Assembly (NCBI RefSeq): GCF_900114485.1
Contig: NZ_FOTF01000025.1
Span: 1-41,854, forward strand
Source: Loktanella salsilacus
Lineage (GTDB): Bacteria > Pseudomonadota > Alphaproteobacteria > Rhodobacterales > Rhodobacteraceae
Length of the DNA: 41,854 bases
Direction: 5' to 3'
The translations under genes and the position numbers were made by a program. Each line of letters begins with the position of its first letter. The first letter of the stretch is position 1. Positions 1 through 41,854 of this stretch are shown piece by piece. Below the pieces are notes generated by a model. The model ran no database searches. It was not told the origin of the DNA and saw only the letters and a list, made by a program, of their open reading frames with translations.

Positions 1-257
1 CGCCACGCGTAGAAATAGCCCCGAACCGTTGAAACCGGCGGGAAGTCGTTGGGCAACATACGCCATTGGCATCCGGTCGTTGCAATGTAGAGGAGTGCGT
101 CGACCACGTCGCGCAAACATGTCGTACGGGGCCGACCAGTTGTCTTCGGCGGCGACATCGAAGGCGCTATCAACGCCCATTCCGCATCCTTCATATCGCT
201 TGCGTATTTATCGCCTTTTCGATCATGTTGACGGCGGGTGAGTTCAGTCCAAGCCAT
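1..257 (-). CDS. IS5-family (IS427-like) transposase, N-terminal part, cut by window edge
   Basis: The frame opens at an ATG (257) behind a GGAG Shine-Dalgarno and gives 85 residues before running off the window. The protein starts MAWTELTRRQHD and contains the DUF4096-type motifs of IS5-family transposases: the helix around DAEWALIAP, the GRPR turn, and LLYIATTGCQWRMLP followed by STVRGYF. The DDE catalytic residues lie further downstream and are not visible. Many IS427-group transposases are made by frameshifting between two frames; whether this one is cannot be judged here. The copy at the right end encodes an identical stretch. Confidence 0.85.
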   Translation of the reverse strand, partial: MAWTELTRRQHDRKGDKYASDMKDAEWALIAPSMSPPKTTGRPRTTCLRDVVDALLYIATTGCQWRMLPNDFPPVSTVRGYFYAW

Positions 258-345
258 TGTGATCTCCATTCAGCTTCACAACCGAACAGAATCACAAACC
301 ACTGAACTCACTCAAATAGTTTTAAATCGGGCTCTAAGACTTTTC
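1..345 (-). mobile_element. IS5-family insertion sequence, 5' part, truncated by window start
   Basis: These bases are the exact reverse complement of 41510-41854, so the same element lies at both window ends in opposite orientation. The identity stops at 345/346, which marks the outer limit of shared sequence. It contains the start of a DUF4096/IS5-type transposase, its ribosome binding site and about 90 bases of terminal sequence. The other end of the element is outside the window, so total length, second inverted repeat and target duplication cannot be seen. Confidence 0.85.
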
Positions 346-362
346 ACCGCGAAAAGTCTTAG
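334..362. repeat. perfect 12-bp stem-loop straddling the IS boundary
   Basis: CTAAGACTTTTC (334-345) and GAAAAGTCTTAG (351-362) are perfect reverse complements around a 5-base loop. The inner arm belongs to the sequence shared with the right-end IS copy; the outer arm is flanking DNA just after the DUF3422 stop codon. The right end has a diverged version (41493-41521). It may act as the DUF3422 terminator, be part of the IS terminus, or be the palindromic target the IS inserts into. Confidence 0.7.
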
Positions 363-372
363 GGCATAACGC

Positions 373-1653
373 CTACTCCAGATGCTTTTTCAACCGTTGC
401 AGCATCAGCCAAACGCCGATCAACACAACAGGCGTCACGAGCGAGGCCATGACCGTCTTGGAAATACCCAGCTGGTATTCAAGCGGCCCCAAAATATACA
501 TCGCCAGACTGACCGCGTAGTAGCTGATCGCCACGACGGACAGCCCTTCGACCGTGCGCTGCAAGCGCAGTTGCAAGTCAGACCGCCGGTCCATGCTTTC
601 CAGCAGATCGCGGTTCTGGGCCGATCGTTCCACATCCACCCGCGTGCGCAGCAGATCGCCCGCCCGCAACGCCCGGTCCGACATCGCCTTTAGCCGCGCT
701 TCGGTCGATTTCACCGTCCGCATCGCCGGATCAAAGCGGCGCATCATAAATTCGCCAAAGGTCTGCCGCCCGGCGAACCGCGTCTCGCGCAGCACGGCGA
801 TGCGCTGGTTCACGATCGTCTCATAGGCCCCCGTCGCGCCAAAGCGGAACGCCGATTGCGCCACGATATTCTCTAGCTCTGCCGACACTGTCAGCAGGCT
901 TTGCAGCAGCGCCGCAGGCTCGCCCACGGGACCGCACATTTCCGACAGCAGGGCCGTCAGCCGATTATCAATCGCGCTCATCTGCGGGGCCAGATCGCGG
1001 GCGCGGGACAGGCCCAGCATCGACATCGCCTTATAGGTCTCAATCTCGCACAAGCGCTGCACGACGCGGCCCGTGCGCCGCGAACCTGCTTCGGGGCGTG
1101 CAAAGATGGCAAAGCGCATGTGCCCGCCGGTATCGATGCGGAAATCCGATGCGATCACCAACTCTCCATCCAGCACATGGCTGATGGCAAGGCTTTCGGG
1201 CACGAACCAGTTGTCTACCTTGTCCGCAACCGCCGCGTCATCCGACAGTGCCTCGACCCGGATCAAGGCAGAGGTGATCCGCACCCCCGGCGCCTGCCGC
1301 AGCCAATCGTCAGGAAACACCGCAAACGATGCTGCATCATAAGGTCGATCCGCGACGCCATCCGCGAAAACCGTGAAGGTCACGAATTCCGTATGGCTTT
1401 CCCATTTCAGCAGGTGCTTGCCAATCTGCCCCGAATAATGCGTCGCCCCCGGCTGGGGATGCGCCGCGCCAAAGCGGTCCAGCAGCGCAATCAAATGCAC
1501 CCGGTCCGCATTCCGGTCCCGCCCGGCGGCATTCTGCGCCGGTTTAATCGCCAGATACGCTGCCCGCGCCGGGGCCTGCACCACCGGGAAAGGCCGCGCG
1601 TGCAGCTCGTTCGCCATGGTATAACGCAAAGGGTGGTCTTGGATATCGGGCAT
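373..1653 (-). CDS. DUF3422 family membrane-anchored protein
   Basis: A 426-residue protein starting at the ATG at 1653. The N-terminus carries the family signature NELHARPFP (residues 15-23), which identifies DUF3422. The middle is soluble and rich in charged helices. Two hydrophobic segments sit at the C-terminus, one around SVVAISYYAVSLAMYILG and one around VTPVVLIGVWLML, followed by a basic tail, so the protein is probably anchored in the inner membrane by a C-terminal hairpin. No function is established for the family as far as I know. It stands alone, downstream of the decarboxylase on the same strand with about 145 bases between them. The 3' end lies only 28 bases from the IS boundary, so the gene is intact but its natural downstream context is gone. 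Confidence 0.9.
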   Translation of the reverse strand: MPDIQDHPLRYTMANELHARPFPVVQAPARAAYLAIKPAQNAAGRDRNADRVHLIALLDRFGAAHPQPGATHYSGQIGKHLLKWESHTEFVTFTVFADGVADRPYDAASFAVFPDDWLRQAPGVRITSALIRVEALSDDAAVADKVDNWFVPESLAISHVLDGELVIASDFRIDTGGHMRFAIFARPEAGSRRTGRVVQRLCEIETYKAMSMLGLSRARDLAPQMSAIDNRLTALLSEMCGPVGEPAALLQSLLTVSAELENIVAQSAFRFGATGAYETIVNQRIAVLRETRFAGRQTFGEFMMRRFDPAMRTVKSTEARLKAMSDRALRAGDLLRTRVDVERSAQNRDLLESMDRRSDLQLRLQRTVEGLSVVAISYYAVSLAMYILGPLEYQLGISKTVMASLVTPVVLIGVWLMLQRLKKHLE

Positions 1654-1740
1654 AGAGGGCGCTTTCAGGCTGGTTTACCGCCTAGTCTAGCCGCCTTTGC
1701 CGCCGTGCAAAACAAAAAACCGTGCATCCACAAATGCTTA

Positions 1741-1769
1741 GCGGCGCACCGTGGTATACAGTGCGCCGC
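1741..1769 (-). terminator. hairpin downstream of the ornithine decarboxylase gene
   Basis: GCGGCGCAC (1741-1749) pairs with GTGCGCCGC (1761-1769) around an 11-base loop, about 30 bases past the decarboxylase stop codon. There is no strong U-tract on the minus strand, so termination efficiency is uncertain. Confidence 0.45.
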
Positions 1770-1798
1770 CAGCCGTGTCGAAAAATTCGGGAAAGTGC

Positions 1799-2968
1799 TT
1801 AGATCACAACCACATCAAGCGGCGGGAAGCCGTTGAAACAGACCGAAGAATAGGTCGAGGTATAGGCCCCGGTGTTGCGGATCAGCACCCGGTCGCCGGA
1901 CTTTAGCGTCAGCGGCAGGTTCATCGGGCGCTTTTCATACAGCACGTCGGCGCTATCGCAGGACGGACCCGCCATGATGCACGGACCCACAGCGTCGCCA
2001 TCACGGTCGGTCTCAAACTGATAGCGGATCGCCTCGCCCTCTGTTTCAGCCAGACCAGAGAAGCGGCCGATCGACAGATACACCCAGCGGTGCACATCGC
2101 GGTCAGACTTACGGCTAACCAGCATGACTTCGCAGGCGATGACGCCAGCTTCGGCCACCATGCCGCGGCCGGGCTCTGCCATGACGCGAGGGATATGGCC
2201 GAACTTTTCTTCCACCAGCGCAATGACGCGGGACGCATAGACCGTCGGCGTGTCAATCGCTTCGCCGTAAAACGCAGGGAAACCGCCGCCGATGTTCAGC
2301 AAGGTCAGCTCGTGGCCCGCGTCCTTTGCCGCTTTCCAGATGTCGCTCATCTGGTCCAGCGTGGGGGTCCACATCTCTGCCCGGCGGGTCTGCGATCCAA
2401 CGTGGAAAGAGAAACCAACAGGGGTCAGACCGACTTCTTTGGCATAGTCCAGCAGCACCAGCGCAAGCCCTGCGTCGCAGCCGAACTTGCGGGTCAGCGG
2501 CCAGTCGGCCTCTGACGTCTCGACGATCAGGCGGATGTAGACCGACGCGCCGGGGGCGTGTTCGGCGATCTTGTCCAGCTCTTCCTCGGCGTCGGCAGCG
2601 AACAGGGTGATGCCAGCGGCATGTGCCCAAGCGATGTCAGAGGCACGCTTGATCGTGTTGCCATAGGAAATCGTATCGGGGTGCGCGCCAGCGGCGATGC
2701 ACATCTCAATCTCGCCTTTGGAGGCCGCATCGAAATGCGAGCCAAGCTTAACGAGGCGTTCCAGCACCGGCTTGGCAGGGTTCGCTTTGACGGCGTAATG
2801 GATGTCCGCATGACCCAGGCCAGCCTTCAGCGCGTTATACTGCTCTTCGACGCGGTCGCAGTCGATGATCAGGGTCGGTTTATCGAATGCGCGCCCGGCG
2901 ACATAAGCGTCCAGTTTTGGGGTGGCGACACGAACAGGCGCCGCAGCGCCAGCAGTTGATGCAATCAT
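1799..2968 (-). CDS. Type III PLP-dependent ornithine (lysine/ornithine-type) decarboxylase
   Basis: The eukaryotic-type, fold III (alanine-racemase-like) decarboxylase that makes putrescine from ornithine, the entry to polyamine synthesis. The 389-residue product shows the family landmarks in order: HYAVKANP with the PLP-binding lysine (about residue 61), FHVGSQ, the phosphate-binding GGGFP loop, EPGRGMVAEAG, and the C-terminal catalytic cysteine in GPSCDSADVLYE. A longer frame starts upstream at 3160, but the ATG at 2968 has a GGAG six bases ahead, and the upstream 64 codons look like leader sequence rather than protein. Substrate choice between ornithine and lysine or diaminopimelate cannot be fixed by eye; ornithine is preferred because of the cysteine motif and the structured leader. 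It is monocistronic and divergent from the pseudouridine synthase. Confidence 0.9.
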   Translation of the reverse strand: MIASTAGAAAPVRVATPKLDAYVAGRAFDKPTLIIDCDRVEEQYNALKAGLGHADIHYAVKANPAKPVLERLVKLGSHFDAASKGEIEMCIAAGAHPDTISYGNTIKRASDIAWAHAAGITLFAADAEEELDKIAEHAPGASVYIRLIVETSEADWPLTRKFGCDAGLALVLLDYAKEVGLTPVGFSFHVGSQTRRAEMWTPTLDQMSDIWKAAKDAGHELTLLNIGGGFPAFYGEAIDTPTVYASRVIALVEEKFGHIPRVMAEPGRGMVAEAGVIACEVMLVSRKSDRDVHRWVYLSIGRFSGLAETEGEAIRYQFETDRDGDAVGPCIMAGPSCDSADVLYEKRPMNLPLTLKSGDRVLIRNTGAYTSTYSSVCFNGFPPLDVVVI

Positions 2969-3060
2969 GGTCATCTCCAGTAGACTCGGCCATTGGAAGG
3001 TATCAACCTTTCCGAGACCGCTCAGTTCCAAGGGAGACGTTACCGTCGCTGCGTGAACAT
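2969..3060 (-). promoter_or_regulatory. structured 5' leader of the decarboxylase, speF-like, with an anti-Shine-Dalgarno
   Basis: On the minus strand the mRNA in front of the decarboxylase can fold into a nested stem. CUCGG and CCGAG (3012-3016 with 2985-2989) enclose AAGGU and ACCUU (3006-3010 with 2997-3001) around the loop UGAU. A UCUCC stretch (complement of 3033-3037) is perfectly complementary to the GGAGA of the ribosome binding site (complement of 2974-2978), so the leader could mask translation. A cis-regulatory RNA called the speF motif is known upstream of alphaproteobacterial ornithine decarboxylases; I believe this is that element but could not run a covariance model. Confidence 0.55.
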
Positions 3061-3200
3061 TGCAAAACTGCAGGTCAGAGGCGCGTGCGTTGGCGTCTAT
3101 GAAGGCGCATGTGAGGCAAAGCGCGGCGTCGATCAAGTGGGTATTTTGCGCTGCGTGCATTTATTTTGCACCGCGCCCCGCGCCGCGCTACACCCGGCCC

Positions 3201-3749
3201 ATGACGCGTCTGATCCTGTTCAATAAACCCTTCGATGTTCTGTCGCAATTCACCGATGCGAACAGCCCCTCGCCGCGCCCGACCCTGTCGAAATTCATTG
3301 ATGTGCCAAAGGTTTACCCCGCAGGCCGTCTTGACCGCGATAGCGAAGGGCTGCTTTTGCTGACCGATGATGGCGCGCTGCAGGCCCGCATCAGTGATCC
3401 GCGCTACAAGGCGGCGAAAACCTATCTGGTACAGATCGAAGGCACGCCTGACGACGCGGCCCTGTCTGCCCTGCGCAGCGGCGTGACATTAAAGGACGGT
3501 CCAACCCGCCCGGCGAAGGTGCGGCGCATCGACACCCCGGACCTGTGGCCGCGCAATCCCCCGGTGCGGTTCCGCAAATCGGTGCCCGATTGCTGGCTGG
3601 AACTGACCATCACCGAAGGCCGCAACCGCCAAGTCCGCCGTATGACCGCCCATGTCGGCCACCCGACGCTGCGCCTTGTGCGCTGGCAGATCGGCGATTG
3701 GACACTGGACAATCTGGCCCCCGGCACATGGCGCGACGCGGCGCTTTAA
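3201..3749 (+). CDS. rluE: 23S rRNA pseudouridine synthase, RluE-type
   Basis: A 182-residue member of the RsuA/RluB/RluE branch of pseudouridine synthases, which isomerise a uridine in ribosomal RNA; RluE acts on 23S rRNA. The catalytic motif [14 protein letters not shown] contains the invariant aspartate. [13 protein letters not shown] near the N-terminus and [23 protein letters not shown] near the C-terminus are typical of this branch. There is no N-terminal S4 domain, which fits RluE rather than RsuA or RluB. The ATG at 3201 begins the homologous region; an upstream in-frame extension to 3060 overlaps the divergent promoter region and looks spurious. Confidence 0.92.
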
Positions 3750-3756
3750 ACGGCGC

Positions 3757-3786
3757 GTAAACGCGCGCAGACTGGCCCGCGTTTAC
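3757..3786 (+). terminator. hairpin downstream of rluE
   Basis: GTAAACGCG (3757-3765) pairs perfectly with CGCGTTTAC (3778-3786) around a 12-base loop, starting 8 bases after the rluE stop. It is A/T-rich only at the stem base and lacks a clear U-tract. Confidence 0.4.
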
Positions 3787-3849
3787 CGATTCAAAACCAA
3801 TCATCGCTACGTCTTACTGAAATCGCACTCAGCATGACGGACCCCGCGT

Positions 3850-5280
3850 ATGACCGCACACCCCCGCCCGCCGCCCACGGTATCGGCAGGCCCAACGACC
3901 AACGGCGGTGGTGCTGACAGCTCTCGCTTGAATAGGTTGATATCGGGGCTGGGGTCCGAAATCGTCAATATTGCAGCGTTTTTGGATGACCTGCACCAGA
4001 CGGCGAACGAACAGCTTAGCACCCTCGCCGATAGCCAAACCGCGCTGCGGTCGCTGAACCAGACCTCTGACACCATGGGTCAGACCACCGCGCTTTTGAC
4101 CACATCGGCGCAGGCCAGCCTTGATGCGGTGGATACCTCTGTCGCGACGCTGCGCGCCTCTGCCGATACGTCGAAAGCGGTGTCGCGCTGGGTCACAGAT
4201 TTCGAGGATCGCATCGCGCAGGTGCGCGATTCCCTGAACGCGGTCGCCGCAGCGAATGCGCAGATTGCCGATATCGCAGTGCATGTGAATATTCTTGCGA
4301 TCAACGCCCGGATTGAAGCCGCCCGCGCGGGCGACGCCGGGCGCGGCTTTGCCGTGGTCGCTGACGCGATCAAAGAGCTGTCGCACAAAACCTCTGCCGC
4401 GGCGGAAAAGGTCACAGAGCAGACGCAGCACCTGACGCAGACCTTTCAGGTCCTGCACTGCGAATCGCAAGACGTGGCCACCGATGCCCGGTCAGTCATC
4501 GACGCCGCCACGGCCACCGATAAGGCGCTGATGGATATCGCCAGTTCGATCCGGGCGACGACGGAACAGTCCGGCGTCATCGCCAACCAAGCGGCGCAGG
4601 TCGACGCCGCCACCAAAGCCTTTGTGCCCGCCTTTAGCCGCCTGTCGAAACTGGCCAGTCAAACGGGTGAAGGCGTCACGCAAGCCACCACCCGCAGCAC
4701 CGCCCTGATCGCGCGCAGCGAAGCCATCGTGCAGGCCGCCGCCCTGATCGGCGGTGCGTCAATCGACACGCCCTTCATCACCTTTGTGCAAACCGCCGCC
4801 GCCCGCATCGGCGCGATCTGGGACGAGGCGCTTGCCGCAGGCCGCATTTCCCTGCGCGATCTGTTCGATTCTAACTACGAGGCGATCACCGGCACCGACC
4901 CGCAGCAGTTCCGCACCCGCTTTACCGCCTTTACTGACAAGACGCTGCCAGCCGTGCAGGAACCGGCCTTTGATCTGGACCCGCGCGTGGTGTTTTGCGC
5001 CGCGATTGATCAGCGCGGCTATTTGCCGACCCATAATGCGAAATTCTCGCAGTCGCCCTCGCGCGATCCGGTCTGGAATGGCGCAAACTGCCGCAATCGG
5101 CGGATCTTTGATGACCGGGTGGGGCTGAAATCCGGGCGCAGCACAGCCCCGTTTTTGCTGCAAGTTTACCGCCGGGATATGGGCGGCGGGCAATTCGTGA
5201 TGATGAAAGACGTCTCTGCCCCGATCAAAGCGGGCGGCCAGCACTGGGGCGGCCTGCGCCTAGCCTACACATTCGACTAA
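3850..5280 (+). CDS. Soluble methyl-accepting chemotaxis-like signalling protein
   Basis: A 476-residue protein with an MCP signalling domain and no visible membrane segment, so it is expected to be cytoplasmic. The hairpin-tip region of the MCP domain is clear at roughly residues 150-190 (NILAINARIEAARAG, then GRGFAVVADAIKELS), flanked by heptad-rich helices. The C-terminal third (about residues 310-476) is a separate globular domain ending in a region rich in Arg, Asp and Gly (for example SRDPVWNGANCRNRRIF and APIKAGGQHWGG). I recall that region as a recurring C-terminal module in short cytoplasmic MCP-like proteins, but its ligand is unknown to me. No che genes are nearby. The ATG at 3850 was chosen because the earlier ATG at 3834 is in another frame. 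Confidence 0.85.
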   Translation: MTAHPRPPPTVSAGPTTNGGGADSSRLNRLISGLGSEIVNIAAFLDDLHQTANEQLSTLADSQTALRSLNQTSDTMGQTTALLTTSAQASLDAVDTSVATLRASADTSKAVSRWVTDFEDRIAQVRDSLNAVAAANAQIADIAVHVNILAINARIEAARAGDAGRGFAVVADAIKELSHKTSAAAEKVTEQTQHLTQTFQVLHCESQDVATDARSVIDAATATDKALMDIASSIRATTEQSGVIANQAAQVDAATKAFVPAFSRLSKLASQTGEGVTQATTRSTALIARSEAIVQAAALIGGASIDTPFITFVQTAAARIGAIWDEALAAGRISLRDLFDSNYEAITGTDPQQFRTRFTAFTDKTLPAVQEPAFDLDPRVVFCAAIDQRGYLPTHNAKFSQSPSRDPVWNGANCRNRRIFDDRVGLKSGRSTAPFLLQVYRRDMGGGQFVMMKDVSAPIKAGGQHWGGLRLAYTFD

Positions 5281-5283
5281 CGC

Positions 5284-5317
5284 AAAATGCCCGCAGCTAT
5301 CACGCTGCGGGCATTTT
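5284..5317. terminator. bidirectional terminator between the MCP-like gene and pntB
   Basis: A 14-bp perfect stem (5284-5297 with 5304-5317) has a 6-base loop, with AAAA on one side and TTTT on the other. It sits 3 bases after the MCP-like stop and about 40 bases after the pntB stop on the other strand, so it can serve both convergent genes. Confidence 0.85.
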
Positions 5318-5354
5318 CCAATTTTTGGTCGAAACGAAAACGGCGGGCCTTAGA

Positions 5355-6872
5355 TCAGTCGATCTTTGGCAGCAGCTCTTCCAGCGACTTTTTCGCGTCG
5401 CCATAGAACATCCGCGTGTTGTCCTTAAAGAACAGCGGATTTTCGATCCCGGAGTAGCCTGTTCCCTGCCCGCGCTTGGACACGAAAACCTGCTTGGCCT
5501 TCCAGACTTCCAGCACTGGCATGCCAGCGATGGGGCTGTTGGGATCGTCCTGCGCCGCCGGGTTCACGATGTCATTGGACCCGATGACGATGGCCACGTC
5601 GGTGGTGGGGAAATCGTCGTTGATCTCGTCCATCTCCATCACGATGTCATATGGCACCTTCGCCTCTGCCAGCAGCACGTTCATGTGGCCGGGCAGACGC
5701 CCCGCAACAGGGTGGATCGCGAAACGCACGGTCTTGCCCTGCGCCCGCAGCTTGGTCACCAGCTGGCTTACGGCCTGCTGCGCCTGCGCCACGGCCATGC
5801 CGTAACCGGGGATGATGATGACGCTATCCGCTTCGTTCAGCGCCGACGCCACACCGTCCGCGTCGATGGCAATCTGCTCGCCCTCGACCGCCATTGCAGG
5901 CCCCGTGGTGCCGCCGAAGCCGCCCAAGATCACCGACACAAAGGACCGGTTCATCGCCTTGCACATGATATACGACAGGATCGCACCGGACGAGCCGACC
6001 AGCGCACCCGTCACGATCAGCAAGTCATTGCCTAGCGTGAAACCAATCGCCGCTGCCGCCCAGCCAGAATAGCTGTTCAGCATCGACACAACGACCGGCA
6101 TATCCGCGCCGCCGATGCCCATGATCAGGTGCCAGCCGATAAAACCGGCAATCAGCGTCACCAGAACCATCGTCCAGATACCAGCGCCCTGCGCAAACAT
6201 GATACCCAGCAGCACCGACACGATCAGCGCCGCAGCATTCAGATAGTGGCCAGAGATGAAGGGAACCGCGTTCTCGTCGCTTGGCAGCATCAGCTTTTTC
6301 GGCTTGCCGTCGACCTTACCGGCCAGCTTGCCAAAGGCCACGATAGAGCCTGTGAACGTCACCGCACCGATAAAGATACCAAGGAAGACTTCGACCTTCA
6401 GGATCGCGATTTCCACCGCATCCTTGTGCCACAGTTTTTCACCAAAGCCCGTCAGCTCTGTGCCTGCCGGGATCGCGACGGTGTGACCGTCCGCAATCGT
6501 CGGCACACCCATCGCTGCCGCCTGCATCTGCTGCACGGCGTGCAACATGATGTCGGCGTTCAGGCCGATGAACACGGCTGCCAGACCCACGAAGGAATGC
6601 AGCGCCGCGACCAGTTGCGGCATTTCGGTCATCTGCACCTTGCCAGCCACATAGTAGCCCGCAAAGCCGCCCGCCGCGATGGCGATCAGGATCAGGAACA
6701 CGTTGTAAACGCCCGGTCCAAAGACCGTCGCCACTACCGCGATTCCCATGCCGGCGATGCCATACCAGACCGCCCGCTTGGCGGACTCTTGGTTATTCAG
6801 GCCGCCAAGGGCCAGGATGAACAGAACAGCGGACGCGATATAGGCCGCCGATGTGATACCTACTGAAAACAT
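5355..6872 (-). CDS. pntB: NAD(P) transhydrogenase subunit beta
   Basis: The beta subunit of the proton-translocating transhydrogenase, an inner-membrane enzyme that uses the proton gradient to drive hydride transfer from NADH to NADP+. The 505-residue protein has a multi-helix membrane domain over roughly residues 1-270. The NADP(H)-binding domain III follows, with [31 protein letters not shown] and [15 protein letters not shown]. The start at 6872 has a strong GAGGAGG site 9 bases upstream; an in-frame extension to 6938 would run into pntA. It lies 10 bases after the pntA stop, so the two are co-transcribed. Confidence 0.97.
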
Positions 6873-6882
6873 GGAACCCTCC

Positions 6883-8457
6883 TCAGGACTTCTGGAACAT
6901 GGCAAGCATGCGCCGCGTGACGAGGAACCCGCCGACAATGTTGATGGATGCGATCAGCACCCCGATAAAGCTGAGCAGCACGACGATCCAATTGCCAGCG
7001 CCAATCTGCAGCAGCGCGCCAAGGATGACGATGCCGGAAATCGCGTTGGTGATGGCCATCAGCGGCGTGTGCAGGCTGTGCGCCACGCCCCAGATCACGG
7101 AAAAACCGATGAAGCAGGACAGCGCGAACACGATAAAGTGGCTCATAAAGCTTTCGGGCGCAAAAGCCCCGACCAGCGCCAGCAGCAGACCGCCAACGAC
7201 CAGCAACGTGACCTGAGACTTCGTCTGCGCCTTAAAGCTCGCCACCTCTTTCGCGCGCTTTTCAGCGGGCGTCAGTTCCTTCGGCTTGTCCTTCTTCGGA
7301 GCCGCCGCAATCGCCGCGATTTTGGGCTTGGGCGGCGGGAAGGTCACCTCGCCCTCGTGTGTGGCCGTCGCCCCGCGAATGACGTCGTCGTCCATGTTGT
7401 GGTCGATCACGCCGTCTTTGCCCGGCGTCAGATCGGACACCATGTGGCGCACGTTCGTCGCGTAAAGCAAGGATGCCTGCGTCGCCATCCGCGATGGGAA
7501 ATCGGTGTAACCCACGATGGTCACGCCATTTTCCGTGACGATCTTTTCGTCTTTTACGGTCAGTTTGCAGTTACCGCCACGTTCTGCCGCAAGGTCGATG
7601 ATGACCGATCCGGGCTTCATGGCGTCGACCATATCCTTGGTCCACAGCTCTGGCGCGTCGCGGCCCGGGATCAGCGCTGTCGTGATGACGATGTCCATGT
7701 CGGGCGCGATTTCGCGGAATTTCTTCAGCTGGGCTGCGGTGAATTCGGGGCTGGACACAGCGGCATAACCACCCGTCGCGGACCCGTCTGTCTGCTCTTC
7801 GTTGAAGTCGAGGAAGACAAACTCTGCGCCCATCGATTCGACCTGCTCGGCCACTTCGGGCCGCACGTCAAAGGCGTAGGTGATCGCGCCCAGCGATGTC
7901 GCTGTGCCGATGGCGGCCAGACCAGCAACGCCCGCGCCCACGACCAGCACCTTGGCTGGCGGCACTTTGCCCGCAGCCGTCACCTGACCGGTAAAGAAGC
8001 GGCCAAAGTTGCTGCCCGCCTCGATCACCGCGCGGTAGCCCGCGATATTGGCCATCGACGACAGCGCGTCCATCTTTTGCGCGCGCGAAATGCGCGGCAC
8101 CATGTCCATCGCAACGACCGTCGCGCCCTGCGCATTGGCAGCGGCCAACAGCTCTGCGTTTTGGCCGGGATAGAAGAAAGAGATCAGCGTCTGATCGTCC
8201 CGCAACAGCGCAACCTCGGCGTCCGAGGGCGGGCGCACCTTGGCGATGATATCGGCCTGCGCAAACAGCGCCGCCGCATCATCAACCACGGTCACATCGG
8301 CGGCGCGATACGCGTCGTCGGTAAATCCTGCTTTCAAACCCGCGCCGGACTGGACCAGGCAATCATGCCCCAGCTTTTGCAGATCCTTGGCCGAGGCGGG
8401 CGTCATCGCAACCCGGGCCTCGCCCTCGTATGTTTCTTTTGGTGCGCCGATCTTCAA
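6883..8457 (-). CDS. pntA: NAD(P) transhydrogenase subunit alpha, full-length
   Basis: The alpha subunit, 524 residues, begins MKIGAPKE at 8457. The NAD(H)-binding domain covers about residues 1-370: [12 protein letters not shown] at the N-terminus, the dinucleotide fold [22 protein letters not shown] (split by my reading into two strands and a helix), and later AAERGGNC. A Lys/Pro-rich linker of about residues 375-425 leads to four C-terminal membrane helices. In many alphaproteobacteria the alpha chain is split into pntAA and pntAB; here it is one fused polypeptide, as in Escherichia coli. pntB follows after 10 bases. Confidence 0.97.
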
Positions 8458-8473
8458 CGGGCTATCCCCTCTT

Positions 8474-8514
8474 TAGTATTCTAGTATACCACATAGCTGG
8501 TACCACATTTCCAC
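8474..8514 (-). promoter_or_regulatory. candidate pntAB promoter region with a repeated ATGTGGTA element
   Basis: On the minus strand, TATACT (8483-8488) is a good -10 candidate about 25 bases ahead of the pntA start codon, with no convincing -35. It lies inside a direct repeat: ATGTGGTA occurs twice, 15 bases apart, and the second copy runs into the near-palindrome TGGTATACTA. Repeats of this type can be regulator sites; none is proven here. Confidence 0.35.
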
Positions 8515-8551
8515 GCAACAATATTTCACAACAGCACGGTTGCAAGGTGTT

Positions 8552-8989
8552 TCACAGCCATCGGCGCACGACCTTGGTATATTCTGTGAAGGCCGCGCCA
8601 AAGGCGGCCTGCAAACGCGCCTCTTCTGCGGTAATGAAATGGGCGCTGATCCAGATGGCGAAAACCGGCACCGTGGCCAAGCCTAGCGGGGCCTGCCACC
8701 ACAGGCACAGCCCCGTCAGCAGCAGAACGTCGCCTAAATAAATCGGGTTACGGGTGCGGGCGAAAATACCCTGCGTCACCAAAGCATGCGGCTGGCGGTG
8801 CGGAATAACCGTCGTGTCCGCCCGTGTCATGGTGATCACCGCCGCCAGCATCAACGCCAGCCCCGCCGCGACCAACGCGATCCCCGCCCATTGCAGCCCT
8901 GCGGTGCCCATCGTCACAATGCTGCGGCTGGCCCAGACGACCACCGCGGCCAAAGCCAGCCAAACGGGCGGTAAATCAAGATATTTCAT
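8552..8989 (-). CDS. Isoprenylcysteine-carboxyl-methyltransferase-type membrane protein
   Basis: A 145-residue membrane protein with about four hydrophobic segments. The C-terminal half has the ICMT/PEMT signature: HALVTQGIFARTRNPIYLGD followed by a membrane segment and TAEEARLQAAFG, then EYTKVVRRW. In this family the motif binds S-adenosylmethionine at the membrane surface. Bacterial homologues are mostly annotated methyltransferase family proteins of unknown substrate, and protein prenylation is not expected here. A longer frame starts at 9367, but the ATG at 8989 has GGGGGAG 4 bases ahead and opens with a hydrophobic segment; the extension overlaps the divergent SDR gene antisense. Confidence 0.85.
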   Translation of the reverse strand: MKYLDLPPVWLALAAVVVWASRSIVTMGTAGLQWAGIALVAAGLALMLAAVITMTRADTTVIPHRQPHALVTQGIFARTRNPIYLGDVLLLTGLCLWWQAPLGLATVPVFAIWISAHFITAEEARLQAAFGAAFTEYTKVVRRWL

Positions 8990-9050
8990 GGCTCTCCCCC
9001 TTGCACGTGCGGACCCGAACGGTAGCATCGCGCCATAAGTGGAGGATATC

Positions 9051-9812
9051 ATGGAACACATCGGCAAGCACGCCCTCGTCACCGGCGGCGGCAGCGGGAT
9101 TGGCCGCGCGATCGCATTGGCGCTCGCAGAGGCCGGCGCAGAGGTCACGATCACAGGTCGCAGGGCCGAGCCGCTGCAGGCGCTTGCGGCTGAAAATCCC
9201 CGTATCCACCCCTGCGTGATGGATGTGTCGGACGAATCCGCCGTGCGCAGCGGGATCGCAGAGGTTGCCGCCGCGCGCGGTCCCATCACGATCTGCATCG
9301 CGAATGCGGGAATCGCCGAAGGCGGCCCTTTTATGAAAACCAGCCTCGCCGACTGGCGCCGCACCATGACGACGAACCTTGACGGTGTGTTCCTGACCTT
9401 TCAGGCCGCGCTGGAAACCCTGCCCGCCGATCTGCCGGGGCGTTATATCGTCGTCAGCTCTATCGCCGGTGTGCGCGGGTTGAAAAATGCGATTCCCTAT
9501 TCCGCATCCAAACACGGCGTCATCGGTCTGGTGCGGGGCCTCAGCGAAGAATTCATGCAAAAGCGTCCCGTGACCTTTAACGCGCTTTGCCCGGGCTATG
9601 TCGACACCGACATCGTGCAGAACCAACTGCCGGGCCTGATGCGCCGCTTTGACGTTGACCGCGCCGGGGCCGAAGGCATCGTCGCTAGCGGCAATCGGCA
9701 CAAGCGTCTGCTGCAAGTGGACGAGACGACCGCCGCAGCGATCTGGCTATGCTCTGACGCCGCCCGCAGCGTAAATGGCCAGACGATCGAAATCGCTGGC
9801 GGACAAGTTTAG
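9051..9812 (+). CDS. Short-chain dehydrogenase/reductase (SDR)
   Basis: A 253-residue classical SDR, an NAD(P)H-dependent oxidoreductase. Visible motifs are the cofactor loop TGGGSGIGRAIALALAEAG (residues about 13-31), NAG at ANAGIAEGG, the catalytic serine in SSIAGVRG, and the YxxxK pair in YSASKHG, with PGYVDTDIV after it. The residue after the second strand, GRRAEPL, suggests an Arg-rich pocket consistent with NADPH, but this is weak evidence. The ATG at 9051 is preferred over 9039 because GGAGG lies 5 bases upstream. Kynureninase follows after 36 bases, so the two are probably one transcript; the substrate is unknown. Confidence 0.88.
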   Translation: MEHIGKHALVTGGGSGIGRAIALALAEAGAEVTITGRRAEPLQALAAENPRIHPCVMDVSDESAVRSGIAEVAAARGPITICIANAGIAEGGPFMKTSLADWRRTMTTNLDGVFLTFQAALETLPADLPGRYIVVSSIAGVRGLKNAIPYSASKHGVIGLVRGLSEEFMQKRPVTFNALCPGYVDTDIVQNQLPGLMRRFDVDRAGAEGIVASGNRHKRLLQVDETTAAAIWLCSDAARSVNGQTIEIAGGQV

Positions 9813-9848
9813 ACCCGAAGACTTTTCGGCACCTCAAAAGGACAAAGC

Positions 9849-11036
9849 ATGCCATTTCAATCCCGCAAGGATCAATTTCACCTGCCGATCGGGATGATTT
9901 ACCTCGACGGTAACTCCCTTGGTCCCCTGCCCCGCGCAGCAGCGGACCGGGTGGGCCGGACCATGGTGGACGAATGGGGCGACATGCTGATCACCGGCTG
10001 GAACAAGGCTGGCTGGATGGCGCAGCCCATGGCGCTGGGGGACCGGATTGGGCGATTAATCGGGGCAGAAGCCGGGCATGTCACCCTTGGGGATACCTTG
10101 TCGATAAAGGTGTTTCAGGCGCTGTCCGCCGCACTCGCCATGACGGACCGCAAGGTGATCCTGTCGGACAGCGGCAACTTTCCATCGGACCTGTATATCG
10201 CCGAAGGGTTGATCCGCGCCTTTGACCGCGATCTGGAATTGCGCGTCGTCGCGCCAGAGGACGTGGCCGCACATATCACGGACGAGGTCGCCGTTCTGAT
10301 GCTGACACAGGTCGATTACCGCACAGGCCGGCTGCATGACATGGCAGCGCTGACGGCGCAGGCACAGGCCGCTGGGATCGTCACCGTTTGGGATCTGGCC
10401 CATTCGGCGGGGGCTTTGGCGGTCGACGTGGCAGGGTGCAACGCGGATTTCGCGGTAGGTTGCACCTATAAATACCTCAACGGTGGCCCCGGCGCGCCGG
10501 CCTTCATCTATGTCGCGCCGCGCCATGCGCAGACCGCCGCCCCCGTGCTGGCGGGTTGGCTGGGGCATGATGCGCCCTTTGCGTTTGAACCAACCTATCG
10601 CCCCGGCGAAGGCGTCGCCCGCATGCGCGTCGGCACCCCCCCCGTGATCCAGATGGCCGCGCTAGAGGCGGCGATGGATGTCTGGGACGGCGTCGACATG
10701 ACTGACATTCGCGACGCCAGCATCACCCTGACCCAGCGCTTTATCGCAGGGGTCGAGGCAGCTTGTCCCCAGCTAGAGCTGGCAAGCCCCCGCGATCCCC
10801 AGACGCGCGGCTCTCAGGTGTCGTTCCGGCACGCCGAAGGCTATGCCGCGATGCAGGCCTGCATTGCGCATGGCGTCGTCGGCGATTTCCGCGCGCCGGA
10901 TATCATGCGCTTTGGCTTTACGCCGCTGTTCATCGACGAAGGCGATGTTGATGCGGCGGTAGCAGTGATTGCGCGCGTGATGAACGAAAAGCTGTGGGAT
11001 GATCCGCAGTTTCAGGCGCGATCTGCCGTGACATAA
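9849..11036 (+). CDS. kynU: Kynureninase (PLP-dependent hydrolase)
   Basis: A 395-residue fold-type I PLP enzyme. Kynureninase cleaves L-kynurenine to anthranilate and alanine in tryptophan breakdown. Family landmarks are the N-terminal IYLDGNSLGPLP, GDTLSIKVFQALS for phosphate binding, the PLP-aspartate and histidine in WDLAHSAGALAVDV, and the Schiff-base lysine in CTYKYLNGGPGAPAF. The length matches the family. The AAAGGA site ahead of 9849 is reasonable. No tryptophan dioxygenase or formamidase is in the window, so the rest of the pathway must lie elsewhere. The SDR directly upstream is likely co-expressed. Confidence 0.93.
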   Translation: MPFQSRKDQFHLPIGMIYLDGNSLGPLPRAAADRVGRTMVDEWGDMLITGWNKAGWMAQPMALGDRIGRLIGAEAGHVTLGDTLSIKVFQALSAALAMTDRKVILSDSGNFPSDLYIAEGLIRAFDRDLELRVVAPEDVAAHITDEVAVLMLTQVDYRTGRLHDMAALTAQAQAAGIVTVWDLAHSAGALAVDVAGCNADFAVGCTYKYLNGGPGAPAFIYVAPRHAQTAAPVLAGWLGHDAPFAFEPTYRPGEGVARMRVGTPPVIQMAALEAAMDVWDGVDMTDIRDASITLTQRFIAGVEAACPQLELASPRDPQTRGSQVSFRHAEGYAAMQACIAHGVVGDFRAPDIMRFGFTPLFIDEGDVDAAVAVIARVMNEKLWDDPQFQARSAVT

Positions 11037-11147
11037 CAAAACGCAAATGTTTCGCATGCGATACATCTGATGTAAAATGCACCTTCTTCGTTAACCGCCG
11101 TGAACCACAGGTGAATATCCCTACCGCGGCCCCGCCCGAAAGATAGC

Positions 11148-11183
11148 AAAAGACCCGCCGGACGGCCGTCCGGCGGGTCTTTT
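11148..11183. terminator. perfect 36-bp palindromic terminator between kynU and the hlyD gene
   Basis: AAAAGACCCGCCGGAC (11148-11163) and its exact complement (11168-11183) flank GGCC, which is itself self-complementary. The A-run and T-run on either side make it a bidirectional intrinsic terminator for the convergent kynU (+) and hlyD-type (-) genes. Confidence 0.9.
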
Positions 11184-11205
11184 GGTCATAAAGGTAAATA
11201 CGCGC

Positions 11206-12375
11206 TTACTTCTCGTGTAGCGCTTCTTGGCTGCGATACAGCGGCTTGGTCAGGTAGTGCAGGATGGTCTTTTCACCGGTGTGAAGTTCGACATTGGCCT
11301 GCAGGCCGGGGCGCATTTCGATCTTTTGCTGACGCACACCAAGGTCTTCCATATCGACGCGCACGCTGACGCGGTAATAGGGGTCGGCGTCGGCGCGGCG
11401 TTCGTCCTTGAAGGTATCGGCAGAGATGTTCTGCACCACGCCCGACAGGCTGCCGTAGATCGTGTAATCATAGGCGGACAGCTTGACCGTCGCGGTCTGG
11501 CCGGTGGTCACATTGGCGATGTCCTGCGGCTTCACGTGGGCTTCAACGAACAAAGCGTCATCCAGCGGAATGATCTGGAAAATCTCTTCGCCAGCGCGGA
11601 TCGTACCACCGATGGTGGTGACGCCAAGGTTGTTGACCACGCCGCGCATAGGCGCGCGGATGATCGTGCGGTCCAGCTGGTCAGTGGCATAGGCCAGTTG
11701 CTGGCGCAGTTGCGACAGACCGGCAAGCACTTCTGAGTTTTCGTTCGCGCGGGCCAGTTCCGCGCCGGTGACGATCTCGTTGTATTTGATTTCGGCGTCG
11801 GCATAGGCTTTGCGCGCGCGGGTGGTTTCGGACAGCGACACGATTTCACGGGCCAGCATGTCCTCCATCTGGTCCAGCTCGCGCTTGGATTCGGACATGA
11901 TGCGCTGCGCGCCGTCCACCTTGGACGCATAGTCAGCCTGACGCGCGGCCAGCAGCTGCTTTTCCGACGCAACCATCGCGGGGCTGGCGGCGGCGATCTC
12001 GTCCGGGATATCGAAATCGAACAGGCCTGCCATTTCAGCCTCTAGCCGCAGACGGCGGATGTTGGCGGCGTTGATCTGCTCTTGCAGGTCGTTCACTTGG
12101 GCGACGTATTGGGTGCCTTGCAGGCGAGCAAGGATCTGGCCGTCATCGACGGTATCGCCTTCGCTGACCAGCAATTCGCCCAAAATACCGCCTTCGAAGT
12201 TCTGGATGATCTGGGGACGGGACGCGCTGACGACTTCGCCAGAAGAGCGGACGATTTCGTCAACCCAAGCGAATTTGGCCCAGATGATGAACAGCAGCAC
12301 CGTCGCGCCGACCAGCCAGATGACCATCGAGGGGCGGCGCATTTGGCCTTCGAATTCGTGATCAGCAAGGGCCAT
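11206..12375 (-). CDS. Type I secretion membrane-fusion protein, HlyD family
   Basis: A 389-residue periplasmic adaptor that links the inner-membrane ABC exporter to the outer-membrane TolC channel. One membrane anchor lies at about residues 17-36 (IWLVGATVLLFIIWAKF). A lipoyl-like half follows (VRSSGEVVSAS, then GGILGELLVSEGDTVDDGQILARL), then a long coiled-coil hairpin over about residues 90-240, then the second lipoyl half (RAPMRGVVNNLGVTTIGG) and a beta-barrel region. The start at 12375 overlaps the ABC gene stop by one base (TAATG). It is the last gene of the tolC-ABC-hlyD operon next to the adhesin gene, so the adhesin is its probable cargo. Confidence 0.92.
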   Translation of the reverse strand: MALADHEFEGQMRRPSMVIWLVGATVLLFIIWAKFAWVDEIVRSSGEVVSASRPQIIQNFEGGILGELLVSEGDTVDDGQILARLQGTQYVAQVNDLQEQINAANIRRLRLEAEMAGLFDFDIPDEIAAASPAMVASEKQLLAARQADYASKVDGAQRIMSESKRELDQMEDMLAREIVSLSETTRARKAYADAEIKYNEIVTGAELARANENSEVLAGLSQLRQQLAYATDQLDRTIIRAPMRGVVNNLGVTTIGGTIRAGEEIFQIIPLDDALFVEAHVKPQDIANVTTGQTATVKLSAYDYTIYGSLSGVVQNISADTFKDERRADADPYYRVSVRVDMEDLGVRQQKIEMRPGLQANVELHTGEKTILHYLTKPLYRSQEALHEK

Positions 12376-14648
12376 TACGACGCCTCCTTGTTCATATGGG
12401 CGATGACGTCGTCGCGGGGGCCGTCGATGGCCATGCGGCCATTGTGCAGCACGATGGTGCGGTCGGTCAGTTGCAGCAGCGCCATGCGGTGCGTCGCGAT
12501 CACAGCGGTGCGCCCTTCTAGCCAAGTGGTCAGGCGGGACACGAGAGCTTTTTCAAGGGTCTGGTCCAGCGCCGACGTCGGCTCGTCCAGCAGGCAGACG
12601 CTGGGGTCTTGCAGCCACAGACGCGCCCAGCCGATGGACTGGCGTTGGCCGACGGATAGGCCAGCGCCGCCGTCGCGGATCGTCAGGTCCAACCCCTTGG
12701 GGTGGTTACGGACGAACTGGCCCAAACCGCCGAAATCAAGGGCTGCCAGCATGCGGTCGTCGTCGCGTTCCAGCTGGGTCAGGTTCATGTTGTCGCGCAG
12801 GGTACCGGCGAAAAGCTTTACCTCTTGCCCCAGATAACCCACGCCGCGGCGCAGGTCGCGGGCCAGCACTTGGCCCATGTCCACGCCGTCGATCAACACG
12901 CGGCCCGTGGTGGGCTGGTTCAGACCCGACAGGATTTTCAGCAGCGTCGATTTGCCAGAGCCGTTGGCCCCAAGGACGGCAACGCGCTGGCCTGCTTTGA
13001 TGGTCAGGTTCGGTACGTCGAGGGCGCGCGCGCCTTCTTCGTCATAGGTGTAGGACATTTCGCGCAGGTCATACTGGCCGTTGATCTTTTCGCGGCGCAG
13101 GTAGGTCCGATCCTGATCGTGGTCCTGCGGGGCCTGGACAATTTTGTCGAGCGCATCGAGCGCGGCGCGGGTGTTCGACCAACGGGCGATCAGACCGGAC
13201 AACCCGTTCAGCGGCCCAAGGGTGCGGGACGTCAGGATGCCGACGGCGATGATCGTGCCGACAGTGAATTCGCCTTTGAACACAAGGAAGGTACCCATGA
13301 CGACGGCGGCGACATAAGTCGCCTGCTGCACGCCCTGCGCCCAATAGGTCAGTGTTGTGGACAGGCGGCGCTGTTCAGAGGTCGAGATGGCAGAGAGGCC
13401 CGTCAACTCGGCCCAGAGGCGGGAAAAGCGATCCTCGGCGCGTTGGGATTTGATGGTGTCAGCTTCGAACACTGCTTCTTGCAGCAGGCGGGACGAACGG
13501 GTCGATGCACCTTGGGTCGCCAGCGTCAGCTTCATCATCTTTTTCTGTGCCAGCAGCGATGGCAGCACCATCAGGATGCCGCCTGCGACCAGCACCCAGA
13601 CGACGGGGCCGCCGATGGACCAGACAAGGGCAAGGAACAGAAAGATGAAAGGGATGTCGGTGAGAGAGCCGATGGTGGAGGCGGTAAAGAATTCACGCAC
13701 AGCGGAAAATTCGCGGAACGCCGAGAATGTGGTGGAGGGCGTCTGCCCCGGCAGGCCGGACTGCATACCCAGCAGCTTTTTCATCAGCATGTCTTGCAGG
13801 CGCAGTTCGATCCGGCGCCCTGCCCCGTCCATCAGACGGGCGCGGGCGATGCGCAGGCAGGCTTCGAGCAGCATGGCGATACCAGCGCCGATGGTCAGCA
13901 CCCACAGGGTCGCGACGGACTGGTGCGGGATGACGCGGTCATAGACCTGCAACGAAAACAGCGCGACGGCCACGGCCAGCAGGTTGGCGACAAGAGAACC
14001 GAGGGCGACTTCACCGATCACGCGGCGGAAACTGCCGAATTCGGACCAGAACCAGTGACCCGGCTTGGCTTGGATCGCGTGGCGGCGGTTCAGCTCGGCG
14101 GCGGGCACGACGGCGTGAATGATGCGGCCGGTGAAATGTTCGACGAACTCGGCCAGCGGGACCTCTTGCCGGTGATCGGCGGCGGCGGGGTCGTGCAGGA
14201 TGATGGTGTCGCGGGTCTGTTCCAGCACAAGGACCAGCGTGTCATTGGTCAGGCGGGCGACGGCGGGCCAGTCGGCGATTTGCGGCGGCAGCGCGGTGCG
14301 CGCGCTGGCACGCAGGCCCGCGTCATTCAGCGCGGCGATCAGCGTATCCACGGGCAGGCCCGCGCTGGCATCGTCAATCTGGCGGTCCAGAATATCGGTG
14401 GCTTTCAGATCGACACCCAGCAGTCCGGCGTAGGTCGCCACAACGGCGGCGCACAGCTTTGCTGTGCCGTTATCGCGGCGCGATGCGGCGACAACCGGCG
14501 CTGCGGGCGGGGTTAGATCGACAGGCTCTGCCGCCACGGGCGCGGCGGCCAGATCGGGGGCGGTGTCGGTTGCAGTTTGACCGCCGTGGCGGGTCAACTT
14601 GCCCCCCCGGATTCCGGTCACGTCAAACGCCAGCACGGGTCCGGTCAT
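12375..14648 (-). CDS. Type I secretion ABC transporter, LapB-type permease/ATPase
   Basis: A 757-residue fused permease and ATPase. A disordered Ala/Pro-rich leader (residues 1-55) precedes a C39-like domain of about residues 60-185; it lies at the position of a peptidase but I see no catalytic Cys-His arrangement, as is usual for exporters of large adhesins. Six membrane helices span about residues 200-480. The ATPase has Walker A GANGSGKST, signature LSVGQRQ, Walker B VCLLDEPTSALD and switch His in ATHRMA. Its start overlaps the TolC stop by ATGA, so translation is coupled. Confidence 0.93.
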   Translation of the reverse strand: MTGPVLAFDVTGIRGGKLTRHGGQTATDTAPDLAAAPVAAEPVDLTPPAAPVVAASRRDNGTAKLCAAVVATYAGLLGVDLKATDILDRQIDDASAGLPVDTLIAALNDAGLRASARTALPPQIADWPAVARLTNDTLVLVLEQTRDTIILHDPAAADHRQEVPLAEFVEHFTGRIIHAVVPAAELNRRHAIQAKPGHWFWSEFGSFRRVIGEVALGSLVANLLAVAVALFSLQVYDRVIPHQSVATLWVLTIGAGIAMLLEACLRIARARLMDGAGRRIELRLQDMLMKKLLGMQSGLPGQTPSTTFSAFREFSAVREFFTASTIGSLTDIPFIFLFLALVWSIGGPVVWVLVAGGILMVLPSLLAQKKMMKLTLATQGASTRSSRLLQEAVFEADTIKSQRAEDRFSRLWAELTGLSAISTSEQRRLSTTLTYWAQGVQQATYVAAVVMGTFLVFKGEFTVGTIIAVGILTSRTLGPLNGLSGLIARWSNTRAALDALDKIVQAPQDHDQDRTYLRREKINGQYDLREMSYTYDEEGARALDVPNLTIKAGQRVAVLGANGSGKSTLLKILSGLNQPTTGRVLIDGVDMGQVLARDLRRGVGYLGQEVKLFAGTLRDNMNLTQLERDDDRMLAALDFGGLGQFVRNHPKGLDLTIRDGGAGLSVGQRQSIGWARLWLQDPSVCLLDEPTSALDQTLEKALVSRLTTWLEGRTAVIATHRMALLQLTDRTIVLHNGRMAIDGPRDDVIAHMNKEAS

Positions 14649-15976
14649 ATCTTGTCTCCATCCACCAGCACACCTTTGAGGGCGGCTATTTTGAGTTCGA
14701 CGCGGGCCACTTCAAAGGGCAAGGCGGCGGCTTCGCGGCGCAAGCGCACCGCGCTTTCAAACACGCTGACGACGTCGTTGACGTCGCGCTGTCCAGCGCG
14801 TTGCTGTTCGGCAAAGCTGCGATAGTTCGCCTCTGCGCCTTCCGCCAAGGTGGCGGTCTGTTCTTGCTGGCGCTGTAGCGACGACAATTCGCCTTCCAAA
14901 GCGCGCAAGGACCGTTCCACATCTTCGCGGACTTGGGAAATTCGGGCGTTTGCGCCTTCGGCCTGCTGATCGACGGCCGCCAGCGATGCGCCAAGGCCAA
15001 AACCGATGCCGTCTTCGGTTTCAATCGACAGACCGCCGCTGGATTTGCTGCCAGACACTGCGCCGACAGCTGACAGGCTGGGCAGGAAACCTGCGCGGGC
15101 GGCTTTGGCTTCGGCGACAGAACGGGTGGCCTCGGCCTCTGCCTTGACGACGGCCAAGGGGGTCGCAGCCAGCTCGACCGGTAGGGGCGATGTGCCTTTG
15201 ACGCCGTCAAGCGGCGCTGCGGACATGGCGGCCAGTTCGGCGCGGGCAGCGGCTGCGGCCTCTAGATCAGAGGACATGTCGGCCTGCATCTGATTCAGCT
15301 TTTGCTGCACGACCATGCGGTCAACAGAGTTCGACACGCCGCCTTTGACACGCTCGTCCATGATCCAAGCGAAGTGTTCCATATCGGCCATCGCAGCGGC
15401 GTTCACGGCGGCGCGGGCTTCGGCCTTTTGGGCGGACAGATAAAGGGTCAGCGCGTCTTGGACGCGGTTGTTGGTGTCTTGCGCCAGCGCGACGGCGGCG
15501 ACTTCGACATCGGCCTTAGCATAGGCGCGTTCGGCCTTTTTGCCGCCGTTGTCGAACAGCACCTGTTCCACGACCAGCGATGTGACGACCGCGCCAAGCG
15601 AGGTGAGCGACACAGAGGGGCCAAGGGTCGGCAGCCAGTTTTTCGATTGCGCCTCGGCGCGCAGGGTCGCGGCGCGCAAATCGGATTCAGCAACACGAGA
15701 GTTCGCGGCCAGAACGGCGCTGGACACTTGGGAATATGGGCCTTGCGGCAGGATGGACCGGCGGGTCAGCAGACCAGCGATCACTTCGGATTGGGTGCCG
15801 TCGGGTGTTTCAGTGGCAAGCGCGGGTGCACTGGGGCTGTCCGCCACGGCAGGTTTGCCAAGGCCAATCGCCGAAAACGGACTGCGGGTTACGCTGTCTG
15901 CGCCGCCTGAACAGCCGCTGAGTGCCGCCATCGCGCAAAACGCAATGAGGGTCTTTTTATGTGTTGTCTTGCTCAC
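14645..15976 (-). CDS. TolC-family outer-membrane efflux lipoprotein
   Basis: A 443-residue outer-membrane channel subunit for type I secretion. The N-terminus has a lipoprotein signal (KKTLIAFCAMAALSGC) with the lipobox cysteine at residue 22. The rest is the duplicated TolC coiled-coil pattern: long Ala/Glu/Gln-rich helices such as AYAKADVEVAAVALAQDTNNR and the mirror segment near the C-terminus (NYRSFAEQQRAGQRDVNDVVSVFE). It is the first gene of the three-gene secretion operon and follows the adhesin gene after about 95 bases that contain a hairpin. Confidence 0.92.
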   Translation of the reverse strand: MSKTTHKKTLIAFCAMAALSGCSGGADSVTRSPFSAIGLGKPAVADSPSAPALATETPDGTQSEVIAGLLTRRSILPQGPYSQVSSAVLAANSRVAESDLRAATLRAEAQSKNWLPTLGPSVSLTSLGAVVTSLVVEQVLFDNGGKKAERAYAKADVEVAAVALAQDTNNRVQDALTLYLSAQKAEARAAVNAAAMADMEHFAWIMDERVKGGVSNSVDRMVVQQKLNQMQADMSSDLEAAAAARAELAAMSAAPLDGVKGTSPLPVELAATPLAVVKAEAEATRSVAEAKAARAGFLPSLSAVGAVSGSKSSGGLSIETEDGIGFGLGASLAAVDQQAEGANARISQVREDVERSLRALEGELSSLQRQQEQTATLAEGAEANYRSFAEQQRAGQRDVNDVVSVFESAVRLRREAAALPFEVARVELKIAALKGVLVDGDKI

Positions 15977-16031
15977 GTCTGCTCCGCCCCGGATTTTTAT
16001 TATGGTGGCATGCCCCCCGCCTAGTGGGGCA

Positions 16032-16059
16032 AAGGGGGCCGGTCGTTGCCGGCCCCCTT
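16032..16059 (-). terminator. hairpin after the adhesin gene, before tolC
   Basis: AAGGGGGCCGG (16032-16042) pairs perfectly with CCGGCCCCCTT (16049-16059) around TCGTTG, 12 bases past the adhesin stop on the minus strand. Only a short U-run follows, so it may act as an attenuator that keeps secretion genes below adhesin levels. Confidence 0.65.
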
Positions 16060-16071
16060 GGATCGTGACGT

Positions 16072-19000
16072 TTAGATAGTCGTCGAGAACTGGATGTCGT
16101 CGTCGATCTTAAGCACGGAGTCGCCGCCAACGCTGTAGACGTTGTAGGTTTCGCCGCCGATGACTTCGGTTCCAGTCATTGTCGCAGTGCCTTGGAAGGT
16201 GACAGCGTCGTCCAGCGCGCCATGCACGACCAGAACATTGTCGTTCGCGGACAGATCGTCGATGTTCGCCTTGGTCAGCGACAGGGTCGATTTATCTGCA
16301 AAGGTCAGGTCGATTGCGCCGACGTTAAAGCCGTCGATGCCTGTCGCCGTGACGTCCACAACGTTGGTCGAACGCTCGTCCAGCACCAGCAGGGTCGAGT
16401 TGGTGTTGCCGTGATCGTCGGTCGCGGTGACGATCAACTGCTTGCCGTCTACGACAGGGTTGTCGAAGCCGAACTCCAGCTCTCCGGTGCGGCCGTTCAG
16501 GTAACGGTCGCCGTTGTCAGCGATCAGCGTCGTGCCAGCGCTACCGCTGTTGTAAGAATGCACGGTGATGCTGTCGTCGGTGTTGTCGATGGCGATGTCG
16601 CGGACACCGTTATCGTACAGGCCGATGCCTTCCATCCCAGGCGCGTCCGGCACATCGGTGTCGACCACGAAGGTGTCGGTGATGCTGCGCACGTTGCCAG
16701 CCGCGTCGGTCGCGGTGATCGTGATAGCCGCGTCATAAGTGCCCTGCGGGATTTCAGCGCCCGTGTAGGTCACAGTCCAGGTGGTGCCGGTCACGGTGGC
16801 GGTGTGTGCCAGACCGTTGAAGTCAACAACCACAGAGGAGCCAGCTTCGACTTTGCCGGTCAACGTGATGCCGTCCGACGCCTCTGCCTTGTTCACAACG
16901 TCGTCGGTTTCGACCAGACCGGGGTGGGTCAGGTTGTTAACCCATGTGTCCAGCTTCACGGTGCCCGTGGTGGTCGCGGTGTTACCAGCGGTATCGGTCG
17001 CCTTAACGGTGACGGCGTAGTTGTTTTCCACATTGCCGATTGGCAGCTCGCCAACCGCATAGTTGGACGACCATGTGCCAGCGCTGGTTGCGGTGACAGT
17101 GTGGGTATAGCCGTTGAAGGTCACAACCACGGTAGAGCCTGCGTCGGCGGTGCCGTGCAGAACGATGCCGTCTTTACGCTCTTCGAAGTTCACGATGGCG
17201 TCGGGACCGTCAACGTCAGAGGTGTCGACTGTAACCGCGATTTCGGTGTCGACTTTGACTGTCGCAGACGTCGTTGCCGTGTTGCCAGCCGCATCAGATG
17301 CGACCGCCGTGACGGTTTCGACCTTGCCTTCGCTGCGCGAAATCTCGGTCTTGGAGTATGTCGTGGTCCACTGGCCCGCAGAGTTCGCGGTCACAGTGTG
17401 CGAGAAGCCCGCCATTGTGACGACAACCGTCGCGCCTGCTTCGGATGTGCCGTTGACGACCAGACCTGCGTCCCGCTCGACAGCGTTGACAGTGTTGTCG
17501 CCGCCGGCTGCGATTGGCGTGATCGTGACGCCGATTTCGGTGTCGATCTTAACCGTGGCAGCGGCCGAGGCCGTGTTGCCAGCCGCATCGGTTGCAACAG
17601 CCGTCACGTTTTCGACCTTGAATTCGCTGCGCGAAATCTCGGTTGAAGCGTAGGTCGTTGTCCACTGGCCCGATGCGTTCGCGGTCACGGTGTGCGCGTA
17701 GCCCGCCATGGTGACGACAACGGTTGCGCCAGCTTCGGCGGTGCCCGTGATGGTCAGACCTGCCGTGCGCTCGGCTGCGTTGACAGTGTTGTCGCCGCCA
17801 GCTGCGATCGGGGTGATGGTCACACCCGTGATCGTGTCGATTTCCAGCGTGTCGGTCACAGTGGCTGTGTTGCCGTGGTTATCGGTCGCGGTGACAGTGA
17901 TGTCGACGCTGGTGCCCAGATCGCCCGTTGGCAGCGTGCCAGCAGGAACGTTCAGGGTCCATGTCTCGCCTGTGACGACAGCGTTATAGCTGCTACCACC
18001 AAAGGTCACGGCAACAGTCGAGCCCGCCTGCGTGGTGCCCGTCAGCACAACGCCGTCGGATTCTTCGACGAAGTTCACGGTGCCATCGGTTTCAACCGTG
18101 TCAGCGCTGAAGGTGACTTCAGCCAGCGTGTCCACGTCCAGCGTGCCAGTGTGCGTGATCGTGCCGCCTTCGGTGGTGACAGTCGCGCTGACCGGCAGGT
18201 CGTATTCGCCAGAGGGCAGATCGGTCGCGGGGATCACGATTGTCCAGTCGCCGTTGCCGTCGACAGTCATGTCAACAACCACAGTGCCAACAGTGACCGT
18301 GCCGGATGCATTGGGTGTACCCGTACCGGTGATCGTAACGCCGTCCTGATAGTCAGCGTTGTTTACAACGTGATCCTGCGCGCGGGTGCCGCCGGTGATT
18401 TCAACGGCTGGCAGCTCGGGAGCTTCAACAGGGGTATCGCCCGGGTCGTGCGGTTCGATCGGATCAGGCGTATCGGTGGGGTCTGTGGGATCGGTAGGAT
18501 CTGTCGGGTCGGTAGGGTCCGTAGGATCGGTCGGGACAGTCGGATCCGTTGGATCGGTATCGCCGCCGTCGCCTTCGGTGCCGCCTTCACCACCATCGGG
18601 CTCGTCAGGCGTTTCGGTTGCGGTGCCACCGTCAGTCTCGACTGCAGTTTCGCCGTCACCGCCGCTATCACCGCCGCCGCCGACCAGAGCCAAACCGCCC
18701 AGCGCCGCTGCGCCTGCAGCGCCAAGGCCGCCCAAGCCGCTGATGCCGCCCAGCAAAGGCGCGGCCATCATGGTGGCCTGCGCGTCTTCGATGCCGTCTG
18801 CGGGCAGTGCTGCGATCTGCGTGAAATACAGCTCGTCATCGGGGGACCATTTGCCAAAGCTGTCGCTGTCGACATACTGGGCCAGCATCAGGTTGCCGTC
18901 GCCGGGCACCAGCTGAACTTCGGCCAACTGACCGCCAGAGGACAGGAACAACTGGTTCTGCGCCGCGCCGTTCGCGTCAAAGAACCCTTGAATGGTGATG

Positions 19001-19194
19001 ATCTCTCCATCGACCAGCATAACCTGCAAGGCCGAGCCCTGACGGGCATAGGACATGACATGGCTGCGCTCTAGGTTCAGCGATACGTCTTCGCCCTGAG
19101 AGATGATAATATTTGCATCAGCGCCTTTGCCAGACACTTGGCCACGCTGTAAACCGCCCGCATCATTGCGAACAACGAAATCAATCGCCGACAT
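16072..19194 (-). CDS. Large BapA-like Ig-repeat adhesin exported by type I secretion
   Basis: A 1040-residue, acidic protein in which I see no cysteine. The N-terminus (residues 1-130) matches the prefix domain of Bap/BapA/LapF-type biofilm adhesins (SAIDFVVRN, then QGFFDANGAAQNQLFLSS). An Ala/Gly-rich hydrophobic stretch (144-175) and a Pro-Thr-Asp linker (211-255) follow. Six Ig-like beta repeats of about 98 residues fill 265-845; each ends in a D-x-x-GNT turn and a [LIVF]-x-[IVL]-D-T junction. The last 195 residues contain SLTKANIDDLSANDNVLVVHG, a pattern I associate with type I export signals; there are no RTX nonapeptides. The ATG at 19194 (GGAG 7 bases ahead) is preferred to 19239. The adjoining tolC-ABC-hlyD genes presumably export it. 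Likely surface attachment or biofilm role. Confidence 0.88.
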   Translation of the reverse strand: MSAIDFVVRNDAGGLQRGQVSGKGADANIIISQGEDVSLNLERSHVMSYARQGSALQVMLVDGEIITIQGFFDANGAAQNQLFLSSGGQLAEVQLVPGDGNLMLAQYVDSDSFGKWSPDDELYFTQIAALPADGIEDAQATMMAAPLLGGISGLGGLGAAGAAALGGLALVGGGGDSGGDGETAVETDGGTATETPDEPDGGEGGTEGDGGDTDPTDPTVPTDPTDPTDPTDPTDPTDPTDTPDPIEPHDPGDTPVEAPELPAVEITGGTRAQDHVVNNADYQDGVTITGTGTPNASGTVTVGTVVVDMTVDGNGDWTIVIPATDLPSGEYDLPVSATVTTEGGTITHTGTLDVDTLAEVTFSADTVETDGTVNFVEESDGVVLTGTTQAGSTVAVTFGGSSYNAVVTGETWTLNVPAGTLPTGDLGTSVDITVTATDNHGNTATVTDTLEIDTITGVTITPIAAGGDNTVNAAERTAGLTITGTAEAGATVVVTMAGYAHTVTANASGQWTTTYASTEISRSEFKVENVTAVATDAAGNTASAAATVKIDTEIGVTITPIAAGGDNTVNAVERDAGLVVNGTSEAGATVVVTMAGFSHTVTANSAGQWTTTYSKTEISRSEGKVETVTAVASDAAGNTATTSATVKVDTEIAVTVDTSDVDGPDAIVNFEERKDGIVLHGTADAGSTVVVTFNGYTHTVTATSAGTWSSNYAVGELPIGNVENNYAVTVKATDTAGNTATTTGTVKLDTWVNNLTHPGLVETDDVVNKAEASDGITLTGKVEAGSSVVVDFNGLAHTATVTGTTWTVTYTGAEIPQGTYDAAITITATDAAGNVRSITDTFVVDTDVPDAPGMEGIGLYDNGVRDIAIDNTDDSITVHSYNSGSAGTTLIADNGDRYLNGRTGELEFGFDNPVVDGKQLIVTATDDHGNTNSTLLVLDERSTNVVDVTATGIDGFNVGAIDLTFADKSTLSLTKANIDDLSANDNVLVVHGALDDAVTFQGTATMTGTEVIGGETYNVYSVGGDSVLKIDDDIQFSTTI
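16620..18400 (-). repeat. six tandem Ig-like repeats within the adhesin gene (about 294 bp each)
   Basis: The repeat unit is about 98 codons. Repeats 3 and 4 are the most alike and share GVTITPIAAGGDNTVNA, EAGATVVVTMAG, HTVTAN and GQWTTTY with only scattered changes. Repeats 1, 2, 5 and 6 are more diverged. Recent duplication of repeats 3 and 4 is the simplest reading. Confidence 0.85.
18472..18560 (-). repeat. 9-bp tandem repeat encoding Thr-Asp-Pro in the adhesin linker
   Basis: A run of imperfect 9-base units (type GGATCGGTA) encodes successive TDP triplets between the N-terminal prefix and the Ig repeats. Copy number may vary by slippage without breaking the frame, changing linker length. 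Confidence 0.8.
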
Positions 19195-19349
19195 AAAACT
19201 ACTCCGCCTCATTGCGCGCCCATCAAGGGACACGTCCATTTTGATTGCAGTCAGATTAGCCGGAGTTAATTCTTTAAGCTAGGTGAAATGTGGCGAAGCA
19301 TTCCCCATACCCGCCCTGATGGTGACACATTTGCAATAGCCTGCAGGTT

Positions 19350-20243
19350 TTAGTGATGCCCGTCGATGTTGCCATGCACCCGCAAGTTCAGCGCCGCGCC
19401 CAACAAAATAAGGTAGGCGGTGATGTAGAGCCACAGCAGCATGCCAATGACCGCACCGATAGAACCGTATACCTCGTTATAGCGCCCAAAATTTCCGAGG
19501 TAGTAGGATAGACCTGCGGATGCGGCGATCCATAGGATGACGGCGGTCCCTGCCCCGATGGTCATCCAGCGCAAACGCGCGCCGCGTTGATTGGGGCCAA
19601 AACGGTACAAAAGCGACAGCGCGGCATACAAAACAAACAGCGCAACAACCCAGCGGATCGCCTCTAGCAGCCACGCGGTTGTGGGGTCGATATGGGCGAA
19701 CTTCATCACGATGGGCGCGATGACCACAGCCGCCAGAGCGAGAATCGCCAGCGCGACCAAGGTGACCGTCAGCGTCAGCGCCACGATGATCTGCTTGAAC
19801 CCGTTGCGCGCAGGCCGGTTGGCGATGGCGTTCAGCCCTTCCATCAACCCGGCAACGCCCGCACGTGCAGCCCACAGCGCAAGGAACAGCGACAGACCAG
19901 AGGCCCAGCCCAGCGTGCCCGTCTGCGCCGCAAGCAAGCGGCCCATCTGGCCAACGAACAGCAGATAGGTGTCCTCTGGGATGATTTCCTTCATCAATTC
20001 AAGCTGTTGCACCACGATGGTCGGATCGGCAAGCAAGCCATAGACCGCGATGATCGCAGCCAACGCGGGGAATAAGGCAAACATGCCAAAGAACGCGACG
20101 CCTGCGGCGATCAGGGAAATGTGCCGCTCTGTCGCGGTGGTCCAAACGGCCATCATCAGCGCCCAAAGCCGCCTTACGACGCCCACGTGGGGGCGGATTG
20201 CGGGCTGTTGCAGCTGAGTGGTTGGGTGCGGAGTATCGCTCAT
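19350..20243 (-). CDS. YihY/BrkB family inner-membrane protein
   Basis: A 297-residue membrane protein with about six hydrophobic helices. Family landmarks are SLIAAGVAFFGMFALFPALAA in the first helix, an amphipathic region ending with the E-G-L-N pattern in AGLMEGLNAIAN, and the C-terminal helices SYYLGNFGRYNEVYGSIGAV and LLWLYITAYLILLGAALN. The family was once called ribonuclease BN by mistake; it is now described as YihY/virulence factor BrkB and its molecular function is not settled. The ATG at 20243 was chosen; a TTG two codons upstream is the only alternative and neither has a strong ribosome site. It is divergent from the kinase gene. Confidence 0.92.
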   Translation of the reverse strand: MSDTPHPTTQLQQPAIRPHVGVVRRLWALMMAVWTTATERHISLIAAGVAFFGMFALFPALAAIIAVYGLLADPTIVVQQLELMKEIIPEDTYLLFVGQMGRLLAAQTGTLGWASGLSLFLALWAARAGVAGLMEGLNAIANRPARNGFKQIIVALTLTVTLVALAILALAAVVIAPIVMKFAHIDPTTAWLLEAIRWVVALFVLYAALSLLYRFGPNQRGARLRWMTIGAGTAVILWIAASAGLSYYLGNFGRYNEVYGSIGAVIGMLLWLYITAYLILLGAALNLRVHGNIDGHH

Positions 20244-20406
20244 ATCCAAGAGTTAGGGCAAAGCGCGGGCGCTGCCCAGCGTGTGTGTCATCCCGGTCAT
20301 GGGTGTTACGCAAAAGGCGCAGACGCCGCGCTTTACGCTTCAATGCGCGGGCGGCGCGGCGCTACCCTACCCTCAAATCGCGGCAAACGCGAAAACGAGG
20401 GCAGTT

Positions 20407-21042
20407 ATGCAAAGTATCACAGAACAGGTTAACCTGCTGGCAGAACGCGTACACGAGATGCACGAGACGCAAGAGCGGCTCTTGATCTGCGTCGCGGGCG
20501 CGCCTGGCAGCGGCAAGTCAACGCTGGCGTCCGAACTGGCGCGGCGGCTGAACCAAGAACGCTGTTCGGCCATGATCGTGCCAATGGACGGGTTTCATCT
20601 GGATAACGCCGTCCTGGACGCGCGCGGCCTGCGGGCCCGTAAGGGCGCGCCGGAAACATTCGACGCAGACGGTTTTTTGCACATGATCCGCCGCATGAAA
20701 GAAGCAGTAGAGGTCGTGGCCCCCATGTTCGACCGCAGCCGCGATCTGTCGATTGCGGGCGCTGTTGTCGTCCCTGCCAATTGCGCGGTGATTATCGTCG
20801 AAGGCAATTACCTGATGTTCAACGAGATGCCTTGGGCGAATCTGGCCCCCCTGTGGGATCTGTCCGTGCGCCTCGAAGTGCCGATGCCGCAACTGCGCGC
20901 CCGGCTGATCCAGCGCTGGCTATCGCTGAACCATTCCCGCACCGCCGCCACCCGCCGCGCCGAGGGGAACGATATTTCGAACGCAGAGCGCATCAGCTTG
21001 CAGGCCCTGCCCTGCAATATCACGCTAACAGCGCAGGACTGA
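20407..21042 (+). CDS. P-loop nucleoside/nucleotide kinase family protein
   Basis: A 211-residue phosphotransferase of the uridine kinase/pantothenate kinase-like P-loop group. The Walker A is AGAPGSGKST (about residues 33-42); PMDGFHLDN carries the conserved substrate-side aspartate; VIIVEGNYLMFNE is the Walker B strand; and RLIQRW followed by the RRAEGND segment forms the lid. Relatives sit in sugar transport operons such as FrcK of rhizobia, but no sugar transporter is adjacent, so the substrate cannot be named. GAGGG stands 5 bases before the ATG. Longer upstream frames overlap the divergent BrkB promoter. Confidence 0.85.
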   Translation: MQSITEQVNLLAERVHEMHETQERLLICVAGAPGSGKSTLASELARRLNQERCSAMIVPMDGFHLDNAVLDARGLRARKGAPETFDADGFLHMIRRMKEAVEVVAPMFDRSRDLSIAGAVVVPANCAVIIVEGNYLMFNEMPWANLAPLWDLSVRLEVPMPQLRARLIQRWLSLNHSRTAATRRAEGNDISNAERISLQALPCNITLTAQD

Positions 21043-21061
21043 TAGCGGCGGCCGGTTTTGG

Positions 21062-21086
21062 CGTTGCGGGCGGGTCGCCCGCAACG
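21062..21086. terminator. terminator hairpin between the kinase and MBL hydrolase genes
   Basis: CGTTGCGGGCG (21062-21072) pairs perfectly with CGCCCGCAACG (21076-21086) around a 3-base loop. It lies between two convergent stop codons and can serve both; there is no long U-tract. Confidence 0.65.
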
Positions 21087-21094
21087 GGGATAAG

Positions 21095-22030
21095 TTAACC
21101 CTTCGGGAACAGAAACAGGTTTTGAATGTCGACAAGACCTGCCGCCAGATATGACGGATACCGGTCCAAAATCGCGGCCTTCAATGCGTCACCCGTTTCG
21201 GATTTGGCATAAGCGGCCTGAACGTGGTCAAGATAGATCAGCGCATCATCCATCGCCTGACGCGATCCCGCAGTAGGGCCGTGACCGGGCAGCACTAGAT
21301 CAAAGGAGGTGTCTTTACGCATCTCGACAAGGCCATTTTTCCAGCCGTCAAAGTTGCCGTGACCGCAGAACAGGTGGCAATTGTTGTACAACATGTCCTG
21401 AGCAATCAGAACTTTTTGATCAGGAAGGTAGATCGTCATCATGTTGTCGGATTCCGCGTCTGTGACATGACGGAATTCAAAGGTCACGCCATCGATAACT
21501 TCGACAGCGCCGTGTTCAATGACGCGGTTTGGCACGACCTTGGTTGGCGGCACGTGTTCGCCCAATGACTCGATGCTGATTTCGATAAAGAATGCGCCAA
21601 GCTGATCGATTTCGGCCTGCGTCTCGGCAAATGCAAAAATAGGCACATCGCGAAATTGATAGGCCCCGAACCAGTGGTCAGGATGCAGGTGAGAGATGAT
21701 CATGCGATCCACCGGCTTGCCCGTCTTCTCGGCGTAGTCACGCACCTCTTGGCCGTAGATGACTGACCTTTGACCGTCCACAAACACCAGCCGCTCGGGT
21801 GTTTCAATGACATGTGTGGTCACGCAGCCTGTCAAATCCGGACTTTGGTAGCTGTGGATTTTGACCTCTCCAAAGTCGGCAACGGTGACGATGCCGTGCT
21901 CTAGCGGCGTGGTGCCTTGGCCAAGAGGTCCGCCGCCAAGAACATTCGCACTTACGATGCTAGGGGCGGCAAGCGCTGTCGCAGCAGAGCCTGCCATCAA
22001 AGCCCGGCGGTTTAGGATAAGATTTGTCAT
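21095..22030 (-). CDS. Exported metallo-beta-lactamase-fold hydrolase
   Basis: A 311-residue MBL-fold metal-dependent hydrolase. The N-terminus is Tat-like: NRRALMAG followed by a hydrophobic stretch and an Ala-x-Ala type cleavage zone (SIVSA), so a periplasmic location is likely. The zinc-binding HxHxDH motif is intact in ISHLHPDHW, and further metal ligands are likely in LPGHGPT. An unusual NNCHLFCGHGNFDG segment has two cysteines close to histidines. The ATG at 22030 has AAGGAAA upstream; the GTG at 22048 is less likely. The gene is divergent from a TetR-type regulator with two shared palindromes, so it is probably de-repressed by a small molecule, perhaps its substrate. The substrate is unknown; lactones, quorum signals or organic sulfates are possible. 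Confidence 0.87.
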   Translation of the reverse strand: MTNLILNRRALMAGSAATALAAPSIVSANVLGGGPLGQGTTPLEHGIVTVADFGEVKIHSYQSPDLTGCVTTHVIETPERLVFVDGQRSVIYGQEVRDYAEKTGKPVDRMIISHLHPDHWFGAYQFRDVPIFAFAETQAEIDQLGAFFIEISIESLGEHVPPTKVVPNRVIEHGAVEVIDGVTFEFRHVTDAESDNMMTIYLPDQKVLIAQDMLYNNCHLFCGHGNFDGWKNGLVEMRKDTSFDLVLPGHGPTAGSRQAMDDALIYLDHVQAAYAKSETGDALKAAILDRYPSYLAAGLVDIQNLFLFPKG

Positions 22031-22051
22031 AGCGTTTCCTTTGCTCACTTA

Positions 22052-22071
22052 CCTATCTAGTACTAGATAGG
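22052..22071. promoter_or_regulatory. perfect 20-bp palindromic operator, MBL-gene side
   Basis: CCTATCTAGTACTAGATAGG is a perfect palindrome 21 bases upstream of the MBL gene start. It covers TATCTA, a plausible -10 element on the minus strand. A second imperfect copy lies 59 bases away (centre to centre) near tetR, the usual layout for a TetR-family repressor acting on itself and its divergent target. Confidence 0.85.
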
Positions 22072-22089
22072 CACGCATTGGCTAGTGAC

Positions 22090-22118
22090 TTGATTCCCGC
22101 AGGTCAACCCACTATCTA
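22090..22118 (+). promoter_or_regulatory. predicted promoter of the tetR-type gene
   Basis: TTGATT (22090-22095) and TATCTA (22113-22118) are separated by exactly 17 bases. The -10 lies inside the second palindrome, so repressor binding would block the promoter. The start codon is 31 bases downstream of the -10. Confidence 0.6.
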
Positions 22119-22130
22119 GTACTAGGTAGG
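22111..22130. promoter_or_regulatory. imperfect palindromic operator, tetR side
   Basis: ACTATCTAGTACTAGGTAGG repeats the first operator with 8 of 10 half-site positions still paired and the same CTAGTACTAG core. It overlaps the predicted tetR -10. Confidence 0.8.
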
Positions 22131-22148
22131 CAAAGGGACCTGAGGCAT

Positions 22149-22718
22149 ATGACGGACCGAAACGACAAAGCTGCGGCTATTTTGGATTCAGCCCGCGTGC
22201 TGATGATGGATAGAGGCTATAACGGCTTCAGCTTTCGTGACATCGCCGCCGAAGTCGGGATCAAAAGCGCAAGCATTCATTACCATTTTGCAACCAAGGC
22301 CGATCTTGCCGAAGCAACAGCGCGGGCTTACCGCGAGGCGTTCAACGCCGCGCTAGACGGGCTAAAGGCGGGGTCAACGCCAGAGCTTTTGCGCGCTTAC
22401 GGGTCCCTATTTGTGGCGACACTGCAAGAACGTGGCGGCCTGTGCCTTGGGGGTATACTTGCGGCGGATGCGTCAACCTTGCCAGATCAAGTCCGCGCCG
22501 AAGTCATTGCGTTCTTTGACGCGCAACGTGCATGGATCGCAGCAGTCATACGGGACGGCCAAGCCAGCATGGAATTAAGACAGGACGTTGATGCGGACGC
22601 TTTGGCAGCGACGTTTGTATCCAGCTTGGAAGGTTCGATGATGGTGGCCCGCGCCACCCAGCGCCCAGGCGATCTTGAAACCACATTAAACCAATTGATC
22701 CATTTGATCAGTGTATAA
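22149..22718 (+). CDS. TetR/AcrR family transcriptional regulator
   Basis: A 189-residue repressor. The N-terminal helix-turn-helix is typical: ILDSARVLMMDRGYNGFSF, then RDIAAEVGIKSASIHYHF and ATKADL. The C-terminal ligand domain is not one I can match to a known ligand; it contains CLGGILAADASTLPDQVR. It faces the MBL hydrolase gene across about 118 bases with two palindromes, so it most likely represses both genes and is released by a ligand linked to the hydrolase. Confidence 0.93.
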   Translation: MTDRNDKAAAILDSARVLMMDRGYNGFSFRDIAAEVGIKSASIHYHFATKADLAEATARAYREAFNAALDGLKAGSTPELLRAYGSLFVATLQERGGLCLGGILAADASTLPDQVRAEVIAFFDAQRAWIAAVIRDGQASMELRQDVDADALAATFVSSLEGSMMVARATQRPGDLETTLNQLIHLISV

Positions 22719-22989
22719 GCGCTAACCGTCGTGGTTCATCCTTGTATGGCATGTAGCGTACCACTGGTTTTTAGAAGCAGAGGTTAGAATACGGCGGGGC
22801 AACGGCAGCTTAGTCAGCGCGGCAGGCCTTAGGCGCATTCAAAAAAGGCGCGTTTATGAATGTTCAAAAACGGTGGTTTTTTGGTAGGTGTGTCGACGTC
22901 GTGAACGACTTTATTAGCCGACTTTACGGGTTTTCTTTGCGAACATAGCAGGTAAATTACCCTCACAATTCACGGGGGCGGCAACGTAT
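22719..22989. other. A/T-richer intergenic stretch with no recognised gene
   Basis: These 271 bases contain no convincing frame, RNA or terminator. Several homopolymer runs of A and T set them apart from the surrounding GC-rich DNA, like the orphan gene that follows, which suggests inserted or decayed foreign DNA. Confidence 0.4.
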
Positions 22990-23439
22990 ATGGCGACTAA
23001 AACAAAGCTTTTTGGGTATTGGATATCCTCTACTGACGAAGATAGCGCAAAAGAAGCTGTCAAAATGGCTGGGCTCCCCGCCTTGGTCATGGGGGCAAAC
23101 GCAGCATTGGTGTCCCTGACCACCCTTTTTCAACCAACGCCGAACCTGACCATCGTGGCGTGGTGCGCCACTATAGCGTTATTGCTCATTATCCTTGCTT
23201 TTCGTATCCGCGCTGGAAATTCAGCGTGGCTGCCCTTGGTACTCGTCCTGTTCAGCGCATTCCTCGGTGCCAGCGCGTTTTCCTCCTACATCGGATGGAC
23301 GGCCGCAGGAAATGAGCCGATCAGTGCTGCACAAATCATCACGGGCTGGATAGTTCCGTTGATCTGCATGGTGTTAGTTGTAGCCGGATTCAAAGGTTGG
23401 CTTTGGCTAAAGACCAACGGGTCAAAACGTACTTTTTAG
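22990..23439 (+). CDS. Orphan membrane protein of unknown function
   Basis: I do not recognise this 149-residue protein. After a polar N-terminus (KLFGYWISSTDEDSAKEAV) it has about four hydrophobic segments: LPALVMGANAALVSLTTLF, IVAWCATIALLLIILAF, WLPLVLVLFSAFLGASAF and ITGWIVPLICMVLVVAGF. It ends in a basic tail, so it is an inner-membrane protein. A GGGGG stretch lies about 11 bases upstream of the ATG. It has no operon partner, and its codons are less GC-rich than its neighbours, which fits horizontal transfer. It could be an accessory to an unknown system, but nothing in the sequence says which. Confidence 0.6.
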   Translation: MATKTKLFGYWISSTDEDSAKEAVKMAGLPALVMGANAALVSLTTLFQPTPNLTIVAWCATIALLLIILAFRIRAGNSAWLPLVLVLFSAFLGASAFSSYIGWTAAGNEPISAAQIITGWIVPLICMVLVVAGFKGWLWLKTNGSKRTF

Positions 23440-23489
23440 GCAATTATTGTATTTCCGTGCGCCCTGCCGGATGCGCCATGACCGTCCGC

Positions 23490-24368
23490 TTACAGATGAA
23501 TGGGCGGCGTCGTGACGGACGTGAGTGTCGCCGTCGCCAGTAGGATCAGGCCGACGATGGCGACCTCTAACGTGATGGCGCGTCGCAGCGCCTTGTCCGC
23601 TTCGGGCAAACCGCGCGCAAGCGCGGGCACCAACCGCCATTTATTTAGCGCTGCCAGCATCAGAAGGATCGACACCAGCGCCACCTTGGCCAGCAGCATC
23701 AGCCCATAGGCCGTCCCGAACAGGGCCCAGAGTGATCCGGCCATGATCCAAGCGAATCCGAGCCCCGCAATAATCAATACTGGCACCGTCACGCTGGCCA
23801 GAACGCCAAAGTTATGCAGCAGCGCAGCACCCGCCGGCACACTGGCGGCGCGGCGCAGGGGCAGCAGCGCCGCAACCCACAGCGCCACCGCCAACAGATG
23901 CACCACCAACAGGGCCGACAACAGCATTTGCGGATCGCTTAGGGCATGCCCGACGCGGGTATAGGACACAGCCAACAGCCCAGCGCCGATCAGGGACACG
24001 GCAACCCCGCCCCGCTTGGGCATCATCAGCCCAAGGACACACAGATATCCCGCCATGCGCCAGATCGCTGCCGTTCCCAGCGGCGAGTCCCACACAAAGC
24101 CCAGCATCATGGGGTCCACAGCCCCTGCAAACCCCATGCCAGAAATCCGCGCGGCGCGGATGCCAAAGCGGACTGCCAACACCGCGATGCCGATCATGGC
24201 CGCAGCAACGGCGATCTGCCGCGCCATTTGCAGCACCGTGGCCGGGGCCTGCCGAAAGGCGATCACGAACAACGGCCCACCCATCGCCAGCAAGGCGGCC
24301 GCAGAACCGATGGCTTTTGCGATAATGGCGCAGGCGGTCAGGCCGTCGATGGCAGTCCCACCCTCCAT
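23490..24368 (-). CDS. copD: CopD family copper-resistance/import membrane protein
   Basis: A 292-residue protein with about eight membrane helices and the CopD domain in the C-terminal half (LLVVHLLAVALWVAALLPL, then AALNKWRLVPAL). In characterised systems CopD works with CopC to move copper across the inner membrane. It is the last gene of the DUF411-cytochrome-copC-copD set on the minus strand. The ATG at 24368 lies 6 bases past the copC stop, with a TTG directly abutting that stop as alternative. Assigned by fold and context; direction of copper movement is not shown by the sequence. Confidence 0.88.
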   Translation of the reverse strand: MEGGTAIDGLTACAIIAKAIGSAAALLAMGGPLFVIAFRQAPATVLQMARQIAVAAAMIGIAVLAVRFGIRAARISGMGFAGAVDPMMLGFVWDSPLGTAAIWRMAGYLCVLGLMMPKRGGVAVSLIGAGLLAVSYTRVGHALSDPQMLLSALLVVHLLAVALWVAALLPLRRAASVPAGAALLHNFGVLASVTVPVLIIAGLGFAWIMAGSLWALFGTAYGLMLLAKVALVSILLMLAALNKWRLVPALARGLPEADKALRRAITLEVAIVGLILLATATLTSVTTPPIHL

Positions 24369-24374
24369 CCCCAA

Positions 24375-24716
24375 TCAGTCCGCGACCGCAAAGGCAAAGC
24401 TGCCCTGCATGGGATGCCCGTCCTGCGACATGCCGCGCCACTCGACTGTATAATCCGCAGGTAGCAGCGGGCTGCCCGGTGCGGCGTCAAACTGCGTGAC
24501 CGGCTCCATTCCGACGGTGCGGGTCACGGCGATGTCTCCGTCCGGTCCGGTCAGGGTAAAGGCCGTCACGCGCATCGGGGCGTCAAAGTGAATCGCGATA
24601 ACCTCTGGCGCGGTCACGGTCGATCCGTCCTCTGGCGTCATCGTGGCGGGTTTGGCGTGGGCCAAGACAAAGGTTGCTGTCAGCGCAAAGGCTGCCGCTA
24701 GGATAGATGTCTTCAC
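24375..24716 (-). CDS. copC: CopC/YobA-type periplasmic copper-binding protein
   Basis: A 113-residue secreted protein. The signal peptide (KTSILAAAFALTATFVLA) is followed directly by His at the predicted mature N-terminus (HAKPATMTPEDG). In CopC-type proteins this His forms part of the Cu(II) site with a later His, here probably in DGHPMQGSFAF. Methionines around PMRVTAF and VGMEPVT could serve Cu(I). The start is a GTG that overlaps the cytochrome stop (GTGA). It would bind periplasmic copper and work with the CopD downstream. Confidence 0.88.
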   Translation of the reverse strand: MKTSILAAAFALTATFVLAHAKPATMTPEDGSTVTAPEVIAIHFDAPMRVTAFTLTGPDGDIAVTRTVGMEPVTQFDAAPGSPLLPADYTVEWRGMSQDGHPMQGSFAFAVAD

Positions 24717-25174
24717 GATTGGTCCTCCCTCATGTCATGGCTATCGCGGATGCTTTGCGGCCAAGTGGACTTAATATAGCTTAGCACAGCGATGATCTGA
24801 TCGTCAGTCAGGGTTTCCCCAAACGCGGGCATGTCCGATTTGTAGGTTGGATCGCCAATCATTTCCGCCACCCCCAGTTTCGTCAGCGCGAACAAGGTGG
24901 CGCTGTCGTGATGCCAGCTATGCCCGCTGGCGTCGTGCGGCGGCGCAGGCAGCCGGCCGCCAGAATTGGGTGACTGCCAGTTGGGTGCCCCCTGCAAATC
25001 TGCGCCATGACAGCTTGCGCAATGCGCTGCATAAAGCTCCGCACCCTCTGCCACGATCGCCGCATCGCCGGGCATCAGGCGGATCGTGCCCGCTTGCGAT
25101 TTATCGCCCGCCAAGGCGAACCAAAGCCCGCCTGCGGCCACGATACCAAGCCCGGCAATCAGGCCGCGCTTCAC
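24713..25174 (-). CDS. Membrane-anchored mono-haem cytochrome c
   Basis: A 153-residue class I cytochrome c. An N-terminal hydrophobic helix (GLIAGLGIVAAGGLWFALAG) has no obvious cleavage site and probably stays as an anchor. The haem motif is CASCH at about residues 52-56, and the axial Met is likely in SDMPAFGETL. A His-rich loop (DASGHSWHHDS) between them is a possible extra metal site. The gene starts with GTG overlapping the DUF411 stop and its stop overlaps the copC GTG, so it is translationally locked between copper genes. A role in copper redox, or in electron flow to a periplasmic Cu enzyme, is an inference. Confidence 0.88.
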   Translation of the reverse strand: MKRGLIAGLGIVAAGGLWFALAGDKSQAGTIRLMPGDAAIVAEGAELYAAHCASCHGADLQGAPNWQSPNSGGRLPAPPHDASGHSWHHDSATLFALTKLGVAEMIGDPTYKSDMPAFGETLTDDQIIAVLSYIKSTWPQSIRDSHDMREDQS

Positions 25175-25641
25175 TGGCCAGCCTCGAAATAGATTGCGCC
25201 GCGTTCTGCCGCGCCGCCAAAAGCAATCACATTGTATTGCGCCGTAGGATCATCGCCCATTCCGGGGGACCCCATCGGCATACCGGGCACCGAAAGGCCG
25301 GTGATCGCAGGCTTGTCTTGCAACAACTTGGCGATGGCGTCGAAGGGCACGTGCCCTTCTATGACGTAGCCGTCAACGACAGCGGTATGGCAGGACCACA
25401 GCTCTGGCGGCACGCCGACCTGCACCTTGGTTGGCGCGACATCGTCTGCATCGGTGATCGTGATGTCAAAGCCATCGGCCCTTGCCAGATCGACCCATGC
25501 CTCGCAGCAGCCGCAGGTGGGGCTTTTGGTGACATGCATGGCATGGTCCATCGCAGAATCTGCGGCCTGCGCAAAGACAGGCAAGCTGAGTGTCGACAGA
25601 CCGACGGCCAGAGCCATCAGGGGAAGTTTGATAAAAGTCAT
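25171..25641 (-). CDS. DUF411 periplasmic metal-binding protein
   Basis: A 156-residue secreted protein: signal peptide to about AQA (residue 26), then MDHAMHVTKSPTCGCCEAWVDLA, which carries the DUF411 hallmark C-G-C-C motif, and a later GYVIEGHVPFDAI with LSVPGMPMGSPGM Met clusters near the end. DUF411 proteins are frequent partners of copper and silver resistance genes and are thought to bind the metal in the periplasm. It is the first gene of the four-gene operon; GAGG lies about 10 bases ahead of the ATG. Confidence 0.9.
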   Translation of the reverse strand: MTFIKLPLMALAVGLSTLSLPVFAQAADSAMDHAMHVTKSPTCGCCEAWVDLARADGFDITITDADDVAPTKVQVGVPPELWSCHTAVVDGYVIEGHVPFDAIAKLLQDKPAITGLSVPGMPMGSPGMGDDPTAQYNVIAFGGAAERGAIYFEAGQ

Positions 25642-25725
25642 GATTTTGAACCTCGGACGAAGTGATCAAACTGCGCCAATCCATAGGATGGCAAAAGGCG
25701 CAGCGTTACGGGACGGCTTAGACGC

Positions 25726-26046
25726 TCAGCCTACGCGGGGAGGGTTCAAAAGAGATGAAGGCGCTGTTCCAGCAAGCCTGTTTGGCGGCCCAATGGACGC
25801 AGCGCGCCGCAGTTGCTGTGCGCCGTGGATCGTCGCAGCTTCGGGCACAAGCGCGACCCAGACATGGCACACGGGTGCCGCGTCATTCGCGTCACCGCAG
25901 CATGCGACAGTCGCGTCCGCTGCAGGGGTGTCGTTCCCTGCGTGTGCGGCATCGCCCATCACATGTTCGTGCCCACCAGCGGCGACGCTGGCAGTGACTG
26001 TGGTGCAAAGGACCAACAGAACGAGTAAGGCACGCAGGATCAACAT
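25726..26046 (-). CDS. Small secreted Cys/His protein beside the copper operon
   Basis: I do not know a named family for this 106-residue protein. It has a signal peptide (LILRALLVLLVLCTTVTASVA) and a His-rich start of the mature part (GGHEHVMGDAAHAG). Three cysteines follow in VACCGDANDAAPVCH. A conserved-looking C-terminal tail, AGTAPSSLLNPPRVG, resembles the end of the divergently encoded secreted protein (GGTSPAMLPKPPKHA). AGGGG lies 3 bases ahead of the ATG. It is probably a periplasmic metal-handling accessory. It points the same way as the DUF411 operon but ends 84 bases upstream of it. Confidence 0.65.
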   Translation of the reverse strand: MLILRALLVLLVLCTTVTASVAAGGHEHVMGDAAHAGNDTPAADATVACCGDANDAAPVCHVWVALVPEAATIHGAQQLRRAASIGPPNRLAGTAPSSLLNPPRVG

Positions 26047-26225
26047 GACCCCTACCTATGGTGGGTATGCCAACAAAAGCAAGTTGCTGAATGTGGGCGC
26101 GGCAGCGGGTCGCGGTTTGCGCGCGTTTGCAGCGTGCACGGGTGTGCGGCAACATGACGTGCCGTGAAACATGATCTGTTACTTTTGTGACTTGCAGTTC
26201 TGCCGTTCGGCGGTATCCACGGGAT

Positions 26226-26618
26226 ATGACGTCTGCCCTGCAAAACCCTTTTCGTGTAATCATGCAGCACCTTGCGGTGCTTTGTGTCATCGTGGGCTTG
26301 CTGGCACCGCTTGCGGCGCACGCAGCGATGGGCATGCAGTGCGATATGTCTGCCATGTCAGACATGCAGGCATCTGCAGCTGCGCACCATCACGGCGCAA
26401 GTGACGTTGACCAAACGCAGCCCCAGACCCAGACCCAGACATGCCACGAAACAGACGCGCTGTGTGCGGGCATGATTTGTTTTTATGCCATGCCTGTGGC
26501 CATGATCCAAAATGCATCATCCCGGATAGAGGTGATGGCAAATCCGGCGACGCTTGATGAAGCGGTGGCCGGCGGCACCAGCCCTGCCATGCTTCCCAAA
26601 CCCCCAAAACACGCCTGA
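26226..26618 (+). CDS. Small secreted Met/His-rich protein upstream of cusB
   Basis: A 130-residue protein with a signal peptide (HLAVLCVIVGLLAPLAAHA). The mature part has a Met/His-dense start (MGMQCDMSAMSDMQ, then AAHHHG), a Gln-Thr repeat (QPQTQTQT) and cysteines in TCHETDALCAGMICF. The end, GGTSPAMLPKPPKHA, matches the pattern of the divergent protein. Met/His-rich stretches of this kind bind Cu(I) or Ag(I) in the periplasm. The ATG at 26226 is preferred to the one at 26187 because the signal peptide follows it closely. It lies 97 bases ahead of cusB on the same strand and is probably co-regulated. Confidence 0.65.
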   Translation: MTSALQNPFRVIMQHLAVLCVIVGLLAPLAAHAAMGMQCDMSAMSDMQASAAAHHHGASDVDQTQPQTQTQTCHETDALCAGMICFYAMPVAMIQNASSRIEVMANPATLDEAVAGGTSPAMLPKPPKHA

Positions 26619-26715
26619 TCGATAACCGAGGGGCTGCGCCGTCAAATGGACCGCACCCCTTTTACAATTGATCTTTATCCACGGCGCGCAATGGCGGGCC
26701 GCGTGAGGGCACACG

Positions 26716-28917
26716 ATGAGCGGACGCTACGCAGCACTTTCCATTCTGGCGCTTGGGGCCGGTTTGGCCGGCGGCATTTCGGCTGAACGGTTTTACTTTA
26801 ACCGCGATGACACCATGGCGGATACGGGGCCAGAGGTCCTGTATTGGGTCGCGCCTATGGACGCGAACTTTCGCAAGGACGGTCCGGGCAAATCCCCAAT
26901 GGGGATGGACCTGATCCCGGTTTACGCAGGGGATGCGCCCGCCGCCGATCCATCCACCGTCACGCTTTCCGCGGCCGAGATTAACGCCATCGGCGTGCGC
27001 ACGGCCGTCGCCACAACGCAGGATATTTCCCAGACAATTCCGACCGTTGGCTATGTCGGCTATGACGATCACCTGACCAGCCATGTGCACACCCGCGTGG
27101 AAGGCTGGATCGAGGATCTGAAGGTCCGCGCCGTCGGGGACCGGGTGGCCAAGGGCGATCTGCTGTTCGCTATGTTCTCGCCCGAAATCGGATCGGCCAG
27201 CGCCGAACACATCCGCGCCCTGCAAGAGGGCAATACCCGCATCATCGAGATTTCGCGCAACCGCCTGCGCAGCGTCGGCATGTCGGACCACCAGATCACA
27301 CAGGTCGAAACCTCGCGCGAGATTGCGCGCAACCTGTCGGTCTATGCCCCGCAAGACGGCGTTGTCATCGGGATCGAGGCGGCGGATGGCATGTATCTGC
27401 AACCCAATGTCCGCGCCGTGTCCCTGACCGACTTGGCGACTGTCTGGCTGGTCGTCGATGTGTTCGAGCGGGACATCGCCCGCCTGACCGACGACATGAC
27501 CGCCGCGATCCGCTTTGAACACATGAACGGCCGCGTATTCGAAGGCCGTGTCGACTACATCTATCCCGAACTTGACGCCAAGACGCGGACCCTGCCCGTG
27601 CGGCTGGTCGTGGATAATGCCGAAGGGCTGCTGAAGCCGAATATGTTCGCAACTGTGGCCCTGTCCCCGGGCGCATCGCGGCTGGCGCTGACCGTCCCGA
27701 CAGAGGCGATTATCCGCACGGGCAGCGCCGAGCGTGTGATCCTAAAGACCGGCGAAGGCACCTTTGCCCCGCGTCTGATCACAACCGGTCTGCGCGATGA
27801 TTTCGACGAAGGCGGCCGCACCGAAGTCGTGCAGGGTTTGGCTGCGGGGGACGAAGTCGTCGCCTCGGCTCAGTTCCTGATCGACAGCGAAAGCGCGCTG
27901 AACGCGGGTCTGATGCGGATGGCCCCGACGGATGCGGCCCCCGCCAAGGGGGCCGGCACGCTGCTAGCCTTTGATCCCGAAACACGAAACGCGACGATCC
28001 GTCATGCCGCGCTTGATTCCTTGGGTTGGCCTGCGATGGAATCTAAGTTCCCCGTCCGCGCCGATGTGGCGATGGACCGCATGACCATCGGGCAAGACGT
28101 CGCCTTCCAGATTACAAGAGGCGCCGGAGGACTGCTGTATCTGTCCGATGTCCGCAGCGACGACGGGATCGCTGCGACCGGGGTTGGCGTGGTCGAAGGC
28201 GTCACCGCTGACGGCAAGCTGACCATGAACCACGAGCCGATCCCCGATTTGGGCTGGCCCGCGATGGTGATGGATATGCCTGTGGCGGGCGTAGACACCG
28301 CAGCTGTCACGGTCGGCACCGCCGTCAACTTTGATCTCGCCAAGGACGGCGATACCTTTGTGATTGTCGGCGTGCGCCCGGTGGAAGACGGCATGCAAAT
28401 GGAGATGCCTGAAACCTCTGCCGTAACGCCAGCCCCCACAACCGCCGCCCCGATCACCGTTGCAGGCACCATTGACGCCGTCGATGTGGCTGCCCGCCGC
28501 GCCACGATCACCCATGGCAACATCACCGAAATTGGCATGCCGGGCATGACAATGGACTTTGACCTGACGGCCGCCGTCGATCCCGCGGCCCTGCCCGTCG
28601 GCGTGGCAACGACCCTGACCTTTGACCGCCCGGACGGCATGACGATGGTGCTGGCTGCGGCAGAAATGCCAAAACCCCCGATGACGGTGACCGGCACCAT
28701 CAACACCATCGACCCCGAGGCCGGCATGGCCAATATCACCCACGGCCCGATGGTCGATATCGGCATGCCCGGCATGACGATGGACTTTGCCGTGGACCCG
28801 GCGCTTGCGGCGGGCGATCTGCCGATTGGGCAGGACGTGACGCTGTTGATGACGCGCAACGATGATTTCACGCTGACGCTGGTGGGCGTGGCAGATGATC
28901 AGCAGGTCGGCCAATGA
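26716..28917 (+). CDS. cusB: CusB-type efflux adaptor fused to four CusF-like domains
   Basis: A 733-residue periplasmic adaptor for a Cu(I)/Ag(I) RND pump. It has an N-terminal hydrophobic anchor (residues 5-22) and a heavy-metal-binding motif at 43-70 (YWVAPMDANFRKDGPGKSPM, GMDLIPVY). The barrel-hairpin-lipoyl core spans about 75-405 (VHTRVEGWIEDLKVRAVGD, SVYAPQDGVVIGI). Escherichia coli CusB ends near this point. Here four CusF-like domains follow: about 414-480, 489-560, 581-650 and 656-728. Candidate ligands are H430/W438/M441 (M49 position is Ser), H506/W514/M517/M519, H600/M608/M611/M613 and H676/M684/M687/M689. Their spacing equals that of CusF H36/W44/M47/M49. The stop overlaps the cusA start (ATGA). 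Confidence 0.92.
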   Translation: MSGRYAALSILALGAGLAGGISAERFYFNRDDTMADTGPEVLYWVAPMDANFRKDGPGKSPMGMDLIPVYAGDAPAADPSTVTLSAAEINAIGVRTAVATTQDISQTIPTVGYVGYDDHLTSHVHTRVEGWIEDLKVRAVGDRVAKGDLLFAMFSPEIGSASAEHIRALQEGNTRIIEISRNRLRSVGMSDHQITQVETSREIARNLSVYAPQDGVVIGIEAADGMYLQPNVRAVSLTDLATVWLVVDVFERDIARLTDDMTAAIRFEHMNGRVFEGRVDYIYPELDAKTRTLPVRLVVDNAEGLLKPNMFATVALSPGASRLALTVPTEAIIRTGSAERVILKTGEGTFAPRLITTGLRDDFDEGGRTEVVQGLAAGDEVVASAQFLIDSESALNAGLMRMAPTDAAPAKGAGTLLAFDPETRNATIRHAALDSLGWPAMESKFPVRADVAMDRMTIGQDVAFQITRGAGGLLYLSDVRSDDGIAATGVGVVEGVTADGKLTMNHEPIPDLGWPAMVMDMPVAGVDTAAVTVGTAVNFDLAKDGDTFVIVGVRPVEDGMQMEMPETSAVTPAPTTAAPITVAGTIDAVDVAARRATITHGNITEIGMPGMTMDFDLTAAVDPAALPVGVATTLTFDRPDGMTMVLAAAEMPKPPMTVTGTINTIDPEAGMANITHGPMVDIGMPGMTMDFAVDPALAAGDLPIGQDVTLLMTRNDDFTLTLVGVADDQQVGQ

Positions 28918-31900
28918 TCCCTGCCATCATCCGCGCGTCCATCGCGAACCGCTTTCTGGTGCTCGCGGTCAGCGTCATGATCGCCATCGCTGGCGTCTGG
29001 GCCGTACGCGAAACGCCTGTTGACGCGATCCCCGACCTGTCGGACGTGCAGGTCATCATCAAGACGCCCTACGCAGGCCAAGCCCCGCAAGTGGTCGAAG
29101 ATCAGGTCACCTATCCCATCACCACGGCCATGCTTGCGGTGCCGGGGGCGACGGACGTGCGCGGGTTTTCGTTCTTTGGCGACAGCTACGTCTATGTCGT
29201 GTTCGAGGATGGCACCGACCTGTACTGGGCGCGGTCACGGGTGCTGGAATACCTCAGCCAGATCACGTCGAACCTGCCTGACGGGGTGTCGCCCGAACTG
29301 GGACCGGACGCCACCGGTGTCGGCTGGATCTATCAATATGCGCTGATCGACCGGACCGGAAATCACGACCTGTCCGAACTGCGCACGCTTCAGGACTGGT
29401 TCCTGAAATACGAGCTTCAGACCGTCGATGGCGTGTCAGAGGTCGCCACCATCGGCGGCATGGTCAAGCAGTATCAGGTCGTGATCGACCCCAACAAACT
29501 GCGCGCCTATGACCTGACGCTCGCACAAGTGCGCGGCGCGATCCAAGGCGCAAACCGCGAAACCGGCGGCAGCGTGATCGAGATGGGCGAGGCGGAATAT
29601 ATGGTCCGCTCTACCGGGTATGTGGACGAACTGTCCGATCTGGCCAGCGCGCCGCTGATGGTGAACGCGCGCGGTGCCGCAGTGACGCTGGGCGACGTGG
29701 CCGACATCCGGCTGGGGCCAGAACTGCGTCGCGGTGTCGGTGAATTTGGCGGGATCGGTGACGCTGTCGGCGGTGTCGTGATCCTGCGCTGGGGCGGCAA
29801 TGCCCTGTCCACGATCAAGGCGGTCGAGGCGCGGATCGAAGAGCTGCGCCCCAACCTACCAGAGGGCGTCGAGATCGTCACGACCTACAACCGCGCCGGC
29901 GTGATCGAGCGCGCGATTGAGAACCTGTCGGACAAACTGACCGAGGAATTTATCGTCGTCGTGCTGGTCTGTGCCGCGTTCCTGCTGCACATCCGGTCGT
30001 CGCTGGTGATCGTGCTGTCACTGCCCTTGGGTATTTTCGTCGCGGTCATCGTGATGAAGCTGCAAGGCGTGAACGCCAACATCATGTCCCTTGGCGGCAT
30101 CGCAATCGCCATCGGCGCGATGGTGGACGCAGCGATTGTGATGATCGAAGCGATGCACAGGCGGATCGAAAAGGAACCCCTGACGCCGCAAAACCGCTGG
30201 CGCATCGTGACGGAGTGTTGCGAAGAAGTCGGCCCTGCCCTGTTCTTTTCCCTCGCCATCATTGCAGTCAGTTTCCTGCCCGTCTTTGTGCTGGAAAGCC
30301 AAGAAGGACGCCTGTTCAAACCGCTGGCGTTCACCAAAACCTATGCCATGGCCGCGGCCTCTATCCTGTCGATCACGCTGGTGCCGGTTCTGATGGGCTA
30401 CTTCGTGCGGGGCCGCATCCTGCCAGAGCATAAGAACCCGCTGAACCGCTTCGTCATCTGGATCTACCGCCCGTTTCTGGATGCCGCCGTCGCGTGGCCC
30501 TATGCCACGACGCTGCTGGCTGTCGTGCTGGTGGGGTCGATGGCGTGGCCCCTGCAACGCATCGGCACGGAATTCATGCCCGAACTGAACGAGGGCGATT
30601 TCCTTTACATGCCATCGCTGTATCCCGGCGTGTCCATCGGTAAAGCGCGCGAGGTTCTGCAACAGACTGACCGCCTGATCGCCACAGTGCCAGAGGTGCT
30701 GACCGTTCACGGCAAGCTGGGCCGCGCCGACAGCGCCACCGACCCTGCCCCCCTAACGATGATCGAAACCACTGTGCAGCTAAAGCCAGAGGCGGAGTGG
30801 CGCGAGGGCATGACCATGGAAGGCATCCGCGCGGAACTTGACCGCGCCGTGCAAATCCCCGGCGTCACCAATGTATGGATTCAGCCAATCAAGAACCGGA
30901 TCGACATGCTGGCGACGGGCATCAAGACACCCGTCGGCGTCAAAATCTCGGGCGCTGATCTGAAGGTGATCGAAACCATCGGCATCGCGGTTGAACAGGC
31001 CGTCGCCGGGATCGACGGCACCGCCTCGGCCTATGCCGAACGCCCGGTCGGCGGGCGCTTTATCGAGATTAACGTCAACCGCGACGAGGCCGCGCGCTAT
31101 ATGATGAGCGTGCGAGACGTCCAAGACGTCGTGCAGACCGCCATCGGCGGCATGCAGGTGTCCGAGAGCGTCGAAGGGCTGGAACGCTTTCCGATCAACC
31201 TGCGGTATCCGCAGGAATGGCGCAACAGCCCCGAACGCCTGCGCGATTTGCCTGTCGTCACACCGTCAGGCGCGCATATCCCGCTGGGTGCCATTGCAGA
31301 GATCGCCATCGTCGACGGCCCCGGCATGATCCGGTCCGAAAACGCGCGGCGCACGGGCTTTGTTTTCATCGACATCGCGGGGCGCGATCTGGGCGGCTAT
31401 GTGAACGAAGCGCGCGATCTTGTCGCCCGCACTGTCGATCTGCCCACGGGCTATTCCATCGCGTGGTCCGGGCAATACGAATACATCGAACGGATGCAGG
31501 ACCGGCTAGCGCTGGTGGCCCCGGCGACGCTGCTGATCATCACCCTGATGCTGTTCATGGCCTTTAGCCGCGTGACAGAGGTGGCGATCATTTTGGCCGC
31601 CCTACCCGTGGCCTTGGCGGGCGGGGTCTGGCTGATCTGGTACCTAAGTTTTGATATCTCGGTCGCCGTGCTGGTCGGATTTATCGCGCTGGCCGGGGTC
31701 GCGGTGGAAACAGCCATCGTCATGCTGCTTTACCTGAACCTTGCGTGGGAAAAGCGCAAAAAGGTCGCCGTTGCCGAACAGCGCGATCTGACGCCAGTGG
31801 ACGTCGAACAGGTCGTGTTTGAAGGCGCGCTGCTGCGGGTGCGCCCCAAGGTGATGACCGTCGCCACGATCTTTGCCGGGCTGATCCCGATCATGTATGG

Positions 31901-32105
31901 CCACGGCACCGGGTCAGAGATCATGCAGCGGATCGCGGCCCCGATGGTTGGCGGCATGGCGACTGCCACGCTGCTGACCCTGCTCGTGATCCCCGCAATT
32001 TTTGTGATCTGGAAACGCTTTGCGCTACCCCGCGTCAACGCTGAACGGCTGGCCGGCGCGCATGACGCCCCTGTCACCGGACCCCATGCGGTGCCGGGCG
32101 AATGA
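28914..32105 (+). CDS. cusA: CusA-type Cu(I)/Ag(I) RND efflux pump
   Basis: A 1063-residue heavy-metal RND transporter with the usual 12 membrane helices and two large periplasmic loops. It takes Cu(I)/Ag(I) from the periplasm and exports it using the proton gradient. The three methionines that form the metal site of Escherichia coli CusA are in place: M566 in DFLYMPS, M616 in APLTMIE and M665 in NRIDMLATG. The proton-relay aspartate of helix 4 is in GAMVDAAIVMIEAMH. This identifies the monovalent (CusA) rather than divalent (CzcA) branch. It overlaps cusB by 4 bases and is followed by cusF. Confidence 0.96.
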   Translation: MIPAIIRASIANRFLVLAVSVMIAIAGVWAVRETPVDAIPDLSDVQVIIKTPYAGQAPQVVEDQVTYPITTAMLAVPGATDVRGFSFFGDSYVYVVFEDGTDLYWARSRVLEYLSQITSNLPDGVSPELGPDATGVGWIYQYALIDRTGNHDLSELRTLQDWFLKYELQTVDGVSEVATIGGMVKQYQVVIDPNKLRAYDLTLAQVRGAIQGANRETGGSVIEMGEAEYMVRSTGYVDELSDLASAPLMVNARGAAVTLGDVADIRLGPELRRGVGEFGGIGDAVGGVVILRWGGNALSTIKAVEARIEELRPNLPEGVEIVTTYNRAGVIERAIENLSDKLTEEFIVVVLVCAAFLLHIRSSLVIVLSLPLGIFVAVIVMKLQGVNANIMSLGGIAIAIGAMVDAAIVMIEAMHRRIEKEPLTPQNRWRIVTECCEEVGPALFFSLAIIAVSFLPVFVLESQEGRLFKPLAFTKTYAMAAASILSITLVPVLMGYFVRGRILPEHKNPLNRFVIWIYRPFLDAAVAWPYATTLLAVVLVGSMAWPLQRIGTEFMPELNEGDFLYMPSLYPGVSIGKAREVLQQTDRLIATVPEVLTVHGKLGRADSATDPAPLTMIETTVQLKPEAEWREGMTMEGIRAELDRAVQIPGVTNVWIQPIKNRIDMLATGIKTPVGVKISGADLKVIETIGIAVEQAVAGIDGTASAYAERPVGGRFIEINVNRDEAARYMMSVRDVQDVVQTAIGGMQVSESVEGLERFPINLRYPQEWRNSPERLRDLPVVTPSGAHIPLGAIAEIAIVDGPGMIRSENARRTGFVFIDIAGRDLGGYVNEARDLVARTVDLPTGYSIAWSGQYEYIERMQDRLALVAPATLLIITLMLFMAFSRVTEVAIILAALPVALAGGVWLIWYLSFDISVAVLVGFIALAGVAVETAIVMLLYLNLAWEKRKKVAVAEQRDLTPVDVEQVVFEGALLRVRPKVMTVATIFAGLIPIMYGHGTGSEIMQRIAAPMVGGMATATLLTLLVIPAIFVIWKRFALPRVNAERLAGAHDAPVTGPHAVPGE

Positions 32106-32146
32106 TCGCCCAGCCCCATAACCCAAACCCCAAGAAGGAGACGACG

Positions 32147-32539
32147 ATGCACAAGACACTCACACTGGTGACAGGCCTAATCCTCAGCGCAGGCACAGCC
32201 TTTGCCCAAACAAACGACATGACAAACGACATGACCAGCATGGATCATGGCGCGATGGATCACAGCACCATGGGCCACGGCGAAACGCCGATGGATCAGG
32301 CGGTGCTGGACAGCGCCATTCATGTAAAGGCGATCGTTCATTCAATGGGCGATGGCACCGTCAACGTCAGCCACGAACCGATCCCCGAAATCGGTTGGCC
32401 CGCGATGACCATGGACATGACGCTGATGGAAAATGCCGAAGTCATGGAAGACATGGCCGACGGTCAGGCCGTGACAATGATGCTGATCAAAGGCGAAGAC
32501 GGCATGTACGGCGTCGCGGCGCTTGTGCCCGACATGTGA
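32147..32539 (+). CDS. cusF: CusF-like periplasmic copper/silver chaperone
   Basis: A 130-residue secreted metallochaperone. The signal peptide ends near AFA (about residue 20). A Met/His-rich tail follows (MTNDMTSMDHGAMDHSTMG), then the CusF beta-barrel at about residues 55-130 with H76, W84, M87 and M89 in the same spacing as CusF H36/W44/M47/M49. CusF binds Cu(I) through Met-Met-His with a Trp cap and passes it to CusB. Its core segment closely resembles domain 2 of the CusB fusion (HEPIPDLGWPAM versus HEPIPEIGWPAM), so the two probably share a recent origin. AAGGAG lies 6 bases ahead of the ATG. Earlier in-frame ATG at 32102 overlaps the cusA end. Confidence 0.92.
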   Translation: MHKTLTLVTGLILSAGTAFAQTNDMTNDMTSMDHGAMDHSTMGHGETPMDQAVLDSAIHVKAIVHSMGDGTVNVSHEPIPEIGWPAMTMDMTLMENAEVMEDMADGQAVTMMLIKGEDGMYGVAALVPDM

Positions 32540-32548
32540 TTGATCGGT

Positions 32549-32572
32549 CGAGGCCCGGTGCGCCGGGCCTCG
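32549..32572 (+). terminator. terminator hairpin after cusF
   Basis: CGAGGCCCGG (32549-32558) pairs perfectly with CCGGGCCTCG (32563-32572) around TGCG, 10 bases past the cusF stop. A second weaker hairpin (AGCGCCG/CGGCGCT, 32576-32598) follows. Neither has a long U-tract. Confidence 0.65.
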
Positions 32573-32712
32573 GCCAGCGCCGCTGTTCTAACGGCGCTTA
32601 TTAACTAAGCACTGACGCCCGGCGCGGGGCAAAACTGCCCTACATCCCCACGACCGCCAACAAATTCTCTTGCCCGGTGCGCGTTTCGCAATTAATCAGC
32701 GCGTGTCACATA

Positions 32713-32900
32713 AGCTTGTGCAGGAGAGACCAGTCCTGACCTGGCGCCGAAGGAGCAACCCCCCGGAAACTCTCAGGCAAACGGACTGCACGAAAGCTGA
32801 CAATCTGGAAAGCGGTCCGGTCATTCCCGGGCCCACCGAAGGGGAAAGCAGAAGGGTCGCTTCTGCGTAAACTCTCAGGTTCATCGACAGAGGGGGTCGT
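32713..32900 (+). promoter_or_regulatory. tandem glycine riboswitch upstream of the dadA-type gene
   Basis: Two consecutive glycine aptamers. The first is closed by GTGCAG (32718-32723) with CTGCAC (32786-32791) and contains GGAGAGACC, CCGAAGGAGCAA and AAACTCTCAGGCAAA. The second (about 32800-32896) contains CCACCGAAGGGGAAAGC, AAACTCTCAGGTTCA and the classic ending ACAGAGGGGG. The duplicated CCGAAGG...AAACTCTCAGG pattern is diagnostic of the gcvT-type glycine riboswitch. A weak -35/-10 pair (TTGCCC at 32670, TTAATC at 32692) could be the promoter. The start codon is about 55 bases further on. Expected action: glycine binding raises expression of the downstream gene. Confidence 0.95.
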
Positions 32901-32953
32901 TGGCGCAGGTATCCTGCGTCGAAACGTGATCTGTTGATAAGGCTATGTGATCT

Positions 32954-34180
32954 ATGAAGAAAATTGCTGTAATCGGAGCCGGCGTGACCGGTGTAACAAC
33001 CGCCTATGCCCTGCTGAACCGGGGCTACGCGGTCACCGTGTTTGACCAGAACCGCTATGCGGCGATGGATACGTCGTTCGCCAATGGCGGACAGCTGTCC
33101 GCGTCCAACGCCGAGGTGTGGAATCAGTGGTCCACCGTCATCAAGGGTCTGAAATACATGACCCAGCGCAGCGCCCCGCTGCTGGTGAACCCCAAGCCAA
33201 GCTGGCACAAATATTCGTGGATGGCCGAATTCGTCGCCAATATCCCGCATTACCGCAAAAACACCGTGGAAACCGTGCGCCTTGCGATCACCGCGCGCGA
33301 GCATTTGCACGCGACGGCCAAGAAAGAAGGCTTTGCCTTTGACGTCGAAGAGCGCGGGATTCTGCACGTCTATAAGGACAAGAAAGATTACCAGCACGCC
33401 GAGCGGGTAAACGCCCTGCTGGCCGAAGGCGGGCTAGAGCGCAATGCCGTTTCCCCGTCCGAGATCAAGACGATTGAACCTGCTGTGCACGGCGATTTTT
33501 ACGGCGGTTTCTTTACGCCGTCGGACGCCACCGGCGACATTCACATGTATAGCCGCGGGCTGTCGGATGCCTGCCAGAAAAAGGGTGTGACGTTCCACTA
33601 TAGCTCTGACGTGACCAACATCGCGCCGCAGGATGGCGGGCATTTGGTCAAGTGGAAGGACAACAAAGGCGCGAAGTTCGATGCCGAGTTCGACGCTGTC
33701 GTGATCTGCGCCGGTGTGACCAGCCGCAAGTTCGGCAAGATGCTGGGCGACCGGGTGAACATCTATCCGGTGAAAGGCTATTCCATCACCGTGAAACTGG
33801 ACGACGACAAAAGCCGCGAAGCCGCCCCTTGGGTCAGCTTGCTGGACGATAAGGCCAAGGTCGTCACCTCGCGTCTGGGCAATGACCGTCTGCGGATCGC
33901 TGGCACGGCAGAGTTCAACGGCTACAACTGGGACATCCGCGATGACCGGGTGCAGCCGCTGGTCCGCTGGGTCGAGGATTACTTTCCCGACGTCGTCACC
34001 GAACATGCAATACCTTGGGCGGGCCTGCGTCCGATGATGCCGAACATGCTGCCCAAGGTCGATGCGGGCAAGCGTCCGGGCGTCTATTACAACACAGGCC
34101 ACGGCCACCTTGGCTGGACTCTGTCGGCGGCCACGGCCGAAATTATCGGCGATAAGATCAAGGCGGATATGCCTGCCTGA
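32954..34180 (+). CDS. dadA: DadA-type FAD-dependent amino acid dehydrogenase under a glycine riboswitch
   Basis: A 408-residue flavoprotein of the DAO superfamily. The FAD-binding fold opens the protein (KIAVIGAGVTGVTTAYALLNRGYAVTVFDQ, read as strand-loop-helix-strand), followed by TSFANGGQLSASNAEVW, typical for D-amino acid dehydrogenase small subunits. The C-terminal FAD motif is in GVYYNTGHGHLGWTLS. DadA passes electrons from D-amino acids to the respiratory chain at the membrane. The glycine riboswitch in front suggests that glycine itself, or a related small amino acid such as sarcosine, is the relevant substrate or signal; that is inference. The gene is a single unit ending in a strong hairpin. 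Confidence 0.92.
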   Translation: MKKIAVIGAGVTGVTTAYALLNRGYAVTVFDQNRYAAMDTSFANGGQLSASNAEVWNQWSTVIKGLKYMTQRSAPLLVNPKPSWHKYSWMAEFVANIPHYRKNTVETVRLAITAREHLHATAKKEGFAFDVEERGILHVYKDKKDYQHAERVNALLAEGGLERNAVSPSEIKTIEPAVHGDFYGGFFTPSDATGDIHMYSRGLSDACQKKGVTFHYSSDVTNIAPQDGGHLVKWKDNKGAKFDAEFDAVVICAGVTSRKFGKMLGDRVNIYPVKGYSITVKLDDDKSREAAPWVSLLDDKAKVVTSRLGNDRLRIAGTAEFNGYNWDIRDDRVQPLVRWVEDYFPDVVTEHAIPWAGLRPMMPNMLPKVDAGKRPGVYYNTGHGHLGWTLSAATAEIIGDKIKADMPA

Positions 34181-34204
34181 TCAAAGGCTTCTAAAACAAA
34201 GCTT

Positions 34205-34233
34205 ACGGCGGCCCCGTTCCATGGGGCCGCCGT
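34205..34233. terminator. bidirectional terminator between dadA and the FAH-family gene
   Basis: ACGGCGGCCCC (34205-34215) pairs perfectly with GGGGCCGCCGT (34223-34233), followed by TTTT on the plus strand. It lies between two convergent genes. Confidence 0.85.
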
Positions 34234-34240
34234 TTTCGTA

Positions 34241-34927
34241 TTAGACGATGGTGGTTGTGACAGGCTCTAGCCCGTCGACGATGCCCACCAGCTTATCCCC
34301 GCGCACCACGGCGGCAACGCCTGCGGGGGTGCCGGTCATGATCAGATCGCCGGACCGCAGGTGATACAGCGTGGACAGATGCGCGATGATCGCTTTCACG
34401 CTGTGAATCATATCGGACAGCGGCGCGGTTTGGCGCAGGTCCCCATTCACATCAAGCCGGATATGGGCGGCGTCCAGCAAGGCGCCCTCTGCCGGGGTGA
34501 TCGCGCCAATGATGGCCGCGTTTTCAAAGTCCTTGCCCGTATCCCACGGCTTGCGCCCGTCCTTGGCCGCCGCTTGCAGGTCGCGGCGGGTCATATCCAG
34601 ACCGACGGCATAGCCAAAGATCGCGACTTCATCCGCTGGCGGATTGGTCAACCCGACGGATGGGCCGATGGCGACGACAAGCTCGATCTCATGGTGCAGA
34701 TCGTGGGTGGCTTGAGGATAGGGCATGTCTTGGCCCGATTGCAGCAAGGCATGGGCGGATTTGGTGAAATAGAACGGCGCATCCCGGTCCACCTCATTGC
34801 CCATCTCGGCGGCATGGGCGGCATAGTTGCGGCCCACGCAAAAAATGCGGCGCACAGGGAAACGGTCTGCCGCGCCCGCGATGGGCAGGCTGGGCTGATC
34901 GGCGGGGGCAAAGATGAAGTCTGACAT
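34241..34927 (-). CDS. Fumarylacetoacetate hydrolase (FAH) family protein
   Basis: A 228-residue FAH-fold enzyme, a group that includes fumarylpyruvate and acylpyruvate hydrolases and oxaloacetate decarboxylases. Motifs are VRRIFCVGRNYAAHAAEMG, FYFTKSAHALLQSG, HHEIELVVAIG with metal-binding acidic residues, VGLDMTRRDLQAAAKDGRKPW and TGTPAGVAAVVRGD. The short single-domain form and the D-M-T-R-R-D-L-Q segment are those of the YcgM/FAHD1-like branch. The ATG at 34927 with AAAGG upstream is preferred to the extension up to 34987. Its substrate is not determined by context; its neighbours are unrelated. Confidence 0.9.
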   Translation of the reverse strand: MSDFIFAPADQPSLPIAGAADRFPVRRIFCVGRNYAAHAAEMGNEVDRDAPFYFTKSAHALLQSGQDMPYPQATHDLHHEIELVVAIGPSVGLTNPPADEVAIFGYAVGLDMTRRDLQAAAKDGRKPWDTGKDFENAAIIGAITPAEGALLDAAHIRLDVNGDLRQTAPLSDMIHSVKAIIAHLSTLYHLRSGDLIMTGTPAGVAAVVRGDKLVGIVDGLEPVTTTIV

Positions 34928-35037
34928 ATGAACCTTTTGTGGGGGGCGTAGCCATTGCCGCTGATTGCGATTATGATGCCCTGACATGTTACCGCAGCAG
35001 GTATGCTGCCCCAGATAAAGTCAAGTGCCGCCACCCT

Positions 35038-35676
35038 ATGACCGACACCGCTGCCCTGCCCCCATTGGATGACCTGATCGCTTGCCCGCACTGCGACACG
35101 CTGCATCTGGAACAGGATTTGCCCGAAGGGTCAAAGGCCTATTGCCGCCGCTGCGGCATCCTGCTGCTGACGTCAGAGCCGCAGGCAATTGTCCGCCTTG
35201 TCAGCCTTGCCAGCGCCGCCGTCGTGCTGATGGTCGCGGCGATCAGCTTTCCGTTCCTTGATCTGGATGTGTCGGGTCAGCACAACGCGACCTCGGTCAT
35301 TCATGCGATCACGGTGTTCAGTTCCGGCAAGGGGATCCCGCTGGCGATTGCGGTGGCGTTGTTTATCGTCGTGCTGCCGCTGGTGCGGCTTCTGGCGCTG
35401 ATCTTTGCCATCGGCCCGCTGGTGAACGGGTCCAAGCCGCATCACAGCGCCCGCGTCGCCTTTGCCCTGACCGAACAGCTGCGCCCTTGGGCCATGGCCG
35501 AGATTTTCATGGTCGGCGTCACCGTGGCGCTGGTCAAGATTGCAGGCATGGCCACGGTCACGGTCGGCCCCGCGTTCTGGGCCTTTGTGGCGCTGGTCAT
35601 CATCACCGTCTTTAACGATCAAATCATGAATAGGTATTCGATTTGGAAAGCACTGGACACGGGCTACAACGCCTGA
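35038..35676 (+). CDS. pqiA: Paraquat-inducible protein A, first half-unit
   Basis: A 212-residue single PqiA domain. It begins with a rubredoxin-like zinc ribbon (CPHCDTLH at about residue 17, CRRCG about 20 residues later), followed by four membrane helices. Escherichia coli PqiA carries two such domains in one chain; here each is a separate gene, this one being the N-terminal-like half. PqiA is the inner-membrane part of the Pqi lipid-transport bridge between the inner and outer membranes. The ATG at 35038 precedes the conserved region; the upstream frame from 34939 overlaps the divergent FAH promoter. It overlaps or abuts the next gene. Confidence 0.88.
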   Translation: MTDTAALPPLDDLIACPHCDTLHLEQDLPEGSKAYCRRCGILLLTSEPQAIVRLVSLASAAVVLMVAAISFPFLDLDVSGQHNATSVIHAITVFSSGKGIPLAIAVALFIVVLPLVRLLALIFAIGPLVNGSKPHHSARVAFALTEQLRPWAMAEIFMVGVTVALVKIAGMATVTVGPAFWAFVALVIITVFNDQIMNRYSIWKALDTGYNA

Positions 35677-36278
35677 CCACCGCACGCGAGGCGGGGCTGA
35701 TCGCCTGCACCCGCTGCGGACAAGTCCACGCGGGCGGCGCAGTGCGTTGCAAGCGTTGCCATGGCCCGCTGGAAAGCCGCGATACGCAAAGCATGCAAAA
35801 GGTATGGGCCTGGCTGATCGCCGGGATCATCGCCTTTATCCCGGCCAATATCTATCCGATGCTGATCACCAACACGCTGGTCGAACATTCAGAGGCGACA
35901 ATCCTTGGCGGCGTTGTCCAGTTGGTCGGGCACCACAGCTATGGCATTGCGGCCATCGTGTTTGTTGCCTCCATCATGATCCCGATCGGCAAGTTCTTTG
36001 CCATCGCTTATCTGGCGATCAGTGTGCACCGGCAGCAGATATTGAAGATGCACCAGCGCCACAAACTATATGATGTGGTTGAATTCATCGGCCGCTGGTC
36101 GATGATCGACGTCTTCGTCGTTGCTATTTTATCGGCCTTAGTGCAGTTGGGCGGGGTCGCAACGATCAATCCCGGCGTTGCTGCGTTGAGTTTTGCGTTG
36201 TCGGTGGTGTTCACCATGCTATCGGCTTTGGCCTTTGATCCCCGGTTGATCTGGGATGCGGACAGGACTGCTGAATGA
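35643..36278 (+). CDS. pqiA: Paraquat-inducible protein A, second half-unit; start uncertain (TTG 35643 or CTG 35673)
   Basis: A single PqiA domain of about 201-211 residues: zinc ribbon CTRCGQVH and CKRCHGPL, then four helices including the family signature FIPANIYPMLIT and IPIGKFFAIAYL. No ATG precedes the ribbon. The first non-ATG choice is TTG at 35643, inside the preceding gene. The alternative is CTG at 35673, which overlaps the preceding stop as CTGA, giving LTTAREAGLIAC; I favour this because the usual ATGA-type coupling is used elsewhere in the operon. The stop overlaps the pqiB start (ATGA). Confidence 0.85.
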   Translation: MESTGHGLQRLTTAREAGLIACTRCGQVHAGGAVRCKRCHGPLESRDTQSMQKVWAWLIAGIIAFIPANIYPMLITNTLVEHSEATILGGVVQLVGHHSYGIAAIVFVASIMIPIGKFFAIAYLAISVHRQQILKMHQRHKLYDVVEFIGRWSMIDVFVVAILSALVQLGGVATINPGVAALSFALSVVFTMLSALAFDPRLIWDADRTAE

Positions 36279-38719
36279 GCGATGAGACCCCCAACACAAA
36301 CGCCGCAGCCCTTGATGTGCGCAGCGCAAAGCCCAGCATTTGGCGGCGGTTGTCCTTTGTCTGGCTGGTGCCAATCCTGGCATTAATCGTGTCCGTGTCC
36401 GTCGCGTGGCAGTCCTTTGCCAACCGCGGCGTCGAGGTCGAGATCAGCTTTGAAAACGCCAGCGGCGTCACCGCAGGCGAGACCAAGATCAAATTCCGCG
36501 ACGTCGAAGTCGGCACAGTGGAACGGGTCGAATTCGCCTCTGATCTGCAAAATGTGCTGGTCTATGCCCGCGTCGATCAGAACGTCGCGCCCTATTTGGA
36601 TGCGGACGCCAATTTCTGGGTGGTCCGGCCAGAGGTCGGTCTGCGCGGTGTCAGCGGCCTCGATACGGTTTTGTCGGGTGTTTATATCACCGGCGACTGG
36701 AACACCGAAGCCGACGTCGCGCAAACCCATTTCACCGGATTGGAAAGCGCGCCCTTGGCCCCTGCTGGTCAAAAGGGCACGGAAATTGTTCTGCGCACCA
36801 ATGACGGCAGCGCCCTGTCGGGCGGCGCGCCTGTGCTGCACCAAGGCATCGAAGTCGGCGTTTTGGGCACCCCCGTGCTGCAAGACGACGGCCTGACGGT
36901 AGAGGTCAGCGCCTTCGTGAACGCGCCCTACGACAAGATCATCACATCCAACACCCGCTTTTGGGACACCGCTGGCTTCAGCGTCTCGCTCGGCTCTGGC
37001 GGCTTGGCGCTGAACGTCGGATCGCTGGCGTCCCTGCTCGAAGGCGGCATCGCTTTTGATACCGTGGTTTCCGGCGGCACGCCGATCCGCGATGGTCAGG
37101 TTTATGACCTGTTCACCGACGAAGAAACCGCCCGCAGCAGCCTGTTCAATGACGCAGGCCGCCCCAAGCTGAACGTCGCCGTCATGTTCGACGGCTCGGT
37201 CAACGGTTTGGCTGTCGGGTCCGAGGTGCGATTCCAAGGTTTGCGCGTCGGCCAAGTCGCCGATCTGGGGGCTGTCGTGATCGACACCGCAGGCGAAGCT
37301 AAGGTCGAGCTGCGCACCGTGCTGGCGATTGAACCGGGCCGCCTTGGCCTTGGCGAAGACGCGACACCGGACGACGCGCTGGCCCTGCTGGCAGACTTCG
37401 TGAACCAAGGCCTGCGGGCGCGGCTGGTGACGGGCAATATCCTGTCCGGGTCGCTGATTGTCGAACTGGTAGAGGTCGCAGACGCCGCCCCGGCCACGCT
37501 GAACGTGGAACAGCAGCCCTTTGCCGTCATCCCGACAACCGTGTCCAACATCACCGATGTAGCCGATCAGGCGCAGGGTGTGCTGAACCGGATCAACAAC
37601 CTCCCGATTGAGGATTTGATGACCTCTGCCATCGACCTGATGGACAGCGCCAATGCGTTGGTGCGGTCTGACGGTGTGATGCAAACGCCGGAACAGGTCG
37701 CTGGTCTGCTGTCGGATGCCCGCACGCTGATTGGCGGCGATGCGATCCAAGCCATCCCAGACCAGATCGCAGCGGTCGTGGAACAGGCGCAGACCATCAT
37801 GGCGCAGGTCAACGGCGTGATCGAACAGGTCGGCAACGCCGATCTGGTCGGCAGCGTCACCCGAACCGTGGCCAACGTCGAAGACGGCACCAAGAACCTT
37901 GGCGAAATCTCTGACCAGGCGCAGGCCCTGCTGACCAAGGTCAACGCCTTGGAAGTCGAGGCGCTGATGGCGCAGGCGACCTCTGCGCTGGACGCGATCG
38001 AGGGCGTGGCCAACAATTCCGACATCGCCGAAGTGCCCGTGTTCCTGAACCAGCTACTGGACGAAGCGCGCGCGCTGATCGCCAGCGGCGACGTGCAGGC
38101 CCTGCCCGGCGAATTGCGCAATGTTGCCGCCAGCGCCGACCAGATCCTGTCGGACCTGACGGCGGAAAACGTCAGCGGCCAATTGACCAACGCCATCGCG
38201 GCAGCGGCCAGCGCGGCTGAAAATCTGGATACCGCATCGCAGCAACTGCCCGCGATCACGCAGCAGCTCAATACGCTGTCCGCCAATGCCGCGCAGATGG
38301 ACCTCGAAAGCCTCGCGAAATCGGCAGAGACCACGCTCAACAGCATCGACGCGCTGGTCGGCACCCCCAGTGCACAGGCCCTGCCCGCGTCCCTGTCGTC
38401 CGCCTTGGACGAGGTGCAGCTGTTCCTGAACGACATCCGCGCAGGCGGCGCAGTCCAGAACGTCAACGCTGCCTTGCAGTCGGCTAACAATGCGGCCCAA
38501 GCGATCGAAGAAGCCGCCCGCAGCCTGCCGGAACTGTCCCGCCAGACCGGCCTGCTGGTGACATCCACTGGCGAAGTGCTGTCGTCCTACGGCGACCGCT
38601 CGCGCTTTAATGCTGAAACACTATCCACCCTGCGCGACATCCAAGAGGCCGCCGATGCCGTGTCCTCTCTCGCGCGGGCGATCCAGCGCAATCCTAACTC
38701 TTTGATCACGGGGCGATAA
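36275..38719 (+). CDS. pqiB: PqiB-type MCE protein with a long C-terminal helical extension
   Basis: An 814-residue MCE (MlaD/PqiB) protein that forms a lipid-conducting tube across the periplasm. It has a cytoplasmic start, one membrane anchor at about 28-47, then three MCE domains at about 52-150, 168-265 and 297-410 (each opening with a beta strand such as VEVEISFENASGV, TEIVLRTNDGSAL and LNVAVMFDGSVNG). The region from about 430 to 814 is predicted helical and Ala/Gln-rich with loose internal similarity (AQGVLNRINNLPIEDL, AQALLTKVNALEVEAL). Escherichia coli PqiB is about 546 residues, so the helical part is some 250 residues longer. Co-translated with the PqiA genes and followed by pqiC. 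Confidence 0.9.
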   Translation: MSDETPNTNAAALDVRSAKPSIWRRLSFVWLVPILALIVSVSVAWQSFANRGVEVEISFENASGVTAGETKIKFRDVEVGTVERVEFASDLQNVLVYARVDQNVAPYLDADANFWVVRPEVGLRGVSGLDTVLSGVYITGDWNTEADVAQTHFTGLESAPLAPAGQKGTEIVLRTNDGSALSGGAPVLHQGIEVGVLGTPVLQDDGLTVEVSAFVNAPYDKIITSNTRFWDTAGFSVSLGSGGLALNVGSLASLLEGGIAFDTVVSGGTPIRDGQVYDLFTDEETARSSLFNDAGRPKLNVAVMFDGSVNGLAVGSEVRFQGLRVGQVADLGAVVIDTAGEAKVELRTVLAIEPGRLGLGEDATPDDALALLADFVNQGLRARLVTGNILSGSLIVELVEVADAAPATLNVEQQPFAVIPTTVSNITDVADQAQGVLNRINNLPIEDLMTSAIDLMDSANALVRSDGVMQTPEQVAGLLSDARTLIGGDAIQAIPDQIAAVVEQAQTIMAQVNGVIEQVGNADLVGSVTRTVANVEDGTKNLGEISDQAQALLTKVNALEVEALMAQATSALDAIEGVANNSDIAEVPVFLNQLLDEARALIASGDVQALPGELRNVAASADQILSDLTAENVSGQLTNAIAAAASAAENLDTASQQLPAITQQLNTLSANAAQMDLESLAKSAETTLNSIDALVGTPSAQALPASLSSALDEVQLFLNDIRAGGAVQNVNAALQSANNAAQAIEEAARSLPELSRQTGLLVTSTGEVLSSYGDRSRFNAETLSTLRDIQEAADAVSSLARAIQRNPNSLITGR

Positions 38720-38720
38720 C

Positions 38721-39284
38721 ATGCTAAAAACCACCCTCACCCTTGCCGCCCTGCTGACCGCGACCGCCTGCGGCAGCACCGTCACCCGGCTGAACATGCC
38801 CGCGGTGGAGCCCACCGCCAGCCTGCGCGCCAGTGTCGGATCGGTCATGATCCGCACGGTGTCACTGCCGACCTATGCCGCAGCCGAGGAAATCGCGCTG
38901 GAAACCGCGCCGGGCGTCATCACCTCTGACGGCGATCTGCTGTCTGCCGACGATCCGTCCCGCAGCGTGACGCTGGCCCTGACCCAAGGCGTCGGCGATA
39001 TCCTGAACGCCAACGTCGGCCCCGATCCTTGGCCCTTTGCCGGACTGCCCGATGTGGCTGTCGATGTGCGCGTGTCCGATATGCTGGGCAGCGCCGTCAC
39101 CGGTACCTTCCGCCTTGCGGGCCAATACTACATTGGCGGCGACGGGATCGATTTTGCCAATAGCAGCCACAACTTCGCCTATTCCGTGCCCATGGCCACC
39201 CCGGACATCCCCGGTGCCATCGCCGCCCAAGGCAGCGCTGTCGCGCAACTGGCCGAAGACATCGCGCGCAAGCTAGGCCGCTAA
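38721..39284 (+). CDS. pqiC: PqiC-type outer-membrane lipoprotein (ABC auxiliary lipoprotein)
   Basis: A 187-residue lipoprotein with signal peptide LKTTLTLAALLTATAC; the lipobox cysteine is residue 17. The rest matches the ABC-type transport auxiliary (DUF330/PqiC) pattern, with IRTVSLPTYAAAEEIALE and VAVDVRVSDMLG. PqiC docks the PqiB tube at the outer membrane. It starts 1 base after the pqiB stop, so it is the last gene of pqiA1-pqiA2-pqiB-pqiC. Confidence 0.87.
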   Translation: MLKTTLTLAALLTATACGSTVTRLNMPAVEPTASLRASVGSVMIRTVSLPTYAAAEEIALETAPGVITSDGDLLSADDPSRSVTLALTQGVGDILNANVGPDPWPFAGLPDVAVDVRVSDMLGSAVTGTFRLAGQYYIGGDGIDFANSSHNFAYSVPMATPDIPGAIAAQGSAVAQLAEDIARKLGR

Positions 39285-39339
39285 CCACGTCATTCCGGCA
39301 GCGCGCCCCGCACAGCGGCGCGCCGCCCCGCTCCCCCTT

Positions 39340-39392
39340 CTTCTGGTCAAAAATACCTCGGGGGAGGCGCGCAGCGCCGGGGGCTGGCCCCC
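39340..39392 (+). repeat. intergenic hairpin repeat of Rhodobacterales type
   Basis: The stretch begins TTCTGGTCAAAAATACCTCG and ends in two adjoining hairpins: GGCGC-GCA-GCGCC (39366-39378) and GGGGG-CTGG-CCCCC (39379-39392). I recall closely similar sequences in many intergenic regions of Rhodobacter and Roseobacter genomes, but could not count copies. It follows pqiC together with a smaller stem (39301-39307 with 39317-39323) and may end that transcript. Confidence 0.55.
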
Positions 39393-39501
39393 GTCACCCT
39401 GCCCGCACAACAATCCGCCCGATCCCCCTCTGGACCTTTCCTTGGCCGCAGTGCCACACTCCCCCAAAGCGCAGCGCGACGCGTACAAGGGAGGGAACAC
39501 C

Positions 39502-40272
39502 ATGAACATATCACAGCAAGCCGCCATCGTGGCCGGCGGGGCCTCTGGCCTAGGGGCCGCGACAGCACGCGCCATGGCGGCCGCAGGCGCAAAGGTCGCG
39601 ATCTTTGATCGCAACGCCGAAGCCGGCCAAGCGATCGCGCAGCAGATCGGCGGCACCTTTTGCCAAACCGATGTCACCGATCCCGCCAGTGTCGCGCAGG
39701 CGATCATTGATGCGGCAGCAGCCCATGGCCCTGCCCGCATCGTCGTGAATTGCGCCGGAATCGCGCCGCCCGCCAAGGTCGTGAACCGCGACGGGGACGC
39801 TTTGCCGCTGGCCGACTTTATGGCCACCGTGAACGTGAACCTTGCGGGCAGCTTTAACGTCATGGCGCAGGCCGCAGCGGCGATGCAGCGGCTGGACCCG
39901 CTGGGCCCCCAGAACGAAGAACGCGGCGTGATCATCAACACCGCCTCGGTCGCGGCCTATGACGGGCAGATCGGGCAAGCGGCCTATGCGGCGTCCAAAG
40001 GCGGCATTGCGGCGATGACCTTGCCCGTGGCGCGGGAAATGGCGCGCTTTGGCATCCGCGTGATGACCATCGCGCCGGGCCTGTTCCTGACGCCCTTGAT
40101 GGAAAGCCTGCCCGCCGACGCACAGGAAAGCCTTGGCCGCCAAGTCCCCTTTCCGCCCCGCCTTGGTGACCCTGCGGATTATGCCAAGCTGGTGCTGTCC
40201 ATCGTCGACAACATCATGCTGAACGGTGAAGTCATCCGCCTAGACGGCGCCATCCGCATGGCCCCGAAATGA
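39502..40272 (+). CDS. 3-hydroxyacyl-CoA dehydrogenase of the HSD17B10-like SDR family
   Basis: A 256-residue SDR close to type II 3-hydroxyacyl-CoA dehydrogenase (HSD17B10), which oxidises 3-hydroxyacyl-CoA or 3-hydroxy-2-methylbutyryl-CoA with NAD+. Features are the loop AGGASGLGAATARAMAAAGA, IFDRN with the NAD-selecting aspartate, NCAGIAPPAK, INTASVAAYDGQIGQAAYAASKGG with the Ser-Tyr-Lys triad, and the C-terminal PPRLGDPADYAKLV typical of this subgroup. The ATG at 39502 is preceded by AAGGGAGG; the extension to 39442 is in leader sequence. Its stop overlaps the acyl-CoA dehydrogenase start (ATGA), so a shared fatty-acid or isoleucine/branched-chain oxidation route is likely. Confidence 0.9.
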   Translation: MNISQQAAIVAGGASGLGAATARAMAAAGAKVAIFDRNAEAGQAIAQQIGGTFCQTDVTDPASVAQAIIDAAAAHGPARIVVNCAGIAPPAKVVNRDGDALPLADFMATVNVNLAGSFNVMAQAAAAMQRLDPLGPQNEERGVIINTASVAAYDGQIGQAAYAASKGGIAAMTLPVAREMARFGIRVMTIAPGLFLTPLMESLPADAQESLGRQVPFPPRLGDPADYAKLVLSIVDNIMLNGEVIRLDGAIRMAPK

Positions 40273-41450
40273 GCGCGCTGTTGGAACGCCGCGGCATCAG
40301 CGACCGCGCGCTCGACCTTGCCGACAAAGTCGAAGCCTTCGTGCGCGACGTCGTCGCCCCGTTCGAGCAGGACCCGCGCCAAGGCGCGCATGGCCCGTCA
40401 GAGGAGCTGGTCGCCGATCTGCGCGACCGCGCCCGCGCTGCCGGGCTCATGACGCCGCATATCCCCGGCGGCACTGGGCATTTGACCCAGCGCGAAACCG
40501 CAGCCGTGCTGATCCGCTCTGGCCTGTCGCCGCTGGGCCCTGTCGCGCTGAACACCGCCGCGCCGGATGAAGGCAATATGTTTCTGCTGGGCAAAGTTGC
40601 CAGCGATGACCTAAAGGACCGCTTCCTCAAACCCCTCGTCTCAGGCGACGCGCGATCCGCCTTTTTCATGACTGAACCGGACGGCGGCGCGGGGTCTGAT
40701 CCGTCGATGATGCAGACGACCTGCAAGCCCGATGGCAATCACTGGGTCATCAACGGGCGCAAAACCTATATCACCGGGGCCGTAGGGGCGAAGGTCGGCA
40801 TCGTCATGGCGAAATCCGATGACGGGGCCTGCATGTTCCTCGTGGACTTGCCGCACCCGGCGATCAAAACCGTTCGCATCCTTGATACCATCGACAACTC
40901 TATGCCCGGCGGCCATGCCGAGATCGAGATCGACAACCTGCGCCTGCCCGCCGATCAGATGCTGGGCGCCGCTGGCGAAGGCTTTCGCTATGCCCAAGTC
41001 CGCCTTGCCCCGGCGCGGCTGTCGCATTGTATGCGCTGGCTGGGGGCCTGCGTGCGGGCGCAAGAAATCGCAACCGACTACGCCAACCGCCGCCACGCCT
41101 TTGGCAAACCGCTGATCGAACACGAAGGCGTCGGCTTTATGCTCGCGCAGAACCGCATCGATTTGAAACAGGCAGAGCTGATGACGCTGTGGTGCGCCGA
41201 TGTGCTGGACAGCGGGGCTTACGGGACAACGGAATCGTCAATGACCAAGGTCGCGGTGTCAGAGGCGCTGATGCGCGTCGCCGACAACTGCGTGCAGGTC
41301 ATGGGCGGCCAAGGCGTGACTGCAGACACCATCGTGGAAAAGGTATTCCGCGAAATCCGCGCGTTCCGCATCTATGACGGGCCGACCGAAGTGCATAAAT
41401 GGTCGCTGGCGGGTAAAATCGCCCGCGACTGGAAAAAGACGCAAAGCTAA
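40269..41450 (+). CDS. Acyl-CoA dehydrogenase, ACAD10/11-like
   Basis: A 393-residue flavin acyl-CoA dehydrogenase that introduces a 2,3 double bond into acyl-CoA. Motifs are FFMTEPDGGAGSDPS (FAD/substrate side), GRKTYITGAVGA, the helical domain with RLAPARLSHCMRWLG, NRRHAFGKPLIEH, QVMGGQGVT and the C-terminal IYDGPTEVHKWSLAGKIARDW. The HAFGKP and IYDGPTEVH signatures match the ACAD10/ACAD11-type group better than short-chain types. Translationally coupled to the hydroxyacyl-CoA dehydrogenase. The chain is complete and ends before a hairpin, although the IS element starts only 60 bases later. Confidence 0.92.
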   Translation: MSALLERRGISDRALDLADKVEAFVRDVVAPFEQDPRQGAHGPSEELVADLRDRARAAGLMTPHIPGGTGHLTQRETAAVLIRSGLSPLGPVALNTAAPDEGNMFLLGKVASDDLKDRFLKPLVSGDARSAFFMTEPDGGAGSDPSMMQTTCKPDGNHWVINGRKTYITGAVGAKVGIVMAKSDDGACMFLVDLPHPAIKTVRILDTIDNSMPGGHAEIEIDNLRLPADQMLGAAGEGFRYAQVRLAPARLSHCMRWLGACVRAQEIATDYANRRHAFGKPLIEHEGVGFMLAQNRIDLKQAELMTLWCADVLDSGAYGTTESSMTKVAVSEALMRVADNCVQVMGGQGVTADTIVEKVFREIRAFRIYDGPTEVHKWSLAGKIARDWKKTQS

Positions 41451-41458
41451 GCGACAGG

Positions 41459-41490
41459 GGGGAGGATGTTTTGGATGAGACATCCTCCCC
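41459..41490 (+). terminator. terminator hairpin after the acyl-CoA dehydrogenase gene
   Basis: GGGGAGGATGT (41459-41469) pairs perfectly with ACATCCTCCCC (41480-41490) around a 10-base loop, 9 bases past the stop codon. It shows that the operon ended here before the IS arrived; no U-tract is visible. Confidence 0.65.
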
Positions 41491-41509
41491 GCTTTAGGAC
41501 TATTCGTGC

Positions 41510-41854
41510 GAAAAGTCTTAGAGCCCGATTTAAAACTATTTGAGTGAGTTCAGTGGTTTGTGATTCTGTTCGGTTGTGAAGCTGAATGGAGATCACAATG
41601 GCTTGGACTGAACTCACCCGCCGTCAACATGATCGAAAAGGCGATAAATACGCAAGCGATATGAAGGATGCGGAATGGGCGTTGATAGCGCCTTCGATGT
41701 CGCCGCCGAAGACAACTGGTCGGCCCCGTACGACATGTTTGCGCGACGTGGTCGACGCACTCCTCTACATTGCAACGACCGGATGCCAATGGCGTATGTT
41801 GCCCAACGACTTCCCGCCGGTTTCAACGGTTCGGGGCTATTTCTACGCGTGGCG
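41510..41854 (+). mobile_element. IS5-family insertion sequence, 5' part, truncated by window end
   Basis: Exact inverted copy of 1-345. A diverged stem-loop (41493-41504 with 41510-41521, 9 of 12 pairs) sits at the boundary, like the perfect one at the left end. The 3' end of the element is outside the window. Confidence 0.85.
41598..41854 (+). CDS. IS5-family (IS427-like) transposase, N-terminal part, cut by window edge
   Basis: Identical in its 85 visible residues to the transposase start at the left end. GGAG stands 6 bases ahead of the ATG. It has the DUF4096-type GCQWRMLPNDFPP motif; catalytic residues are beyond the window. Confidence 0.85.
   Translation, partial: MAWTELTRRQHDRKGDKYASDMKDAEWALIAPSMSPPKTTGRPRTTCLRDVVDALLYIATTGCQWRMLPNDFPPVSTVRGYFYAW

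Follow-up and report, generated by a model that had tools for sequence, protein, structure and literature searches.

The window, that is, the whole stretch of DNA analysed here, comprises 41,854 nucleotides of Loktanella salsilacus and contains an adaptor gene, a permease gene and a chaperone gene in one operon. Their coordinates and those of the parts of the adaptor are listed in Table 1.

Table 1. Features of the adaptor operon, with positions counted in the window.
Feature	Length or residues	Positions	Strand	Remarks
CusB-type periplasmic adaptor with four C-terminal CusF modules	733 aa	26716..28917	+	whole ORF including stop
Hydrophobic N-terminal helix	1-28	26716..26799	+	predicted helix 2-28
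HMBD heavy-metal binding segment	43-69	26842..26922	+	with M48, M62, M64
Adaptor core	40-404	26833..27927	+	PF16576, E. coli CusB alignment, Foldseek
CusF module M1	409-480	27940..28155	+	H430-W438-M441-S443; 51.3 bits; Ser/Thr as fourth ligand, not Met
CusF module M2	485-556	28168..28383	+	canonical H506-W514-M517-M519; 60.2 bits
Flexible linker joining M1-M2 to M3-M4	557-580	28384..28455	+	pLDDT <50 in both models
CusF module M3	581-650	28456..28665	+	Met-type H600-M608-M611-M613; 58.8 bits
CusF module M4	655-726	28678..28893	+	Met-type H676-M684-M687-M689; 60.8 bits; predicted strands
CusA-type heavy-metal RND permease	1063 aa	28914..32105	+	start overlaps adaptor stop; TIGR00914 1210 bits, above cut-off
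Separate CusF	145 aa	32102..32539	+	site H-W-M-M; PF11604 49.5 bits; overlaps CusA end

The adaptor ORF was checked on the sequence and found to be open and correctly placed. A gene on the reverse strand was rejected, since that strand has open stretches but the forward strand is accounted for by known families. In the Pfam search, the HMBD segment and HlyD_D23 (residues 104-312) were accompanied by four separate PF11604 stretches with a summed score of 195 bits, and the core reached 232 bits with PF16576. E. coli CusB (3ne5_B) aligned to residues 11-408 (E 8.9e-47), and the stop of this alignment at 408 agrees with the core end near residue 405 that had been proposed. The Foldseek search with the full-length model returned CusB as the best match and solely adaptors among the matches listed, and the NCBIfam model of E. 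coli-type CusB scored 193 bits, below its cut-off of 390. M48, M62 and M64 aligned with the N-terminal Met triad of E. coli CusB and were invariant in 48/48 aligned adaptors. The hydrophobic N-terminal helix is predicted to serve as a membrane anchor or an uncleaved signal.

The permease scored 1316 bits against E. coli CusA, and its three metal-site Met were aligned; we take these to be Met 573, 623 and 672, as judged from a manual count along the alignment. With a homologous core, an N-terminal Met triad and a CusA-type partner carrying a three-Met site, the adaptor belongs to the CusB type (HME-RND). In the relatives with at least 4.2 kb of downstream sequence, CusA adjoined the adaptor in 62/62 cases and was followed by a separate CusF in 58/62. 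The idea that the fusion replaces CusF was rejected on the basis of the 58 loci that keep the separate protein. No outer-membrane factor was found in the operon, and three ORFs with PF02321 were present in the genome. Upstream, on the opposite strand, Pfam identified CopD, CopC, cytochrome c and DUF411 genes. The interval from the DUF411 gene to the adaptor holds two small His/Met/Cys-rich, secreted-looking ORFs, at 25726-26046 (-) and 26187-26618 (+); neither matched a Pfam family above cut-off, and similar ORFs were found in 2 and 1 of 78 relatives, respectively. At 11206-19239 (-), the window also contains a type I secretion set (HlyD-like, LssB-like ABC and TolC-like) beside a 1055-aa adhesin with Ig repeats that resembles BapA. 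The ORF of this adhesin (16072-19239) had been considered as a second RND pump, which was rejected.

Each module was excised and scored alone against PF11604, whose cut-off (gathering score) is 27 bits. All four passed with 51.3-60.8 bits, which confirmed the original prediction of a CusB adaptor with four CusF domains. The predicted CusF-like ligand spacing of 8, 3 and 2 held in M1, M2, M3 and M4, and the strand motif expected in three of the four modules was present in M2-M4 and not in M1. The pattern H-x7-[WM]-x2-M-x-[MST] occurred four times in residues 405-733 and was absent from the core, while 20,000 shuffles of residues 405-733 yielded it at most once per shuffle, with a mean of 0.0038. 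A chance motif was excluded by these shuffles together with the profile scores of the single modules. Moreover, this tail holds just four His, all of which are the ligand His.

The structure predictions past residue 405, which had been suggested as a check, gave five-stranded units for all four modules, i.e., the CusF-type barrel. Structural matches to CusF, SilF and the C-terminal domain of SilB were listed for M1 and M3 alone, and M2 and M4 were assigned by their PF11604 scores and predicted strands. M1 was predicted to begin about ten residues past the final core helix, the gap between M1 and M2 is four residues, and about 24 residues of linker precede the M3-M4 pair. The relative placement of the modules was of low confidence in the two models (pTM 0.46 and 0.40).

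The metal sites of the four modules were not identical. The earlier reading was right about the CusF domains, the adaptor and the spacing, but it had treated the modules as equal copies, and this part was an oversimplification, since M1 is without the last Met ligand, M3 and M4 have Met for the Trp cap, and the order is kept across the clade. The ligand sets were compared in 78 adaptors, namely those with at least three modules among the best 80 of 105 loci fetched by peptide patterns; two loci were left out, L067 because an in-frame stop breaks its array and L084 because its partial match had one module. M1 was H-W-x-S/T in 78/78 adaptors, with Met at the third position in 72 and another residue in 6, and M2 was H-W-M-M in 78/78. 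From M3 onward, the site was H-M-M-M in 166/167 modules (only module four of L083 deviates), a conservation that is partly due to selection because the fetch patterns included MPGMTMDF (M3/M4) as well as WPAMESKF (M1). In an alignment of 48 adaptors with 54-85% identity to that of the window, the ligand columns were invariant save M441 (44/48 Met) and S443 (32 Ser, 16 Thr). The same site order was found in 14 adaptors of four or five modules that were reached through PF11604 alone, with no peptide patterns, although one of them, L128, shows M1 only, its remaining modules duplicating those of L127. Judged by these residues, M2 fits the CusF ligand set His-Trp-Met-Met, and M1, M3 and M4 are predicted to be non-canonical CusF sites.

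PF11604 proteins as a whole are of two types, Trp (H-W-M-M) and Met (H-M-M-M), and the latter is common in the free or short PF11604 proteins of the family, e.g., L111-L126. In the source genome, L193:4923-5642 (contig C30) encodes a protein of 239 aa, apparently a fusion of a cupredoxin and a CusF-like domain with a His-Met-Met-Met site; its neighbours are a multicopper-oxidase-like gene and an outer-membrane factor. The cupredoxin and the oxidase were named by reading their sequences.

A profile of the four-module array was found in 25/292 genomes of the order, 4/387 of the class and 6/397 of the phylum, all six of the last being from the window's class; the family, order, class and phylum samples overlap, and the profile targets the array of this clade, so that unrelated four-module arrays could escape it. 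In the family, PF11604 was detected in 28/199 genomes, and 12 of these 28, including that of the window, had one ORF with four or five matches. The array is thus an accessory trait with a patchy distribution, centred on Roseobacter-type bacteria. Outside the roseobacters, relatives among the best 80 of 105 loci came from Roseibium, Hoeflea, Rhodobiaceae and one Azospirillaceae MAG. Plasmids also carry it: 64 records matched at E 1e-60, 31 of them covering at least 80% of the query. Dinoroseobacter shibae, a marine roseobacter grown in the laboratory, is one of the bacteria with a relative on a plasmid. The occurrence of relatives in so many loci and genomes refutes the notion that the array is unique to the source genome. 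As to whether four-module CusB proteins are common and already described, which the original prediction had named as a test, they are fairly common in one clade, and the open-licence literature, outside which most subscription papers lie, yielded no account of a CusB with CusF domains in tandem. Two marine copper papers contained nothing on domain layout. Database entries of the relatives bear the label "efflux RND transporter periplasmic adaptor subunit" or else "copper-binding protein", and the former conceals anything from one to five chaperone modules.

Elsewhere in the phylum, adaptors with one, two and three modules were found among the matches listed, with two in Vibrio and Indioceanicola and three in Alteromonas and Salinimonas. 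The two-module gammaproteobacterial adaptors L180, L190 and L191 have a second module that is without the ligand His and one Met and keeps the Trp and the fold; as read from these residues, it may no longer bind metal. One further adaptor, L175, has two near-identical CusF modules and represents a recent duplication.

Among the 80 loci, which are the best 80 of 105 relatives, four modules were present in 63 adaptors, five in 13 and three in 2. In one relative (L067:5956-7989), the array is cut by the in-frame stop past the second module. In a tree of 168 modules, M1 (27 rows), M2 (27), M3 and later modules (60) and the separate operon CusF (10) each made up one side of a well-supported branch, in an alignment of only 69 columns for 168 rows with an unsettled bootstrap. 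The rows of this tree were picked by hand and consisted of 27 multi-module adaptors, 10 operon CusF and a 131-row remainder (their modules and 44 other domains). An origin of M3 and M4 from the common Met-type CusF proteins was rejected, as the two did not group in this tree, which, given its 69 columns and unsettled bootstrap, falls short of proving convergence. M1 and M2 were single-copy in all 78 adaptors, the Met-type modules numbered from one to three, and the fifth modules were nested in the clade of M3 and later modules, which indicates that copy number shifts in the Met-type part. Between the window and L005, the linker has evolved faster than the modules (dN/dS 0.30 against 0.05-0.19), and the core had a ratio of 0.07. 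These values are rough, since they come from a single pair whose synonymous divergence is high and, in M1 and M3, close to saturation.

On this evidence, we favour, with a probability of roughly 55%, the reading that the protein serves as adaptor in a CusB-CusA kind of RND pump for Cu(I)/Ag(I), and that its tail is a tethered arm of four CusF modules, in which M3 and M4 collect metal and M2 and M1 relay it or signal its arrival. It is the best explanation of the observed domain content, predicted fold, ligand order and conservation, and operon, from which we infer metal binding, direction of transfer and stoichiometry. The fixed order of different sites among related marine bacteria suggests a purpose-built metal-collecting arm. 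This pump would export Cu(I)/Ag(I), and each module may bind one ion. E. coli CusF donates Cu(I) to the N-terminus of CusB via a shared-ligand intermediate, CusB then activates CusA, and six CusB bind one CusA trimer (PMC6235853, available excerpt). In the proposed arm, the M1-M2 pair would be fixed and come after the membrane-proximal region of the adaptor, and the M3-M4 pair would sit on the flexible linker. M3 and M4, with His and three Met, would pick up periplasmic Cu(I)/Ag(I); M2 and then M1 would deliver the metal, or report its presence, to the Met sites in the N-terminus of CusB and in CusA. A pump with six adaptors per trimer, as in E. coli, would have 24 sites. Complementation was lost when both CusF Met ligands were replaced (PMC9302797, available excerpt), and M1, being one Met ligand short, is therefore predicted to be a weaker site.

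Several points weigh against the arm. The retention of a separate CusF in 58/62 loci means that the modules are no plain substitute for it. With a tight outer site and a weak inner one, affinity alone would exert no inward pull, and M1 may bind no metal and act in structure or docking instead. Roseobacter litoralis, a plasmid of which carries a five-module relative, was inhibited by copper at 0.04 mM, and R. denitrificans grew at 0.1 mM; the authors proposed other cations, and listed R. litoralis genes as CusB-like, CusA and CusF, with locus tags that we matched by order (PMC3141670, available excerpt). The lower copper tolerance of the carrier counts against a strong role in resistance. In a more polarised version, which we regard as tentative and rather doubtful, the movable Met-type pair would load as a conveyor, M2 and M1, fixed, specialised and single-copy, would pass the metal on to CusB and CusA, the last being weakened for quick release, and the free CusF would have another job, e.g., unloading. 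If so, the pump would bear its own metallochaperone line, with up to 24-30 sites per trimer.

It is unlikely that the modules are a plain local buffer that just raises the Cu(I)/Ag(I) count near the pump, with order and site type irrelevant. The Met-type number does vary from one to three, as a buffer would allow, and extra sites arose independently in several lineages (Vibrio two, Alteromonas three), but M1 and M2, constant in number in 78 adaptors, with distinct ligand sets and in separate clades, would be needless for a buffer. This constancy beside a variable Met-type part suggests that the two parts have different jobs. Less convincing still, and improbable in our view, is a metal-sensing gate, whereby loaded modules would activate the pump by altering adaptor conformation or assembly, with little metal passing through them. 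The activation of E. coli CusB by metal from CusF (PMC6235853, available excerpt), the predicted position of M1 about ten residues from the last core helix and the conserved alteration of the M1 site are all consistent with it, but several Met-type modules on a long linker would be left unexplained. A neutral duplication, in which extra CusF modules derived by slippage add little, is very unlikely and already disfavoured: the ligand loss in the second modules of L180, L190 and L191 implies that extra copies can decay, and fifth modules do arise within the Met-type clade, but the ligands are kept over the wide divergence of the 48 aligned adaptors, and every module has a dN/dS well below 1 in the one pair compared.

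The tethered arm would place donor and acceptor in one chain in a fixed order, whereas prior work on Cu(I)/Ag(I) transfer used separate CusF and CusB, and its linked sites offer a natural test of metal movement along a chain. The role of the Trp cap in CusF is not fully understood in the field (PMC6235853, available excerpt), and no CusF W44M variant was found in the open-licence literature. The three natural site types (His-Trp-Met-Ser/Thr, His-Trp-Met-Met and His-Met-Met-Met) provide a natural system for studying this role.

The adaptor shares its core, N-terminal Met triad, CusA partner and CusF fold with the E. coli CusCFBA system. However, E. coli CusB is without a fused CusF, and E. coli CusF has a single His-Trp-Met-Met site. 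Compared with that site, Met takes the place of Trp in two modules of the present adaptor, and Ser/Thr that of the last Met in another. SilF (8bhu, 8bbz, 8bwv) is likewise a free protein with one site (PMC10656224, available excerpt). The stand-alone or cupredoxin-fused Met-type CusF proteins (e.g., L001, L111-L126) have the His-Met-Met-Met site of M3 and M4, but not on an adaptor. The adaptors of Vibrio, Alteromonas, Salinimonas and Indioceanicola (L171-L174) likewise carry tandem CusF modules on a CusB-type adaptor, but with fewer modules, no Met-type site in those read and a second module that is sometimes decayed, and their modules lie outside the M1, M2 and later-module clades of the tree. 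The single C-terminal CusF fusion assumed in the original prediction exists in SilB of Cupriavidus metallidurans CH34, a CusB-type adaptor (Bersch et al., 2011, via the available excerpt of PMC4446572; NMR structure 2l55). The tandem modules are a variation on this known single-module fusion, with four modules in place of one and with an ordered series of different sites that SilB is without.
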